From: Sphingomonas caseinilytica
GTDB lineage: Bacteria; Pseudomonadota; Alphaproteobacteria; Sphingomonadales; Sphingomonadaceae
NCBI RefSeq assembly: GCF_023516455.1
Contig: NZ_JAMGBA010000001.1
Coordinates: 1,240,001 to 1,304,000 of the forward strand
Direction of reading: 5' to 3'
Length of the DNA stretch: 64,000 nt
The first letter of the stretch is position 1; the number at the start of each line of letters is the position of its first letter. The notes beneath the pieces are model-generated. The model was not told where the DNA came from. It made no database searches and saw only the letters and a program-made list of their open reading frames with translations. Positions 1 to 64,000 of the stretch are shown here, one piece after another. The position numbers and the translations under genes are program-made.

Positions 1-2
1 CA

Positions 3-401
3 TTTCTTGCCGCGCCGCGCGACCCGGCAATGCCAAGCTTCCTTATTACCGAGCGGACGGACGGGGCGCCGCGCATCGTCGGATGCTGCGGTCTTGGCCG
101 GCGGCCGTCGGGGGCGGTCGAGATGGGCTATTGGGTTGCCCGCCAGCATTGGGGCAAGGGCTTTGCGACCGAAGCCAGCAAGGCGCTGATCGAGATCGCG
201 AAGGCGCTGAAGCTTCCGCGGCTTGAAGCATCCCACTTCGTCGACAACCCCGCTTCGGGCCGGGTGCTCGAGAAGCTGGGCTTCGTCGCAACCGGCATGA
301 GTGCGGCTCGGTACAGCTGCGCGCGTGGCGGAGAAGCGATGTCGCGCATCTACCGCCTGTCGCTCATGGGCCGGAGCGAAGCAGAGCCGATGGCCGCCTA
401 G
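3..401 (+). CDS. GNAT-family N-acetyltransferase (5' partial)
   Basis: C-terminal part of a RimJ/RimL-type acetyltransferase, which transfers an acetyl group from acetyl-CoA to an amine; substrate unknown. The frame is open from the left edge, and the residues before the first ATG (position 30) read FLAAPRDPA, which fits the family better than a start at that ATG, so the gene most likely begins outside the window. Visible are the core GYWVARQHWGKGFATEA (acetyl-CoA loop with Q/RxxGxG/A) and the closing N-P-A-S-x-R-V-L-E-K-L-G-F segment typical of this fold. A GC-rich hairpin follows the stop. Confidence 0.8.
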   Translation, partial: FLAAPRDPAMPSFLITERTDGAPRIVGCCGLGRRPSGAVEMGYWVARQHWGKGFATEASKALIEIAKALKLPRLEASHFVDNPASGRVLEKLGFVATGMSAARYSCARGGEAMSRIYRLSLMGRSEAEPMAA

Positions 402-417
402 CGGGTGGCCACGCAGC

Positions 418-438
418 GGCGCGGAGTAAATCCGCGCC
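418..438. terminator. GC-rich hairpin between convergent genes
   Basis: Perfect 8-bp inverted repeat GGCGCGGA / TCCGCGCC with a 5-nt loop, just after the acetyltransferase stop. There is no T-run, so it is a weak intrinsic terminator at best. A second hairpin (GCAAATG / CATTTGC, 498-515) lies before the convergent oxygenase stop. Confidence 0.45.
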
Positions 439-537
439 GTCGGTCCTGTCCGTTTCACGGCAGGCCGTCCGGGGCTCGCCAACTCTTCGCGCTGCTAGCA
501 AATGAAAGCATTTGCTTCGCTGCGCTCGGTGGCTCGC

Positions 538-1245
538 CTAGGCCGCGTCGTGAAGGATGATGCCCAGCGTATGGCGTCGCCCTTCGCGGAGCGGGCTCAC
601 CCCGTGCCGCATTGCGACACGATAGGTGCCGCGCGTGCCCTGGACCGGGCGGTGATTGACGGCAAAGATCACCCCCTCGCCCGCTTCCAGCGGCACGACC
701 TGGACCCGCGATTGCATGCGCGGCCGCTGCTCGGTCAGCACGAGCTCGCCGCCGGTGAAGTCGTTTCCAGGTTCTGAAAGCAGGAAAGCGGCCTGCAACG
801 GGAAATTATGCTGGCCGTACAGGTCCTGATGCAGGCAATTATAGTCGCCCGGACCGTAGCGCAGGATGAGCGGCGTTGGGCGCACCTGCCCCGCGGCGTG
901 GCAGCGCAGGATATACTCCTCGAAACTGGCAGGAAACGGTTCCGACACGCCCAGTGCATCCCGCCATTGGTTCGCGAGAGGAACCAGCCGTTCGTAAAGG
1001 CTCAGCCGAAGCTGGTGGATGAGCGGCGGAAGCGGATAGGCGAAGTAGCGATACTCGCCCTGGCCGAAGCCGTGCCGGGCCATGATGACGCGGCTTCGGT
1101 AGAGCCCCTCATCTTCATAGTCCGCAGCAAGGGCAGTCCGCTCGCTGTCGGTGAGTATTGGGCCCGTCGAGGCCCAGCCGCGCTCGTCGATTTCGCCTGT
1201 GATGCGGGCCCAGTCGAGCGCGGCGATTCTTGTTTCAATAGCCAT
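538..1245 (-). CDS. 2OG-Fe(II) oxygenase family protein
   Basis: 235-residue 2-oxoglutarate/iron-dependent oxygenase-like protein. The proximal iron ligands are in the H-Q-D triad (H139, D141) within a Y-N-C-L-H-Q-D-L-Y-G segment. The distal histidine is H198 or H214, followed by basic residues that could hold 2-oxoglutarate. The segment G-T-Y-R-V-A-M-R-H-G-V-S and the end H-T-L-G-I-I-L-H-D-A are typical of a bacterial family often placed near DNA alkylation-repair genes; no such gene is beside it here, so the substrate is open. It lies 54 bp downstream of, and on the same strand as, the PF10118-like hydrolase. Confidence 0.72.
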   Translation of the reverse strand: MAIETRIAALDWARITGEIDERGWASTGPILTDSERTALAADYEDEGLYRSRVIMARHGFGQGEYRYFAYPLPPLIHQLRLSLYERLVPLANQWRDALGVSEPFPASFEEYILRCHAAGQVRPTPLILRYGPGDYNCLHQDLYGQHNFPLQAAFLLSEPGNDFTGGELVLTEQRPRMQSRVQVVPLEAGEGVIFAVNHRPVQGTRGTYRVAMRHGVSPLREGRRHTLGIILHDAA

Positions 1246-1299
1246 CGCCGATCATCGCCGGCCCGGCTCTCCCACGCATCCCGGTCCTTGCGGTGAAAT

Positions 1300-2169
1300 T
1301 CAGGCGGCGCGCCGTACTTTCTTCGCGCTTTGGATGCCCAGCGCCGCTTCCGCCTCGTAACGGTCGATGAGGTGGCGGTCGTCCTCATTCCAAGGGTGGA
1401 AGCCGGGCAAGAAGAATGCTGCCCAGGCCCCGAAGATCTTCCGCATCATGCCGGGCGAAACCCACATGAATTTTAGAAGCCCGAACCAGGCCTTGAAGCC
1501 GGTGATGCCGTCCTGACGAAGCAGTTCGATCGCGCCACGGGTCCGGTCGACCGTGAAGTTGCGCGTCGCCAGCAGCATGACGTTGGCCTTCACCTTCCAC
1601 CGCTTGCCGCGCGGCCAATGTCGTGTCGCGTGGAGCCATGTGTCGTGGGCGACGCCCTTATGCTCAATCTCTTCGATCGCATGCCAGCGCCACATGGCGC
1701 GTGCTTCCGGCTCGGCATCGGCGAGATGGCGCGGATCGGCCAGCAGCTGATGCGCGAAAATGGCTGTGAAATGTTCCAGCGCCATGGTCGACGCGACCGC
1801 TGCGATCGGCGGCTTGGAGTTGATGAAGTCGAGCCGCCGCTGCACCTGGTCCTCAAGCGGCTTCAGATCGTATCCGCCGTCTACCGCCGCCTTGTTGAAG
1901 GCCGCATGCTCCCGGCTGTGGATCGCCTCCTGTGTGGTGAAGCCCTTGATCTCCTCGGCCAGCTTGGCCGGCGCCCCGTCGCGAAAAGCACGCACGCTTT
2001 CGACAAAGAAGGCTTCGCCCTTTGGGAAGGTTGCCGAAAGAGCGTTATAAAAGGCCGTCGCGAAGGGATCGCCGCCATGCCACCAGCGGCCCGGCTTCGA
2101 TTCGCGGGCAAAGCGGCGGTCGCGGGGCGTGATGCTGAGGTCGGTAGGGGTCACACTTGCGGCGGGCAT
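1300..2169 (-). CDS. PF10118-type metal-dependent hydrolase
   Basis: 289-residue protein rich in His and Glu helices (F-T-x-Q-E-A-I-H-S-R-E-H, A-L-E-H-F-T-A, W-H-A-I-E-E-I-E-H-K), the di-iron-like pattern of the predicted metal-dependent hydrolase family COG3687. The exact reaction is not known. The ATG at 2169 (MPAASVTPTDL) was chosen over a longer upstream frame because that frame runs through the divergent TetR gene, and because GGAG sits at a normal distance before this ATG. It is divergent from the TetR gene, 52 bp away, and probably repressed by it. Confidence 0.75.
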   Translation of the reverse strand: MPAASVTPTDLSITPRDRRFARESKPGRWWHGGDPFATAFYNALSATFPKGEAFFVESVRAFRDGAPAKLAEEIKGFTTQEAIHSREHAAFNKAAVDGGYDLKPLEDQVQRRLDFINSKPPIAAVASTMALEHFTAIFAHQLLADPRHLADAEPEARAMWRWHAIEEIEHKGVAHDTWLHATRHWPRGKRWKVKANVMLLATRNFTVDRTRGAIELLRQDGITGFKAWFGLLKFMWVSPGMMRKIFGAWAAFFLPGFHPWNEDDRHLIDRYEAEAALGIQSAKKVRRAA

Positions 2170-2213
2170 GATTACACTCCAAGCACCATGTGAAATCGAA
2201 GATAGAGAATTAC

Positions 2214-2227
2214 TGACATAAATGTCA
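2214..2227. promoter_or_regulatory. Palindromic operator overlapping TetR start codon
   Basis: Perfect palindrome TGACAT-AA-ATGTCA in the 52-bp divergent intergenic region; the right arm contains the ATG of the TetR gene. This is the usual form and place of a TetR-family autoregulatory operator, and it could also control the divergent hydrolase. That it is bound is inference. Confidence 0.6.
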
Positions 2228-2812
2228 ATAACATTACATGCTCGGAAACGCCTGTCCCCGGTTGAAAGCCGTGCGGCGGCAGTAGCGGCGGCTCGGCAGC
2301 TGCTTCGCGATGAGGGCGTGGCCGCTGTCACCCTGAAGGCGGTGGCGACGAAAATTGGGCGGACGCATGCCAATCTGCTCCACCATTTCGGGAGCGCCGC
2401 AGGACTTCATCGAGCGCTCGCGGAAGATATTGCGGCAACGGTATCCGCATCGATCAGCGAAGCCATCGGGAAGCGACGCCGCGGCGAAGCCAGCGAGCGC
2501 GACGTGGTCGATGCGATGTTCGACGCCTTCCACGCGGAACGTGTTGGCGAACTGATCGGCTGGGTTGCCCTGACCCGTCAGCGCGAGGCGCTGGAGCCGG
2601 TGATCGACACGATCCGGACCATCGTCGAGGATTTTCGCGTCTCCAGCGACACAAGGCCGATGGACAGGGTCACGCTGGGACTGGTGCTGATGGCGATCGG
2701 CGATAGCCTTGCCGGCGACGAAGTCGCGGGCGCTACCGGCCTGCCGCGCGAGGCGGTTCGCGACGACGCGGTCGGCCTGATCAAGGGAATTGTCGGCGAT
2801 TCCAGCAACTGA
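2222..2812 (+). CDS. TetR-family transcriptional regulator
   Basis: 196-residue repressor. The N-terminal HTH spans about residues 10-60 (A-A-A-x-x-L-L-R-D-E-G-V-A-A-V-T-L-K-A-V-A, then T-H-A-N-L-L-H-H-F-G), the TetR pattern with the recognition helix before HHF. The rest is the variable ligand-binding domain, giving no hint of the inducer. The start ATG is part of a palindrome, so repressor binding would block its own translation start region. The hydrolase on the other side is the likely target, and the VOC gene follows after 12 bp. Confidence 0.85.
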   Translation: MSITLHARKRLSPVESRAAAVAAARQLLRDEGVAAVTLKAVATKIGRTHANLLHHFGSAAGLHRALAEDIAATVSASISEAIGKRRRGEASERDVVDAMFDAFHAERVGELIGWVALTRQREALEPVIDTIRTIVEDFRVSSDTRPMDRVTLGLVLMAIGDSLAGDEVAGATGLPREAVRDDAVGLIKGIVGDSSN

Positions 2813-2824
2813 AGGAGGCTGGCG

Positions 2825-3157
2825 ATGAAGCTCAACTATGCGATCAAGTTCGTCAGCGACATGGACGAGGCGGTCCGCTTCTACCGAGACACGCTGGGGA
2901 TGACCTTGCTGTTCCAGTCACCCTTCTGGAGCGAGTTCGATACCGGGGAAACAAAGCTCGCTTTGCACCCTGCATCGGATGAAAATCCGGCCGGAAGCGT
3001 GCAACTCGGGCTCGGCGTCGAAGATCTCGATCGCTTCCATTCAGAGGCGCAAGCCGCCGGTATCAGCTTCACCAGCGAGCCGCGCGACATGCATGGAACG
3101 CGCCTCGCTCGCTTCCTTGACCCCGATGGCGCGGAGATCACGATCGGCGGCGAATGA
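2825..3157 (+). CDS. VOC-family (glyoxalase-like) protein
   Basis: 110-residue single vicinal-oxygen-chelate domain with two beta-alpha-beta-beta-beta modules; recognisable parts are M-D-E-A-V-R-F-Y-R-D-T-L-G-M near the N terminus and A-R-F-L-D-P-D-G-A-E near the C terminus. Members include lactoylglutathione lyase-like enzymes and resistance proteins; the substrate cannot be told. A strong AAGGAGG ribosome site lies just before the ATG. It follows the TetR gene after 12 bp and is probably cotranscribed. A stem-loop follows. Confidence 0.8.
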   Translation: MKLNYAIKFVSDMDEAVRFYRDTLGMTLLFQSPFWSEFDTGETKLALHPASDENPAGSVQLGLGVEDLDRFHSEAQAAGISFTSEPRDMHGTRLARFLDPDGAEITIGGE

Positions 3158-3178
3158 CGCCGGCCACCGAGTACGGCG

Positions 3179-3216
3179 AGCTAATGGCCGCTTTCGACCC
3201 ATTCCGGTCATTAGCT
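3179..3216. repeat. Dispersed stem-loop repeat, copy 1
   Basis: Inverted repeat AGCTAATGGCC / GGTCATTAGCT (one mismatch, 16-nt loop). Its sequence is closely matched at 3782-3813 in the same orientation, on the other side of the lipoprotein gene. It overlaps the lipoprotein stop region by a few bases at most and may serve as terminator for the VOC gene. Confidence 0.65.
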
Positions 3217-3217
3217 T

Positions 3218-3760
3218 CTAGCCTGTCCGAGCAGTGAAATCAGCGAAACCTTGAACGATGGCTCTGACGCAATCCTTCGGGGTTGGGCCGCCTTCCCACA
3301 TGCCACGACAGGGTCCGGTGAAAATGTCTGGCCGTTCGCGCCGGAGCCATGCCATCGCCTGGCTGTATTCGGGCGGGTCATCCGAGCTGTTCCAGACTTT
3401 GACGATACGATCATCCTGAAATGCAAAGTGGAAGTTATCGGTGACATAGCGCCTAACGCCCAGCGCAGGCACGAGGTCGTCTTTCACCGTGACAGGGCAG
3501 ACCGCTTCGTCCGTTTTCTCCATGCGACAAGGCTTCCGGTTGAGCACGACATAATGCCCGGCCTCGGCCCATTGCTGGTAATAGAGGGTGTCGCCCATCG
3601 AACCCGGTGCGTCTGACATGGCAATGCGAAGACGCGGCAGGTCGTACGAATAAAACGCATCTATGAATGCCTCGCTTGTAGCAAGTCGCACTTCATCCTG
3701 CGTTCGCTGGCTTGCACAGCCGCCAATGATAGCAACTAGGGCTACAAGCCATTTTTGCAT
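3218..3760 (-). CDS. Hypothetical lipoprotein
   Basis: 180-residue protein with a short hydrophobic N terminus (MQKWLVALVAIIGGC) ending in a lipobox-like IGGC, so the predicted mature protein is lipid-anchored. The body has W and Y motifs and three further cysteines (C-R-M-E-K, V-C-P-V-T, G-P-C-R) but no domain I recognise. The ATG at 3760 was chosen because the upstream ATG at 3796 would put 12 polar residues before the signal peptide. Two copies of a small stem-loop repeat flank the gene, one on each side. Confidence 0.6.
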   Translation of the reverse strand: MQKWLVALVAIIGGCASQRTQDEVRLATSEAFIDAFYSYDLPRLRIAMSDAPGSMGDTLYYQQWAEAGHYVVLNRKPCRMEKTDEAVCPVTVKDDLVPALGVRRYVTDNFHFAFQDDRIVKVWNSSDDPPEYSQAMAWLRRERPDIFTGPCRGMWEGGPTPKDCVRAIVQGFADFTARTG

Positions 3761-3781
3761 CGCGTAAGCGTTGCACGCTTT

Positions 3782-3813
3782 ATGTCCGCTTTCCACCCAT
3801 TCCTGCCATTAGC
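3782..3813. repeat. Dispersed stem-loop repeat, copy 2
   Basis: Direct-orientation near copy of the element at 3179-3216: ATGTCCGCTTTC-CACCCATTC-CTGCCATTAGC against ATGGCCGCTTTC-GACCCATTC-CGGTCATTAGC, 5 differences in 32 bases. It lies just upstream of the lipoprotein gene start. Confidence 0.6.
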
Positions 3814-3878
3814 ATAACCGCCACGGGCCAAAATTCTTCCCTGTCCTACACGAACCAAATGGGTTATCTGCGAGTCGT

Positions 3879-6826
<2,948 letters not shown>

Positions 6827-6830
<4 letters not shown>

Positions 6831-7369
6831 TTGAAGACCAGCTGGTAGATGACGGCGCAGGCGGTCAGCACCATTCCCGCCAGAAACAGCGTGAAGCTCC
6901 AGTAGAGCCAACTGAACTTGTCGTCGCGCAGCACCTTGCCATGATCGTAAAGGTCGGCCGTTAGCCGCTTGTAGGTTTCCTCTTCCGACGAGAGGACCTT
7001 CATCATCTCGGCGATATATTCCTCGCGCCGGGCATTGGTGTAGCTGCCGAAGAAGAGGATGTTGATCTTCTCCGGCGGGATCGGCTCCTTGGTCACGACC
7101 ATCTTGTTCGGCCGCACCGTCATGACGCCCAGCACGGTGGCGATGAACGAGAACATGGTCAGCACCAGCAACGGAAGTCCGGCCTTGCCTTCGGAAATGT
7201 CGCTGATCGACATGGAGAAAACGACGAAGCTGGCGCCCATCAGGATCGACGCCTTGGTGTCCGCCATGCCTGACAGGGTGATGTTGGTCGCATTGGCCGC
7301 GACCAGCAGGTTGTGGACCTCCTTCGGAAAAACCGGATCGTCCGGGTTTACGAGCGGCGGCTCAGACAT
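6827..7369 (-). CDS. Pycsar-effector-domain (PycTM-like) membrane protein
   Basis: 180-residue integral membrane protein. The N-terminal part holds the A-D-T-K-A-S-I-L-M-G motif at the head of the first membrane helix, the hallmark of the Pycsar effector transmembrane domain family (DUF5706). A second helix follows (L-L-V-L-T-M-F-S-F-I-A-T-V-L), then a soluble helical stretch (about 85-145) and a last pair of hydrophobic segments. In Pycsar defence, such proteins respond to cCMP/cUMP made by a neighbouring cyclase; no cyclase gene lies beside this one. Convergent with the SDR; the stops overlap by 3 bp. Confidence 0.7.
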
Positions 7370-7482
7370 CGCGAATACCCCCTGCGTGACAGGCCCTTAA
7401 GCAAGCTTGGATTGCTGAAGGAAGCAAGCCTCGATTTCGGTAGTCGGGCCTTACTGGCGATTTCTCGCCTGCTCGTCCCGAA

Positions 7483-8367
7483 TTATTGCCGGGCTGCGCG
7501 ATAAGCCGATGGGGTCACTCCTATCGCCGCTCGGAAGGCCTGCGTGAACGAAGAGGGCGTTTGATACCCAACGGCGAGCGCGACGTCGGTCACCGTGAGG
7601 CGGCTATCGTCAAGGAGATCCTTGGCCCGCTCCATGCGTATCCGGACCAAATATTGATGCGGCGTGTGCCCCGTGGCCTTTCGGAAGGCGGTGCAGAAGT
7701 GAAATCGGCTGAGGCCGAGCAGGTCGGCGAGCTGCTGCAACGCGACCGCCTCGTCGAGGTGAACTTTCATATAGTCGGTGACGTGACGCACCTGACGCGG
7801 TTTGAGGCCGTGGCCGATTGACCTGTCCTGCAAGGGGAAGGCGGAATGGTCCCGCAACAGCTGCACGCAAAGAAGGTCGAGAAGCGTCTCCAGGTAAAGC
7901 CGCGAATGCGGACCGCCTTGCTTCGCTTCCGCACCGATCAGCGCCAGAATTGCGAAAAGCTTCGGGTCAGCGAAATTCAATCGCGGCAATAGCTCAGCCG
8001 GCTGTCTCAACCCCATTGCGTCCGCGCATCGTTGGAGCCGCCCGCGGCTGACGAAGACATTCGATGCGACGGGCCTGCCATCGCAATCGAAACGGCCGCC
8101 GAACCCGCGCGGAGCAATTGTAATTCCGCCCGTGACTGAAGGCGCACGGATGGAGCTTGCCCCGAACCGAACCTCCGACCAGCCATCGCCCCTAAGTGTC
8201 GGGGCAATGACATGATGCTCCATTGGGGCGACATCGTCGTGGATGGGATCGTTCACCCACGCTCGGGTCAGCATGGTGTCGTCGGCGAAGGGAAGAGGCA
8301 CGATTGGAGGCGGGCGCCGCTGGATGCGGGCGATTTCGGCCAATGTATCGCGATAGGCGGCTTCCAC
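7483..8367 (-). CDS. AraC-family transcriptional regulator
   Basis: 294-residue regulator. The C-terminal ~100 residues hold the two-HTH AraC domain (A-L-Q-Q-L-A-D-L-L-G-L-S-R-F-H-F-C-T-A-F-R-K-A-T-G, Y-L-V-R-I-R-M-E-R-A-K-D-L-L, then V-A-L-A-V-G-Y-Q-T-P-S-S-F-T-Q-A-F-R). The N-terminal part is a sensor of unknown ligand. The start is a GTG with GGGAG 8 nt upstream. It is divergent from the SDR/HbpS/SnoaL operon across 228 bp, the classic arrangement for a regulator and its target. Confidence 0.88.
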   Translation of the reverse strand: MEAAYRDTLAEIARIQRRPPPIVPLPFADDTMLTRAWVNDPIHDDVAPMEHHVIAPTLRGDGWSEVRFGASSIRAPSVTGGITIAPRGFGGRFDCDGRPVASNVFVSRGRLQRCADAMGLRQPAELLPRLNFADPKLFAILALIGAEAKQGGPHSRLYLETLLDLLCVQLLRDHSAFPLQDRSIGHGLKPRQVRHVTDYMKVHLDEAVALQQLADLLGLSRFHFCTAFRKATGHTPHQYLVRIRMERAKDLLDDSRLTVTDVALAVGYQTPSSFTQAFRAAIGVTPSAYRAARQ

Positions 8368-8595
8368 GTCGGCACTCCCATGTCTTCAAGGGAGACCGCC
8401 AGAGGCGACACGTCCCCAACGCACAGGCAAAACGGACGGCTTCTCTCGATCGCTTCCGCCTCAAGCAGCCGCGACCGGCAACCTAGATACCAAATCGGAT
8501 CGATCCCGCAATCCGGCAACAACGACCGCAATCGAGAGACAGCGCGAGTAAATATCAGCGTCTAACCAACAAGTTCCGACTCGCAAGGAGGACTT

Positions 8596-9471
8596 ATGGC
8601 TAAGACCATTCTCATTACCGGTGCCGGCTCGGGCTTCGGCAAGGCCGCGGCAATCGGAATGGCCAGGAACGGCCACAACATCATCGCAACCGTACAGGTA
8701 TCACCCCAGGTCACCCCGCTTCGCGAGGAAGCCGAGGCGCTGGGGCTTTCTGATCGCATTCGCGTCGAGCGGCTCGACCTTACCGATCATTACGACATCA
8801 GCCAGGCGCAGGGCTGGGACTTTGACGTCCTTTGGAACAATGCCGGGCAAGGCGAAGCTGGTCCGGTTTGGGAAATTCCGGTTGAGCTTGTCCGCCGCAA
8901 TTATGAGGTCAACGTCTTCCTGCCGCTCGAGCTGACGCAGGGCGTGGTCCAGCGCTGGATCCGTGAGGGCACCGCCAAGGGCAAGAAAGTGGTCTTCACC
9001 TCATCAATGGGTGGGCTGTTCACGCCGGCCAACTGGGGCACTTATGTCTCGACCAAGCATGCGTTGGAGGCCATCGCCGAAGCGCTCCAGCAGGAATTGG
9101 CCGCCTACGGAATCAAGGTCCAGACGATCAATCCGGGCGCCTATTACACCGGCTATAACGAGACGATGGCGGACAATCCGTTCCGCTGGCTCGACGATGC
9201 CAAAAACTTCACCAAGCGTGCCGAACTGCGCAAGGGTTTCGACGATTTCTTCGCGACGCCGGAGGGCAAGATGGATCCGACCGAAATGATCGACCGGATG
9301 ATCGAGATCGTTCCCGCCGATACCGGCAAGTTCCGCAATGTCGTGCCCAAGGTCATCGAGGAAATGCTGAAAGAGCATCAGCGGCTGGCCTGGGACGTTC
9401 GGATCGAGGGCGATGACGAAAAGGTCGAAGTGGAACTGAAGCCCGACAACCAGCCGGTCCTGACCGTCTAG
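8596..9471 (+). CDS. SDR-family oxidoreductase
   Basis: 291-residue classical short-chain dehydrogenase, NAD(P)-dependent. Cofactor motif TGAGSGFG at 9-16, N-N-A-G at 81-84, catalytic serine in T-S-S-M (136-137), Y150 and K154 in Y-V-S-T-K. The substrate is unknown. AAGGAGGA lies before the ATG. First gene of a three-gene operon (next gene 15 bp on) opposite the AraC regulator, so it is probably induced by a small aldehyde, ketone or alcohol; that last step is inference. Confidence 0.88.
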   Translation: MAKTILITGAGSGFGKAAAIGMARNGHNIIATVQVSPQVTPLREEAEALGLSDRIRVERLDLTDHYDISQAQGWDFDVLWNNAGQGEAGPVWEIPVELVRRNYEVNVFLPLELTQGVVQRWIREGTAKGKKVVFTSSMGGLFTPANWGTYVSTKHALEAIAEALQQELAAYGIKVQTINPGAYYTGYNETMADNPFRWLDDAKNFTKRAELRKGFDDFFATPEGKMDPTEMIDRMIEIVPADTGKFRNVVPKVIEEMLKEHQRLAWDVRIEGDDEKVEVELKPDNQPVLTV

Positions 9472-9486
9472 ACCGAGGAGCGGATC

Positions 9487-9948
9487 ATGGAGATTTCGCA
9501 AGCGCGCTGCGACGCGGTGCTTCTGGCTGCCGAGGCCAAGGCGGCGGAAATCGGCGTGCCGATGAATATCGCCATCCTCGACAGCGGGGCCAATCTAAAG
9601 GCCTTCCTCCGCATGGACGGTGCATTGATCGGATCGATCGACATTGCGCTCAAGAAAGCGAAGACATCGGCGGTCTTCGGCATGAACACCGAGGCTGTCG
9701 GCGAATATTGCAAGCCCGGGGGTTCGTCCCCCGGTCTTGAACAGACCAATGGCGGATTGGTGGTGTTCGCGGGCGGGATTCCGCTCCGGGACGGTCAGGG
9801 CACGCTGATTGGTGCCGTCGGCGTGTCAGGGGGCGCGGTAGCGCAGGATTTCGAGGTCGCCCAGGCGGCGGCGGCGGCGCAGGACGCGCCTCAGGAAGGA
9901 GGCCTGCAATGGGAAGTCGTAGCGGCTGGTCAGCCGCAGCCGGCCTAG
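9487..9948 (+). CDS. GlcG/HbpS family heme-binding-like protein
   Basis: 153-residue protein of the HbpS/GlcG/PduO-C fold: A-E-I-G-V-P-M-N-I-A-I-L-D-S-G-A-N-L-K-A-F near the start, A-L-K-K-A-K-T-S in the middle and G-G-I-P-L-R-D-G-Q-G-T-L-I-G-A-V-G-V-S-G-G near the end are the family signatures. Members bind heme, degrade corrinoids or assist small-molecule catabolism; here the role is unassigned. GAGGAG-like ribosome site before the ATG. It follows the SDR after 15 bp; its last 40 bp overlap the next gene. Confidence 0.83.
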   Translation: MEISQARCDAVLLAAEAKAAEIGVPMNIAILDSGANLKAFLRMDGALIGSIDIALKKAKTSAVFGMNTEAVGEYCKPGGSSPGLEQTNGGLVVFAGGIPLRDGQGTLIGAVGVSGGAVAQDFEVAQAAAAAQDAPQEGGLQWEVVAAGQPQPA

Positions 9949-10421
9949 CGATTGCAGGAGTCCAGCTGATGATTAGCGACGCCGCACTGGCGCAGTCGGT
10001 ACAGGGGATGGAAGACCATAATCGGGCACTGGTTGCGAAAGGCTTCGAGGCCTGGGCCAATGGTACGGGCAGTCCCTACGACCTGCTGGCGGAGGACGCG
10101 AGCTGGACGATCACCGGCAATTCGATGGCGTCCAGGACCTATCCGACCAAGGAAGCCTTCATGAGTGAGGTGATCCGGCCGTTCAATTCACGGATGCAGT
10201 CGCGGCTGATCCCTTCGGTTCGCAAGCTCTATGCGGAGGGTAACACCGTGATCGCCTTCTTCGATGCGCAAGGGACGGCACGCGACGGCAAGCCATATGC
10301 CAATACCTATGCGTGGATCCTTGAAATGAAGGACAGCAAGATCGTCCGCGCGACTGCCTTCTTCGACAGCATTGCATTCGACGATTTCTGGAAGCGGGTA
10401 CCGGAGAAGCCAGCCCCCTAA
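9909..10421 (+). CDS. Secreted SnoaL-like (NTF2 fold) protein
   Basis: 170-residue protein with a likely signal peptide (residues 1-28, ending A-L-A-Q-S) and then a SnoaL/ketosteroid-isomerase-like domain: L-L-A-E-D-A-S-W-T-I-T-G, F-M-S-E-V-I-R-P-F, and G-K-P-Y-A-N-T-Y-A-W-I-L-E-M. Such domains act as isomerases, hydrolases or binding proteins. The start overlaps the HbpS-like gene by 40 bp and is preceded by AGGAGG. Alternatively translation could start at the ATG of MEDHNRAL, giving a cytoplasmic form; the signal-like N terminus argues for the longer one. Confidence 0.75.
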   Translation: MGSRSGWSAAAGLAIAGVQLMISDAALAQSVQGMEDHNRALVAKGFEAWANGTGSPYDLLAEDASWTITGNSMASRTYPTKEAFMSEVIRPFNSRMQSRLIPSVRKLYAEGNTVIAFFDAQGTARDGKPYANTYAWILEMKDSKIVRATAFFDSIAFDDFWKRVPEKPAP

Positions 10422-10434
10422 AGCCGCGTACCCC

Positions 10435-10463
10435 CCGCCGGCGTCTCTCGGTGACGCCGGCGG
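10435..10463. terminator. Bidirectional terminator hairpin
   Basis: Stem of 11 bp (CCGCCGGCGTC / GACGCCGGCGG) with a 7-nt loop, in the 47-bp space between two convergent stop codons. It lacks a clean T-run on either strand. Confidence 0.6.
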
Positions 10464-10468
10464 CCCCC

Positions 10469-11803
10469 TTATTGACCGTAGTCGGCGCGCGGGAACTGCT
10501 TCCCGCGCTTCACGGTCAGGGTGACGCTTCGAAGGTTCTTCACATCCTCGAGCGGGTTCTTCGTCAGCACGACCATGTTGGCGAGCTTTCCGGGCTCGAT
10601 GCTGCCCATCGACTTTTCCTGCCCCGCGGCCTTCGCCCCATTCAAAGTGGCCGCTGCGATCACCGCGGCGGGAGGCATGCCGGCCTGGTCGTGGAGCAGC
10701 TCGAATTCGTCGAACAGCGCGGGCCATGGCTCTTCGCCCGGCGTCTCGCCATCCGTACCCGTCGTAATCGTGACCCCGGAGCGCCAGGCCTGGTTGGTGA
10801 GCTTCCCGACCAGATCGACCGTACAATGTGGCGGCCGCTTCAGTTTCGCCGCGTCTTCGGCTGTCGGATAGACGTTCAAGGTCGCGTCGAGGATGATGCC
10901 GCGACGAGCGATCTCGCCGAACAGCTTCGACATGACCGAATTATCGCTTTTGAACAGCGATGCATCGACCGGAAAGCGATTCTGGTAGGAATCGGGCCGC
11001 TTATCCATCGCCTGGTAGGCGAGGTAGCAAGTGTGGGAGACCGTATCGACTCCAGCGGCGACGACCTCCGCCGGTGTTGCCGGGAAGACCATGCCATGCG
11101 CCCAGACCTTCATCCCCTGCCGGTGCGCTTCGGTGGTGATGGCGGCCACCCTCTCCCCGGGAAGGTTCGCGTAGATCTTGATCGCGGTGGCATAGGTTCC
11201 CTTCGATCGGGCGACGGCCAACGGCATGTCCGTCCCGTCGTCGATCGCCTGCATCCAAGGAACGGCGCCCGGTTCGGCCCCTTTCGCGACCGCGTGCGTA
11301 CGGGGGTCGGTGAAGAAGCTCGGCCCTGCCATAAGGGCGGCATAGTAAATGTCCGGCGAAGCGATCTCACCGACGATCGCGGCTCGGCTGAGGTCCGAGA
11401 CCTGCCGCAGATCATCGGCCATGTCGCGGATGGAGGTGACGCCGCTGTAGACGAGCCGTTCCAGCTGCAGCTCTGCGACGGGGCGATTGGGCGGCGTCGC
11501 CAGATGCTGGTGCGTGTCGATGAAGCCGGGCAGCAGATATTTGCCGCTGAGGTCGACCTGCTGGGCGCCGTTTAGCTGCGCGTCGGTCAGGCTTCGGTCG
11601 GCGATTACCGCGACGATCTTTTCGCCGTCGGTGATGACTGCCGTGTCCGGCCGAGGGGTGGAGCTTTGACCGTCGATCAAAGTCGCATGACGGTAGACGA
11701 TGCGAGTGCCTGTTTCCGGCGGTTTGTACGGCGCGGCGGCCATCATCAGCAGCGATGCGGTCGCCAGTCCCAGCCGAGACAATAGGATTGATCGTCGTCT
11801 CAC
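10469..11803 (-). CDS. Secreted amidohydrolase family protein
   Basis: 444-residue metal-dependent hydrolase of the imidazolonepropionase/prolidase-like amidohydrolase type. A signal peptide (MRRRSILLSRLGLATASLLMM) predicts export to the periplasm. Metal ligands: H98 and H100 in D-T-H-Q-H, a likely bridging lysine in A-I-K-I-Y-A-N, histidines in W-A-H-G-M and V-S-H-T-C, and an aspartate in G-T-D-G. The end E-P-G-K-L-A-N-M-V-V-L is the usual closing segment of the beta-sandwich. Substrate unknown, perhaps a dipeptide or cyclic amide. A related protein is encoded at 52.2 kb. Confidence 0.83.
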   Translation of the reverse strand: MRRRSILLSRLGLATASLLMMAAAPYKPPETGTRIVYRHATLIDGQSSTPRPDTAVITDGEKIVAVIADRSLTDAQLNGAQQVDLSGKYLLPGFIDTHQHLATPPNRPVAELQLERLVYSGVTSIRDMADDLRQVSDLSRAAIVGEIASPDIYYAALMAGPSFFTDPRTHAVAKGAEPGAVPWMQAIDDGTDMPLAVARSKGTYATAIKIYANLPGERVAAITTEAHRQGMKVWAHGMVFPATPAEVVAAGVDTVSHTCYLAYQAMDKRPDSYQNRFPVDASLFKSDNSVMSKLFGEIARRGIILDATLNVYPTAEDAAKLKRPPHCTVDLVGKLTNQAWRSGVTITTGTDGETPGEEPWPALFDEFELLHDQAGMPPAAVIAAATLNGAKAAGQEKSMGSIEPGKLANMVVLTKNPLEDVKNLRSVTLTVKRGKQFPRADYGQ

Positions 11804-11904
11804 TTCACCCCCATCGAATTGAAAGGCCGTTTCCGGTCCCGACCATGCCTTTCCTGGCCGCCGCGAGCTAGTGCCCGATTGATCGGCACCCTAACGATGA
11901 TATA

Positions 11905-11918
11905 AATCGTATGCGATT
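11905..11918. promoter_or_regulatory. OhrR-type operator, site 1
   Basis: AATCG-TATG-CGATT, 5-bp arms and a 4-bp centre, about 14 bp upstream of the TTGACA -35 box of ohr. Its reverse strand shares AATCGCATACG exactly with the site ahead of ohrR. Best explanation: OhrR operator. Confidence 0.55.
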
Positions 11919-11931
11919 TAATCGATTGCGC

Positions 11932-11960
11932 TTGACATATATCCGACTCACGCATATTTG
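11932..11960 (+). promoter_or_regulatory. ohr promoter
   Basis: Consensus -35 box TTGACA (11932-11937) with a TATTTG-type -10 17 bp later (11955-11960; CATATT at 15 bp is the alternative). Flanked on both sides by AATCG-N4-CGATT palindromes. In this GC-rich genome a perfect TTGACA stands out. Confidence 0.55.
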
Positions 11961-11967
11961 CCTCGCA

Positions 11968-11990
11968 TCCGATCGAATCGGACACGATTC
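11968..11990. promoter_or_regulatory. OhrR-type operator, site 2 (nested palindromes)
   Basis: Two overlapping inverted repeats in the ohr 5' leader: TCCGAT-CGA-ATCGGA (11968-11982) and GAATCG-GACA-CGATTC (11975-11990). The second has the same arms and 4-bp spacing as site 1, so this looks like a second OhrR binding site downstream of the promoter. Confidence 0.5.
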
Positions 11991-12009
11991 TAACCGAAGG
12001 AAAATGAAC

Positions 12010-12420
12010 ATGACTGCCAAGACCGTCTATTCCGGAACCACCCACAATGTTGGCGGCGCCAACGGATCGACCCGCGCCGCCGATGGCCTTTTCGATTTCC
12101 AGCTTGCCGATCCGCATCCGGCCGCCGAGAACTTCTTCGGCGCCGCCTGGTCCGGCTGCTTCATGGGCGCGATCGGTCTTGCCGCGGCACAGAAGAAAGT
12201 CGCCCTGCCCGAGGCCCCGCGGATCGATGCAACCATCGACCTTCTGATGGAAGGCGGCGAGTTCTTCCTGCGCGCCAAGCTGGACGTTACCGTCCCCGGC
12301 ATCGACATCGCAGTGGCCCGAGAGCTGGTCGACATTGCTCACGAGATCTGCCCCTATTCGAAGGCGACCCGTGGCAACATCGATGTTGAAATCAACGTCC
12401 TTGAGCCCGCTTTCGCCTAA
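12010..12420 (+). CDS. ohr: Organic hydroperoxide resistance protein Ohr
   Basis: 136-residue cytoplasmic thiol peroxidase that reduces organic and fatty-acid hydroperoxides, using lipoylated proteins as reductant in studied members. Both catalytic cysteines are present: C50 in W-S-G-C-F and C114 in E-I-C-P-Y-S-K-A-T-R-G-N. Begins MTAKTVYSGT. The ATG at 12010 was preferred to the one at 12004 because it puts the AAGGA site 8 nt upstream instead of 2. Followed by a hairpin and the ohrR gene; operator-like palindromes lie around its promoter. Confidence 0.94.
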   Translation: MTAKTVYSGTTHNVGGANGSTRAADGLFDFQLADPHPAAENFFGAAWSGCFMGAIGLAAAQKKVALPEAPRIDATIDLLMEGGEFFLRAKLDVTVPGIDIAVARELVDIAHEICPYSKATRGNIDVEINVLEPAFA

Positions 12421-12435
12421 GCCCTAACTACCGGT

Positions 12436-12463
12436 CGGACGGCGTCGAATCTGGCGCCGTCCG
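12436..12463 (+). terminator. Hairpin after ohr
   Basis: 9-bp perfect stem CGGACGGCG / CGCCGTCCG with a 10-nt loop, 16 bp after the ohr stop. No strong T-run. Separates ohr from ohrR transcription. Confidence 0.5.
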
Positions 12464-12472
12464 CGCCGCTTT

Positions 12473-12493
12473 CGATTCAATCGCATACGCTTT
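12473..12493. promoter_or_regulatory. OhrR-type operator before ohrR, site 3
   Basis: Contains CGATT-C-AATCG followed by AATCG-CATA-CGCTT, the same half-sites as the two ohr sites, one mismatch in the last arm. Lies 32 bp before the ohrR ATG, fitting autoregulation. Confidence 0.5.
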
Positions 12494-12524
12494 AGACGAA
12501 AGCTCAGTTAGCCGGAGTAGATTC

Positions 12525-12992
12525 ATGGCCCGTAGTCCAAGCCCGCCGGAAAAACTTGGCGATTTCCTTTGCTTCGCCGTCTATTCGGCAAACCTCGCCT
12601 TCGGCAGGGCCTATCGCCCTATCCTCGACAAACTCGGCCTCACCTACACACAATATGTGACGCTGATCGCTCTGGGCGAGGAAAACGACCAGACGGTCGG
12701 CGACCTGGGGGACAAGCTGTTCCTCGAGTCCAATACGCTGACCCCGATCCTCAAGAAGCTGGAAGCGCTAGGGCTTGCCGAGCGCCGACGGGACCCGGCC
12801 GACGAGCGCCAGGTCCGGGTCAAGCTGACGCCGGCGGGCCGAAAGGCGATGCAGAAGGTTGAAAGCTCGGCCGACGTGCTGCTCGAGGCTACCGGCCTTG
12901 GCAGCGATTTCGCCAAGGTCCAGCGGACCATCGCCCAGTTGCGCGACAATCTGTTGCAATCGTCCGATGCGGTGCGTGCGAAGGCCAAATAG
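12525..12992 (+). CDS. ohrR: OhrR, MarR-family peroxide-sensing repressor
   Basis: 155-residue winged-helix repressor. The N-terminal redox cysteine C16 lies in L-G-D-F-L-C-F-A-V-Y-S, the signature that separates OhrR from other MarR proteins; oxidation of this residue by organic peroxide releases DNA. The winged helix follows (L-T-Y-T-Q-Y-V-T-L, then L-F-L-E-S-N-T-L-T-P-I-L-K-K-L-E and R-R-D-P-A-D-E-R). No second cysteine is present, so it should be of the one-Cys class. Expected to repress ohr and itself. Confidence 0.93.
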   Translation: MARSPSPPEKLGDFLCFAVYSANLAFGRAYRPILDKLGLTYTQYVTLIALGEENDQTVGDLGDKLFLESNTLTPILKKLEALGLAERRRDPADERQVRVKLTPAGRKAMQKVESSADVLLEATGLGSDFAKVQRTIAQLRDNLLQSSDAVRAKAK

Positions 12993-12998
12993 GACTGT

Positions 12999-13178
12999 CT
13001 AGCGAACTTTGTGCCCGTCGATTTGGCGGTGGCGCTCCTCCGCCTCGTCGATCGCCTCCAGCAATTCCGAAAAATCCGTGGCCTGATCGACCGGCCAGAG
13101 CCGGGTAAACGTATCCCCCAGGCGTTGCACGTCGCCCTTGGTCAACAGCCCTATGGCAACAATGCGTTCGTCCGGCAC
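12999..13178 (-). CDS. Small conserved-looking protein, GTG start (59 aa)
   Basis: 59-residue frame read from a GTG at 13178 down to a TAG at 12999-13001. It begins V-P-D-E-R-I-V-A-I-G-L-L-T-K-G-D-V and contains F-S-E-L-L-E-A-I-D-E-A-E near the end, a pattern I recall from small sphingomonad hypothetical proteins. CAGGG lies upstream of the GTG. It has no ATG, so it is easily missed. It is convergent with ohrR (6 bp between stops). Function unknown. Confidence 0.6.
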   Translation of the reverse strand: MPDERIVAIGLLTKGDVQRLGDTFTRLWPVDQATDFSELLEAIDEAEERHRQIDGHKVR

Positions 13179-13333
13179 GGCATTATCCCTGATTTATGTT
13201 AGAAACGCTTACCGGGGGCAGTAGTGCCTTTCGTTCCGGCTGCGAGTCTGGTTACAGGGGGCTCAACGAACCGCGCCCTGATTGCGCCCCATTCGATTGC
13301 GAAAGCGCGCCCCTGATATTAGGGACCTCTAGC

Positions 13334-13579
13334 ATGACCGACCGCGCTAAAACCGAGGCCAAAGTGATGGCCCTGATCGAGCCCTTCAACAAGAAGGGCG
13401 TGGATGTGACCGAAGCAACCCGGTTCGCGCAGGACCTGGAATGGGACAGCCTGACCGTCCTCGATTTCGTCGCCAATATCGAAGATGAATTCGACATCGT
13501 CATCACCATGAACCAGCAGGCGGAGATCGAAACGGTCGGCCAGCTGATCGATGCGGTCGGCAAGCTCAAGGCCGACTAA
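13334..13579 (+). CDS. Acyl carrier protein of the sphingolipid locus
   Basis: 81-residue acyl carrier protein. The 4'-phosphopantetheine attachment serine is S39 in E-W-D-S-L-T-V, with the normal acidic helix II and III around it. It differs clearly from the housekeeping AcpP type (E-L-G-A-D-S-L-D). The stop codon TAA is directly followed by the GTG of serine palmitoyltransferase, so the two are translationally coupled; in Caulobacter a dedicated ACP likewise lies beside spt. The likely role is acyl supply for sphingoid base synthesis. The ATG at 13334 was chosen; the frame is open upstream but without family resemblance. Confidence 0.9.
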   Translation: MTDRAKTEAKVMALIEPFNKKGVDVTEATRFAQDLEWDSLTVLDFVANIEDEFDIVITMNQQAEIETVGQLIDAVGKLKAD

Positions 13580-14782
13580 GTGACCGACCTGTTCTCCAAA
13601 TTCGATCCGCTGATCCAGACCCGCGAGCAGCTGCTTTCGACCGGCATCACCGATCCGTTCGGGCTAGTGATGGAGGAAGTGGTTTCGCCGACCGTCGCCA
13701 TCTGCAACGGGCGCAAGACCATCCTGCTCGGCACCTATAATTATATGGGAATGACCTTCGACCCGGACGTCATCGCGGCCGGCAAGAAAGCGTTGGACGA
13801 GTTCGGGTCCGGTACCACCGGAAGCCGGGTTCTCAACGGCACCTACGCCGGCCACAAGGCGGTCGAGGATGCGCTGAAGGACTTCTACGCCATGGATCAT
13901 GCCATGGTGTTTTCGACCGGATACCAGGCCAATCTAGGCATCATTTCGACGATGGCCGGCAAGGATGATTACATCATCCTCGACATCGACAGCCATGCGT
14001 CGATCTATGACGGCTGTGCGCTCGGCAATGCGCAGATCGTCCCCTTCCGCCACAATGACATCGACGCGCTCGAGAAGCGGCTGAAGCGGCTTCCGCCCGA
14101 AGCCGGCAAGCTGGTCGTCCTGGAAGGCGTCTATTCGATGCTGGGCGACATCGCCCCGCTCAAGGAAATGGTGGCTGTGTGCAAGGCCGCCGGCGCCATG
14201 GTGCTGGTCGACGAGGCGCATTCGATGGGCTTCATCGGCGAACATGGCCGCGGCGTGGCCGAGGCGCAGGGCGTGATCGACGATGTCGATTTCATCATCG
14301 GAACTTTCTCGAAGTCGGTCGGAACGGTCGGCGGCTTCTGCGTTTCCAACCATCCGAAGTTCGAGATATTGCGGCTGGTCTGCCGGCCCTATGTCTTCAC
14401 CGCTTCGCTTCCGCCGAGCGTCGTCGCGACGGCCACGACATCCATCCGCAAGCTGATGCACGGCAAGGCCAAGCGCGACCATCTTTGGGAAAACAGCAAG
14501 AAGCTGCACGCCGGCCTCAAAGCGCTCGGTTTCACGCTTGGTACGGATGAGCCGCAGTCAGCGATCATTGCCGTCATCATGCCCGACCTGGAGCGCGGAG
14601 CGGCGATGTGGGAAGCCCTTCTGCACGAGGGGCTTTACGTCAATTTGGCGCGCCCGCCGGCGACGCCGGCAGGAATGACCCTGCTGCGCTGCTCGCTCTG
14701 CGCGGAACATAGTTCGGAACAGGTCGACGAGATCCTTGGGATGTTCGAAGCGGCAGGTCGGGCGACTGGCTGCATCAGCTGA
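13580..14782 (+). CDS. spt: Serine palmitoyltransferase
   Basis: 400-residue PLP-dependent alpha-oxoamine synthase that condenses serine with a palmitoyl thioester to 3-ketodihydrosphingosine, the first step of sphingolipid synthesis. Key residues are all present: H139 (D-S-H-A-S, stacks on PLP), D211 and H214 (D-E-A-H-S), and the Schiff-base K245 in G-T-F-S-K-S-V-G. They sit 20 positions before the S. paucimobilis enzyme numbering. The GTG start immediately follows the ACP stop. This gene is the strongest sphingomonad marker in the window. Confidence 0.96.
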   Translation: MTDLFSKFDPLIQTREQLLSTGITDPFGLVMEEVVSPTVAICNGRKTILLGTYNYMGMTFDPDVIAAGKKALDEFGSGTTGSRVLNGTYAGHKAVEDALKDFYAMDHAMVFSTGYQANLGIISTMAGKDDYIILDIDSHASIYDGCALGNAQIVPFRHNDIDALEKRLKRLPPEAGKLVVLEGVYSMLGDIAPLKEMVAVCKAAGAMVLVDEAHSMGFIGEHGRGVAEAQGVIDDVDFIIGTFSKSVGTVGGFCVSNHPKFEILRLVCRPYVFTASLPPSVVATATTSIRKLMHGKAKRDHLWENSKKLHAGLKALGFTLGTDEPQSAIIAVIMPDLERGAAMWEALLHEGLYVNLARPPATPAGMTLLRCSLCAEHSSEQVDEILGMFEAAGRATGCIS

Positions 14783-14828
14783 GCTTTTCAGGGTTTCCCC
14801 GGAGGAATCTGCAGTTTAGACTGGCGTC

Positions 14829-16847
14829 ATGACGCCGGGGGAAGAGCAACGGCTGGATTGGCGCCGAGGCAGTGTTGCTGCGGCGATCGCATTCGTTTCG
14901 ACCATGGTCCTGCTGGGCATGGTCGTGCTGGTTGCGATTTCCAACGGTGCCCGCGACCGCGCCCTGCAGGCGGAGCGGCACGCCTATGACGTGACCTTGC
15001 TGACCCGCACGATGGACGCCAGCATCGCACGCGCGGAAGCAGCCGTTGGCCGTTACGCTCTCGATGAAGACGCGAAGACGAGCGGCAGCCGCTATTATGC
15101 GCACTGGCGGCTTGCCGGTCAGCAGCTGAACCAGCTGGAACGTTCGGTTTCCCGCGATCCCGAGCAGCGCAAGCGGGCTGAGGAATTGCGGGTGCTATTC
15201 CAGCAACGCGGCCAGCAGTTCAGCGACGTGGCGCGTTACATCGCCGGCCGACAAAAGACCTACGGCCTTAGCTATTTCTATTCGATCTCCATGAAGCCCA
15301 GCGCGGAGGTCGACGATATCGGCACGCAACTGCGCGGCAAATTATCCGAGATTGCGGATGCGGAACGTGCCGCCCTGTCCGAAAAAATCTCCGAAACCCA
15401 ATTTTTCTCGGCCGAAGCCAATCGGCTGACGGATTATCTGAGCTGGCTCGGGGTCATCGTCGGCCTGTTCGGCATCTTCATGGGCTATGTTGCCGTGCAG
15501 GCCCTCCGCCAGAATGCCGCCGCCCGCAAGGAAGCGGAATCGGAATCCGAACGCGCCCAGGCGCTGGAGCTTGCGGTTCGCGATCGCACGCAGGAGCTGT
15601 GGGAGGCAAACCAGAAGCTGAAAGCCGAGGCGATCGAGCGTCTGGCGGCCGAAGCTCAGCTTCGGCAGGTCCAGAAAATGGAAGCGGTGGGCCAGCTCAC
15701 CGGCGGCATTGCCCACGACTTCAACAATATGCTGGCGGTCGTGGTCGGCGGGATCGATCTGGCCCGCCGCCGCCTGAACGGCCCGCGCCGCGAGATCATG
15801 ACCCACCTGACCAATGCGATGGAAGGCGCCACGCGCGCCGCCGCATTGACCCGCCGCCTGCTGTCGTTCGCCCGGTCCGAGCCGCTGATGCCCGAACGCG
15901 TCGACACGGCGGTGCTGGTTGGCGGAATGAGCGAACTGCTGGACCGCACCCTGGGTGAGCGGATCAAGGTCGTTACCGACCTGTCCGGCGACGCCTGGCC
16001 AGTGTTCGTCGACCCGCACCAGCTTGAAAATGCGATCGTCAACCTGGCGGTCAATGCGCGCGATGCAATGGAAGGGACCGGCAAGCTCAAGATCCGGTCG
16101 CTCAACAAGCATATGAAGGCCAGCGAAGTCGGGGACATCCGCGGCGGCGATTATCTGTGCATCGAGGTGACCGATACCGGTTGCGGCATGACCCCAGAGG
16201 TCAAGGAACGGGCTTTCGAGCCGTTTTTCACCACCAAGGCGGTCGGCAAGGGCACCGGCCTTGGCCTTAGCCAGATATTCGGCTTTGCCCATCAGTCCGG
16301 CGGCGAAGTCGGCATCGAAAGTTCGGTTGGCAAGGGGACAACCGTATCCATTTACCTACCTCGAACCGATGCGGAGCCAAGTAACGTCCGAGCGCATCCC
16401 GCAATGCATGCGAGGACGGAGGAAGACATGACGGTCCCTGGCGCGCGCATTTTGCTTGTCGAGGACGATCCACGGGTCCGCACCGCGACGGTCGGAGCCC
16501 TTGAGGACCTTGGCTATGAACCGGTTGCCTGCGCCAGCGGACCGGAGGCGCTGGCGCTGTTCGACAGCATGGAATTCGACCTCGTCATTTCCGACGTGAT
16601 CATGCCGGAAATGACAGGGCCCGAAATGATACGCGAGCTAAAGTCTCGCCACACTGACATCGCCGTGTTGTTCGTGACGGGCTATGTTGGTGAAGGCGAA
16701 GGCGAGGATTTGATCGGCTACGACCTGCTGCGCAAGCCGTTCACGGTCAGCACCTTGTCGAGCGCTGTCGCGACCGCGCTCGCCCGGACACCGAGGGGCG
16801 CGCCTACCGAATCGCGCCGGAGCGGAGGAGCCGCGGCAGCAGGCTGA
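14829..16847 (+). CDS. Hybrid histidine kinase/response regulator
   Basis: 672-residue membrane sensor. TM1 is about 18-40, a periplasmic helical sensor (CHASE3-like) about 45-200, TM2 about 205-226, then a coiled coil (230-285), the H-box [11 protein letters not shown] with phospho-accepting H296, an HATPase with N-A-R-D-A, D-T-G-C-G-M and G-T-G-L-G-L-S, and a C-terminal receiver with D in [10 protein letters not shown]. No output domain, so it must pass phosphate to another protein. It follows spt after 46 bp. The last 44 bp overlap the convergent Tam41-like gene; the tail there is low complexity. Confidence 0.9.
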
Positions 16848-17727
16848 TCGCCGCGAGCAGCGGGTGCCGTTTCTGCCAGGGCTTCAATTCGATGTCGGTC
16901 CCTGCGTGGCGATTGATCTTCCACGCGATATATTCCGCTCCGCCGGCATAGGTCAGGCTGGCCTTGGCCAGGCGCAAAACCGAGAGGGCCTTACCTTTCC
17001 ATTGCATTCGCCTCCACTGACGCGCCATTCGATCGGCGCGTTTGAACAGAGCGACCTCTCCGTTGGAGCCTACGCCGATCAGTTCGGCGATCCGGGCGAG
17101 AGCGGCCAGTCCAAATCGTTCATAGCGCTCGGCATCTGCATCGACGACTGAAGAAGGTCGCACGCTACGCTCCGCTCGCAACTCAGCGCCGTACGTTAAT
17201 GCAAAGCCACGCTTCCAAATATCGCCGGGACCGAACGGGCTAGTCAGATCCATCATGGGGAGGGTGTATTGGAATAGCGTTGGGGCGGCGTCTTGGATCA
17301 CGTCAACAACACGCTCCAGGGTATCCCGATCATAAGACCATACCAATCGAGACGGCTGAGCGAAGCGCGCCCAAACTGATGTGCTGCGAGCCCTGCCGCT
17401 GACTTCTCGACGAAAGTCAGACTCGCTCAGCACTGCGTATTTTGCCGCCAGCCCGTCATGATGGAATGGGAAGACGTTTGGCGGGATCAGCCGGTTGGCG
17501 ATTGCCAGCCAACGCTTGCCATACGCTGCCTGATAGTCCGACACGATCAGGTAGAAATCGAGCATCAGCCCTTCGAGCTGCTTCTCGCGAAGGCAGCTGC
17601 CGTAGAACAGCACGGCTCGGCTCGCGGCACCGTGACGCGCGGCAATCGCCTCCGCCATGGCTGTGACGCGCGGATCGACCGGCTGGCTGAGCTCGGCATT
17701 CACCAATGTGCGCAATGCGTCGGCCAA
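16804..17727 (-). CDS. Tam41-like nucleotidyltransferase (candidate CDP-lipid synthase)
   Basis: 307-residue soluble or membrane-associated protein. Motifs match the mitochondrial CDP-diacylglycerol synthase Tam41: F-Y-G-S at 41-44, an acidic L-D-F-Y-L-I-V-S-D at 56-64, K-Y-A-V-L-S at 96-101, S-G-R-x-R and W in the next stretch, and the A-E-L-R-A-E-R-S region before D-A-E-R-Y-E-R-F. Tam41 makes CDP-DAG from phosphatidic acid and CTP. Here the gene lies 8 bp after a DAG/ceramide-kinase-like gene, so the substrate may be ceramide-1-phosphate; this is inference. The C terminus is basic and hydrophobic. Its 3' end overlaps the histidine-kinase gene by 44 bp. Confidence 0.62.
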   Translation of the reverse strand: MADALRTLVNAELSQPVDPRVTAMAEAIAARHGAASRAVLFYGSCLREKQLEGLMLDFYLIVSDYQAAYGKRWLAIANRLIPPNVFPFHHDGLAAKYAVLSESDFRREVSGRARSTSVWARFAQPSRLVWSYDRDTLERVVDVIQDAAPTLFQYTLPMMDLTSPFGPGDIWKRGFALTYGAELRAERSVRPSSVVDADAERYERFGLAALARIAELIGVGSNGEVALFKRADRMARQWRRMQWKGKALSVLRLAKASLTYAGGAEYIAWKINRHAGTDIELKPWQKRHPLLAAISLLPRLLRSGAIR

Positions 17728-17735
17728 CGCTGCCC

Positions 17736-18710
17736 TCAGGCCGCGATGCGAACGAACGACAAGGGCGGAGCCGGCTTCAGAAGGATCGGCTTGCCAAGAC
17801 CGGCGCGGAAGGTTTCGCCGTCAAGGATAACGTGGCTGGCTTCACCCTCGATGGCGATCTCGTCCGCTTCCTCGACATGCACGCCGGCCAGCTTGGTGTG
17901 GCCAAGGCGCCCGACCAGGCTGGCCGCGAATGCGCGGACCATTGAAACCGGCTTTTGCTCGACGGCAACGAACTTCAATGGGCCCCGGCCGCCGGAATTC
18001 AGCTCGCTGGATAGAAGCAGCTTTTCAAGCGTCGTCACGAACAGGAAAGCGAAGCGGCCGGTAATCGTCCCCTCACGGCGCACCACGACGCTGAGCGGGC
18101 TCGGTTCCGGCGGAAGGAAGCTGGCACGCATCCCGAACACCTGGCGCATGACGACGGCGACCGCGGTGATGAAATGGCTGATGCTGTTGGGGAGGCCGAG
18201 CGGATAAATGCGCTCCCGGCAATAAAGCATGATGTCGGCGAGCCCCGCTCCGCCGAGGAACATGCCGATGACCGGCTGGATTCCGGTTTCGCCCCCGGAA
18301 AGAGCAATCAGTTCCCGCGCGACGAGGTGAGGAGACAGATCCGCATTGGCGATTTCGATGAGCCGCTCCAGCGCCTGCACCGGATCGCCCTGGGCCCCGA
18401 GATCGAGCGCGATGAGATTGGTCTTGCCGCTGGGAAGCACCGCCACGGGCGGAGCGATGTCGCCGAAGTGGCCGCCATTGAACAATTCGGTCAGCACGGC
18501 CTGGACGGTGCCGTCGCCGCCATTGATCGCGAGCACGCACGGCTCGATCAGGGCGATCGTCTTCATCGCCTCGCCGATCTGGTCGGCGCGCTCCACCTCA
18601 TAGTGGAAAATGTCAGGATGCATTGCGCAGAAGGCGCGGATCCGCGGCAACTGGGCAAGATTGCCCGTCGACTTCGGATTACTGATGAGAGCAATCCGAG
18701 GCCTGTTCAT
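17736..18710 (-). CDS. DAG-kinase-family lipid kinase, candidate ceramide kinase
   Basis: 324-residue enzyme of the diacylglycerol/sphingosine/ceramide kinase fold. N-terminal nucleotide motif N-P-K-S-T-G-N at 11-17, the catalytic N-G-G-D-G-T at 63-68, and L-P-S-G-K-T-N-L-I-A-L-D-L (the family's P-x-G-T-x-N region, here with K-T-N). The Caulobacter ceramide kinase CpgB is of this family and lies in the spt cluster there, so ceramide is the most likely substrate, with DAG or undecaprenol as alternatives. The ATG overlaps the TGA of the DUF2141 gene (ATGA), and the Tam41-like gene starts 8 bp after the stop. Confidence 0.72.
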   Translation of the reverse strand: MNRPRIALISNPKSTGNLAQLPRIRAFCAMHPDIFHYEVERADQIGEAMKTIALIEPCVLAINGGDGTVQAVLTELFNGGHFGDIAPPVAVLPSGKTNLIALDLGAQGDPVQALERLIEIANADLSPHLVARELIALSGGETGIQPVIGMFLGGAGLADIMLYCRERIYPLGLPNSISHFITAVAVVMRQVFGMRASFLPPEPSPLSVVVRREGTITGRFAFLFVTTLEKLLLSSELNSGGRGPLKFVAVEQKPVSMVRAFAASLVGRLGHTKLAGVHVEEADEIAIEGEASHVILDGETFRAGLGKPILLKPAPPLSFVRIAA

Positions 18711-19210
18711 CAGATACCCGCCGGGCTCACGCCGAGCCCCTTGACGTAGAGCAGGGTCACGCCAACCCGTGCCGGACCATTGCCGACCTGGAAGGCAGCC
18801 TTGGAAAATGCTGGCTTGGGATTGAGCAAGCTGACCTTCGGGTTTCGCGAATAGCCGCCGCCATCGTGACGGTCGCGCTCTCCATTGGTGTTGAGGTCGT
18901 GGTGGACTGCCACCGCGTAGCGCCCCGGTGCCGGAACGGGCACGCAGATATCCATCGACTTGGCAGTGACGGGCATCTTGGCCCTGCCGACCCGACCGTC
19001 CTTGGCCAGCCAGCGGTCGCTGCCCGGACCATAGACCGAAACTTTGACCTTGCCCCGCGCCTGCTTGAAGCCGGCGACGTGGACGAGCACCGAGGGTTTG
19101 CCCGCATTGCAGCCAGTCGCCGCAACGGCAGGAGCCGGAATTACAAGAGCAGCGGAGGCCGCAAGGAGCCCTGCTCCACCCGCCACAAGGGGAAACGACG
19201 ATTTGGACAT
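18710..19210 (-). CDS. Secreted DUF2141 protein
   Basis: 166-residue periplasmic protein. Signal peptide about 1-31 (MSKSSFPLVAGGAG then L-L-A-A-S-A-A-L-V-I-P-A-P-A-V-A-A). The DUF2141 core has the P-G-R-Y-A-V-A-V-H-H-D-L-N-T-N-G-E-R-D motif, G-Y-S-R-N-P and a final L-L-Y beta strand. The ATG at 19210 was chosen because it heads the signal peptide. First gene of an operon with the lipid kinase (ATGA overlap) and the Tam41-like gene. It may shield or carry a lipid in the periplasm, but the family's job is unknown. Confidence 0.8.
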   Translation of the reverse strand: MSKSSFPLVAGGAGLLAASAALVIPAPAVAATGCNAGKPSVLVHVAGFKQARGKVKVSVYGPGSDRWLAKDGRVGRAKMPVTAKSMDICVPVPAPGRYAVAVHHDLNTNGERDRHDGGGYSRNPKVSLLNPKPAFSKAAFQVGNGPARVGVTLLYVKGLGVSPAGI

Positions 19211-19381
19211 GATTTTCCCATCCGCTTCGTTATAGGCACAAACGGCGCCGCTCCCTTGCCATTCCCCCCTTATTGGAATCGGCAAGGCTTCGGCGCCCCG
19301 GTTGTCATGTCGGCTCGCTTTGCGGCCAAATCATGGTGCCGCGGAGACGAATTAAGATGTGTTTGGGGCTGGAGCCGTAAG

Positions 19382-20587
19382 TTGGGGTTGGTCGACCGCT
19401 ATCTTGCCCGGAATATCACGGTCCCGCTGGTCGGTACGCTGATCCTCGCGGCGATGCTGCTCGTGCTCGAAAAAATGCTGCGGCTGTTCGATTTCGTGAT
19501 CACGGCGGGCGGGCCGGTCAGTGTCGTCTGGCGGATGCTCGCCAATCTGCTCCCGGAATATTTCTCGCTCGGGATTCCGATCGGGCTGATGCTCGGGATC
19601 CTGCTCGCCTTTCGGAAGCTCGCGCTCAGCTCCGAGCTTGATGCGATGCGGGGGATCGGCATCGGCTACGGCCGCTTGCTTCGGGTTCCCTACATGTTTG
19701 CTGTCGGCCTGATGCTGGTGAACATCGCGATCGTCGGCTGGGTCGATCCCTATGCCCGCTACCGGTACGAAGGGTTGCGGTTCGAACTGAAATCCGGAGC
19801 GCTGGGCGCTTCGATCAAGGTCGGCGAGTTCAACGAATTCGGCAAGCGCATGACGCTCCGCATCGAACGGAGCGAGGACAAGGGGACGCGCCTGCTCGGC
19901 ATCTTCACCGCCCTCGACGACAAGGCCGGGACGAAGGTCGCGGCGACCGCGGCCGAGGGGCAGTTCCTGTCCACGGACGATCCCGACACGATCATCTTCC
20001 GGTTGAAGAAGGGCCGGCTGGTTCAGGACAATCCGTCTTTCGCGACCCCGAGGACGCTGGCGTTCGAAAGTTACGACCTTCCGATCAACCTTCCGGCCAT
20101 CGATCCCTTCCGCGGCCGCGGCAATGAGGAGAAGGAACTGATCCTGCCGGAGCTGGTCAGCAGGGCCTATGGCGGAACCGCTCAAACCCCCAAGGATGAG
20201 CGCTCGGCGCGGGCCAATCTTCACTTCAGGCTCGTCGAAGTGGTGATGATGATGATGCTGCCGCTGCTGGCCATCGCGCTTGCGGTGCCGCCCAAGCGAA
20301 GCACTTCGTCGCTCGGCATTTTCATCGGCATTGTGATGGTCGTGACCTACCACAAGATAAACCAGTACGCGGAAAGCGCCGGATCGCAGGGACGGCTTCA
20401 GCCGGAACTGGCGCTGTGGCTGCCGTTCCTGGCGTTCGTCGCGCTGATCCTGTGGATGTATCACGTCATCGCGCACCGCCCCGGAGGCCAGCCGATCGGC
20501 GCACTGGAAGCCGCGTTCGCGAAGATCGGCAAGCTTGTCCGCAAGGCGCTTCCCAAATCGCGTTTCCAACGAATTGAGGCGGCATGA
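19382..20587 (+). CDS. lptF: LPS export ABC permease LptF
   Basis: 401-residue inner-membrane permease, half of the LptB2FG extractor. Three N-terminal TM helices, a periplasmic beta-jellyroll (about 120-290) and three C-terminal TM helices. The start is a TTG (L-G-L-V-D-R-Y-L-A-R-N-I) with GGAG 7 nt upstream; the frame is open much further upstream but overlaps another gene. The stop overlaps the lptG start by 4 bp. Many sphingomonads lack LPS and carry glycosphingolipids instead, so the cargo here may be a sphingolipid (inference). Confidence 0.88.
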   Translation: MGLVDRYLARNITVPLVGTLILAAMLLVLEKMLRLFDFVITAGGPVSVVWRMLANLLPEYFSLGIPIGLMLGILLAFRKLALSSELDAMRGIGIGYGRLLRVPYMFAVGLMLVNIAIVGWVDPYARYRYEGLRFELKSGALGASIKVGEFNEFGKRMTLRIERSEDKGTRLLGIFTALDDKAGTKVAATAAEGQFLSTDDPDTIIFRLKKGRLVQDNPSFATPRTLAFESYDLPINLPAIDPFRGRGNEEKELILPELVSRAYGGTAQTPKDERSARANLHFRLVEVVMMMMLPLLAIALAVPPKRSTSSLGIFIGIVMVVTYHKINQYAESAGSQGRLQPELALWLPFLAFVALILWMYHVIAHRPGGQPIGALEAAFAKIGKLVRKALPKSRFQRIEAA

Positions 20588-21681
20588 TCAACCTTGACTT
20601 CATGCCCTCGCGCCAGCTGGCGATCTACGCGGCCAGGCTGTTCCTGACGCGAAGCCTCGCGGTTCTGATCATGCTGGTCATGGTGCTGATGATGCTCGAC
20701 CTGCTTGGCGAGTCAGGCAAAATCCTGAAGGTTGATGGCAATGGCGAGGCCGAGCTTTGGCGATATGTGTCGCTTCGCGTGCCCATGCTCATCTCCCGCT
20801 TCCTCCCCTTCTCGGTTTTGCTCGGCGCGCTCATCGCCTTCGTCGGCCTCAACCAGAACAGCGAAGTGGTTGCGATGAAGGCGTCGGGCTTGTCGGCGCA
20901 CCAGATCCTGGCCCCGATGGTCGTCGCCAGTTTCGGCGTCGCTGTGCTGCTCTTCGCGTTCAACGAGCTGGTCGTGGTAAAGTCCGCCCGGACGGTCGCG
21001 GCATGGACCGATGCGGATTATGAGCCGATCCCGCCGGACAGCGGCATCCTGTCGAACGTCTGGATCCGCGACGGGAACGACCTGGTTCATGCCAAGCTGG
21101 TCGGTGGCCGCGGTCCGACGACCAAGCTTCGCGGCGTGACCATGTATGATCGCGAAGGCGGCGCAATCACCCGCGTCGTCGAGGCCGAGCGCGCCGAGCA
21201 AGTTGCCGGAGGCTGGCAGCTCGACAATGTGCGGACCTACGACGCGCGAATGAACGTCGTGATGCGCGCGCCTTCGATGACCGCGTTGGCAGGTGTCGAA
21301 CCGTCGCGCTTTACGCTCGCCCGGGTCGATCCCAATGTGCGCGACTTCATGGCGCTGGGCGATGCGATCGATGACCTGGCGGCGGCAGGGCGACCGACCG
21401 AGGAAGCGCGCACCGGCTGGTGGCACAAGATCAGCGGACCGTTGTCGACGATGCTGATGCCGCTGCTAGCGGCTACCGCCGCCTTCGGTCTCGCGCGTTC
21501 GGGCAAGGTCCTGCTTCGAGCGACGATCGGCATGGCGCTGGGCTTTGCCTATTTCGTCGCCGACAATTTCAGCCTGGCTCTAGGCAATTACGGCGCCTAC
21601 CCGCCGTTCCTCGCGGCCTGGGCGCCTTTCTTCCTGTTCTTGCTGATCGGCGAATTCGTCCTCATCCGCCAGGAAGAGTAG
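20584..21681 (+). CDS. lptG: LPS export ABC permease LptG
   Basis: 365-residue partner of LptF: TM helices about 16-40, 63-82 and 99-120, a periplasmic jellyroll (about 125-270) and three C-terminal helices (S-T-M-L-M-P-L-L-A-A, then G-M-A-L-G-F-A-Y-F-V-A-D-N-F and a final F-F-L-F-L-L-I-G-E). ATGA overlap with lptF. LptB, LptC and LptA are not in the window. It converges on the desaturase gene, with 6 bp between stops. Confidence 0.9.
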   Translation: MINLDFMPSRQLAIYAARLFLTRSLAVLIMLVMVLMMLDLLGESGKILKVDGNGEAELWRYVSLRVPMLISRFLPFSVLLGALIAFVGLNQNSEVVAMKASGLSAHQILAPMVVASFGVAVLLFAFNELVVVKSARTVAAWTDADYEPIPPDSGILSNVWIRDGNDLVHAKLVGGRGPTTKLRGVTMYDREGGAITRVVEAERAEQVAGGWQLDNVRTYDARMNVVMRAPSMTALAGVEPSRFTLARVDPNVRDFMALGDAIDDLAAAGRPTEEARTGWWHKISGPLSTMLMPLLAATAAFGLARSGKVLLRATIGMALGFAYFVADNFSLALGNYGAYPPFLAAWAPFFLFLLIGEFVLIRQEE

Positions 21682-21687
21682 AAAGCG

Positions 21688-22782
21688 TTAGCGGGGCCGC
21701 ATCGTGCTCGATGCAAGCCGCGCCACCAGCGGCGACAGGCCGCGATGGTTGGATTCGAAATAGATTGAATCGGACGCCAGTTCGCGGACCAGGCGGCGGT
21801 GAGCCTCGCCCAGATTGTGATAGGGCACGCCCGGCAGCAGGTGATGCAGCGCATGGTAGCGAAGGCCAACCGGGGCCCACAGCGCCGGCAAGGTTCCCGG
21901 CGGCGGCACGTTGACGCTGTCCAGATATTGGGCGGTCACGCTCATCGGCTCGCCGTCATTCTCCCACAGATGCGCGACCAGGGTCCGCACCTGGTTCAGG
22001 AACATGGCGCCCGAAATGATGACGAGAGTGATGGCGAAGTCGCGCAAGGGGATGATGCCGGTTGCGACGAGGGCAATCAGAGCGATGGCCCACATGCTGG
22101 CGGCGGCTTCCTGCAATCCCCAGTCCCGGGCAAACTTGCCTTCAGGGTGCTTGCGGTGGAAGCGCGGATTGATCTGCAGGCCTGAATAGCGGCCGACAAC
22201 GATTTCCCTGAGACCTGGCAACAGCATCGACAATGGCCCAAGGACGGCGAAGCGGAACAGCAGGGCAATGGGTGCCAGCAACGCGGCAACCAGGAACAGC
22301 GGCAAGGTCCAGGGCCTCATTAGTGCCAACGGCAGATATTCGGGATCGTTGGCCGTGCCGTAGTAGGTCTTGGCGTGGTGCTGATTATGTATGCCCTCAT
22401 ACATGAACGACGGAGCCAGCAGCGGAATGCCGATAATGAGGTTCCAAACCAGCCGGAACCCCGGAACCGCATTGGGCTTCATGTGCGTCAGCTCGTGAAT
22501 GAAGCTGCCTGCGCGATAAAGAGCTAGCACCGATACGAGCCCAGCCGCGATTCCAGCGGCCGTCGAACCGGCGTTGATGGCGAGGAACAGCGCCGCATAA
22601 CCTAGCAGCGCCGAGCCAAGCATGTCGGCCCAGTAAATGGCGGCTCTCGGCGCATTCAGGTCGCGCGTCAGGTTGGCGGCGGCCTTCAGCATCGCATTGT
22701 CGTCCTTGCGCGGAGCGCGCGCGGCATGGTCCGCGGCAGGTGCCGCGCCGGTTCCGCGATTCAAGGTCACTGCTTTGTTCAT
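21688..22782 (-). CDS. Membrane fatty-acid desaturase
   Basis: 364-residue integral-membrane di-iron enzyme. Three histidine boxes: H-E-L-T-H, H-N-Q-H-H-A-K-T-Y and H-A-L-H-H-L-L-P-G-V-P-Y-H, with paired hydrophobic helices between them. It introduces a double bond or a hydroxyl group into an acyl chain; which lipid is unknown. ATG at 22782 (MNKAVTLNRG). It is divergent, 101 bp away, from the GNAT-fold protein thought to acylate sphingoid bases, so a sphingolipid chain is a reasonable candidate substrate. Confidence 0.85.
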   Translation of the reverse strand: MNKAVTLNRGTGAAPAADHAARAPRKDDNAMLKAAANLTRDLNAPRAAIYWADMLGSALLGYAALFLAINAGSTAAGIAAGLVSVLALYRAGSFIHELTHMKPNAVPGFRLVWNLIIGIPLLAPSFMYEGIHNQHHAKTYYGTANDPEYLPLALMRPWTLPLFLVAALLAPIALLFRFAVLGPLSMLLPGLREIVVGRYSGLQINPRFHRKHPEGKFARDWGLQEAAASMWAIALIALVATGIIPLRDFAITLVIISGAMFLNQVRTLVAHLWENDGEPMSVTAQYLDSVNVPPPGTLPALWAPVGLRYHALHHLLPGVPYHNLGEAHRRLVRELASDSIYFESNHRGLSPLVARLASSTMRPR

Positions 22783-22883
22783 GGTCCTAGGTGCCGATTG
22801 CAGGAGATAGTGGCACCATCGTGGCGGTTCCAGGTCAGTACGATATCGGTTGCTTGTCCGCCGCTTGGCTGCAACCAAGCGGC

Positions 22884-24023
22884 ATGAGCGGTGAAATCAG
22901 CATCAAGCGAGTGAATTCGAAGGCCGAGCGCAACGCGTTCGTCGACTTTGCGTGGGAGATTTATGCGTCGGATCCCCACTGGGTCCCGCCGCTGAAAGAT
23001 GAGGTCCATGGCCTGATCGATCCGAAGCGGAACCCCTGGTTCGGTCATGGATTCGCGGAATTCTGGCTGGCGGAACGCGATGGCAAGGTCGTCGGCCGCA
23101 TCAGCGCCCAGGTCGATGAACTGGTACAGGAGCATATGTCGCCGGGTACCGGCCAGTGGGGCATGTTCGAGGCCAAGGACGATGCGGTTGCCGCGGCACT
23201 GATCAAGACCGCCGAGGAGTGGCTGCGCGAACAGCGAATGACGCGGGCGCTCGGCCCTATTTCCATTTCCATCTGGGATGAGCCGGGCCTGCTGATCCAG
23301 GGCTTCGGCGAACCGCCGATGGTGATGATGGGTCACCATCGTCCCGAATATCGCGGGTGGATCGAGGGTGCGGGCTACGACAAGGCCAAGGACCTCTTCA
23401 CCTTCGAGCTCGACATCAGGATCGACATGATCCCGGTGATCGACCGCCTGATCAAGTCGGGCGAGAAGAATCCGAGGATCCGTATCCGCAACGTCGACAA
23501 GTCCAAGTTCGACCAGGAAGCGGCGATCATCCTCGATATCTTGAACGATGCATGGTCGGACAATTGGGGCTTCGTGCCGCTGACCGACGATGAGATCGCC
23601 TATGCCGGCAAGAAGCTGAAACCGATCATCGTCGAGGATCTGGTCAAGATCGCCGAGGTCGATGGCGAGCCGGTCGCCTTCATGATCACCATTCCGGACA
23701 TGAACGAGATGATCCGGGACTTGGACGGCAAGCTCTTCCCGTTCGGCTGGGCGAAACTGCTGTGGCGCCTGCACAAGGTGGCGACCCGCCGGGTGCGCGT
23801 GCCGCTGATGGGCGTCCGCAAGTCGATGCAGGGCGGACGGTTGGCCAGCCAGTTGGCCTTCATGCTGATCGAATTCACCCGTCGCGTGTGCGTGAACAAA
23901 TATGGCATCCACGTCGGCGAGTTCGGCTGGGTACTGGAAGACAATCAGGGAATGATGTCGATCGCGCAGCTGCCCGGCGCGAACATCAACCACACCTATC
24001 GGATATACGAACGAGCTCTTTAG
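22884..24023 (+). CDS. Long GNAT-fold acyltransferase, candidate bacterial ceramide synthase
   Basis: 379-residue protein beginning MSGEISIKRVNSKAER. Motifs include S-D-P-H-W-V-P-P-L, V-V-G-R-I-S-A-Q-V-D, G-Q-W-G-M-F-E, S-I-W-D-E-P-G-L-L-I-Q-G-F, M-M-G-H-H-R-P-E-Y, and a C-terminal L-E-D-N-Q-G-M. This is a conserved bacterial family with two GNAT-like halves, often called N-acetyltransferase or, wrongly, dATP pyrophosphohydrolase. The bacterial ceramide synthase described from Caulobacter is a GNAT-type acyltransferase; I think this is that family, but I could not confirm the match. The neighbourhood (spt, lipid kinase, desaturase) fits. Overlaps the xthA stop by 4 bp. Confidence 0.6.
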   Translation: MSGEISIKRVNSKAERNAFVDFAWEIYASDPHWVPPLKDEVHGLIDPKRNPWFGHGFAEFWLAERDGKVVGRISAQVDELVQEHMSPGTGQWGMFEAKDDAVAAALIKTAEEWLREQRMTRALGPISISIWDEPGLLIQGFGEPPMVMMGHHRPEYRGWIEGAGYDKAKDLFTFELDIRIDMIPVIDRLIKSGEKNPRIRIRNVDKSKFDQEAAIILDILNDAWSDNWGFVPLTDDEIAYAGKKLKPIIVEDLVKIAEVDGEPVAFMITIPDMNEMIRDLDGKLFPFGWAKLLWRLHKVATRRVRVPLMGVRKSMQGGRLASQLAFMLIEFTRRVCVNKYGIHVGEFGWVLEDNQGMMSIAQLPGANINHTYRIYERAL

Positions 24024-24793
24024 GCTAGCTCGATGGCGACGGGGGCGTGATCGGAGGCCTTCTCCTCCGCGCGGGCCCATTTGTGGACCTCGGCGCCGAC
24101 CAGCCGGTCGGCTGCTTGCGGCGAACATAGCAGATGGTCGATGCGGAAACCCGCGTCGCGTGGCCAGGCGCCGGCGGTATAATCCCAGAAGGTATAAAGC
24201 CGGTCCTCGTCTGGGTTCATGGCCCGAAGCGCATCGGTCCAGCCCTGGTTGACGATGGTCCGGTACGCGGCCTGGCTCTCCGGCTGGAACAGGGCATCAT
24301 TGGCCATCGCACGCCGCGAGAAGGTGTCCCGGTCCTCCGGGATCACATTATAGTCGCCGGCCAGGACCGCAGGCCTCTCCTCCGCGAGGATTGTCGCCGC
24401 GCGCTCCCGGAGGCGATCCATCCACTTCAGCTTGTAATCGAATTTCTCCGTTCCGATCGGATTGCCGTTCGGAAGGTAGATTGATGCAATGATCAGCCCG
24501 TCGACTTCGGCCTCGATGTAACGGCTGTGGGTATCGTCAGGGTCTCCGGGCAGGCCGACCTGGCGTAGTATGGGCGGCTTATCCTTGGCCAGGATCGCGA
24601 CGCCGTTAAACCCTTTCTGGCCGTGCCACACCGCATGATAGCCGGCGGCCTCGATATCCTGGATCGGCAAGGAATCGTCCGCGCACTTCAACTCCTGAAG
24701 GCAGGCAACATCGGGCCGCTCGCGGGCCAGATACTCGGTGAGGCGCGGAAGCCTGGCGCGGATGCCGTTGATGTTGAAGGTGACGAGTTTCAT
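24020..24793 (-). CDS. xthA: Exodeoxyribonuclease III
   Basis: 257-residue AP endonuclease/3'-exonuclease for base excision repair. Motifs: T-F-N-I-N-G-I-R-A-R at the start, L-Q-E-L-K-C (catalytic Glu), Y-L-P-N-G-N-P, G-D-Y-N-V-I-P and the end S-D-H-A-P-V (catalytic Asp-His). Length is normal. The ATG at 24793 (MKLVTF) is the family start; one more Met lies two codons upstream. It converges on the GNAT-fold gene with a 4-bp overlap of stops. Confidence 0.95.
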   Translation of the reverse strand: MKLVTFNINGIRARLPRLTEYLARERPDVACLQELKCADDSLPIQDIEAAGYHAVWHGQKGFNGVAILAKDKPPILRQVGLPGDPDDTHSRYIEAEVDGLIIASIYLPNGNPIGTEKFDYKLKWMDRLRERAATILAEERPAVLAGDYNVIPEDRDTFSRRAMANDALFQPESQAAYRTIVNQGWTDALRAMNPDEDRLYTFWDYTAGAWPRDAGFRIDHLLCSPQAADRLVGAEVHKWARAEEKASDHAPVAIELA

Positions 24794-24834
24794 GTCCAAC
24801 GCTTAGCGGGCGGCGCGCCCGGCGCGAAGAGGGC

Positions 24835-25569
24835 TTAGACAGGAAACAGCGCGAAGCCGCCTTCGGCGATCCGATCGACGCAGCTGCGATATTCTTCATA
24901 TGCGGCGTCGCCGTGCCGGACAACGCCCAGCTGCGGCTCCGGCCGGCCCGCCATCGGCACCAGGGCGATCGGGACGGCTGATGGAATGAGCTGCGCCCCC
25001 TGCCCCGCCGCCAAGGTCATCAGGATGCCGCAGATCGTTCCCCCGCCTACGGGCCGATTGAGCAGTGCCAGGCGATACTGACCGTCACTGATGGTCACCA
25101 GGTAAATGGCGCCGGAAAGATTGGGAAAGGAAACGAAGCCCTTCTGCTCATATTGGGCGTCGAGCCGGCCGGCCTCGCTGAAGACGAGATGGCCCTTCAC
25201 ATCGTCCCAGCCGATCTCCGTCAGATAGGCGAAGACGGCGCCTTGTTCGCTGAATGAGGGTCGTAGGGTAAGGTAGCTTCCTTCCAGCCATTGGACGGCC
25301 GGCCTGGCGTAGGCACCCATCGATTCCGGCGCGAAGGTATGGACGGTCGGCGCCGGAACTCCGCGCAGGCTCGTGCCCAAGGCATCCTCTAGACGAACGA
25401 CCGTGGCGAGGGTGAAGGGACGACGACCGGCGAGCGCCTTTTCAAGCGTCGAGAGGCTGACACGTGCCTCGTCGGCGAGCCACTGCCGCGACAGGCGCCG
25501 GCGTGCCAGCTCCTCGCGAACGCGCAATGCGATCGCTTCTCCACCTTCGATTTCGACGTCGACGTGCAT
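24835..25569 (-). CDS. XRE-type HTH protein with C-terminal sensor
   Basis: 244-residue protein. N-terminal HTH about 12-58 (R-V-R-E-E-L-A-R-R-R-L-S-R-Q-W-L-A-D-E-A-R-V-S-L-S-T-L-E-K-A-L-A-G) of the lambda-repressor type. The remaining ~180 residues have tryptophans and glycine-rich turns and may bind a ligand; I do not recognise the domain. ATG at 25569; the frame is open upstream, but the HTH spacing and the promoter repeats support this start. Just upstream are TCCG repeats spaced 10 bp apart. It lies opposite a tiny membrane peptide gene. Confidence 0.7.
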   Translation of the reverse strand: MHVDVEIEGGEAIALRVREELARRRLSRQWLADEARVSLSTLEKALAGRRPFTLATVVRLEDALGTSLRGVPAPTVHTFAPESMGAYARPAVQWLEGSYLTLRPSFSEQGAVFAYLTEIGWDDVKGHLVFSEAGRLDAQYEQKGFVSFPNLSGAIYLVTISDGQYRLALLNRPVGGGTICGILMTLAAGQGAQLIPSAVPIALVPMAGRPEPQLGVVRHGDAAYEEYRSCVDRIAEGGFALFPV

Positions 25570-25590
25570 GGACTCGGGCCCCGCCCTGCA

Positions 25591-25625
25591 ATTCCGCCTA
25601 TATCCGCACATTTCCGCACAATCCG
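25591..25625. promoter_or_regulatory. 10-bp-phased TCCG repeats upstream of XRE gene
   Basis: TCCG occurs at 25593, 25603, 25613 and 25622. The middle two units, TATCCGCACA and TTTCCGCACA, differ by one base. Helical phasing directly upstream of a regulator start suggests an operator with several protomers bound on one DNA face. Confidence 0.5.
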
Positions 25626-25751
25626 TCAACAAGCCGCTCAACAATGCAGATTGTGAGCAGCAATTTGCCGCAACGTCCCGTGGTAAACCCCGATCGGCTC
25701 CGTCAAAGGGATGGCTGGCGGCAATGCCGCTGAAAAAGGGGCAGATTTTCG

Positions 25752-25856
25752 ATGATGACCGCACGCATGACATTCGGCCTTGGCGGCTTGTTGCTCGTCA
25801 ATACGGTGCTGCTTGCCGTGCAAATGGCGGTCGGCGTCAACACGATGCCCATTTAG
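25752..25856 (+). CDS. Possible small single-span membrane protein (34 aa)
   Basis: A frame of 34 codons (MMTARMTFGLGGLLLVNT then V-L-L-A-V-Q-M-A-V-G-V-N-T-M-P-I) with one continuous hydrophobic segment, preceded by AAGGGG about 10 nt before the ATG. Divergent from the XRE gene. Too short for homology judgement; the membrane segment and ribosome site are the only support. Confidence 0.4.
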   Translation: MMTARMTFGLGGLLLVNTVLLAVQMAVGVNTMPI

Positions 25857-25969
25857 GTTTTCGGGGGCGAGCGGAGCGGCGGCCAGGGGCGCCATCGAAG
25901 CAATTGCTTTGATGGGTGGCTCTAACGGGGGCGCCGCTCCGCAACCTATCCAAAAAACAGGGGAATATG

Positions 25970-26599
25970 ATGATCAATCGAAGCCTTTTGGGGCTTGTGC
26001 TGCTGTCGTCCATTGGTGGGACCGCGCTGAGCAATCCGGTCGAGCCCGACTTGGCGGCTGTCCGCAATGCGACCGAACGCTTTCGCGACGTCAACGTCGC
26101 GCTGGCCGAAGGATATATCCGCGATCCTGGCAATGTCTGCGACACGGCGACAATGATGGGCCGATCCGCAGCGCTGGGATCGATGGGCGTCCATTATTTC
26201 CGGCCGGACTTGCTGGGCATTACCGCGCCGCCCAACCCGCGCGTCAGCGGCACCGGCACGCACACGGACTTCAACAAGCCCGCGATCCTGATCTACGAGC
26301 CGCAAGCCGATGGATCACATCAGCTGGTCGCGGTGGAGAATCTGGTCTTCATCAAGGCGTGGGAAGCCGCCGGCAACAAGGCTCCGCCGACCTACCAGGG
26401 GAAGTCATTCGACAAGATGGAGGACAACCCGGCCACCAAGGTCGACGAGGCCCACATGTTCGAGCCGCATTACGACCTGCATGTCTGGCTGTACCGGGAC
26501 AATCCGAGCGGCATGTTCGCCCAGTTCAACCCCAATGTCAGTTGCGCGCATGGCAGCACCCAAATGGCGGGCCATGCCGCCCATGGAGCAGGCAAATGA
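25970..26599 (+). CDS. Secreted hypothetical protein
   Basis: 209-residue protein with a signal peptide (MINRSLLGLVLLSSIGGTALS). The mature part contains F-R-D-V-N-V-A-L-A-E-G-Y, G-S-M-G-V-H-Y-F-R-P-D-L-L, A-I-L-I-Y-E-P, H-Y-D-L-H-V-W-L and F-N-P-N-V-S-C at the end, with many histidines that could bind metal. I recognise the pattern from hypothetical proteins of Proteobacteria but know no function. The second of two adjacent ATGs is used because AGGGGA is then 5 nt upstream instead of 2. Confidence 0.65.
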   Translation: MINRSLLGLVLLSSIGGTALSNPVEPDLAAVRNATERFRDVNVALAEGYIRDPGNVCDTATMMGRSAALGSMGVHYFRPDLLGITAPPNPRVSGTGTHTDFNKPAILIYEPQADGSHQLVAVENLVFIKAWEAAGNKAPPTYQGKSFDKMEDNPATKVDEAHMFEPHYDLHVWLYRDNPSGMFAQFNPNVSCAHGSTQMAGHAAHGAGK

Positions 26600-26613
26600 T
26601 TAGCTTGACGGTT

Positions 26614-26937
26614 TTAGACGCTGAAGCTCGAGCCGCAGCCGCAGCCCGAGGATGCATTTGGATTGGTCACCTTGAACGAGGCGCCTCCAAGATCCTCGAC
26701 ATAATCCACCTGGCTTCCCTCAACGAGGTCAAGGCTGACGGGGTCAACGACAAGGGTAACCCCGTCGGTAACCGCCACGGCGTCGCCTTCCTCAAGGTCG
26801 CCTAGCGAGAAGCGATAGGAAAAGCCGGCGCATCCGCCGCCGTCCACGGCCAGGCGGAGCACGGCGGGCTTGCCCTGCTTGCCGGCGATGAAGGCCACGC
26901 GCTTGGCGGCGCTGGAGGTCAAGGAAACTTGGGTCAC
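26614..26937 (-). CDS. erpA: Iron-sulfur cluster insertion protein ErpA
   Basis: 107-residue A-type Fe-S carrier that passes clusters to apo-proteins. The three ligand cysteines are present: C36 in G-G-G-C-A-G-F and C99/C101 in the C-terminal S-G-C-G-C-G-S-S-F. The start is a GTG (V-T-Q-V-S-L-T), as expected from the family's N terminus; the frame is open further upstream into the M23 gene. It lies 37 bp after the M23 peptidase on the same strand and converges on the secreted hypothetical gene. Confidence 0.93.
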   Translation of the reverse strand: MTQVSLTSSAAKRVAFIAGKQGKPAVLRLAVDGGGCAGFSYRFSLGDLEEGDAVAVTDGVTLVVDPVSLDLVEGSQVDYVEDLGGASFKVTNPNASSGCGCGSSFSV

Positions 26938-26974
26938 GTCCGCGAGATAGGGTCGCGGGTCCGATGCGGCAACC

Positions 26975-27916
26975 TTAGCGCTTCGGTCCACCCAGCGCGA
27001 CTGCGTCCATCGAGTGGGTTCCGCCGCCCTTCTTCTGCATCGCAAGCAGATAGTCGTTGGACTTCATGAAGGGGATCGGGTTGACGGCGCGGCCGTCGAT
27101 CCGGACTTCATAGTGAAGGTGGCTGCCGGTCGAACGGCCGGTCGAGCCCATGTGGCCGATCAGCTGGCCGCGAGTGATGCGCTGGCCCGCGCTGACCAGG
27201 ATCCGCGAAAGGTGACCGTAGCGGGTTTCGATACCGCGGCCATGGTCGACCTTGATGAGGTTGCCGTAGCCGCCGCTGTTGTAGCCGGCTTCGAGAATGG
27301 TGCCGTCGGCGGTCGCGTAAATCGGCGTGCCGAGCGGAGCGGCAAGATCGATGCCCTGGTGGCGCGCGGCGCCGCCACGGAAAGGATCGGACCGAATGCC
27401 GTAGCCCGAGGTGAACTCGGCGGTCTTGACCGGCTTGTCGGAAGGAACGGCAATTGCGCCGTCGGCGAGATTGTCGAGCTTCTTCCAGCTGGTGAACAGC
27501 GACTTGAAGGTCGGGTCCGACTGGCTGGCCGAATCAAACGGGCCGCCCTGCGCGCCGCCGGTGCCCAATCCGTCGGTGTAACCGAGCTTGGCGATCACTT
27601 CCGGATCGACCTTCTGCCCGGAAATCATCGCGGCGAGGATCTTCTGGCGCTGTTCGATCTGCCGGACGCGCGCTTCGGTAGCGGCTGCCAGGCGGGCTAT
27701 ATCTGAAGAAACGGCCGCTGGAGCGGCCGCTTGGGGAGTTGGAACGAGGAAGAGCCGGAACGCCGAATAGGCCGACCACGTAAGCAACAGGACCACGGCG
27801 ACAAGCATTGCCATCTGCACCGGCGTCGACAGACGCAGGCGGCGCAGATGACTGCCGTCGTGGACGAACAGGTCTCGCGCTTGGAAAAGCTTGGCTGTCG
27901 CGATTGCCTGACTCAT
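26975..27916 (-). CDS. M23 (LytM-type) metallopeptidase, membrane-anchored
   Basis: 313-residue cell-envelope protein. A cytoplasmic N terminus, one TM helix about 33-55 (M-A-M-L-V-A-V-V-L-L-L-T-W), a coiled-coil segment (about 72-95) and a C-terminal LytM domain. Zinc and catalytic motifs are H-Q-G-I-D-L (the Hx3D pair) and H-L-H-Y-E-V. It should cut peptidoglycan cross-bridges, or act as an activator of amidases. The promoter region shares a palindrome GGTTAA-GAGT-TTAACC with the divergent serC. Confidence 0.9.
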   Translation of the reverse strand: MSQAIATAKLFQARDLFVHDGSHLRRLRLSTPVQMAMLVAVVLLLTWSAYSAFRLFLVPTPQAAAPAAVSSDIARLAAATEARVRQIEQRQKILAAMISGQKVDPEVIAKLGYTDGLGTGGAQGGPFDSASQSDPTFKSLFTSWKKLDNLADGAIAVPSDKPVKTAEFTSGYGIRSDPFRGGAARHQGIDLAAPLGTPIYATADGTILEAGYNSGGYGNLIKVDHGRGIETRYGHLSRILVSAGQRITRGQLIGHMGSTGRSTGSHLHYEVRIDGRAVNPIPFMKSNDYLLAMQKKGGGTHSMDAVALGGPKR

Positions 27917-28250
27917 GGCTCCAACAAACTCCTCATGTCACGGGGCCCAACACTTCCGGCCCAGTGCAGTGATCCAAATTTTTGGAGCTCCCCAGCCCCT
28001 AGTAAGCACGACAGGCGATTGCCCTCGACTGCCGAGCCGTGACAGTGACCCCGGTTGGTTAATCAATTCAACCTTGGGTTCCTCTAGGCAGGGTGAAGTG
28101 CGTGCGAGCCACGACGAACCGTTGTGGAGGTTGCGTTAGGTTAAGAGTTTAACCAGAATTTAGCGACGAAACGTTGCGAACGGTTCGCATCCGAATCTTT
28201 TCTTCCGTTGCATTTCCGCACCTTCCGCGCGGCGAATATTGCCGCTAAAG
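27917..28250. other. Intergenic region between M23 peptidase and serC
   Basis: Just under 340 bp with no supportable gene. Holds the GGTTAA-GAGT-TTAACC palindrome at 28139-28154 and an A/T-richer patch (28135-28210) that is the likely serC promoter area. Otherwise nothing seen. Confidence 0.5.
28139..28154. promoter_or_regulatory. GGTTAA/TTAACC palindrome (CtrA-like half-sites)
   Basis: Perfect 6-bp arms GGTTAA and TTAACC around GAGT. TTAACC is the core of the CtrA half-site TTAACCAT in alphaproteobacteria, here facing inward. Located between the divergent M23 peptidase and serC. Binding is inference. Confidence 0.4.
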
Positions 28251-28304
28251 CCTGTGGCGGGCCACGCCGTCCCAACGCGGCGCGTGCTCTCTGAGAGGAG
28301 AGTT
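28251..28304 (+). ncRNA. serC leader, serC-motif-like RNA structure
   Basis: Directly before serC three short hairpins can form in series: GTGG-CGGG-CCAC (28254-28265), CGCCG-N8-CGGCG (28265-28282, sharing C28265) and CTCTC-N6-GAGAG (28287-28302), the last of which covers the AGGAGAG ribosome site. A conserved leader called the serC motif is known upstream of serC in alphaproteobacteria. I could not check this sequence against its model. Confidence 0.45.
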
Positions 28305-29432
28305 ATGTTGACGAATACCCCGCCTGCGGTGCGCCCTCAGCGCCCGTATTTCTCTTCCGGTCCCTGCGCCAAGCCGCCGGGCTGGACCCCCGACAAAATC
28401 GACACCCGGATTCTCGGCCGGTCGCATCGCAGCGGCCTTGGCAAGGAACGGCTAAAGCTGTGCGTCGACCTGATGCGCGAGATGCTCCGGCTGCCAGACA
28501 CCCATCGAATCGGGATCGTACCTGGATCCGACACCGGCGCCTTCGAAATGGCGATGTGGACGATGCTCGGCGCGCGCCCCGTCACCTGCCTTGCCTGGGA
28601 AAGCTTCGGCGAAGGCTGGGTCACCGATGCGGTCAAGCAACTGAAGCTCGATCCGACGGTCATTCGCGCCGATTATGGCGCGCTGCCCGACCTGGACGCG
28701 GTCGACTGGTCGAACGACGTGCTGTTCACCTGGAACGGGACGACCTCGGGCGTACGCGTTCCCGATGCCAAATGGATAGCGGCCGACCGTGAAGGCCTGA
28801 GCTTCGCCGACGCTACCAGCGCCGTCTTCGCCTACGACCTTCCGTGGGAGAAGATCGATGTCGCCACGTTCAGCTGGCAGAAGGTGCTCGGTGGAGAGGG
28901 CGCGCATGGCGTGCTGATCCTCGGCCCTCGCGCCGTCGAGCGGCTGGAAAGCTTCACGCCCGATCGACCGCTGCCGAAGCTGTTCCGCCTGACCAAGGGT
29001 GGCAAGCTGATCGAAGGCATCTTTACCGGCGAAACGATCAACACGCCGTCGATGCTGGCCGTCGAGGATGCGATCGTCGCGCTCGAATGGGCCCGGTCGG
29101 TCGGCGGTCCCGATGGATTGAAGGCAAGGACCGAAGCCAATGCAGCCGCGCTCAACCGGATCGTCGAGGCACGCAACTGGCTGGGCCATTTGGCCCAGAA
29201 CCCGGCAAGCCGGTCGAAGACCAGCGTTTGTCTTACCGTCGACGGCGCGGACGCGGACTTCATCAAGCGCTTCGCCAAGCTGCTCGAAAGCGAAGACGTT
29301 GCCTATGACATCGCCGGCTATCGCGACGCACCGCCGGGCCTCAGAATCTGGTGTGGCGCAACCGTCGACACCGCCGACATCGAGGCCCTCGGGCCGTGGC
29401 TCGACTGGGCCTGGAGCGAACTGAAAAATTAG
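28305..29432 (+). CDS. serC: Phosphoserine aminotransferase
   Basis: 375-residue PLP enzyme making O-phosphoserine from 3-phosphohydroxypyruvate and glutamate (serine pathway step 2; also used in B6 synthesis). Visible: S-S-G-P-C-A-K-P-P-G near the start, G-S-D-T-G-A-F-E, F-T-W-N-G-T-T-S-G-V, and the Schiff-base lysine in F-S-W-Q-K-V-L-G-G-E-G. ATG at 28305 with AGGAGAG just upstream. Pairs with serA 91 bp further on; a hairpin repeat lies between them. Confidence 0.96.
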   Translation: MLTNTPPAVRPQRPYFSSGPCAKPPGWTPDKIDTRILGRSHRSGLGKERLKLCVDLMREMLRLPDTHRIGIVPGSDTGAFEMAMWTMLGARPVTCLAWESFGEGWVTDAVKQLKLDPTVIRADYGALPDLDAVDWSNDVLFTWNGTTSGVRVPDAKWIAADREGLSFADATSAVFAYDLPWEKIDVATFSWQKVLGGEGAHGVLILGPRAVERLESFTPDRPLPKLFRLTKGGKLIEGIFTGETINTPSMLAVEDAIVALEWARSVGGPDGLKARTEANAAALNRIVEARNWLGHLAQNPASRSKTSVCLTVDGADADFIKRFAKLLESEDVAYDIAGYRDAPPGLRIWCGATVDTADIEALGPWLDWAWSELKN

Positions 29433-29435
29433 TTC

Positions 29436-29500
29436 CGTCGCCCCAGCGAAGGCTGGGGCCCATGTCCTCGAAAACATGGATGCCAGCCTTCGCTGACATG
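29436..29500. repeat. Dispersed palindromic repeat between serC and serA
   Basis: CCCCAGC-GAAG-GCTGGGG hairpin (29441-29458), followed by a partly inverted second copy, GCCAGCCTTCGCTG (29482-29495), so the unit is a degenerate long palindrome. The CCCAGCGAAGGCTGGG core is a type of intergenic repeat I know from many sphingomonad genomes. May attenuate readthrough from serC to serA. Confidence 0.65.
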
Positions 29501-29523
29501 ATGATCGAAGAGGAATCGATCGA

Positions 29524-31101
29524 ATGACCAAGGTACTGATTTCCGACAAGATGGACCCGAAGGCCGCGGCGATCTTCCGCGAACGCGGGATCGAGGTCGA
29601 CGAAAAGCCCGGCCTTACACCCGACGAGTTGAAGGCGATCATCGGCGACTATGACGGCCTCGCCATCCGCTCGGCCACAAAGGCGACGAAGGGCCTGCTG
29701 GAGGCCGCTACGAACCTGAAGGTCGTCGGCCGGGCCGGGATCGGGGTCGACAATGTCGATATTCCGGCTGCGACCGCGCGTGGTGTCGTGGTGATGAACA
29801 CGCCGTTCGGCAATTCGATTACCACCGCCGAACATGCGATCGCCCTGATGTTCGCACTGGCCCGGCAGCTGCCCGAGGCCGACGCCTCGACCCAGGCAGG
29901 CAAGTGGGAAAAGAACCGCTTCATGGGCGTCGAGGTAACCGGCAAGACATTGGGCCTCATCGGGTGCGGCAATATCGGATCGATCGTCGCGACCCGGGCG
30001 CTTGGCCTCAAGATGAAGGTCGCGGCGTTCGACCCCTTCCTCACGCCCGAACGCGCGGTCGAACTCGGCGTCGACAAGGTGGAGCTGGACGAGCTGCTCA
30101 GGCGCGCCGATTTCATCACGCTCCACACGCCGCTGACCGACCAAACCCGGAACGTCTTGTCCCGTGAGAACCTCGGCAAGACGAAGAAGGGCGTGCGCAT
30201 CATCAATTGCGCGCGAGGCGGGCTGATCGACGAAGCGGCGTTGAAGGACGCGCTGGAGAGCGGCCAGGTCGCCGGAGCGGCGCTGGACGTGTTCGAAAGC
30301 GAGCCGGCCACCGCTTCGCCGCTATTCGGAACGCCGGGCTTCATTTCGACGCCCCACCTCGGCGCGTCCACCAGCGAGGCGCAGGTCAATGTCGCGATCC
30401 AGGTGGCCGAGCAGATGAGCGATTTCCTGCTGCTTGGCGGAGTCACCAACGCCATCAACATGCCGTCGCTAACCGCTGAGGAAGCGCCGCGTCTGAAACC
30501 CTATATGTCGCTGGCGGAGAAGCTCGGGAAGCTGGTCGGCCAGATCCTGGGCGAAGACGTCCGGTCGGTCTCGGTCGAAGTCGAGGGCGCTGCCGCGCAA
30601 CTGAACCAGAAGCCGATCACCGGTGCGGTTCTGGCCGGCCTGATGGGCACATATTCGCAGACCGTGAATATGGTGAACGCGCCCTATCTCGCCAAGGAGC
30701 GCGGGCTCGACGTTCGCGAGGTCCGGCACGACCGCGAGGGCGATTATCACACGCTGGTTGCCGTCGAAGTCGGCACGTCGAAGGGAACGGTACGAGTTGC
30801 CGGTACGCTGTTCGGCAACAAGGCGCCGCGGTTGGTGGAGCTGTTCGGCGTGGAGGTCGAGGCCGAACTCCAGGGCACGATGATCTACATCGTCAACACC
30901 GATACACCCGGCTTTATCGGCCGGCTCGGAACCGCGCTAGGCGAAGCCGGGATCAACATCGCCACCTTCAACCTCGGCCGCCGCGAGGCGCTGGGCGAGG
31001 CGGTGGCACTGGTCGCAGTCGATGGCGACGTGCCGGTAGAGATGGTCGCGACGCTGGCGAAGCTGGAGGGCGTCCGGGACGTAGTGCCGCTAAGGTTCTA
31101 G
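29524..31101 (+). CDS. serA: D-3-phosphoglycerate dehydrogenase
   Basis: 525-residue long-form SerA, first step of serine synthesis (3-phosphoglycerate to 3-phosphohydroxypyruvate, NAD+). N-terminal NAD-dependent 2-hydroxyacid dehydrogenase with G-C-G-N-I-G-S (nucleotide loop), the R in N-C-A-R-G-G and the catalytic P-H-L-G-A-S-T. An allosteric substrate-binding domain (about 320-450) and a C-terminal ACT domain (T-D-T-P-G-F-I-G-R-L-G) for serine feedback follow. Same strand as serC. Its stop overlaps the convergent esterase by 4 bp. Confidence 0.97.
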   Translation: MTKVLISDKMDPKAAAIFRERGIEVDEKPGLTPDELKAIIGDYDGLAIRSATKATKGLLEAATNLKVVGRAGIGVDNVDIPAATARGVVVMNTPFGNSITTAEHAIALMFALARQLPEADASTQAGKWEKNRFMGVEVTGKTLGLIGCGNIGSIVATRALGLKMKVAAFDPFLTPERAVELGVDKVELDELLRRADFITLHTPLTDQTRNVLSRENLGKTKKGVRIINCARGGLIDEAALKDALESGQVAGAALDVFESEPATASPLFGTPGFISTPHLGASTSEAQVNVAIQVAEQMSDFLLLGGVTNAINMPSLTAEEAPRLKPYMSLAEKLGKLVGQILGEDVRSVSVEVEGAAAQLNQKPITGAVLAGLMGTYSQTVNMVNAPYLAKERGLDVREVRHDREGDYHTLVAVEVGTSKGTVRVAGTLFGNKAPRLVELFGVEVEAELQGTMIYIVNTDTPGFIGRLGTALGEAGINIATFNLGRREALGEAVALVAVDGDVPVEMVATLAKLEGVRDVVPLRF

Positions 31102-32078
31102 CGAGCCCCGGCCAGGAATTTATCGACCTGCTCCGTCGCGAAGTCGCCCGTCTCGCCCAGCCCTTTGTTGAGCGAGCCATGATTTTCGCCCGGAACAGCG
31201 ACAACCTCGGCACTCGCGCCAGCTCGATTGAGGGCGTCGGCCAGGCCGTTGGACTGGTTACGCGAATCAATGCGGCTCGCGACGGGCAAGATCAGCCAAC
31301 GGTCCACGTTGGGCGCGGCCGCCTGCAGCGTCGGCGATAGTTCTGCCTGCCGCTTCGGATCGTTGCCGAAAGCGGCCTCATACATTGGCTTGACCGGGTT
31401 GAGCTTTGAATTCGCCTGAGGCGCGATGTCGTATCCGGCGCCATCCAGCAGCACGGCGCCCTTGATTGCGTTCATCGGCACCCCGGCGGCGTTCAAATAT
31501 TGCGGATCGGTGCCGACTAGCGCCACGAGGTGTGCGCCTGCGCTATGGCCCATCAAAACGATGCGGTCGGGGTCGAGGCCCTCGCGTCGTGCATTGGTAC
31601 GGAGCCATGCAATGGCGCTGGCAACATCGGCCGCCTGGTTCTCGACAGTCGCCTGCGGCACCAGACGATAGTTGGCAGTGGCGAAGGCCCAGCCATTTTC
31701 GTTGGCCCAGGCCGACTTGTCACCCGCGGCGTGACGCTTGTCACCGATCGACCAGCCGCCGCCATGAACGAATAGAAGGACCGGCGCCCTGGAAACCCCA
31801 GCCGGTTTGACCAGGTCGAGCCTTTGCTTGGGATCGGGCCCGAAGGCATGTTCGGTCGCACCCGCGATTGGTGCGGCGTCGCGCGCGCCGATCGCCTTTC
31901 GGCAAGGATCGCTGAGCTTGGGCAGCGCCGTTCGTACGCACTGGCGAAAGCCGCCCCCCGCGCCCCGGCAGAGTTGGACGATCTCCTGCCGGCATTCGGC
32001 AGGAAGCCGTTCGCGCTGGCCCAGTGCGATTCCGCCAAGTGCAATAACGCACAGCGCGCCTATCAACGTCCAACGCAT
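31098..32078 (-). CDS. Secreted alpha/beta hydrolase (esterase/lipase type)
   Basis: 326-residue protein with a signal peptide (MRWTLIGALCVIALGGIALG), a short Cys-rich N-terminal segment (C-R-Q-E-I-V-Q-L-C-R, C-V-R, D-P-C-R-K) and a hormone-sensitive-lipase-like hydrolase: oxyanion H-G-G-G-W, nucleophile G-H-S-A-G, then a late H in G-E-N-H-G-S. Likely a periplasmic carboxylesterase; substrate unknown. The four N-terminal cysteines probably form disulfides, a small module I have not named. Confidence 0.85.
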   Translation of the reverse strand: MRWTLIGALCVIALGGIALGQRERLPAECRQEIVQLCRGAGGGFRQCVRTALPKLSDPCRKAIGARDAAPIAGATEHAFGPDPKQRLDLVKPAGVSRAPVLLFVHGGGWSIGDKRHAAGDKSAWANENGWAFATANYRLVPQATVENQAADVASAIAWLRTNARREGLDPDRIVLMGHSAGAHLVALVGTDPQYLNAAGVPMNAIKGAVLLDGAGYDIAPQANSKLNPVKPMYEAAFGNDPKRQAELSPTLQAAAPNVDRWLILPVASRIDSRNQSNGLADALNRAGASAEVVAVPGENHGSLNKGLGETGDFATEQVDKFLAGAR

Positions 32079-32189
32079 TTCACCCTCCCAAGCCGGACGG
32101 ATCGCGCGTCAAACAACAGGAGGTCCACTGAACGGCGGCTGACCGCGCATGGTTGACGAAATGGTAAGCGGGCAACCGGGTCTAACGGC

Positions 32190-33431
32190 TCATTCCGTCG
32201 AGGCGATGTCGCTCAGGTCCATATATTCGACACGAGCCTTGGGCGAACGCTGCTGGGCCCTCGTGCCGGTCTGTCCTTCATAGCCGGACGTATAGGTGTA
32301 GCGTTCGGACCGAACCGAGGCAGGGTCGTTGAGCTTGCCGGCCGTGTAGCGGCGCATGCTGAGCGAGGCGAGGAGCGGTTTCGTCCAGAAAAGGTCCCCC
32401 TTGCTCTTGGTGATCTTCACGTCGGAGACCCTGCCTTCCGGCGTGATGCGGAAGGTCACGTCAGCCCACATGTCATCGAAATTGCCGGAAATCCGCTTGA
32501 TCGATGACCACTGCATTGCCGTGATGCTATTCGTGACCGAAGCGCGACCCTCGGCAGAGGCGCTTTGTTGCGGCATCCCTGACACTTCGCCGCCGATGGC
32601 CGGTGCCCCTTCCATCGGGAAGTTGAACTCGCTGCCGCTGTCGAGCTCCCGTTGCACCATTGCATAGCTCGGTTGGTATATGAGCATCGGCCGCTTGATA
32701 TTGAGCTGTGCAAGCTCATTCTGGATCGCCTGGGCGCCGGCCTCGTCGCCTTTTTGATAGGCCATCTTCGCCAGTGCCAGCTTCGCTTCCAGCACCGGGG
32801 CCCGCATCCGCTCTCCCTGAAGCCCCGCGACTTTCCGGATTGCGGCCATTTGCATCTCGCTGCCCTGCGGCAGGTGGCGAATAGCGGAGCGGAGCTCGGC
32901 AATGGCGGCAATATCGTCTCGACCGTCCTTCCGCGCCTCATCGGCTAGCCGATCGTAATAATAGCGCGCCCTGGTATGCCCCTCGGTGCGGTACATCATC
33001 TCGGCGACTTCCATCAGCGCCGTATATTTACGAGAATCGTCAGGTGGCAGGCCGTTCTTCAGCGTATGATAGATGCCAAAGGTCGAGCGGAAATAATCCC
33101 TGTCGAAACCAAGGTTCGCCGCAACCTTCCCGTTTGCCCGGTAAAGTTGGGAAACCGGGACAGGATAAGCCTTGGCGAAATCCTCGTTGCGATCGAGCGA
33201 CGCCAGAAGTGTCTTTCTGGCATCGCGATACTTCCCGTCGAGCAACTGCGTTTCGGCCAAGGCAAGGGTCGCCGCGACATCCTCGTCCGTCTTGCAGTGC
33301 CGAGCCAGGCACGCGTTGAGTTTGGACCTGGCATCGTCGATTGGTCTGCCGACAACTACGATTGGATCGACCCTGCCCTGCACTGGAGCATATTGAGCGG
33401 CGGCTTGGAGAGCGAATAGCAACGTGAGCAC
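32190..33431 (-). CDS. Secreted protein with TonB-C-like domain
   Basis: 413-residue exported protein. The start is a GTG (V-L-T-L-L-F-A-L-Q-A-A-A-Q) with GAGGGGG at 5 nt, giving a clear signal peptide; longer upstream frames lack one. The middle part is helical and TPR-like (repeated A-x-x-x-L-A-x-A-Q-x-x-x-G patterns). The C-terminal part, about 300-375, has V-T-F-R-I-T-P-E-G-R-V-S-D-V-K-I-T-K-S-K-G, as in TonB C-terminal domains. A periplasmic role is likely but not defined. Confidence 0.7.
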   Translation of the reverse strand: MLTLLFALQAAAQYAPVQGRVDPIVVVGRPIDDARSKLNACLARHCKTDEDVAATLALAETQLLDGKYRDARKTLLASLDRNEDFAKAYPVPVSQLYRANGKVAANLGFDRDYFRSTFGIYHTLKNGLPPDDSRKYTALMEVAEMMYRTEGHTRARYYYDRLADEARKDGRDDIAAIAELRSAIRHLPQGSEMQMAAIRKVAGLQGERMRAPVLEAKLALAKMAYQKGDEAGAQAIQNELAQLNIKRPMLIYQPSYAMVQRELDSGSEFNFPMEGAPAIGGEVSGMPQQSASAEGRASVTNSITAMQWSSIKRISGNFDDMWADVTFRITPEGRVSDVKITKSKGDLFWTKPLLASLSMRRYTAGKLNDPASVRSERYTYTSGYEGQTGTRAQQRSPKARVEYMDLSDIASTE

Positions 33432-33570
33432 AATTACCCCCTCACGATTTTGATGGTCGGCCTCATAGCCGATTTGCCGGCCTTCGGCCATTGAAATGAC
33501 CTGACCCGACACTTTGACCGCCGTGCCCGGCTCGCCTAGAGCGCGCCCGCAACCGCTAAGGGGATTCGTC

Positions 33571-34860
33571 TTGGGCAACGTAACCGTCATCGGCGCGCAA
33601 TGGGGCGACGAGGGCAAAGGCAAGATCGTCGACTGGCTCGCCAGCCGTGCCGACATGGTCGTACGATTCCAGGGCGGCCACAACGCCGGTCACACGCTGG
33701 TCGTCGGCGACCAGACCTACAAGCTATCCCTGCTCCCGTCCGGAATCGTTCGCGGAACGCCGTCGGTCATCGGCAATGGCGTGGTCCTGGACCCTTGGGC
33801 ATTGAAGGCCGAAGTCGAAAAGCTTGCCGAGCAAGGCGTGACCATCACTCCGGACGTGCTGATGATCGCTGAAACCTGCCCGCTGATCCTGCCCATCCAC
33901 CGCGACCTCGACGCGCTTCGCGAGGATGCGTCCGGCGCGGGCAAAATCGGAACAACCCGCCGCGGCATTGGTCCGGCCTATGAGGACAAGGTCGGCCGCC
34001 GCGCCATCCGAGTTTGCGATCTTGCTCATTTGGGCGAGCTCGATCCCCTGCTCGATCGCCTGTGCGCCCATCATGATCATCTACGCGCTGGCTTCGGGCG
34101 AGAGCCGGTCGACCGTGAACGGTTGAAGAATGATCTCGCCGAGATCGCCGAGTTCGTCCTGTCCTTCGCGCGGCCGGTCTGGCGCGACCTTGACGACGCA
34201 CGCCGCCGCGGTCGCCGGATCCTGTTCGAAGGCGCGCAGGGCGTGCTGCTCGACGTCGATCATGGCACTTATCCGTTCGTCACCTCGTCCAACACGGTGG
34301 CGGGCACAACCGGTTCAGGCAGTGGCATGGGGCCCGGGGCCGCTGGTTTCGTGCTCGGAATCGTCAAGGCTTATACGACTCGCGTTGGTTCCGGCCCCTT
34401 CCCGACCGAGCTTGAGGACGAGATCGGACAGCGCCTCGGCGAGCGCGGCCATGAGTTCGGTACCGTCACCGGGCGCCAGCGCCGCTGCGGCTGGTTCGAT
34501 GCGGTACTGGTGCGCCAGTCGGCCGCGGTTAGCGGCGTCACCGGCATCGCGCTCACCAAGATCGACGTGCTGGACGGCCTGGAGACAGTGAAGATCTGCA
34601 CCGGATATCGCATCGGCGATACGGTTTACGACTATCTTCCGCCCCATTCTCTCGACCAGGCGCGCGCAGAACCCATTTACGAAGAAATGCGCGGCTGGAG
34701 CGGGACGACCGCGGGTGCGCGCAGCTGGGCCGACCTTCCGGCGCAGGCGATCAAATATGTCCGCCGGATCGAGGAGCTGATCCGCTGCCCGGTAGCACTT
34801 GTCAGCACCTCACCGCAGCGTGACGATACGATCCTGGTGAGCGACCCGTTCGCTTCGTAG
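33571..34860 (+). CDS. purA: Adenylosuccinate synthetase
   Basis: 429-residue enzyme joining IMP and aspartate with GTP, the first committed step to AMP. Motifs: [11 protein letters not shown] at the N terminus, [27 protein letters not shown] and T-K-I-D-V-L-D-G. The start is a TTG at 33571 (L-G-N-V-T-V-I-G) with AAGGGG 7 nt upstream; this gives the standard family length. Confidence 0.96.
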
Positions 34861-34878
34861 TGCAGAAGGAAGAAAGGC

Positions 34879-34907
34879 CCGCCACGGCATAGTTGAAAAC
34901 GTGGCGG
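34879..34907 (+). terminator. Hairpin after purA
   Basis: 8-bp stem CCGCCACG / CGTGGCGG with a 13-nt A-rich loop, 18 bp after the purA stop, followed by a C-run, not T. Weak terminator candidate. Confidence 0.4.
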
Positions 34908-35224
34908 ACCCCCCGTCATCGAGATAGCTTCGGGGATACGAGGTGGCCATGATCATGTGGCCGTCACGCCACCGATTTCGCAACACTGTGGCCATTTAGA
35001 AGCAGTGCGGTTTTGGCGGCAAAGACGATCCAGCCAAGATATTATTGCGCGCTGGCGGCCGAGGGTTTCACTTCGGTCTGACGGGGCGTCGGCTCACGCA
35101 AGCGCAACTGCCTCCCGAGCATTGCCCGCGGCTTGAATTTCCTGTCCTACAGCCCGTCAAATATGGGATGAAGCCGGCGGCTTTTTCGCATCGTCAACAT
35201 TCTTGGGTGCGGCTGCGAGCCCCG

Positions 35225-35274
35225 GCTAACTTCACAAAAATGGTCGCATCGCCCATGCAAATAGTGAAGTTAGC
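35225..35274. repeat. Wide-gap inverted repeat GCTAACTTCAC / GTGAAGTTAGC
   Basis: Perfect 11-bp arms separated by 28 bp, 22 bp before the acylphosphatase stop. Could be a structured RNA 3' end or a leftover of a mobile unit; nothing else supports either. Confidence 0.5.
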
Positions 35275-35295
35275 GTTCCGATCGAATGAATTTGG

Positions 35296-35571
35296 CTAGT
35301 GGCGGACCTCAAACTCCTCGCCCGCCTGAGGTTCGGCTTCGGCAACGTCGAACCGGTCGACGATCGCGGAAGGCGGACCATCGCGGAGCCGTTCGATCAG
35401 CTGCTGAACGACCGCCTCCTCGCCCGCAAGATGCGCCTCGACGCTACCGTCCGGGCAATTGCGAACCCAGCCGGCAACGCCGAGATCATCGGCCTGCTGC
35501 TGCGTCCAGCCGCGAAAGAATACGCCCTGGACCCGGCCAAAGATGCGAACGTGGCGGCCGATCCGGGCCAT
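35296..35571 (-). CDS. acyP: Acylphosphatase
   Basis: 91-residue hydrolase of acyl phosphates. Signature G-R-V-Q-G-V-F-F-R-G-W with the catalytic Arg, and later G-W-V-R-N-C-P-D-G-S-V-E-A with the catalytic Asn. The ATG at 35571 shares one base with the TGA of fabI, so both come from one transcript. Confidence 0.93.
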   Translation of the reverse strand: MARIGRHVRIFGRVQGVFFRGWTQQQADDLGVAGWVRNCPDGSVEAHLAGEEAVVQQLIERLRDGPPSAIVDRFDVAEAEPQAGEEFEVRH

Positions 35572-36374
35572 CACACCACGCTGATGTCGGGCGCGTCCTC
35601 GGCCTTCATGCCGACGACGTTATAGCCCGCGTCGACGTGGTGGATCTCGCCCGTGACGCCGGCCGCCAGGTCAGACAGCAGGTAGAGTCCGGCGCCGCCG
35701 ACATCCTCGATCGTGACGTTGCGGCGAAGCGGCGAGTTATATTCGTTCCACTTCATGATGTAGCGGAAATCGCCGATTCCGCTGGCGGCAAGCGTCTTGA
35801 TCGGACCGGCGCTGATCGCGTTGACGCGGATCGCTTCCGGACCGAGGTCCGCCGCCAGATATTTGACGCTGGTTTCCAGGGCGGCCTTGGCGACGCCCAT
35901 CACATTGTAATGAGGAATGACCTTTTCCGCGCCATAATAGGAAAGAGTCAGCAGCGACCCGCCCTCTTTCATCATCGCCCTGGCCCGCTGGGCGACGGCG
36001 ACGAAGCTGTAGACAGAGATGTTCATCGTCATCAGGAAGTTGTCGAGGCTGGTGTCGACATAGCCGCCGCGAAGCTCGTTCTTGTCGGAAAAGCCAATCG
36101 CATGGACGACGAAGTCGAGGCCGTCCCAGCGCTTCTTCAGATCGTCGAACGCCTGGTCCAGCGCCGCCATGTCGCTGACGTCGCAGTCGATCAGCAGGTC
36201 GCTGCCAAGCTGCTCGGCCAGTGGGCGCACCCGCTTCTCAAGCGCTTCGCCCTGATAGCTGAACGCCAGCTCCGCGCCCTGGTCGCGAAGCGCCTTGGCG
36301 ATTCCCCAGGCCAGAGATCGGTCGTTCGCGAGTCCCATGATGAGGCCGCGCTTTCCCGACATCAAACCGCCCAT
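35571..36374 (-). CDS. fabI: Enoyl-[acyl-carrier-protein] reductase FabI
   Basis: 267-residue NADH-dependent enoyl-ACP reductase, last step of the fatty-acid elongation cycle. Begins MGGLMSGKRGLIMGLAND. Catalytic Y156 and K163 fall at the same positions as in the E. coli enzyme (P-H-Y-N-V-M-G-V-A-K). Ends in A-P-D-I-S-V-V. Its TGA overlaps the acyP start. Confidence 0.95.
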   Translation of the reverse strand: MGGLMSGKRGLIMGLANDRSLAWGIAKALRDQGAELAFSYQGEALEKRVRPLAEQLGSDLLIDCDVSDMAALDQAFDDLKKRWDGLDFVVHAIGFSDKNELRGGYVDTSLDNFLMTMNISVYSFVAVAQRARAMMKEGGSLLTLSYYGAEKVIPHYNVMGVAKAALETSVKYLAADLGPEAIRVNAISAGPIKTLAASGIGDFRYIMKWNEYNSPLRRNVTIEDVGGAGLYLLSDLAAGVTGEIHHVDAGYNVVGMKAEDAPDISVV

Positions 36375-36377
36375 TGG

Positions 36378-37409
36378 CTATACCCCTCTTTCCCCGCGCT
36401 GTTCGCGCAATCTGTCTTCTTCCGGGGCCGGTTCCTCTACCGGCACTTCATCCCGGTACGGCCCTTCATATATTTCGCCCCTTAGCGCCTTTCCGCCCGG
36501 CTCGACTAGGGCGGCGTTGAGTTCCGCTCCCGCAACGACGCCAAGGCCGATGACGAAGAAGAACAGCAGCGCGACCATGACCCCGGCGAGGCTGCCGTAG
36601 GTCATCTCGTACCCCCCGAAGAAGCCGATGACGTCCGGTAGAAGCTCTACTGTCAGCAGCCACCAGACCGTGACGACGAATGCGCCGGGCCATTTGCGGC
36701 ACTCGATCGTTCGGTAGCGCGCCGGCGTGAGGACCAGGAAGATGATGTAGAAGGTCGCGAACAGCGTCACCGCCGGGACGATCTTGTAGAAACCAAGGCG
36801 CCTCCCGATCCCTTCGGAAAAGGGCAGCGCCTCAACCACGAAATGGTGGGCGGACGAGAGGAAGACGGAAACGCCGAACGCAGTCATCAGAAGGATGACC
36901 GATCCCAGGGTGATGGCCATCGCCGCTAGCCGATATTGCCAAAAGCTAGCCGAATATTTGACGCCGTAGGCGCGGCGCAGGATGTCGCGGATCGTCTCGA
37001 TAAAGCTTGCGGCGGTCCACAGGCCGACAGCGGCGCCGAACCACAGCAGCATTCCGGAGCGCCCTTCGAGCACTTCCGTCACCGGGTTGGCAAGGACACT
37101 GGCAACGTCGGACGGAAGCCGGCCGAGGATCGCCTTGACCGCCAATGCCGTATCCTCGGTCCGCCCCAGCAGCCGCGCAATGGCCGCGGCCAGGATGAAG
37201 AAGGGAAATAGCGCGAGAAGCGACAGATAGGCGAGATTACCGGCGTGGATGAACCCATCGTCGTAAAGGCCGATGCCGACCCGCTTGGCGACGATCAGGG
37301 GCCGAATTTCACGCTTGGCCCGCTCGATCGCCGCCTTGCCGAAGCGGGCGCGCAGACGAGCCATGCGCTTGCGTCGTGCTTCGGGCGATTGCGGGTGATA
37401 TTCCTTCAT
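36378..37409 (-). CDS. YihY/BrkB family inner-membrane protein
   Basis: 343-residue protein with a basic N terminus, about six hydrophobic helices (e.g. N-L-A-Y-L-S-L-L-A-L-F-P-F-F-I, L-F-F-F-V-I-G-L-G) and the family signature G-S-L-A-G-V-M-V-A-L-L. Acidic, charged tail E-E-P-A-P-E-E-D. Once mis-named ribonuclease BN; function unknown, perhaps transport or envelope. It lies 3 bp upstream of fabI and on the same strand. Confidence 0.88.
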   Translation of the reverse strand: MKEYHPQSPEARRKRMARLRARFGKAAIERAKREIRPLIVAKRVGIGLYDDGFIHAGNLAYLSLLALFPFFILAAAIARLLGRTEDTALAVKAILGRLPSDVASVLANPVTEVLEGRSGMLLWFGAAVGLWTAASFIETIRDILRRAYGVKYSASFWQYRLAAMAITLGSVILLMTAFGVSVFLSSAHHFVVEALPFSEGIGRRLGFYKIVPAVTLFATFYIIFLVLTPARYRTIECRKWPGAFVVTVWWLLTVELLPDVIGFFGGYEMTYGSLAGVMVALLFFFVIGLGVVAGAELNAALVEPGGKALRGEIYEGPYRDEVPVEEPAPEEDRLREQRGERGV

Positions 37410-37435
37410 TCAGCCGCCTTGTCGTTCTGGGGGCG

Positions 37436-38389
37436 CTAAACCCCTAGCGAAGCCCTCGGGTTGCCGCCGCCTTCCCAATTTTCGGCAAACTGATGCAGTG
37501 CATCGTCTTGTGCGGGAAGGTCGATCGCAAGCTGGATCAACAGGTCGCCTCGATTGCCGTCCTTGCCGGTAAAGCCCCGTCCCTTGATCCTCAGCTGCTT
37601 ACCCGACGTCGAGCCCTTGGGAACCGTCAGCATCACGGGGCCCTCTGGTGTCGGAACCTTGACCTTGCCGCCGAGCACAGCCTCCTTCAGCGTGATGGGC
37701 AAGGTCAGGCGGATATTCTTACCCTCTCGAGTGTAGAAAGGGTGGGCGCCGATCTCGATCGTGACGATTGCGTCGCCTCGTCCGCCCTGCCCTTCCTGAC
37801 CCTGGCCGGAGAGGCGGATCTTGGTGCCGTCTTCGACCCCCTTTGGGAGCTTGAGATCGATGGTCCGGCCACCCGACAGCGTAACTCGCTGCTCCTTGAG
37901 TGTTGCAGCATCGACGAAGGCCACTTTTAGCCGATAGGCGCTGTCGGCTCCCTTTTGCGGTGCCCTAGCCCTGCCGAATCCGCCAAACGGGCCGCCGCTG
38001 CCCGCCCCGCGCCGACCCGAAGTGGCGGCACCGAACAGTCCCTCGAACAGGTCGGAAAGATCGGCGGTATCGCCCGAGAAGCCTCCGGGGAAACCTTCGT
38101 AACCACCTGCTGCCCCGCCAGGCCTGGAGCGCGCACCGCCGCCGAAACCACCGCCGAACGGGATTCGCGGATTGCCGTCCTCGTCGATTTCGCCCCGGTC
38201 ATATTGGGCGCGCTTGTCCTTGTCGGACAGCAGGTCATAGGCCTTGGTAACCTGGGCGAAGCGTTCCGCCGACTTGGGATTGTCCTTGTTGCGGTCCGGG
38301 TGCAGCTGCTTGGCAAGGCTGCGATAAGCCTTTTTGATTTCGGCTTCGCTTGCCCCGCGATTGACGCCCAGCTGCTGATACAGGTCCAT
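37436..38389 (-). CDS. DnaJ-family co-chaperone (CbpA-like, no zinc finger)
   Basis: 317-residue J-domain protein. J domain about 1-70 with H-P-D (L-H-P-D-R-N-K), a G/F-rich linker (75-140, many G-G-F-G), then two C-terminal peptide-binding domains ([24 protein letters not shown]). The CXXCXGXG zinc fingers of DnaJ are absent, so it is a type II/CbpA-like partner of DnaK. ATG at 38389 (MDLYQQLG). Confidence 0.92.
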
Positions 38390-38485
38390 TCGTTTCCCTT
38401 CGCGCCCCCGTTTCAATGCCCGGCCCGCCGCCGTCAAGCGTCACGGAGCCTCGACAGGTTGGCGGCAACCGGGCAAATGCGCCGC

Positions 38486-39067
38486 ATGGCCGACGATCCC
38501 ATTGCCCTTTTCGACAGCTGGTTTGCGGAGGCGAAGGCTTCCGAGATCAATGATCCCGATGCGATGGCCCTGGCGACGGCCGACAAGGATGGCGATCCCA
38601 GCGTCCGAATGGTCCTTCTGAAAGGCCATGGGCCCGACGGTTTTGTTTTCTACACGAATGAGGACAGCAACAAGGGCCAGGACCTTGCGGAGAACCCGAA
38701 CGCGGCCCTGCTTTTCCACTGGAAGTCGTTGCGGCGCCAGGTGCGAGTAGAAGGCTGGGTCGAGCGAGTATCCGACGACGAGGCCAACGCATATTTCGCC
38801 ACGCGGTCGAGGGAATCGCAACTAGGCGCCTGGGCCTCCGACCAATCGAGTCCACTCCCCGATCGTGCCACGTTTGAGGACCGTTACGAGCAGGTGAAGC
38901 AACGGTTCGAAGGCGAGGCCGTGCCGCGGCCATCGAATTGGGGCGGATATCGCGTGCTGCCGCTGGTCATGGAATTCTGGCAGGACCGCGAACACCGGCT
39001 GCATGAGCGCCGCCTGTTCCTCGCTCAGGAGGACGGCAGCTGGATCGAAGGGCTGCTCTATCCATGA
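38486..39067 (+). CDS. pdxH: Pyridoxamine 5'-phosphate oxidase
   Basis: 193-residue FMN enzyme that makes pyridoxal 5'-phosphate from PNP/PMP. Motifs: A-M-A-L-A-T-A-D-K-D-G, S-V-R-M-V-L-L-K-G, F-Y-T-N, R-Q-V-R-V-E-G-W-V, and the C-terminal R-L-H-E-R-R-L-F with the final L-L-Y-P. An ATG nine bases earlier is possible. The stop overlaps the next ATG by 4 bp. Confidence 0.93.
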   Translation: MADDPIALFDSWFAEAKASEINDPDAMALATADKDGDPSVRMVLLKGHGPDGFVFYTNEDSNKGQDLAENPNAALLFHWKSLRRQVRVEGWVERVSDDEANAYFATRSRESQLGAWASDQSSPLPDRATFEDRYEQVKQRFEGEAVPRPSNWGGYRVLPLVMEFWQDREHRLHERRLFLAQEDGSWIEGLLYP

Positions 39068-40047
39068 GCGGCGCCCACCATCATCACGCCCACGGCCATG
39101 GAAACCACCATCATGGTCACGGCCATCACCATGCCGAGCGGGCCTCGCTGACGGCCAGAGCGGCGCTTGCCAGCATTACCATGGCGCTGTTCCTGGTCGC
39201 GCTGAAGACCTGGGCCAGCTGGGACACGGGTTCGGTGGCGATGCTGGGATCACTCGCCGACACTACGCTGGATTTCATCGCCAGCCTGATCACCTTCCTT
39301 GGCGTCCGCTGGGCGGCGATGCCGGCCGACGAGGAGCATCGTTACGGCCACGGCAAGGCAGAGGCGCTGGCCGCGCTAACGCAGGTGACCCTCATCACCG
39401 TTTCCGCAGTCGGAATCGCCTGGCGGGCATTCGACCGGCTGCAGAGCGGGGCGCCGACCCAGGGCCTTGAACTGGGCATCGGCGTGTCGATCATCGCAAT
39501 GGTCGCGACCCTCGGACTGCTCGCCTATCAGCGTTACGTCATCAAGCGGACCGGATCTGTCGCGATCCTGACCGATCACGTTCACTACCAGACCGATGTC
39601 CTCCTGAACCTGTCGGTCATCGGCGCACTGGTCCTGGACCAGATTCTTGGCTGGCGTCTCGCCGATCCTCTGTTCGGTTTCGCCATCGCAGGCTGGCTGA
39701 TGTACGGCGCCTGGGGCGCCGCAAGCCACTCGGTCGACCAGCTGATGGACCGCGAATGGCCCGAGGAGGAGCGCGAAGCGTTCATCGCGGCGGCGCAGGA
39801 GTATCCCGAGCTGGCCGGACTCCATGACCTCAGAACCCGGACGTCGGGCGCCCACCGCTTCGTCCAGTTCCATGTCTGGGTGCCCGGCGACTGGACGGTG
39901 ACGGAGGCGCATGACCGGATGGATGCAGTGGAGGAAAAGCTGCAGCATCGCTTCCCGCGGACCGAAATCATCATTCACCTGGACCCCGAGGGCCATACCG
40001 ACCGCGAGGGAATCCTGCCCAAGCATTTGACGGAGAGCGCGCGATGA
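39064..40047 (+). CDS. Cation diffusion facilitator, His-rich N terminus
   Basis: 327-residue divalent metal exporter (Zn/Fe/Cd class, FieF-like). The N terminus carries about a dozen histidines within 23 residues (H-H-H-H-A-H-G-H-G-N-H-H-H-G-H-G-H-H-H), a metal-sensing tail. Six TM helices with the metal-site pattern D-T-T-L-D in TM2 and H-x-x-x-D (H-Y-Q-T-D) in TM5, then a cytoplasmic C-terminal domain. ATGA overlaps with both pdxH and the PhzF gene. Confidence 0.92.
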   Translation: MSGAHHHHAHGHGNHHHGHGHHHAERASLTARAALASITMALFLVALKTWASWDTGSVAMLGSLADTTLDFIASLITFLGVRWAAMPADEEHRYGHGKAEALAALTQVTLITVSAVGIAWRAFDRLQSGAPTQGLELGIGVSIIAMVATLGLLAYQRYVIKRTGSVAILTDHVHYQTDVLLNLSVIGALVLDQILGWRLADPLFGFAIAGWLMYGAWGAASHSVDQLMDREWPEEEREAFIAAAQEYPELAGLHDLRTRTSGAHRFVQFHVWVPGDWTVTEAHDRMDAVEEKLQHRFPRTEIIIHLDPEGHTDREGILPKHLTESAR

Positions 40048-40835
40048 CTCCGCATCCCATTTTCCAGGTCGATGCCTTTGCCGAGAAGCCCTTTGCAGGA
40101 AATCCTGCGGCCGTGATGCCGCTCGATCATTGGCTGCCGGAAGATGTGATGCAGGCGATCGCGGCGGAGAATAATCTCAGCGAAACGGCCTTTACCGTGC
40201 CGAGCGACCGTGACGACGCCGATTATGACCTTCGCTGGTTCACACCGGCGGTCGAGGTACCGCTTTGCGGCCATGCGACCTTGGCTGCCGGTCACATATT
40301 GATGCACGGGCAACAGGTTCGCTTTTCGACCAAGTCCGGAGTGCTCATCGTCGCTCGCGACGAGGAAGATCCCGGCTTGCTGAAACTGGACCTACCAGCT
40401 GCGCCGCTAAAGCAAGTGTCGGAACCGGAAGTTTGCAAGGCGCTGGGCCTATCGGATCGTCCCTTGTGGTTCGCCGAAGGCTGCAACGACAGCGTCATCG
40501 TCGCCGTCGACAGCGAATCCGAAGTGCGAGCGGTCGCGCCCGACTTCACGGCGCTCGGCAAAATCCACCGCATGGCGATCGTGACGGCGCCCGGCGACAA
40601 GCAAGACATCGCCAGCCGGGTGTTCGTCCCTTACGCGGGGATCGATGAGGATCCGGTGACCGGATCCGCCCATGCCGCCCTTGTGCCCTTCTGGGCCGAA
40701 CGCCTGGGCAGGAACCGCTTCACTGCGCTTCAGGCAAGCAAGCGGACCGGCCTGCTGGAGTGCGAGTTGCGCGGCGATCGGGTGATCCTCGGCGGCCACG
40801 CAGTCACGGTGATCGAGGGCTACTTCCAGCTTTAG
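40044..40835 (+). CDS. PhzF-family epimerase/isomerase-like protein
   Basis: 263-residue diaminopimelate-epimerase-like fold. Motifs: Q-V-D-A-F at the start, G-N-P-A-A-V, N-N-L-S-E-T-A-F with the family's catalytic Glu, L-R-W-F-T-P-A-V-E-V-P-L-C-G-H-A-T-L-A, and the late D-E-D-P-V-T-G-S-A-H. Most members have no known substrate; this one is not in a phenazine locus. Part of the pdxH-CDF operon by ATGA overlap. Confidence 0.88.
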   Translation: MTPHPIFQVDAFAEKPFAGNPAAVMPLDHWLPEDVMQAIAAENNLSETAFTVPSDRDDADYDLRWFTPAVEVPLCGHATLAAGHILMHGQQVRFSTKSGVLIVARDEEDPGLLKLDLPAAPLKQVSEPEVCKALGLSDRPLWFAEGCNDSVIVAVDSESEVRAVAPDFTALGKIHRMAIVTAPGDKQDIASRVFVPYAGIDEDPVTGSAHAALVPFWAERLGRNRFTALQASKRTGLLECELRGDRVILGGHAVTVIEGYFQL

Positions 40836-41222
40836 CTAGCGCCCGCGGCTCCAGATCAGGCTGTCGACCAGCCAGCTTCCATCGCGCTCGGTCAGGGTGG
40901 ACGTAACGACTCCATCCACGTGGAAATCGGCGTCGGAGAGCCTGCCATTCAGATGCCCGGGGGCGACGACATAGGCCCTGTCGCCGGACACTTGTACGTC
41001 GGCAACGTCGAGACTTAGCGAAGCATGGAGGCGGTTGCGGGCATTTGCGAGACGCCGGAACCATTGCTCGGCCTCGTCGCGGCCTGCCCTTTGGAATGGG
41101 GCAACGTCATCGATGATGACTACATTTTCGCTCATTGCCGAAAGGCCGGCGCTATTCTCTCCGCTATTCATGGCGTCGATTACATGGCGCAGCGCGCTCA
41201 AGGCAGCTTCGTTTTCCGACAT
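40836..41222 (-). CDS. SnoaL-like (NTF2 fold) protein
   Basis: 128-residue protein with the cone-shaped fold: A-L-R-H-V-I-D-A-M-N-S-G-E, V-V-I-I-D-D-V-A-P-F-Q-R-A-G-R, then F-H-V-D-G-V-V-T-S-T-L-T-E and a final W. No signal peptide. The ATG at 41222 has AGGAG-like bases upstream and gives the family N terminus; the upstream frame is cysteine-rich and unlike it. Its stop abuts the PhzF stop. Confidence 0.75.
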   Translation of the reverse strand: MSENEAALSALRHVIDAMNSGENSAGLSAMSENVVIIDDVAPFQRAGRDEAEQWFRRLANARNRLHASLSLDVADVQVSGDRAYVVAPGHLNGRLSDADFHVDGVVTSTLTERDGSWLVDSLIWSRGR

Positions 41223-41328
41223 GACGGGCTCCTGGCAGCAGCCGCTAGCATGGAGTCGTGATTGTTCGGCGCAATCGGGGAAAGCCCGATAGGTCGCCAT
41301 TACCGATCCGAGCCGCTAGGGGCGGCAG

Positions 41329-42522
41329 ATGCCGGCAACTCGCCACTTCGATGCAATCATTATCGGTGCCGGTGCGGCGGGGATGTTTTGCGCGGCGCTC
41401 GCCGGACAGGGTGGTCGCCGCATCCTCCTTATCGATCATTCGCCAGAACCGGGCAGAAAGATCCTGATATCGGGCGGAGGTCGATGCAACTTTACGAACA
41501 TCGGCGCTTCGGCCGCCAATTTCCTGTCCGCCAACCCGCACTTCGCCAAGTCGGCGCTCGGGCGATTTACCCCTGCGGATTTCATTGCTCTGGTCGATCG
41601 TCATCGCATCGCCTGGCACGAAAAGACGCTCGGGCAGCTATTCTGCGATGGCTCTTCAAAACAAATCGTCGCGATGTTGCTGGACGAATGTGCCGAAGGC
41701 GGTGTTGAAACCGCATTCGGCCAAGCGGCAACGGTCGACCATCGCGACGGCCACTTCCATGCCAGTTTCGGTCAATCGGAGGCAAAGGCACCCGCTTTGG
41801 TGCTCGCGAGTGGCGGCCTGTCCATTCCCAAGCTTGGCGCGACCAGCTTTGCCTATGACGTCGCGCGGCGCTTCGGTCATAAGATCGTCGAGCCGCGCCC
41901 GGCACTGGTCCCGTTGACGCTCCCTGAGGGCCAGGCCTTGTTCAAATCATTGTCGGGCGTTTCCGCGAACGTCATCGCCAGCACGGGCAAGGGGAAGTTT
42001 CGCGAAGCGGCGCTGTTTACACATCGCGGCCTGTCGGGTCCGGCTATCCTGCAGGCCTCGTCCTACTGGCGGCACGGCGAACCAGTCGCAGTCGATTTCC
42101 TTCCCGACCAGGCCGCCGGCTGGCTTCGCCAGGCAAAGCGGGAGGAGCCGAGGATATCACTTCGTCGCGCGCTCGGACGATGTCTGCCGGATCGGCTTGC
42201 CGAAACGCTTGGTGACCAGCTGAACCTTTCAGGGGAGCTTGCCAATATTCCGGACAAAGCCCTGGAAGGCGCCGAGCGTCGCCTCGGCGACTGGCATTTC
42301 ATTCCGAACGGCAGCGAAGGATTCGCCAAAGCGGAAGTAACCATCGGCGGCATCAGCACAGCCGAATTGTCATCACAGACTATGCAGTCAAAACGCGTGC
42401 CCGGCCTCTATGCGATCGGTGAAGCTGTCGACGTTACCGGCTGGCTCGGCGGTTATAATTTCCAATGGGCCTGGGCCAGCGCTCATGCCGCTGCGCAGGC
42501 GATTGCAGCGGGCGACCGCTAG
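41329..42522 (+). CDS. BaiN/RdsA-like FAD-dependent oxidoreductase
   Basis: 397-residue flavoprotein of the HI0933 family. FAD dinucleotide motif I-I-I-G-A-G-A-A-G at the start, then the typical [16 protein letters not shown], and the closing [18 protein letters not shown]. Members reduce bile-acid intermediates or are uncharacterised. It converges on mnmA (4-bp overlap). Confidence 0.9.
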
Positions 42523-43631
42523 GCAGCGACTGCTTCGTCGATCACCGCAGCTTCCGTCGCGACGATCGTCCCGCCACCGAGCAGCCGATCTCCGTCATAG
42601 AAAACGGCTGACTGGCCCGGCGCGACTCCATATTCGGGAGCGGCGAACGTCAGCCGCTCTCCGTCCCAGCTGCCCTTTACGGGCTTTGCGAGGGAACGGA
42701 CCTTGGCCTCTACCTCGACCTGATTCTCGGCCAGCCAGTTGATGCCCTCGACACGGGCCGCTGCCACCGCGAGAGCACGGCGCGGGCCGACCACCAACTT
42801 TTGTTCTTCGGGTTCGATCCGAACGACATAGAGCGGCTCCGGCTGCCCTCCGATCTCGATGCCGCGCCGCTGGCCGATGGTAAAATGGACGACGCCCTGA
42901 TGCTCGCCCAGCACGCGGCCTTCGAGGTCGACAATCTGGCCCGGCGCCGCGGTTTCCGGGCGCAGACGCTTCACAAGGCCGGCATAATCGCCGTCGGGAA
43001 CGAAGCAGATGTCCTGGCTGTCCGGCTTGTCGGCAACAACCAGGCCCGCCTCCACCGCCAGTCGGCGGGTCTCGCTTTTCGGCAAATCGCCTAGCGGAAA
43101 GCGGAGATAGTCGAGCTGGTCGCGCGTCGTGCCATAAAGAAAATAGCTCTGGTCCCGGGCCGGGTCGCGGCCCTTCCACATTTCCACGCTGCCCTCGCGC
43201 TCGACCCGGCGGACATAATGGCCGGTCGCCAGGCAATCCGCGCCGAGATCGCGCGCGAATCCGATCAGGTCTGTAAACTTCACGCCCTGGTTGCACAGGC
43301 TGCAGGGCACTGGTGTGCGTCCCTGAGCATATTCGTCGGCGAATCGGTCGATCACGCCGGTGCGGAAGCGGCTTTCGTAGTCGAGCACATAGTGCGCGAT
43401 GCCGAGCCGGTCGCAGACGGTCTTCGCATCATAAATGTCCTGGCCTGCGCAGCAGCTGCCCGAGCGCTTCACTGCTTCGCCATGATCGTAGAGCTGGAGC
43501 GTGACGCCGATGACCTCGGCGCCGGTCTTCGCGGCCAGCGCCGCCACGACGCTGCTGTCGACGCCGCCCGACATGGCGACGACGATACGGGCATCGGCTG
43601 CTGGCCGGCCAAGCTGAAAATTTATCGTCAT
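42519..43631 (-). CDS. mnmA: tRNA-specific 2-thiouridylase MnmA
   Basis: 370-residue enzyme putting sulfur on U34 of Lys, Glu and Gln tRNAs. P-loop S-G-G-V-D-S-S at 21-27, first catalytic Cys in P-C-S-L-C-N-Q, second in Q-D-I-C-F-V-P, and the late C-terminal beta barrel with [11 protein letters not shown]. Normal length. Confidence 0.96.
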
Positions 43632-43720
43632 TTCGGATGTGTGAATCGGCAGGTCTTTACTCGAAATTCACCCTGTCCGGCTAGAGCAGGGTTCCCGGTA
43701 AGGGATGTGGGGGACGTTAA

Positions 43721-43948
43721 TTGGCACGATTCGACGGCAATCTTAAGGCTGTGGGGGAAGCGAAGCTCGACGTCGACGAGCTTCTTTCGGCCCTGTCCGG
43801 ATCATCCGGAACGGGCCGAAAGGAAAGGCAGGAGGCGATCGCCTGTTTCCTCTCGGCCAGCGAGGGGTGGATGGACGCCAAAAGCCGGTTGAAAGGCACG
43901 TTTGCCAGCGCGGTGAAGCCGTCATGGTTAACGAGCGATAAGGATTGA
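43721..43948 (+). CDS. Small hypothetical protein (75 aa, TTG start)
   Basis: 75-residue frame starting at a TTG with GGGGGA 6 nt upstream. Mostly polar and helical (K-L-D-V-D-E-L-L-S-A-L-S-G, G-W-M-D-A-K-S-R-L). No known domain. It lies between mnmA and sciP; its 3' end contains the CtrA-like ATGGTTAA. Confidence 0.5.
   Translation: MARFDGNLKAVGEAKLDVDELLSALSGSSGTGRKERQEAIACFLSASEGWMDAKSRLKGTFASAVKPSWLTSDKD
43924..43931 (-). promoter_or_regulatory. CtrA-type half-site TTAACCAT upstream of sciP
   Basis: ATGGTTAA on the plus strand, i.e. TTAACCAT on the minus, the known CtrA half-site, about 115 bp before the sciP ATG. Fits the known loop in which CtrA drives sciP. Binding not shown here. 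Confidence 0.4.
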
Positions 43949-44044
43949 TGAAGGGGAAGGTTACCGTTGTGTTTCAGACCTTCTCAACGGCTTTCAGTTA
44001 AAAATAGCCCATCGACAAAAGTTTAACGTGGTTGAGGTTTTGCA

Positions 44045-44344
44045 ATGCTCGAGAATCAGAAATTTCGTCCCGCACAGGTCATCGGCCCGCTTGGCGAACC
44101 CCTGACGCTCGACTCGCTTCCGCCGGCCAGCACGACCCGCTGGGTCGTCCGCCGCAAGGCGGAGGTTGTGGCTGCGGTTGCGGGCGGGCTGCTGACGGTC
44201 GACGAGGCCTGCGAGCGCTATACGCTGAGCCTCGAGGAGTTCACCGGCTGGCAGCGCGCGGTCGACCGTTCGGGCATGCCCGGACTGCGCGTTACCCGTA
44301 TCAAGCATTACCGCGACCAATATGAGCGCCAGCAGCGCTACTGA
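44045..44344 (+). CDS. sciP: SciP/DUF1153 CtrA inhibitor
   Basis: 99-residue protein of the SciP (DUF1153) family. Matches the Caulobacter protein in the conserved core: V-I-G-P-L-G-E-P-L-T, L-P-P-A, R-W-V-V-R-R-K-A-E-V-V-A-A-V and G-L-L-T-V-D-E-A-C-E-R-Y-T-L-S-L-E-E-F, an HTH. In Caulobacter SciP blocks CtrA-driven transcription after division. A GAATC (CcrM-type site) is at the very start of the gene. An intrinsic terminator follows. Confidence 0.92.
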   Translation: MLENQKFRPAQVIGPLGEPLTLDSLPPASTTRWVVRRKAEVVAAVAGGLLTVDEACERYTLSLEEFTGWQRAVDRSGMPGLRVTRIKHYRDQYERQQRY

Positions 44345-44378
44345 TTTCTTCGTCCGTCCCCAGCGGCGAAAACATCAA

Positions 44379-44411
44379 GGGCTCCGCAGCAGTGCGGGGC
44401 CCTTTCTTTTT
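44379..44411 (+). terminator. Rho-independent terminator after sciP
   Basis: 10-bp stem GGGCTCCGCA / TGCGGGGCCC (one G-T pair), GCAG loop, then TTTCTTTTT. Clear intrinsic terminator 34 bp after the stop. Confidence 0.85.
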
Positions 44412-44467
44412 GGCCCATCCCCGCGCTTCGTTTCACTTCCGATACTAGACTTATTCGTTCCTTTCCC

Positions 44468-44492
44468 GGAACACATTCCGGCATCATGCGTC
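44468..44492 (+). promoter_or_regulatory. EcfG-like promoter for GlsB gene
   Basis: GGAAC-N16-CGTC, one base from the general stress sigma factor EcfG consensus GGAAC-N16/17-CGTT used in alphaproteobacteria. Ends 57 bp before the GlsB ATG. Confidence 0.5.
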
Positions 44493-44549
44493 TGTGATGT
44501 CGTGAGGCGCCCCGCGTTAATGGGGGTCGCCAAAACAGGAGGGAACGCA

Positions 44550-44804
44550 ATGGGTATTATCATTTGGCTCATCGTCGGCGGCGTCGTGGGTTGGCTTGCT
44601 AGCCTCATCATGCGAACCGATGCCCAACAGGGTATCCTCATGAACATCGTCGTTGGCATTATCGGTGCTGTCCTGGCAGGATTCATACTCGGCAAGGGCA
44701 ACATCAATCAGGGCCTGACGGTTGAAACCTTCCTCTGGTCGCTGCTTGGCGCAGTCATCCTGCTTGCGGTCGTTAATCTCGTTCGCCGCGGCAGCGTGCG
44801 CTAG
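44550..44804 (+). CDS. GlsB/YeaQ/YmgE stress-response membrane protein
   Basis: 84-residue inner-membrane protein with three TM segments and glycine-rich helices (I-I-W-L-I-V-G-G-V-V-G-W-L-A, I-V-V-G-I-I-G-A-V-L-A-G-F). Family members rise in stress and stationary phase; function unknown. AGGAGGGA before the ATG. An EcfG-like promoter lies upstream, and a paralogue is encoded 0.9 kb away. Confidence 0.88.
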   Translation: MGIIIWLIVGGVVGWLASLIMRTDAQQGILMNIVVGIIGAVLAGFILGKGNINQGLTVETFLWSLLGAVILLAVVNLVRRGSVR

Positions 44805-44828
44805 ACAGAAAACCAGACGCAAATGAAG

Positions 44829-44859
44829 AAGGCCGCCCGGCACAAGCCGCGGCGGCCTT
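44829..44859. terminator. Bidirectional intrinsic terminator
   Basis: 9-bp stem AAGGCCGCC / GGCGGCCTT with a 13-nt loop, followed by ACTTTTT, between the GlsB and SIMPL genes that converge here. Confidence 0.75.
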
Positions 44860-44877
44860 ACTTTTTGGGCGCTGGGC

Positions 44878-45609
44878 TTACTGAAGCTCGAAGCTCATCG
44901 ACACATTGACCTGCAGCTGCTGCGTGCCTGGATCGATCTTGGTATCGGCGGCAGCTCCACGTTCCGCCATTTGCGCCATCATGGGCATTGGCGGCGGGAC
45001 ATTATAGCCCCCGCCTTCGCTGACGGAAATCAGCCGTACCACCCGCATCCCAAGCGCCCGGGCATAAAGGTCCGCCCTTGCGCGACCGTTGGCGATGGCC
45101 TTGGTGCGGGCCTCGTCGAGGGCCGATTCCGGCTTGTCGATGGTGAGGTTCGGGCCGTTGATCTGGTTTGCGCCCTCCGCGACCAGCGCATCGAGGATCG
45201 TGCCGGTCCGCTTCAGGTCGCGAAACTTCACGTTGACCGTGTTCGTCGCGCGGTATCCGGTCAGCCGCGGCGGCCGGTTCTGATCATATTGATATTCCGG
45301 ATTGAGGTTGATCGACGATGTCTGGATGTCCCGATCTTCGATCCCGGCCCGTTTCAACGCCGATCGAACCCGATCCATGCGGGCCGCATTCTCCTCGATG
45401 GCGGCGGTGGCGGTCGGCTGAAGCGTCTGAACGCCCGCCGAAATGATCGCGATATCCGGTACCCGAGTCACCTCTCCGGTCGCACTGACGTCCAGGCGGG
45501 TCCCGGTCAGTACAGGTAGTTGAACCGGCACGGTCTGGGCGTGGGCCGTACCAATAGCCATCGGGGCCGCCGCCAGTGCCAACGCTGCAACCAATCTCAT
45601 CCGCATCAT
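44878..45609 (-). CDS. SIMPL-domain periplasmic protein
   Basis: 243-residue protein with signal peptide (M-R-M-R-L-V-A-A-L-A-L-A-A-A-P-M-A-I-G-T-A-H-A). SIMPL domain (DUF541): V-S-A-T-G-E-V, P-D-I-A-I-I-S-A-G-V-Q-T, Y-R-A-T-N-T-V-N-V and the A-R-A-D-L-Y-A-R-A-L-G segment. Bacterial members protect against oxidative or envelope stress; not assigned further. Placed between two GlsB paralogues. Confidence 0.85.
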   Translation of the reverse strand: MMRMRLVAALALAAAPMAIGTAHAQTVPVQLPVLTGTRLDVSATGEVTRVPDIAIISAGVQTLQPTATAAIEENAARMDRVRSALKRAGIEDRDIQTSSINLNPEYQYDQNRPPRLTGYRATNTVNVKFRDLKRTGTILDALVAEGANQINGPNLTIDKPESALDEARTKAIANGRARADLYARALGMRVVRLISVSEGGGYNVPPPMPMMAQMAERGAAADTKIDPGTQQLQVNVSMSFELQ

Positions 45610-45691
45610 TACCTCCCGCCAACGAACAGGGCCATCGGCGCACCGTGGATGATGCGCGATGGCCCCAATATGAACGATTTGGGGTAGAAGT

Positions 45692-45952
45692 TCAGCGGCG
45701 CCGCAGAACCAGCCGATATACCAAAAGTATGAGAAATGCGCCGATTACGGCGGCAACGAAGCCTGCGGCTTCGCTTTCATCATACCATCCCACCGCTTTT
45801 CCGAGGAAACCTGCCAGCAGCGCCCCGGCGATGCCGAGCAGAATCGTGATCAGGCAACCTCCCGGGTCCTTGCCGGGCATGAGCAGCTTGGCGATGCCGC
45901 CGGCCAGCAGGCCGATCACAATCCAGCCAAGGATTCCGTAGTTTTCGATCAT
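45692..45952 (-). CDS. GlsB/YeaQ/YmgE stress-response membrane protein, paralogue 2
   Basis: 86-residue three-TM protein: G-W-I-V-I-G-L-L-A-G-G-I-A-K-L-L, the P-G-K-D-P-G-G-C family turn, and L-G-I-A-G-A-L-L-A-G-F. Only distantly similar to the paralogue at 44.6 kb. A GAAAC-N16-CGTT element 32 bp upstream looks like an EcfG promoter. Confidence 0.88.
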   Translation of the reverse strand: MIENYGILGWIVIGLLAGGIAKLLMPGKDPGGCLITILLGIAGALLAGFLGKAVGWYDESEAAGFVAAVIGAFLILLVYRLVLRRR

Positions 45953-45983
45953 CCCTTACTACCTCCCTGTGGTAAAACGGCGC

Positions 45984-46008
45984 AACGACCTTGGATCACG
46001 CTCGTTTC
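45984..46008 (-). promoter_or_regulatory. EcfG-like promoter for second GlsB gene
   Basis: Minus strand GAAAC-N16-CGTT, one mismatch in the -35 to GGAAC-N16-CGTT, ending 32 bp before the ATG at 45952. A start a few bases after CGTT would leave a leader of about 25 nt. Confidence 0.5.
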
Positions 46009-46179
46009 AGCTTTGCAACAACGCGCGTCGGTGTAAGGGGTGCCGCCGTTCGTAGAAAAAGCCTTTCCACAAGCGGCGAAGGCAGTGCAGTTGCGCCGAG
46101 TGACTTATTTGCGTAATACAGTGAAAGCAGCTCATAATGCAGCTTATGTTGCTGCTGCTGATTACGATTGGTGGAAAGA

Positions 46180-47364
46180 ATGCGTCTTATGAACCGGGAA
46201 ACGAGTTTCTCCAGCTCCGACACACTGGTCGTTGTGGACCGGTCGACGCGGCGGCGGAACATCATCATCGCCGCGGTGGTGGGCATCGCTGTCCTGCTGG
46301 CGGCCTTCCTGATCTTTGGTCGGGGCGGCGACGAAAAGGCTGCCGGTGCAGCGGGTGCAGGTCCCGGCGGCGGGCAAGTACCGACCGTGACCGTGGTCGT
46401 ACCGGGCCGGACCCAGGTTGCGCGGGCAATTGCCGCCACCGGATCGCTGGCAGCACGCGTCGACATGCCGGTTGGCGTTGCCGGCGAAGGCGGAATGGTC
46501 GCCTCGGTCCTGGTCCAGCCGGGTCAGTGGGTTGGCGCCGGACAGACGCTTGCCGTCATCGATCGTGCCGTCCAGGCACGTCAGACGCAGCAGCTTGCAG
46601 CCCAGGTCCAGGTCGCCCGCGCCGACGCAGCGCTGGCCCAGAATGAATTTGAACGCAGCGAATCGCTGGTCGGCCGCGGTTTCGTCTCGAAGGCGGACCT
46701 CGACCGCAAGCGGGCAGCCCGCGACGCCGCAACTGCGCGTGTCCGCGTTTCCGAGGCAAGCCTTGCAGAAAGCCGTGCCCGCATGGGCCGGCTGGATATT
46801 CGCTCACCGGCGGCAGGCTTGGTCCTTGAGCGTAACGTCGAGCCGGGCCAGGTCGTGAGCCCCGGATCGGGCGCTTTGTTCCGCGTCGCTCGCGGCGGCG
46901 AAATGGAGCTGAAGGCACAGCTGAGCGAGGCCGACCTTGTCACCCTGAAGGTCGGAGCTCCGGCCAGCGTGACCCCGGTCGGCTCGGCGCAAAGCTATGC
47001 CGGATCGGTTTGGCAGATTTCCCCGGTGGTCAACATGCAAAACCGGCAGGGCGTGGCGCGTATCGCACTTCCCTATAACGAAACGCTGCGTCCGGGCGGG
47101 TTCGCATCGGTCAGCATCGTTGCCGGTTCACAGGAAGCACCGGTCCTGCCGGAATCCGCGATCCAGAGCGATGACAAGGGCAACTTCGTCTACGTCGTCA
47201 GCAAGGCCAACCGGGCCGAGCGTCGGCCGGTCAAGACCGGTACCGTTACACCGGCCGGGATTGCCGTCGTCGAAGGGCTGAGCGGCAATGAAATGGTCGT
47301 CCTTCGGGCAGGCGGCTTCCTGAATCCTGGGGACCGGGTGCGCCCGCAACGCCAGAAGAACTAA
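46180..47364 (+). CDS. RND efflux periplasmic adaptor (HlyD/MFP)
   Basis: 394-residue membrane-fusion protein linking an RND pump to an outer-membrane channel. N-terminal anchor helix (I-I-I-A-A-V-V-G-I-A-V-L-L-A-A-F), lipoyl half-motifs (V-Q-P-G-Q-W-V-G-A-G-Q-T-L-A, V-E-P-G-Q-V-V-S-P-G), a helical hairpin (about 125-190), then beta barrel. Start choice is open: ATG at 46180, with GTG/TTG alternatives slightly upstream. The RND permease follows after 25 bp; no outer-membrane factor in the window. Confidence 0.88.
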   Translation: MRLMNRETSFSSSDTLVVVDRSTRRRNIIIAAVVGIAVLLAAFLIFGRGGDEKAAGAAGAGPGGGQVPTVTVVVPGRTQVARAIAATGSLAARVDMPVGVAGEGGMVASVLVQPGQWVGAGQTLAVIDRAVQARQTQQLAAQVQVARADAALAQNEFERSESLVGRGFVSKADLDRKRAARDAATARVRVSEASLAESRARMGRLDIRSPAAGLVLERNVEPGQVVSPGSGALFRVARGGEMELKAQLSEADLVTLKVGAPASVTPVGSAQSYAGSVWQISPVVNMQNRQGVARIALPYNETLRPGGFASVSIVAGSQEAPVLPESAIQSDDKGNFVYVVSKANRAERRPVKTGTVTPAGIAVVEGLSGNEMVVLRAGGFLNPGDRVRPQRQKN

Positions 47365-47389
47365 GTCAGGCCGGATTGGGAATAGTCGC

Positions 47390-50300
47390 ATGAATTTCAA
47401 GAATATCTCGGCCTGGTGCATCCGTAACCCGGTTCCCCCGATCGTGCTGTTCATCGGGCTGACGCTGGCCGGCCTGGTTGCGTTCATGCGAATGGATGTC
47501 CAGGACACCCCGGACATCGAGTTCCCGGTCGTCATTGCCAGCATCAGCCAGCCCGGCGCGGCGCCGACCGAAATCGAGAACCAGATAACGCAGCTGGTGG
47601 AATCCTCCGTCAGGACGCTGACCGGCGTTCGCAGCATCAGCTCGACGGCAAATGAAGGTTCTTCGACCACCGTGGTCGAGTTCGAGATGGGCACCGACGT
47701 CAACCAGTCGGTCAACGAAGTGAAGAACGCCATCGACCAGATCCGCGGAGAGCTGCCGGACGGGATCCTTGAGCCGTTCATCGAGAAGGAAACCACCTCC
47801 AGCAATCCGATCGCTTATTATGCGGTTGCGGCGCCCGACATGACGATCGAGCAATTGAGCTGGTTCGTCGACGATGCGGTCGCAAAGCGGCTGCTGGCGA
47901 TCAACGGCATGGCGCAGGTCCAGCGCAACGGCGGCGTGGACCGCGAAATCAGGGTCATTCTGGATCCAGCGCGCATGCAGTCGCTTGGCGTTACCGCCTC
48001 GCAGGTCAACTCGGCGCTACGGCAGCTGAACGTCAATGCCGCAGGCGGACGGGCGGAGATCGCCGGCTCACGCCAATCGGTTCGCGTCCTCGGCAATGCG
48101 GTCAACGCCTATGAACTTTCGCAAACCCAGATCCAGCTGCCGGGCGGCCGCACGGTCCAGCTTGCCGACATTGCCAGCGTCAGTGACAGCTTCGGCGAGC
48201 AACAGCGTATCGGTAAGATCCGTGGCGCCCAGGTCGTCAATTTCTCGATGGCCAGAGCGAAGGGCGCATCCGACGTCACCGTCTACGACAATGCGGTGAA
48301 GGAACTCGAGAAAATCGAGAAGGAGAACCCGGGGATCAAGTTCACCGAGCTGTTCACCAGCGTCGATTATACCAAGCAGCAATATTCCAGCTCGATGCTG
48401 GCGATGGTCGAAGGCGCCGTCCTCGCGGTCCTGGTCGTCTTCCTGTTCCTGCGCGACACCAGGGCGACCCTGATTTCCGCGATTGCCATTCCGCTCTCGG
48501 CGATTCCCGCCTTCTGGTTCATGGACCTGATGGGCATCACCCTGAACTCGCTGTCACTCCTCGCGCTGGGCCTCGTGGCCGGCGTCCTGGTCGACGACGC
48601 GATCGTCGAGATCGAAAATATCGTGCGCCACATGCGCATGGGTAAATCCGCATATCAGGCGTCGATTGATGCAGCTGACGAAATCGGTCTCGCCGTGCTC
48701 GCGACCACCATGTCGATCGTCGCGGTGTTCCTGCCGGTGGCGATGATGCCCGGCATTTCCGGCCAGTTCTTTAAGAATTTCGGCTATACGGTCGTTCTGG
48801 CCGTGCTGATGAGCCTGTTCGTTGCGCGAATGATCACGCCGCTCATTGCCGCCTATTTCCTGAAGGCACACGGAGCGCAGTCGCACGGCGAAGGCAAGCT
48901 CATGGATTATTACATGAGCGTGCTACGCTGGTCGCTCGATTCATCGAAGGCCAAGGCCATGCGCGCCGAGCTGGGGACCGTGCCGCTTCGCCCGGCCTAC
49001 TGGTTCGTCGAGTTCTTCTTTATCCTGCTGGTCGTCGCTGCCTTTGGCGGAACGATCGCAATGGTGCCGAAGCTCATGACGCCACTGGAGCTGCCGGCGA
49101 TCGTGCCGATGGCGATTGGGTTCGTGCTGGCGCTCGTCGCCGGCTACCTGGCGGTAAAGCTGCTGGGCCTTGCAATCCGAGCCGCCAACAGCGGCGCAGC
49201 CAGCTATCATGATTTCATTACCGGCCGGTGGACCGCGCGCTTCCGCGACCATCGCATTTGGATCATGGGCATCGGCTTCCTGTCGTTCGTCGCGACGATC
49301 GGCATGTTCATGTCGCTCCCCAGCCAGTTCTTCCCGACCACCAATTCGGACTTCAGCCGCCTGAGGATCGAAATGCTCCCGGGAACCACGATCGAGCAGA
49401 CCGAAGCGGTTGCCGACCAAGTTGCGGACATCATCAACGAGCAACCCGAAACACTGACGGCGCTTGAGAGCATCCGCGAAGGCAATGCGAATATCTTCAT
49501 CACCCTGAAGAAGGATCGCGAGCGCAGCAGCATCGATTATGAGCGGGATATTACGCCGCAACTGGCGCAAATCCCGGATGCGCGGGTCAGCTTCATGTCG
49601 CAGAGCGGCGGGGGTGGCACCGGTCGCGACATTTCGATCATGCTTTCCGGATCGGATCCGGTGCTGCTTAACCAGACGGCTAGCAAGCTGGTCGATGAGA
49701 TGAGCAACCTTAAGGAAATCCGGGCACCGCGGGTCAACGCCGACCTCCGCCGGCCGGAACTGCTGATCAAGCCGCAGCTGGACCTTGCTGCCCAGCTTGG
49801 CGTGACGACGACCGCGCTGAGCCAGACGATCCGCATCGCGACGATGGGCGACATCGATCAGAACAGCGCCAAATTCTCGCTGAGCGACCGACAGGTGCCG
49901 ATCCGCGTCATGCTGCCGGAGAATTCTCGGCGAGACCTTGAGACCATCCGCAACCTGCCGGTGCCGACCACGTCGGGCGGCAGCGTCCCGCTGAGCCGAG
50001 TGGCGGAAATCAGCTTCGGATCCGGTCCGACGACCATCCAGCGTTATAACCAGAACCGCCGCATCTTCGTCGGCGCGGATCTGGCCCCGAACGTAGTCAA
50101 GAGCGAAGCGATGGCGAAGATCAACGCGCTGCCGACCATGACCAACCTCCCGACGGGCGTCTCCAATGCCCCGTTTGGCGATGACGAGTGGCAGGCGGAG
50201 ATGATGAACGGCTTCCTGGTGGCCCTGGTCTCCGGCGTGATGCTGGTGTTCGGCGTGCTGGTGCTGCTCTACCGCCGCTTCATGTCGCCGCTGGTCAACA

Positions 50301-50785
50301 TGGGTTCCTTGCTCCTGGCACCTCTGGGCGGCCTGATCGCGCTGGCGATCATCGGTCAGCCCCTGTCGCTTCCGGTGTTCATCGGCATCCTCATGCTGTT
50401 CGGTATCGTCGCCAAGAACTCGATCCTGCTGGTCGACTTTGCCGTGGAGATGATGGACCATGGCATGACCAAGTTCGAAGCCTTGATGGAAGCAGGTCAC
50501 AAGCGCGCCCAGCCGATCGTGATGACCACGGTGGCGATGGTCGCGGGCATGGTTCCGACGGCCGTATCGCTGTCGGGCGACGGCGCGTGGCGCGCACCGA
50601 TGGGCACGGTGGTGATCGGCGGCCTCATATTGTCGACGCTGCTCACCCTGTTGATCGTGCCGGCCGGCTTCAGCCTGGCGGATGGCCTGGAGAAGCGCGT
50701 CGGACCGTGGCTGCGCAAGCGCGTCCTGACGCTTGAACATGGCCATGAAGATCCCGGCCGCATGACACCGCAACCGGCGGAGTGA
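47390..50785 (+). CDS. RND efflux permease with extra two-helix insert
   Basis: 1131-residue proton-driven exporter of the AcrB/MdtB/HAE1 class. Visible: [10 protein letters not shown] near the start, the periplasmic porter domains, TM4 with D-D-A-I-V-E-I-E-N and the second half with [18 protein letters not shown]. Ordinary members are about 1030-1050 residues; here residues about 510-618 between TM6 and TM7 hold an added segment with two more hydrophobic stretches ([23 protein letters not shown]). The drug or lipid exported is not predictable. Confidence 0.92.
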
Positions 50786-50816
50786 CATCGCCAACGCTGG
50801 GGTTAGAGTGGCGGTG

Positions 50817-52085
50817 ATGAGTTCACCGCCTCCCGCCCCGGTTCTTGCCCGGTTCAATCCGGCCCAGCCTGGCGCGGCGGGGATGAAGGCTGCCGCAACC
50901 GGGCTGCTGGTGGTGATGGCGGCGATCTTCGTCATCGCCCGGCATTTCGAACATGCCTATCCCTGGGTCGGCTATGTGAAAGCATTTGCCGAGGCGGCGA
51001 TGGTCGGCGGCCTGGCCGACTGGTTTGCCGTCACCGCCCTGTTCCGTCATCCCCTTGGCCTTCCGATCCCGCACACCGCGATCATACCGCGCAACAAGGA
51101 TCGTATCGGCGACGCGCTGGCCAACTTCCTGCAGCAGAACTTCCTCGTCGCCCCCGTCGTGGCGCGACGAATGCGGAATATGGATGTGGCCGGCGCCGTC
51201 GGCCGGTTCCTCCAGGCGCCCCAAGGCGAGGAAACGCGCATCCGGAGGGGTGCCAGCCGTCTCATCGCCGACCTGTTCGAAAGCCTGGACGACGAGCGGC
51301 TGGGCGGACTGGTCAAGACATCCATCGCAAACCGCATCCGCAAGATGGAAGTGTCGCCGCTCCTTGGGCACGCGCTGGCCTCGGCGATCAACGAGGATCG
51401 CCATGTACCGATGCTGGAGGCGGCGATCCGATGGACCGCCCGCGCACTGGACGCCAACGAAGGCCTGATCCGCGATATGGTCCACAAGCGGGCCAATTGG
51501 GTGCTGAAGCTGGCCGGCCTCGATGCGAAGCTTGCCGATGCGATCGTCGATGGGCTGCGAAAGCTCAGCGCCGACATGCATACCGACCCGGCCCATCCAG
51601 TCAGGGTGAAGATTGAGCAGGCGCTGGCCGACCTGGCGAACGACCTCCAGACAAAGCCCGAAACCAGGGAGAAGGTCGAAGAAATCAAACAGCAGCTGCT
51701 CGACAACAAATCGGTGTCGATGTGGCTCGACACGCTTTGGCAAAAAGGCCGCGAGGCGATCATCCGCGCCGCCCGCAATCCCGACGCCGCCATGGCCGGG
51801 AAACTGGGCGATGTGCTGAAATCCATGGGCGAGAGCCTGGAGAACGACCCGCGCCTCAAGTCTGCGATCAACATGTTCGTCCGCCGGTCCGTGTCCGGGA
51901 TGGCCGCCAGCTATGGCGGTTCGATCGTCAAGCTGGTCAGCGAAACGGTTCGCCGGTGGGATGCGCAAACCATAACCGACCGACTGGAAACGACAGTCGG
52001 CCGTGACCTTCAATATATCCGGATCAACGGAACGCTTGTCGGCGGGTTGGTCGGCGTCGTGCTGCACGCGCTCGACGCGATCTAG
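50817..52085 (+). CDS. DUF445 membrane protein
   Basis: 422-residue protein. One or two N-terminal TM helices, then the DUF445 head A-F-A-E-A-A-M-V-G-G-L-A-D-W-F-A-V-T-A-L-F-R-H-P-L-G-L-P-I-P-H-T-A-I-I-P, and a long helical domain ending in a second TM (G-T-L-V-G-G-L-V-G-V-V). Function unknown in all members. A GTG three codons earlier is the alternative start. Confidence 0.85.
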   Translation: MSSPPPAPVLARFNPAQPGAAGMKAAATGLLVVMAAIFVIARHFEHAYPWVGYVKAFAEAAMVGGLADWFAVTALFRHPLGLPIPHTAIIPRNKDRIGDALANFLQQNFLVAPVVARRMRNMDVAGAVGRFLQAPQGEETRIRRGASRLIADLFESLDDERLGGLVKTSIANRIRKMEVSPLLGHALASAINEDRHVPMLEAAIRWTARALDANEGLIRDMVHKRANWVLKLAGLDAKLADAIVDGLRKLSADMHTDPAHPVRVKIEQALADLANDLQTKPETREKVEEIKQQLLDNKSVSMWLDTLWQKGREAIIRAARNPDAAMAGKLGDVLKSMGESLENDPRLKSAINMFVRRSVSGMAASYGGSIVKLVSETVRRWDAQTITDRLETTVGRDLQYIRINGTLVGGLVGVVLHALDAI

Positions 52086-52150
52086 GGGCTTGCATCCGCG
52101 CCATTGACCGGCTCCATTCCCCTTCGAAATCGATCAGGGGAATCACCGAA

Positions 52151-53479
52151 ATGAAGTTTGCCGCCGGACTTGCCGCGACCGTAGCCGCGTTCGCTCTTGC
52201 CACTCCATCAATCGCCCAGACGCCCGAGGCGGTAACGGTCATTCACGCCGGTACCGTCCTGACCGATCCCGGCAAGGCAGCCCTCAGCAACGCAAGCGTG
52301 ATCGTCCGCGGACGGACGATCGAGGCGGTCCAGCCCGGCTTCGTCGACGTGCCCGGCGCGAAGGTCGTCGACTTGCGCAACGCTACGGTCCTTCCGGGCC
52401 TGATCGACAGCCATGTCCACTTGAGCGGCCTCGACGATCGCTTCCAGGCGCGATTGCTCGCGTCAACGCGCGACAATGAGGACGAAGCCTATACCGCGCT
52501 GATCAACGCCCGGAAGACGCTGCTCGCCGGGTTCACGACCGTTCGCGACCTGGGTGGCGATCCGCGTCTGGTGATCAGCCTGCGAGATGCCATCAACGCA
52601 GGTGATCTGGCCGGCCCGACGATCATTTCCGCCGCCAGGATGGTGTCGGTGTCAGGCGGCCACGGCGATGCGCGCAACGGTCGCAACCGGGACGGAGCGG
52701 CGGCGGTCGCCAACCCCGGCAACGTCTGCAACGGCGCCGACGATTGCCGCCGTGCGGTTCGCGAGCAGATCAGCGCCGGTGCCGACGTCATCAAGATCGC
52801 CGCGACCGGCGGCGTCCTTTCGAATGTGCCGGGCGGCCTAAACCAGCAGATGATGGATGACGAGATGCGGGCCGTCGTCGCAACTGCAAGGACGTTCGAC
52901 CGGAAAGTCGCGGCGCATGCCCATGGGGTGGAAGGGGTCAACGCAGCCCTTCGTGCCGGCGTCAGCTCGATCGAACATGGCACCTTCACCAACGAAGAGA
53001 CCTTCCGGCTCTACAAGGAAACCGGCGCTTACTATGTCCCGACATTGCTGGCGCCTGCTGCGGCACTGGCTGACGGACAGCGCGGCGCACTGACAGCTGC
53101 CCAGTTCGACAAGGCCAAGCTGGCTGCGGGGAATGCGGAGAAGAGCTTTGGCGAGGCCATCAAGCGCGGCGTCAAGATCGCTTTCGGGACCGATACCGGC
53201 GTCAGCCCCCACGGCCGCAACGCCGAGGAATTCGCGCTGATGACCAAGAACGGGATGAGCCCTGCCCTGGCAATTCGTTCCGCGACCGTCGACGCCGCCG
53301 AACTGCTAGGCCTTTCCGCCCGCGTGGGAACGATCGAACCGGGCAAGGAAGCGGACATCATCGCCGTTGCCGGAGACCCGACGAGCAATGTTCGCCTGCT
53401 CGAGAATGTCGGCTTCGTGATGAAGCGTGGAAAGCTGATCAAGCTGGACGGCAAGCCGCAGCTGACCGCCGCCGACTAG
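52151..53479 (+). CDS. Secreted amidohydrolase (imidazolonepropionase-like)
   Basis: 442-residue enzyme with a signal peptide ([10 protein letters not shown] then [13 protein letters not shown]). Metal ligands H88 and H90 (D-S-H-V-H), the lysine of [11 protein letters not shown] in A-H-A-H-G and I-E-H-G-T, and D in G-T-D-T-G. It resembles Xaa-Pro or Xaa-Arg dipeptidases of the amidohydrolase class; peptide hydrolysis is a guess. Its stop overlaps murA's by 4 bp. Confidence 0.87.
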
Positions 53480-54759
53480 CCTGCGCTAACACGCTCTATG
53501 GTTGCACCGACGGCGGAGAGCTTTTCTTCGAGCCGCTCATAGCCGCGGTCGAGGTGGTAGACGCGAAGCACCTCGGTCTCCCCCTCGGCCGCGAGGCCGG
53601 CGAGAATGAGGCTCATCGAGGCGCGGAGGTCGGTCGCCATCACCTGCGCGCCGGTCAACGGATTGCCGCCCTTGACGATGGCGGATCGGCCATGGACTTC
53701 GATGTCAGCGCCCATCCGGCGAAGCTCCGGAACATGCATGTAGCGGTTCTCGAAGATGGTTTCCTCGAGGAAGCTTTGCCCCTCGGCGACCAGCAACATG
53801 GCCATGATCTGGGCCTGCATGTCGGTGGCGAAGCCCGGATAAGGCGCGGTCGAGATGGCGAGCGGGCGGAGCGGCTGGTGGGCGGTGACCTTCATGCCAC
53901 CATCGGTGAATTCGATCGCGAGCCCAGCAGCTGCCAGCGCGTTGGTGGTTGCCAGCATCTCGTGCGGGCGTACGCCGACGAGCTCGATCGAACCGCCGGT
54001 GATGCCGGCAGCGCAGGCGTAGCTGCCCGCTTCGATCCGGTCCGGCATTACTTCATATTCGCAACCATGCAGGCCTTCGACGCCGTCGATGATGAGGTGC
54101 GAGGAGCCGATGCCTTCGATCTTCGCGCCCATCGCCACTAGCAGGTTGCAGAGGTCGACGATCTCGGGTTCGCGCGCCGCGTTGAACAATTGGGTTCGGC
54201 CGGTCGTCAGCACCGCTGCCATCAGCGCATTTTCGGTCGCGCCTACAGACACGACGGGGAAGCTGAAGTCGCCGCCAGGAAGCCGGCCCTTGGGCGCGGT
54301 GGCCTTCACATAGCCGGCGGCGATCTCGATCTCCGCGCCCATGCATTCGAGCGCTTTCAGGTGAAGGTCGATCGGCCGGTCGCCGATTGCGCAGCCGCCA
54401 GGCAGTGAAACGGTCGATTCGCCGGCTCGGGCCAGCATCGGCCCAAGCACCAGGATCGAGGCCCGCATCTTTCGGACCATGTCATAGGGAGCGACGGTCG
54501 AGGCGATCTCGCTCGCCTGCAAAGTCATCTTGCGGCCAACCTCGCCCTTCTTGACGCCCGCGACCGAGGTCGAGACGCCGAGACCGTTGAGCAAATGGCC
54601 GAAGCTGTCGACGTCCGCCAGGCGCGGCAAATTGGCCAGCGTCAGCTTCTCGTCGGTGAGCAACGCGCAGGGGAGCAGCGTCAGTGCGCTGTTCTTTGCG
54701 CCCGAAATCGGGATCTTGCCTTCGAGGCGCTTGCCGCCGGTGATGCGAATGGAGTCCAT
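53476..54759 (-). CDS. murA: UDP-N-acetylglucosamine 1-carboxyvinyltransferase MurA
   Basis: 427-residue cytoplasmic enzyme adding enolpyruvate to UDP-GlcNAc, first step of peptidoglycan synthesis. Active-site C123 in [10 protein letters not shown], the Cys that reacts with fosfomycin. Two alpha/beta inside-out barrels, normal length. It lies 38 bp downstream of clpS, on the same strand. Confidence 0.97.
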
Positions 54760-54797
54760 TGCCGCGCTTTAGCGCGCCGGATGAGACTCACAAGATG

Positions 54798-55154
54798 TCA
54801 GGCTTTTTCCAAGGTGCACTGAAGCGGGTGCTGATTCTCCCGCGCGAAGTCGATGACCTGAGAAACTTTCGTTTCCGCGACTTCGTAGGTGAAGACCCCG
54901 CACACGGCCACGCCCTGCTGGTGGACCTGAAGCATGACGCGGGTCGCATCTTCTAAGTCCATGGTGAAATAGCGCTGCAGAACCAGGACGACGAACTCCA
55001 TCGGAGTATAGTCGTCGTTCAGCATCAGCACCTTGTAGTTGCTGGGCTTCTTCGTCCGCGGACGCGTGCGCGTTACGACTCCGGTCTCGATCTCGTCGAG
55101 GCCGTCGCCTTGTCCCGGCTCGTCGCCGGCCATCAGAATCACTCGGTCAATCAT
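54798..55154 (-). CDS. clpS: ClpS, ClpA adaptor protein
   Basis: 118-residue adaptor that hands N-degron proteins to ClpAP. Conserved core: [35 protein letters not shown] and the final H-P-L-Q-C-T. The N-terminal 35 residues are flexible. ClpA is not in the window. Confidence 0.95.
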
Positions 55155-55214
55155 GTCGGCCTAAAATATGGCATCCCCGCAACGAGCCGCAAGGCGGCAG
55201 GCTCCACATGTCCC

Positions 55215-55252
55215 GAAAAGAAAAGCGGCCGCCCCCGGGAGGGGACGGCCGC
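55215..55252 (-). terminator. Rho-independent terminator of phasin gene
   Basis: Read on the minus strand: GCGGCCG-TCCCC stem, 5-nt loop, GGGG-CGGCCGC, then TTTTCTTTT. Strong hairpin plus T-run, 33 bp after the phasin stop. Confidence 0.82.
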
Positions 55253-55284
55253 GAACAGGGTTGCCTCACACAAGAGGGGAGAGG

Positions 55285-56061
55285 TTAGGCAACCAAAGTG
55301 TTGATGCGCTCGGCATTGAGGCTGGCGCGGGTCTGGAGCGGTTCGACCGCTTCACCAGCCAGCTTCACGACGCGCTCGGTCAGCTTCGACGTCTCGGCGA
55401 CCATGCGGTCGAACGAAGCGCGAGCCAGTTCCGACTGGATCTGGAAGAATTCGGCCGGCGACTTGGCTTCAGCCAGGGTCTTCACGGCGTCGGAAGCCTG
55501 CTCGATGCCTTCACGGCCCGAAGCAATGACGTCCTGGCCGAGGGCCTTGGCGCCGCCAACGGCGATGCGGCCGGCTTCGACGAACGCTTCGACATTGGCC
55601 TTGGTCAGCTCGCTCAGCTCTTCAGCGGCCTTCTGCGACTTGGCAGCGATCTGCTGCGAACGCTCACCGGCTTCGGAAACGAACTGCTGGTACTTGTCGG
55701 CGCCCGGAAGCTGGAAGCCGGCGAACAGCTGGTTGAAATCATAAGTCATGGTCTTGGTCCCTTCGATTTGCTTGACGCTGGCTGCGGCCTTCTTGGCCAC
55801 GGTCGCCTTACGGGCGCGCTTGACGGTCTTCGCTGCGCGCTTGTTGACCTTCTTCACCGCTTCGACGACCGGAGCGGCCGGCTTGCGGGTGCGGCGAGCC
55901 TTCGGCTTTGCCTTGGCGACCGGCTTGGTTTCGATCACTGGGGTGTTCACAACCGCCGGGGCAGCAACTACTTCAGTTGTCTCGGCAACGGCCTTCACCG
56001 GTGCTTCGGCAGCCTTGGCAACCGCTTCGATCTTTCCCTCAACCTTGGTCTCTTCAGCCAC
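55285..56061 (-). CDS. Phasin family protein with Ala/Lys-rich N terminus
   Basis: 258-residue polyhydroxyalkanoate-granule surface protein. The C-terminal ~150 residues are the phasin helix (M-T-Y-D-F-N-Q-L-F, A-A-E-E-L-S-E-L-T-K-A-N-V-E-A-F-V, S-P-A-E-F-F-Q-I-Q-S-E-L). The first ~105 residues are an Ala/Lys/Val-rich histone-like tail (K-A-K-P-K-A-R-R-T-R-K, A-K-K-A-A). GTG at 56061 with AAGGAG at 8 nt. An internal ATG at MTYDFN has AAGGGA upstream and could make the phasin domain alone. Pairs in function with phaC at 63 kb. Confidence 0.86.
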   Translation of the reverse strand: MAEETKVEGKIEAVAKAAEAPVKAVAETTEVVAAPAVVNTPVIETKPVAKAKPKARRTRKPAAPVVEAVKKVNKRAAKTVKRARKATVAKKAAASVKQIEGTKTMTYDFNQLFAGFQLPGADKYQQFVSEAGERSQQIAAKSQKAAEELSELTKANVEAFVEAGRIAVGGAKALGQDVIASGREGIEQASDAVKTLAEAKSPAEFFQIQSELARASFDRMVAETSKLTERVVKLAGEAVEPLQTRASLNAERINTLVA

Positions 56062-56122
56062 GTCAAAAACTCCTTTGCTGCGGTGCAACATAGTGCACTG
56101 CGGTATGGGTTTCAAGCATTTT

Positions 56123-56137
56123 TTGTGCATTGCACAA
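56123..56137. promoter_or_regulatory. TTGTGC-ATT-GCACAA palindrome upstream of phasin
   Basis: Perfect 6-bp arms with a 3-bp centre. The GTGC-N3-GCAC core resembles the CTGC-N3-GCAG type sites of the PHA regulator PhaR in Paracoccus/Rhodobacter. Located 62 bp upstream of the GTG and 57 bp upstream of the divergent gmk ATG. Confidence 0.45.
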
Positions 56138-56194
56138 TAAAACGGATTTGCGGTGCCGCTTGACGTAGCGGCGGGTGCCAAGGCAACAGCGCAC

Positions 56195-56854
56195 ATGGCC
56201 GACCCGACCAACTCCCAGCTCCGCCGCCGCCGCGGCCTTCTGATCGTCCTGTCGTCACCTTCGGGCGCAGGAAAATCGACCATCAGCCGAATGCTGCTGG
56301 AATCCGACCCGCACATCACCCTGTCGATCAGCGCAACGACGCGGCCGATGCGGCCCGGCGAGGTCGAGGGCGTCGACTATCACTTCGTCGATGAGGCGGA
56401 GTTCCAGCGGATGGTTCGCGAAGGCGAATTCGCGGAGTGGGCGCCGGTATTCGATCACCACTATGGCTCGCCGCAAGCGCCGATCAAGGCAGCCCTCCGG
56501 GAAGGTCGCGACGTCATTTTCGACATCGACTGGCAGGGCACGCAGCAGCTGCACGCCGCCATGGGCGAGGATTTGGTTCGAGTCTTCATCCTGCCGCCTT
56601 CGATGAAGGAGCTGGATCGCCGCCTTCATGAGCGCGGTACGGATAGCGACGAAGTCATTGCCGGCCGGATGCAGCGTGCCGCGGCCGAAATCAGCCACTG
56701 GGCCGAATATGATTATGTCCTGATCAACGAGGACATGGACGAATGCTTGCGCGAGGTCCGCTCGATCCTGGATGCGGAGCGGCTGAAACGCTGGCGTCAG
56801 GCGGGGCTGGTCAGCTTCGTCCGTGACCTGGTTGCAAGCTCACCGGCGCAATAG
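56195..56854 (+). CDS. gmk: Guanylate kinase
   Basis: 219-residue GMP to GDP kinase. P-loop S-S-P-S-G-A-G-K-S-T, the T-T-R-x-x-R-P-G-E-V-x-G-V-D-Y-H-F GMP site, F-D-I-D-W-Q-G-T-Q-Q and R-R-L-H-E-R-G-T-D lid. The ATG at 56195 gives the normal N terminus; a GTG 42 bp earlier is possible. The last 15 bp overlap the convergent ATP12 gene. Confidence 0.96.
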   Translation: MADPTNSQLRRRRGLLIVLSSPSGAGKSTISRMLLESDPHITLSISATTRPMRPGEVEGVDYHFVDEAEFQRMVREGEFAEWAPVFDHHYGSPQAPIKAALREGRDVIFDIDWQGTQQLHAAMGEDLVRVFILPPSMKELDRRLHERGTDSDEVIAGRMQRAAAEISHWAEYDYVLINEDMDECLREVRSILDAERLKRWRQAGLVSFVRDLVASSPAQ

Positions 56855-57535
56855 CTCCAGAAAACGGGCTGCTGCGAGGAAGTCCCGCCGCCGCGCATCA
56901 AGCGCCGCACGAGCTTCGGCATCGTCGCCCCATTGTTCCAGCTGCCATCGGTCGTCGAGGCTGACCGCCTCCCAGACCGCTTCGGCAGGCATCATTTCCT
57001 CGTGAACAGCAAGCGCCGCAACCAGCGATCCGCCGATCGTGACCATTTGCGAGAAGCCAGCGAGGTAGAAGGCGTCGAGAGCCATCACCTCATGGGATAG
57101 CTTGCGCACCGTGTCGGCAGGCTGCTCGACATGCATAACGCCGGTGCAGATCGCGAAATCGACGTCGTAACGGCGTCGAGCCCATTCGAGTAGTACATCC
57201 CACGACTCTTGCTGCCATTGCACCAGCGCGTCCGGTCCCTCCGCGCGGTAACATGTGAGGTCGCCTTCGCCGTAGCGCGCGATTCCCGAGGCAAATTGCT
57301 CCTTGTCCGGCGCAATACGATCTATCGCCGCATTGGCGAGACCGGTGAGCGGCATTTTCCGCGGATCGATTTTGTCGCCGACGCCGTTCCATTCCTCCGC
57401 AACGGCTTGCGCCAGTTGCTCAGTTGGCAAGATCAAATCCACCTTTGCGGGGGTCTTTACCCGCCGGCCGTCGAGCGCGATCGCGAAGCCACCATCGATC
57501 GCGATTGCTTCCGCCAATTCCCAGAAGCGCTTCAC
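56840..57535 (-). CDS. ATP12-family F1-ATPase assembly chaperone
   Basis: 231-residue protein. Family motif D-G-R-R-V-K-T-P-A-K near the start, A-E-E-W-N near 47, P-L-T-G-L-A-N-A-A-I-D, and the E-x-x-D-x-x-R-W-Q-x-E-Q-W-G-x-D-x-E-A end. ATP12 proteins hold the alpha subunit during F1 assembly in mitochondria; alphaproteobacteria share it. Same strand as, and overlapping, the small membrane protein (4 bp). Confidence 0.92.
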   Translation of the reverse strand: MKRFWELAEAIAIDGGFAIALDGRRVKTPAKVDLILPTEQLAQAVAEEWNGVGDKIDPRKMPLTGLANAAIDRIAPDKEQFASGIARYGEGDLTCYRAEGPDALVQWQQESWDVLLEWARRRYDVDFAICTGVMHVEQPADTVRKLSHEVMALDAFYLAGFSQMVTIGGSLVAALAVHEEMMPAEAVWEAVSLDDRWQLEQWGDDAEARAALDARRRDFLAAARFLELLRR

Positions 57536-57753
57536 TGGTCAAGCCGCTCCCAACCGCGCTTCAGGATTCGAGGGGCGACCAGCGCGTCAACGACGCCGAT
57601 GATCGCGAGGATTCCGCCGAGGAGCGGCCATCCGCCAAGGCGAACAAGGTCGGAGAAGGCGATGGCGAGGCCCAGCAGGAAGGTCGCAACTCCGACGAGC
57701 CGGATCGCCGCGAATATCTGAAAGCGTTTCCTCCAGAGTTCCTCGTCTCTCAT
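57532..57753 (-). CDS. Small two-TM membrane protein
   Basis: 73-residue protein with two hydrophobic helices (I-R-L-V-G-V-A-T-F-L-L-G-L-A-I-A-F and W-P-L-L-G-G-I-L-A-I-I-G-V-V-D). The ATG at 57753 overlaps the HAD TGA as ATGA; an ATG 6 codons earlier is possible. Unknown function, cotranscribed with the HAD and ATP12 genes. Confidence 0.75.
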   Translation of the reverse strand: MRDEELWRKRFQIFAAIRLVGVATFLLGLAIAFSDLVRLGGWPLLGGILAIIGVVDALVAPRILKRGWERLDQ

Positions 57754-58412
57754 GACTTTTTTCCGATCCAATCATTGGCCAGCGCGATCACTTGGCTCGG
57801 CTCCATTGCGACAGTGTGAGCACCATATGCCGTCAATTCTTCGACCTCGTGATAGCCCCACCCTGCGCCGATCGCGCCGGCGCCGGCACTCCTGGCGCAT
57901 CCCATGTCCCAGCCGGTATCGCCGACGAAGATGGTCTGGCCGGGCTCCGCCCCTGCCTCTGCCATGGCCGCCAGCGCCATGCCGGGATGCGGCTTGGATG
58001 GATTTCGGTCGGCCGTCTGCAAGGTTACGAATCTGTCGCCAAGTCCATGAGCTTCAAGGCAAAATTTAAGACCGCGATCGCTTTTGCCGGTCGCCACGCC
58101 GAGCAGCCAGCCGTCCGACTCCAGCTGGTTGAGCAGCTCGATGATGCCGTCGAACAATGGTTCGTCGACCTGCCCAGCGCCGCGCATCGCGAAGAAGGCT
58201 TCCTTGTAGGATTGGGTGAGCGCGGCATGATCGCCGTCCGGCGCGAGGCGCTCCATCGATTCCATCAGGCTGAGCCCAATGACTTTCCGGGTGACCTCGA
58301 TCGGCGGGCAAATAATGCCGTGCGCGTCGAATGCCTGTTCGAGCGCCGCGCGGATGGTCGCGCCGCTATCGACCAGGGTCCCGTCGCAATCGAAAATCGC
58401 GAGCTTGTTCAT
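57750..58412 (-). CDS. HAD-family phosphatase (phosphoglycolate phosphatase-like)
   Basis: 220-residue HAD hydrolase. Nucleophile motif F-D-C-D-G-T-L-V-D-S, cap domain, then A-T-G-K-S (motif II), K-P-H-P-G and V-G-D-T-G-W-D-M (motif IV). Closest to phosphoglycolate phosphatase/Gph types; substrate unproven. The start overlaps the pseudouridine synthase stop by 4 bp. Confidence 0.9.
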   Translation of the reverse strand: MNKLAIFDCDGTLVDSGATIRAALEQAFDAHGIICPPIEVTRKVIGLSLMESMERLAPDGDHAALTQSYKEAFFAMRGAGQVDEPLFDGIIELLNQLESDGWLLGVATGKSDRGLKFCLEAHGLGDRFVTLQTADRNPSKPHPGMALAAMAEAGAEPGQTIFVGDTGWDMGCARSAGAGAIGAGWGYHEVEELTAYGAHTVAMEPSQVIALANDWIGKKS

Positions 58413-59557
58413 TTGCGCCGGGTTGGCCGCTTTGCTGGCTTTCCGCCGCCATCGCCGCCACGAGCGCGGCGTTCGCCCTTGCGGGCCTTGCGCACGGACT
58501 TCGCATGAGCCGCCGCGCGCTTGGCCTTTGTCACGGGCGACTTGGCAGGATCAGGATTGTCGAGCGGCATCATCTCGCCCGCCATGATGTCGAACCCCAG
58601 CATCCCCAGGCTCTCGGCGAAATGCTCCGGCAATTCCGCCGTCTGGTCGATGGCCTTGCCGTCCAGTCCTTCGACCTTCAGCCGCCGGGCGTGAAGGTGG
58701 AGCTTGCGACTGACCCCGCCAGTCAGGAAGGCAGCCGCCCCGCCATATTTGGCGTCGCCGACGATCGGATGGCCGATCGCCGCCATATGGGCGCGAAGCT
58801 GATGGGTGCGGCCGGTCAGTGGTTGAAGCTCGACCCATGCCGCACGGTTCCCGGCCCGATCGATAAGGCGGTAGCGGGTCCTCGCGGGAAGGCCGCTTTC
58901 ATGGTCGACATGCATTTTCTCGCCGCCGGTGCCGGGCTGCTTGGCGAGCGGGGCGTCGATCACGCCTTCGTCGGCGGAAGGAACGCCGGTGATGATCGCC
59001 CAATAGACCTTGCGTGCCGTGCGGCCCGCGAAAGCCTTGGCGAAGTGACCGGCTGCCCGAGCCGACCGAGCCACAAGCAATACGCCGCTGGTATCCTTGT
59101 CGAGCCGGTGGACCAGCTTCGGACGTTGCCCGCCTTCGTCGGCGAGGCCGTCGAGCAGCCGATCCAGATGCTGGACGGTCTTGGTCCCGCCCTGCGTCGC
59201 GAGGCCCGGCGGCTTGTTGAGCATGAACCAGTCACGTCCCTTGGCCAGCACCATCTCCTGTACGAAGGCGGCTTCGTCGTCGCTCAAAGGCTCGACAATG
59301 CGTTTCGGGCGGGCGCCCGGTCCTTCGGCAGGTGCTGCTTCCGCCGGCGGAACGCGAAGGACCTGCCCGGTTTCCAGTCGATCGCCCGGTGTGGCGCGCT
59401 TGCCGTCGACCCTTAGCTGACCGGTCCGCGCCCAACGCGAGACGAGATTGAAGCTGATGTCGGGAAGGTGCCGCTTGAACCAGCGATCGAGGCGAATTCC
59501 GTCATCATCCTCGCCGACGGTAAACGTCCGCGCATTGTCGCTAGGTGCCTGGGCCAT
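58409..59557 (-). CDS. RluC/RluD-type 23S rRNA pseudouridine synthase
   Basis: 382-residue enzyme. N-terminal S4 RNA-binding domain, then the catalytic R-L-D-K-D-T-S-G with the Asp nucleophile, and L-x-P-x-T-G-R-T-H-Q-L-R-A-H. The last ~45 residues are very basic (K-A-K-R-A-A-A-H-A-K, R-R-A-R-G-G, K-P-T-R-R-K type), an RNA-binding tail. Which uridine is modified cannot be told. Confidence 0.92.
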   Translation of the reverse strand: MAQAPSDNARTFTVGEDDDGIRLDRWFKRHLPDISFNLVSRWARTGQLRVDGKRATPGDRLETGQVLRVPPAEAAPAEGPGARPKRIVEPLSDDEAAFVQEMVLAKGRDWFMLNKPPGLATQGGTKTVQHLDRLLDGLADEGGQRPKLVHRLDKDTSGVLLVARSARAAGHFAKAFAGRTARKVYWAIITGVPSADEGVIDAPLAKQPGTGGEKMHVDHESGLPARTRYRLIDRAGNRAAWVELQPLTGRTHQLRAHMAAIGHPIVGDAKYGGAAAFLTGGVSRKLHLHARRLKVEGLDGKAIDQTAELPEHFAESLGMLGFDIMAGEMMPLDNPDPAKSPVTKAKRAAAHAKSVRKARKGERRARGGDGGGKPAKRPTRRK

Positions 59558-59566
59558 GGCGGCCCC

Positions 59567-59935
59567 TTAGCCGCGCTCGGACCAATAGTCGAACGTGCGC
59601 TGCTGCAGCTTCTTGATGAACCGGTTCGCCCTCGGTCCTTCCCACGGGCCGGCATAGCCATGTTGCCGGGCACCTTCGATCCACCAGCCCTGGCCCGGGA
59701 GGCCGTCCGACTGGCGAACGACGAGCACGGCGAGTTCCGGCTCGCCCCGCGCCTCGGCATCCCGGTCGACGACGCCCAGCGTCTTGCACAAGGCGCGCAT
59801 CTTGGGCCGCGAAAAGCCGTAACCGAGATGCTCGAGCAATTCCGAATAGCTGAGCGCATGTCCCGCAGCAGCTGCGGCAACCAGATGTGCCCTGATTTCC
59901 TGCCAATCGCCGAGCGCGGCGGCGCTTTCCGTCAT
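59567..59935 (-). CDS. Hypothetical protein (sphingomonad type)
   Basis: 122-residue protein containing Y-S-E-L-L-E-H-L-G-Y, R-P-K-M-R-A-L-C-K-T-L-G-V-V-D, L-A-V-L-V-V-R-Q-S-D-G-L-P-G-Q-G-W-W and F-I-K-K-L-Q. I recall similar sphingomonad proteins labelled ribose-phosphate pyrophosphokinase, but no PRPP-synthase motif is visible, so that name is not used. Start and stop couple with the lipoprotein upstream by ATGA. Confidence 0.65.
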   Translation of the reverse strand: MTESAAALGDWQEIRAHLVAAAAAGHALSYSELLEHLGYGFSRPKMRALCKTLGVVDRDAEARGEPELAVLVVRQSDGLPGQGWWIEGARQHGYAGPWEGPRANRFIKKLQQRTFDYWSERG

Positions 59936-60597
59936 TCCTTCGGCTGTTCGGCGACCGGCGTCAGCTCGAACACGTCGAGACGGGCGCCCGACTGGGTGAA
60001 GGGAATCACCAGCCGCCATTCGAACGGTGCGATCCGCTGGAAAACGCCAGCCATGTCACGCTTTGGATCCTCTCCATAAGCGCGAGCCTCCTCCTCATTG
60101 CCCAGCGCCAACGTGCCGAGGAAGATCAGGCGGCTCTCATTATCATCCTCCCACAAGCGGCCCGCGGGCCGCTGGCTGCCGGTTTGCTTGACGATCGTGA
60201 ACAGGTCACCCTCGACGTCGACGTAACAGAAGAAGGGCTTGAACTTCTGAAAGGCAGGCCCCCGAGCTCGTTCACGGCCAAGCCGGATCATCCGGCAACT
60301 ATAGCTTCCGGGTGTGGGCGCGGGCTTTGGAAGTGCGGCATCAGGGTCAAGCAACCGGCCCTCTGCCCGTATGTCATTGCCGAAGCCGCCGCTCCTGGCT
60401 TCCGCCAGGCCGTTCGACCAAGCCGTATCAAGGCGCTGAATCCGGTTGGCATCTTCAGAATTCGCGACACCAAGCCAAACGTCGGTTTTGGTCTGCGGAG
60501 GGGCCGTGATCACCGGGCGCGGCTTTTCTTCCTTCTCGACGGTGCAGCCCCCTGCCCCGATCGCAAGCAAAAGCATGGCGGACCGAAAAGCCCTCAA
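59932..60597 (-). CDS. DUF4893-like lipoprotein
   Basis: 221-residue exported protein. The start is a TTG with AGGAG 8 nt upstream, giving a signal sequence with lipobox A-G-G-C. The mature part resembles DUF4893 (E-D-A-N-R-I-Q-R-L-D-T-A-W, Y-S-C-R-M-I-R-L-G, F-C-Y-V-D, R-P-A-G-R-L-W-E-D). An ATG at residue 8 from this start is the alternative but has no ribosome site. Function unknown. Confidence 0.72.
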   Translation of the reverse strand: MRAFRSAMLLLAIGAGGCTVEKEEKPRPVITAPPQTKTDVWLGVANSEDANRIQRLDTAWSNGLAEARSGGFGNDIRAEGRLLDPDAALPKPAPTPGSYSCRMIRLGRERARGPAFQKFKPFFCYVDVEGDLFTIVKQTGSQRPAGRLWEDDNESRLIFLGTLALGNEEEARAYGEDPKRDMAGVFQRIAPFEWRLVIPFTQSGARLDVFELTPVAEQPKE

Positions 60598-60723
60598 ATG
60601 CGCGACTCCTGAATGCCTAAGCCCCGGCACCCGCAAGGTGACAAAGGCGAGCAACGCTTGCAACTAAGCAAATGTTCAGCATGTCGATTGACTGGGGCGT
60701 TACAGCCGTTAGGCGCACGCCAA

Positions 60724-61662
60724 GTGAACGTTCCCACGCCCCAGCAGCCAGCCGATAGCCGCGTCCGCGCCGGCCTTCTCTATGGCCTCGCCGCCTACGG
60801 TCTTTGGGGCATCCTTCCCATCTATTTCAAATGGCTGAAGGCGGTCCCGTCGATCGACATCGTCGCCCACCGGATCGTCTGGTCGCTGATCGTCCTGATC
60901 ATCCTGGTCAGCCTTGCCCGCGCATGGGACCAGATCCGAAGCGCGGTCCGGAGCCGCAAGGCGATGGCGATGCTGTTCCTGACGGCCCTTCTGATCGGCA
61001 CCAACTGGCTGCTGTATGTCTATGCGATCAACAGCGGGCATATCTTGGCCGGAAGCCTGGGCTACTATCTAAACCCGCTGGCCAACATCCTGCTTGGCCG
61101 GTTCATCCTGAAAGAGCGGCTGACCAGGCTACAATGGACCGCGGTGGCGATCGCCGCCGGAGGGATCGCGGTGCTGGCCATGGGCGCTCTAGGTACCCTG
61201 TGGATCAGCCTGACGCTCTGCTTCAGCTTCGCCACCTATGGCCTCTTGCGGAAGATCATCCACGTCGAATCGCTTGCAGGACTGACCATCGAGACTGCGC
61301 TGCTCTTCCCGCTGGCGCTTGGCTGGCTGCTCGTCGGCGGCTCCGAGGGCCGGCCGATGTTCGGCACCAACGAGCAGGAAACCATGCTCCTGATGGCGGC
61401 CGGAATCGTCTCGACCGTTCCGCTGCTTTGCTTCACCGCCGCGGCCCGGCGGCTGGCCTATTCGACGGTCGGAATGTTGCAGTTCATTGCCCCGACCTCG
61501 CAGTTCCTGCTTGCGGTGGCGGTCTATGACGAGCCGTTCACGACATCGCATGCGATCGCCTTCGGCTGCATCTGGACCGCCCTGGTGCTCTATGTGTCGT
61601 CGATGATCCGCGACCGCCGGTTGCAGGCGCAGCAGGAATGCTCCGAACTCGCGGAATCCTGA
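60724..61662 (+). CDS. rarD: RarD/EamA-type drug/metabolite transporter
   Basis: 312-residue, ten-TM transporter of the RarD/chloramphenicol-sensitivity group. N-terminal G-L-L-Y-G-L-A-A-Y-G-L-W-G-I-L-P-I-Y-F-K, W-L-L-Y-V-Y-A-I-N-S-G and later L-Q-F-I-A-P-T-S-Q-F-L are RarD signatures. The GTG at 60724 is chosen as the family start; the frame is open earlier. Confidence 0.9.
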   Translation: MNVPTPQQPADSRVRAGLLYGLAAYGLWGILPIYFKWLKAVPSIDIVAHRIVWSLIVLIILVSLARAWDQIRSAVRSRKAMAMLFLTALLIGTNWLLYVYAINSGHILAGSLGYYLNPLANILLGRFILKERLTRLQWTAVAIAAGGIAVLAMGALGTLWISLTLCFSFATYGLLRKIIHVESLAGLTIETALLFPLALGWLLVGGSEGRPMFGTNEQETMLLMAAGIVSTVPLLCFTAAARRLAYSTVGMLQFIAPTSQFLLAVAVYDEPFTTSHAIAFGCIWTALVLYVSSMIRDRRLQAQQECSELAES

Positions 61663-61722
61663 GCCCGTTTTTAAAGCAGGCAGGAAATGCTAAGTCCCGG
61701 GCCCAACTTTAGGGGGCCTGAC

Positions 61723-61944
61723 ATGCTGAACCTGGTTTCGTTGATTATTGGCGCCGTTGCCCTGGTTTGCGTGGCGGTCGCTTTCATTCCGCTTCTAGGG
61801 ATTCTTAACTGGTTTATTGTCCCGCTGGCGGTGATCGGAGCCGGCCTTGGCGCCATGTCCAGCAGCACGTCGGGACGAAACCTCAACCTGGTCGTCATCC
61901 TGATCGGTGTCGTCCGGCTGATGCTTGGCGGCGGAATCCTGTGA
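61723..61944 (+). CDS. Small two/three-TM membrane protein
   Basis: 73-residue hydrophobic protein (L-V-S-L-I-I-G-A-V-A-L-V, P-L-L-G-I-L-N-W-F-I-V-P-L, then V-V-I-L-I-G-V-V-R-L). AGGGGG upstream of the ATG. No known family; the next gene starts inside its last codons. Confidence 0.7.
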   Translation: MLNLVSLIIGAVALVCVAVAFIPLLGILNWFIVPLAVIGAGLGAMSSSTSGRNLNLVVILIGVVRLMLGGGIL

Positions 61945-62537
61945 CAACCGACCCGCGCATCGACGCCTATATCGCCAAGTCCGCGCCTTTTGCCCGGCCG
62001 ATCCTCGAGAAGGTTCGCGAGCGGGTCCATGTGGCGGCCCCCGAAGCCGAGGAGACGATGAAGTGGAGTGCGCCGGGCTTCACCGTCGATGGCAAGATCC
62101 TGCTGATGATGGCCGCCTTCAAGGCGCACGCCGCACTCAATTTCTGGCGCGGCCAGGAAATCGGCGATGGCAATCCGAAAGCCGGCGCAATGGGACAGTT
62201 TGGGAAGCTGACGTCGGAAGCGGACCTGCCGAGCGATTCAGAGCTGGATGCGCTAATCCAGGAGGCGGCATCGCTGGCGAGGACCGCCCCGGCTCCGCGC
62301 AAGGTCAAGCATGAGCCCAAGCCGCCAGCAACGATGCACCCCGAATTTGCCGCCGCGCTCAAGGGCAATGCCAAAGCGCAGGAAGTGCTCGACGGCTTCC
62401 CCCCATCTGCCCAGCGCGAATATCTGGATTGGGTCGCCGAAGCGAAGCAGGACGCCACGCGTGCCAAGCGCATTGCCGATGCGGTCCAATGGCTGAGCGA
62501 GGGGAAACGGCGGCATTGGAAATATGAGAATTGCTAA
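61941..62537 (+). CDS. YdeI/OmpD-associated family protein (DUF1801 domain)
   Basis: 198-residue cytoplasmic protein. N-terminal DUF1801 fold with the A-P-E-A-E-E-T-M-K-W-S-A-P-G-F motif, then the YdeI/OmdA-type C-terminal P-P-S-A-Q-R-E-Y-L-D-W-V-A-E-A-K. GTG start, 4-bp overlap with the gene before. Function unknown. Confidence 0.85.
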   Translation: MTTDPRIDAYIAKSAPFARPILEKVRERVHVAAPEAEETMKWSAPGFTVDGKILLMMAAFKAHAALNFWRGQEIGDGNPKAGAMGQFGKLTSEADLPSDSELDALIQEAASLARTAPAPRKVKHEPKPPATMHPEFAAALKGNAKAQEVLDGFPPSAQREYLDWVAEAKQDATRAKRIADAVQWLSEGKRRHWKYENC

Positions 62538-62538
62538 A

Positions 62539-62609
62539 CGTCATTGCGAGGAGCCGTTGGCGACGCGGCAATCCATCTTCTGGATTGCTTCGCTTCGCTC
62601 GCAATGACG
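62539..62609. repeat. Dispersed palindromic element (RPE-like)
   Basis: 71-bp element with 12-bp perfect ends CGTCATTGCGAG / CTCGCAATGACG and an inner hairpin GCAATCCA-TCTTC-TGGATTGC (62568-62588). This is a repeat type I know from many alphaproteobacterial intergenic regions. Lies right after the YdeI-like stop and before the convergent GNAT stop. Confidence 0.8.
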
Positions 62610-62613
62610 GAGG

Positions 62614-63063
62614 CTACCGCGACATCCTAAGCGCCGGACCGAAGCGGGTCTGCGCTTCCCCTTCGACCGTGAACCCGCACTTCTCGTAAAATTCTTGCGC
62701 CGATGGGTTGGCGATGACGGTCATCGAGAGGCCCTGCCGGCGCGCTTCGTGAACGGCGACGTCGATCAAGGCTGCACCAACCCCGCGCCGCCACAGGTCC
62801 GGCTCGACGAACAGCCCATCGAGCTCGGCTTCAAAGTCGTCGATGATCACCGCGGCGAAACCGGCAATGCAGTCGCCAAGTTCGGCGACGATCACTTCGC
62901 CGCGTTCGATCTGCTCCATCGGTAGCTGGATGGCATCAGGCTCGGCCTCAAGCTGCTCATTATATTCGCCGAGCGCCAGCGATGCACGGCGCTGAAGCGC
63001 TTCCAGCGCCTCCCGCTCCTCCGGCAGTGCGAGGCGGATACTGAGCTCAGCGTGTCCGGACAT
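62614..63063 (-). CDS. GNAT-family N-acetyltransferase
   Basis: 149-residue acetyltransferase with L-F-V-E-P-D-L-W-R-R-G-V-G-A-A-L (acetyl-CoA P-loop) and the N-P-S-A-Q-E-F-Y-E-K-C-G-F end. Substrate unknown. The ATG at 63063 (MSGHAEL) was chosen; its 5' end overlaps the 3' end of phaC by 17 bp. Confidence 0.85.
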   Translation of the reverse strand: MSGHAELSIRLALPEEREALEALQRRASLALGEYNEQLEAEPDAIQLPMEQIERGEVIVAELGDCIAGFAAVIIDDFEAELDGLFVEPDLWRRGVGAALIDVAVHEARRQGLSMTVIANPSAQEFYEKCGFTVEGEAQTRFGPALRMSR

Positions 63064-64000
63064 AGCGGCCGGGAGCATCCTCGATCGGCTTTAGCTTGCC
63101 TTCGCCCGGAACCCTCGCGCCTTCGGCCTTCACCTTCTTTCCGTTCAGGCCCTTCACCCATTCTATCCAGTCGGGCCACCAGCTGCCTTTATGCTCGGTC
63201 GAATAGGCGATGAATTCCTGGAGCGTCGAAGCGGGCTCGTCGCTCGTCCAATATTGATATTTCTCCGCGGCCGGCGGGTTCACGACCCCGGCGATATGCC
63301 CGGAACCGGCAAGGACGAAGCGATTGGGGCCCTTCAGGATCCGGGTCAGTTTCCAAACACTCGGAGCTGGCGCGATATGGTCTTCGCGGCCCGCCTGGAT
63401 ATAGGCCGGCGTCTCGATCTTGCCGAGATCGATCGGGACCCCAAGCACGCTCATCGCGCCGGGCTGGATCATCAGGTTCTGCCGGTAGAGGCGGTCGAGA
63501 TAGTCGCGGTGCCATTCACCCGGAAGGTTGGTGACGTCCCCGTTCCAGTGGAGCAGGTCGAACGGCGCCGGTTCCTTCCCCAGCAGGTAATTGTTGACGA
63601 CATAATTCCAGATGAGGTCGCGCCCGCGCAGCAGGTTGAAGGTCGCGGCCATTACACGACCATCGAGCACCCCTGTTTCCGCCGTCAGCTGCTGTAGTGT
63701 CGTCAGGGTCTCGTCGCCGACGAACAGCTTGAGGTCGCCGGGATCTTCAAAATCAACCTGCGCGGTCAGGAAGGTGACGCTGGCGACCTTGTCGGCCTTC
63801 TTCTCGGCGGCGAGATAGGCGAGGGTCGCGGCCAGGGTCGTCCCGGCAACGCAATAGCCGATGGTGTGGACCGACTTCACGCCGAGCAGGTCGCGAACGA
63901 CGTCGACCGCCTGTTCCTGCGCGGCGACATAATCGTCCATCATGATGTCGCGAATGCTCTCATCAGCGGATTTCCAGCTGACCATGAACAGGGTGACGCC
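63047..64000 (-). CDS. phaC: Class I poly(3-hydroxyalkanoate) synthase PhaC (5' partial)
   Basis: C-terminal part (about 318 codons) of PhaC; the frame runs off the right edge (G-V-T-L-F-M-V-S-W in the last bases). Catalytic Cys in the lipase-like box G-Y-C-V-A-G, Asp in G-R-E-D-H-I-A-P, His in G-S-G-H-I-A-G-V-V-N-P-P. It polymerises hydroxyacyl-CoA into storage granules; the phasin at 55 kb should coat them. Ends in V-R-T-R. Confidence 0.94.
   Translation of the reverse strand, partial: GVTLFMVSWKSADESIRDIMMDDYVAAQEQAVDVVRDLLGVKSVHTIGYCVAGTTLAATLAYLAAEKKADKVASVTFLTAQVDFEDPGDLKLFVGDETLTTLQQLTAETGVLDGRVMAATFNLLRGRDLIWNYVVNNYLLGKEPAPFDLLHWNGDVTNLPGEWHRDYLDRLYRQNLMIQPGAMSVLGVPIDLGKIETPAYIQAGREDHIAPAPSVWKLTRILKGPNRFVLAGSGHIAGVVNPPAAEKYQYWTSDEPASTLQEFIAYSTEHKGSWWPDWIEWVKGLNGKKVKAEGARVPGEGKLKPIEDAPGRYVRTR

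Follow-up and report, generated by a model that had tools for sequence, protein, structure and literature searches.

A Tam41-like protein predicted beside the ceramide kinase of Sphingomonas caseinilytica, a candidate CDP-ceramide synthase

Organization of the ceramide locus

The window is a 64,000-nucleotide stretch of the 2.78 Mb genome of Sphingomonas caseinilytica (contig NZ_JAMGBA010000001.1, positions 1,240,001 to 1,304,000), and all coordinates refer to it. The forward strand carries the gene for the acyl carrier protein (ACP) of the ceramide pathway (13334..13579; 81 residues from the start taken in an earlier sequence-only reading, the listed open reading frame beginning at 13196) and directly after it spt, which encodes a serine palmitoyltransferase of 400 residues (13580..14782; NCBIfam NF047603, 820.6 bits, cut-off 670). 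On the reverse strand lie a gene for a 307-residue protein with a TTG start (16804..17727), referred to here as the cpgC-type gene, and upstream of it a cpgB-type ceramide kinase gene (17736..18710, 324 residues). The sequence-only reading had described an ACP-spt pair facing this operon, and all of its open reading frames were recovered where it had placed them. The spacing of 8 bases from the kinase stop to the start of the 307-residue gene proved exact on recomputation, as did the motifs FYGS (residue 41), LDFYLIVSD (56) and KYAVLS (96) in the encoded protein. The assignment of the kinase to the diacylglycerol/ceramide kinase family is borne out by a DAGK_cat domain (PF00781, E 1.3e-13) with GGDGT at residue 64.

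A gene for a hybrid histidine kinase of 672 residues (14829..16847, forward strand; HisKA, HATPase_c and receiver domains, with a weak CHASE3 match) separates spt from the operon and shares 44 bp with the 3' end of the cpgC-type gene. It is absent from the earlier account of the locus. Directly upstream of the kinase gene is a gene for a DUF2141 protein (18710..19285, reverse strand; PF09912, E 2e-20), whose start codon is uncertain. Two permease genes follow on the forward strand, one of the lptF type (19388..20587; PF03739, TIGR04407) and one of the lptG type (20584..21681; PF03739, TIGR04408). The start of the first is uncertain as well; its open reading frame is listed from 18866, and several in-frame starts, the TTG at 19388 among them, lie close to the domain. 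Further along the same strand, the gene at 22791..24023 encodes a GNAT-fold protein (PF00583; 46.6% identity to conserved cluster gene c8), a probable bacterial ceramide synthase whose cerS-type name is taken from gene order. The name of the cerR-type epimerase/dehydrogenase (5913..6830, forward strand; PF01370, 39.7% identity to conserved cluster gene c3) was assigned in the same way. The organism is placed near Sphingomonas edaphi by identities to locus L057 of 93% in spt and 86% in the kinase.

Correspondence with the cpg genes of Caulobacter

Papers given below by PMC number are cited from the portions of their text that were available. In Caulobacter, CC_1163 (acp), CC_1162 (spt), CC_1161, CC_1160 (kinase) and CC_1159 are consecutive genes (PMC11324152), and CpgB acts as a ceramide kinase in vitro (PMC10331486), which agrees with the earlier statement that Caulobacter has a ceramide kinase in its spt cluster. 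Both ceramide phosphoglycerate lipids, CPG and CPG2, are lost in CC_1161 mutants and in CC_1159/CC_1160 double mutants, and CC_1160 alone restores CPG in the latter (PMC11324152). An InterPro domain of CC_1161 suggests a CDP-diacylglycerol (CDP-DAG) synthase, and largely good orthologues of the Caulobacter genes have been reported in Sphingomonas wittichii (same source). CpgC of Caulobacter crescentus (CC_1161/CCNA_01219) thus lies beside a CpgB-type kinase gene and acp-spt, as in the window. Because the acp-spt/cpgC-cpgB order fits CC_1163 to CC_1159 and orthologues occur in S. wittichii, we infer from gene content and order that the 307-residue protein corresponds to CpgC and is orthologous to CC_1161. 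The window differs from Caulobacter in that its CpgA-like genes lie outside the operon, elsewhere in the genome, and in that the histidine kinase gene is inserted.

The window kinase has the DAGK_cat domain and GGDGT expected of CpgB (the Caulobacter protein being known here by description) and does not contain CxxxCxxC, the motif of eukaryotic ceramide kinases (PMC10331486). It is 23–30% identical to 12 rows of the kinase alignment A3 that come from distant lineages, and GGDGT is invariant in that alignment. In several lineages a CDP-alcohol transferase gene adjoins cpgB.

Predicted fold of the 307-residue protein

Sequence comparison places the 307-residue protein in a large family that has few informative names. 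As a single query it matched no Pfam or NCBIfam model at E 0.001, its only Pfam match below the cut-off was to DUF6232 (E 0.07), and none of its matches to PDB sequences was better than E 0.58. At least 8000 relatives were found at E 0.001. Among the 120 matches listed, those with names are all called "hypothetical protein", and the UniRef label of two relatives from Dongia is phosphatidate cytidylyltransferase. An alignment of the window protein with 30 relatives (A1, 31 sequences, identity down to 28%) has 20 invariant columns; four sequences that were fragmentary, weakly matching or duplicated (L024, L026, L027, L028) were left out of it. Y42, G43, D57 and K96 are invariant in A1 and S44 is conserved in 97% of its members, so that the conservation of the motifs exceeds what would be expected by chance.

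Structure prediction supports a Tam41 fold, in which a nucleotidyltransferase domain is followed by a helical (winged-helix) domain. The sequence-only reading had proposed a Tam41-like protein from its motifs, and the predicted fold of both domains matches structures of Tam41/Mmp37 from mitochondria and Firmicutes (PDB 6ig2, 6ig4 and 7ecd), whose titles describe CTP complexes, CDP-DAG synthases or phosphatidate cytidylyltransferases. The residues YGS...D, K, R and YxxExR...E and a basic C-terminus also appear to be common to both groups. Nevertheless, the distance between them is large. Identity is 15–17%, ARFxQP stands in the 307-residue protein where Tam41/Mmp37 has GRFQKP, and, unlike Tam41/Mmp37, the protein is tied to ceramide genes. 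Nine of the 24 near-invariant positions are shared by Tam41 and the cpgC-type proteins in an alignment that itself scores weakly. Profile-profile comparison with Tam41 gave a weak match in all three runs (probability 1–3%, E 0.013–0.047), not significant alone, with reversed decoys at E 0.81 and 1.

The Pfam model for Tam41/Mmp37, PF09139, does not match the window protein and is matched by two of the 31 members of A1, of which L015 alone exceeds the cut-off. For this reason the protein is filed as a relative with a predicted Tam41 fold that lies outside PF09139 as the family is drawn. In a search of 192 alphaproteobacterial genomes, the model found one match below its cut-off, itself a cpgC-type protein (L019/L055), and among 299 genomes of the phylum again a single match below the cut-off (L056). 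This genome search loses true matches, since it missed L015 in its own genome (G105), and the same search gave no PF09139 match in the Caulobacter vibrioides control genome.

The usual bacterial CDP-DAG synthase, CdsA (PF01148, CTP_transf_1), carries out the same kind of reaction as that proposed here for the 307-residue protein. It is an integral membrane protein and is homologous to Tam41 neither in sequence nor in structure (PMC7018664). No PF01148 match was found in the 307-residue protein at E up to 10, a range in which the HMMER filters remove the majority of those above about 0.1; elsewhere, the genome contains a single such match.

Linkage to spt and the ceramide kinase

The cpgC-type gene is present in 25 of the 192 alphaproteobacterial genomes, absence being defined by a single query sequence at E 0.001; a 26th match (G168, 20 bits over 46 residues) was taken as spurious and removed. 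True spt genes were counted in 29 genomes (at least 439.9 bits, the next genome scoring 262.7), with the line placed in this gap after the data had been viewed. The NCBIfam model exceeds its own cut-off in 3 of the 192 and reaches E 0.001 in 173, matches that are mostly taken to be other members of the enzyme superfamily. All 25 cpgC-type genomes fall inside the 29 with spt (Fisher p 1.6e-27, which shared ancestry makes too small), and among the 163 genomes without spt only the discarded weak match of G168 was seen. A kinase profile built from A3 scores at least 209 bits in all 25 cpgC-type genomes (in G022 and G170 in pieces over contigs) and at most 40.5 bits in the four spt genomes that lack the gene (G010, G125, G055 and G064). 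Thirteen of the 25 genomes supplied rows to A3, and the other 12 are independent of the model. The co-occurrence with spt and cpgB-like genes that the sequence-only reading proposed as a check holds for all 25 genomes with the gene in this sample.

Gene neighbourhoods were compared in the best 80 loci, of which 76 are titled as sphingomonads, with bit-score lines set by the analysts. Within the fetched stretch, spt is found in 69 of the 80, and the kinase gene lies directly upstream of the cpgC-type gene in 58, some of the others ending at contig edges. Twenty-two genomes have no adjacent kinase; 21 of them encode one elsewhere, and the exception is the metagenome-assembled genome G485. A histidine kinase match occurs in 54 of these loci (non-adjacent in one) and a DUF2141 match in 45. 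The expectation that other sphingomonads keep the gene near spt holds for most of these loci but not for the whole family, as G010 and G125, its other two members in the class sample, have spt and neither the gene nor the kinase. With the exception of G485, gene content in these samples indicates that the cpgC-type gene is retained solely in genomes able to make ceramide and ceramide-1-phosphate. Such confinement is what would be predicted for an enzyme that consumes ceramide-1-phosphate, unlike a general CDP-DAG synthase.

Proposed CDP-ceramide step

If the fold is that of Tam41, the simplest chemistry is CMP transfer with CTP as donor and the phosphate of ceramide-1-phosphate as acceptor, and the 307-residue protein probably makes CDP-ceramide by this reaction. 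CpgC would be a soluble or peripheral nucleotidyltransferase with its CTP site between the nucleotidyltransferase domain and the helical domain, and would release CDP-ceramide and pyrophosphate. A second enzyme would then exchange CMP for glycerate or phosphoglycerate to give an anionic head group, and the lipid would be moved to the outer membrane, perhaps by way of the neighbouring LptF/LptG pair. The phosphoglycerol type of head group suggested by the sequence-only reading does not agree with Caulobacter, where the head group is phosphoglycerate.

The idea of an activated ceramide has already been published as a conjecture. Olea-Ozuna et al. (2024) wrote that CC_1161 might form an NDP-activated ceramide to which another enzyme adds glycerate (PMC11324152), so the same idea in the sequence-only reading may be independent but is not the first. 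The CpgD papers of 2025 and 2026 give the mechanism of CpgC as unidentified (PMC12275187, PMC13228409). The string "CDP-ceramide" had no match in the literature searched, which was mostly without subscription journals, and Tam41 is not named in the available text of PMC11324152 or in the other literature checked. New here are the Tam41 fold predicted for both domains, the residues that appear to be common, the link to the kinase and a small census of CDP-alcohol transferases.

This census concerns the enzyme that would follow. In Caulobacter, the CDP-alcohol transferase domain protein CpgA is required for the second head-group step alone (PMC11324152), and CpgD makes CDP-glycerate, which is hypothesised to donate the second head group (PMC12275187). 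The genome of the window encodes six CDP-alcohol transferase proteins, two of them CpgA-like, and one CpgA-like gene (on C2) lies beside a nucleotidyltransferase gene of cluster family c6, a candidate CpgD or CC_1153. With a CpgA-like match defined as one of more than 120 bits to a single query (L033), 16 of the 192 genomes have such matches, all of them genomes with the cpgC-type gene. A CDP-alcohol transferase dedicated to CDP-ceramide and travelling with the cpgC-type gene was considered and rejected: nine of the 25 cpgC-type genomes have no CpgA-like match, and four with gene and kinase (G021, G132, G133, G140) encode only two PF01066 proteins each. PF01066 proteins were counted in 20 genomes (nine without CpgA, three with it, four with spt and without the cpgC-type gene, and four without spt), and the eight without the cpgC-type gene have 2 to 5. 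The second CpgA-like copy was likewise set aside as the missing enzyme, as 8 of 16 forks were open in a 20-row tree in which the C1 copy forms a long branch. These counts suggest that in such genomes CDP-ceramide would be used by a housekeeping enzyme (e.g., PgsA, PssA) or one with a different fold, or that CpgC carries out both half-reactions. The CDP-ceramide reading is held at moderate confidence because no dedicated CDP-alcohol transferase was found, which is its main weakness.

The last of these options leads to a different explanation, in which ceramide-1-phosphate is activated and attacked by glycerate in the same active site of CpgC, with neither free CDP-ceramide nor a second enzyme. 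According to PMC11324152 and PMC12275187, Zik et al. proposed that CpgC converts ceramide phosphate into CPG. The clusters of L038 and L053, which conserve the ceramide genes, kinase, CpgC, DUF2141, a hydroxylase-type gene, the flippase-like Polysacc_synt and LptF/G, come from genomes with only two (G140) and three (G031) CDP-alcohol transferase proteins, as this one-step route would allow. Against it, Tam41 is, to our knowledge, known only for nucleotidyl transfer. One-step formation of CPG was also judged energetically not very favourable by Olea-Ozuna et al. (PMC11324152), and this route is considered unlikely. There is a small chance that CpgC works with a nucleotide other than CTP or on a different phosphorylated sphingolipid and that its product is a different NDP-lipid: the match to Tam41 is limited to fold and core residues, and the term used by Olea-Ozuna et al. 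is NDP rather than CDP (PMC11324152), but the titles of all three matched structures point to CTP or to CDP-DAG and phosphatidate chemistry. Least of all can a plain second CDP-DAG synthase, in the cluster by chance, be expected, for although phosphatidic acid is the known substrate of Tam41 (PMC7018664) and the two Dongia relatives carry the corresponding name, the gene is tied to spt and the kinase throughout the class sample, a CdsA match is present in the genome, and the Caulobacter mutant lacks CPG and CPG2 (PMC11324152).

Significance of the Tam41-like branch

Returning to the CDP-ceramide reading, there is perhaps an even chance of a broader picture, in which CpgC proteins form a sister branch of Tam41 whose lipid substrate switched from phosphatidic acid to ceramide-1-phosphate. 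They would then be the first CDP-ceramide synthases and the sphingolipid counterpart of the CDP-DAG pathway, their product would be used by shared or other transferases, and the head groups could differ by lineage.

The anionic sphingolipids help Caulobacter to live without lipopolysaccharide and are thought to be a target of polymyxin. The step after ceramide-1-phosphate is a gap in their synthesis. The gene pair is real, well conserved and part of a known pathway, and its proposed CDP-ceramide function is likely. The Tam41 assignment points to CTP as the likely nucleotide, to CDP-ceramide as the likely product and to the residues that could be mutated. If it is correct, CDP-ceramide would be a natural metabolite, Tam41-type enzymes would gain a second lipid substrate, and the hunt for the next transferase would be sharpened.

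Genomes and Loci Departing from the Common Arrangement

The serine palmitoyltransferase gene (spt) is not always accompanied by the gene pair for the cpgC-type protein and the ceramide kinase. Four genomes, G010 and G125 (both of the same family as the window) together with G055 and G064, carry a true spt but neither a cpgC-type match nor a good kinase match, and their sphingolipids may all be of kinds that do not need this phosphate route. In the metagenome-assembled genome G485, the cpgC-type gene is present (locus L118), and a good kinase match is absent genome-wide (24.6 bits). Only about 1 kb separates the cpgC-type gene from the start of its contig, and the assembly is perhaps incomplete. 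In the stretches L043 and L044, the aasR-like frames reach 1943 and 2158 aa, respectively, and are perhaps fusions with another enzyme; no separate cerR was found in either stretch.

CpgA-like Transferases Elsewhere in the Genome

Outside the window, a nucleotidyltransferase gene and a gene for a CpgA-like CDP-alcohol transferase lie adjacent on the minus strand (9140-11145 of L140, G000:C2:688000-707999), and the same 20 kb holds an aasR-like gene. A second CpgA-like CDP-alcohol transferase is encoded at 9001-10050 (minus strand) of L139 (G000:C1:1065000-1084999) and is placed on a long branch of the tree. L035 (Dongia-type) and L049 likewise have second CpgA-like copies.

Neighbouring Genes in the Window

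The gene immediately upstream of that for the kinase encodes a DUF2141 protein (18710-19285, minus strand), with matches in 45 of the 80 best loci and in the distant clusters L038, L042, L053 and L050. A fatty acid desaturase-family gene (21688-22878, minus strand) adjoins the cerS-type gene, and in L046 a relative is placed between spt and cpgC. A hybrid histidine kinase gene (14829-16847, plus strand) is located between spt and the cpgC-type gene. Because this protein is matched in 54 of the 80 best loci (non-adjacent in one of the 54), regulation of the sphingolipid genes by the histidine kinase is suggested. Divergent from the kinase operon, an LptF/LptG pair is encoded on the plus strand (19388-21681). 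Matches to LptF and LptG were found in 57 and 56 of the 80 best loci, respectively, and the majority of the 20 distant clusters have matches as well. This pair may export sphingolipids.
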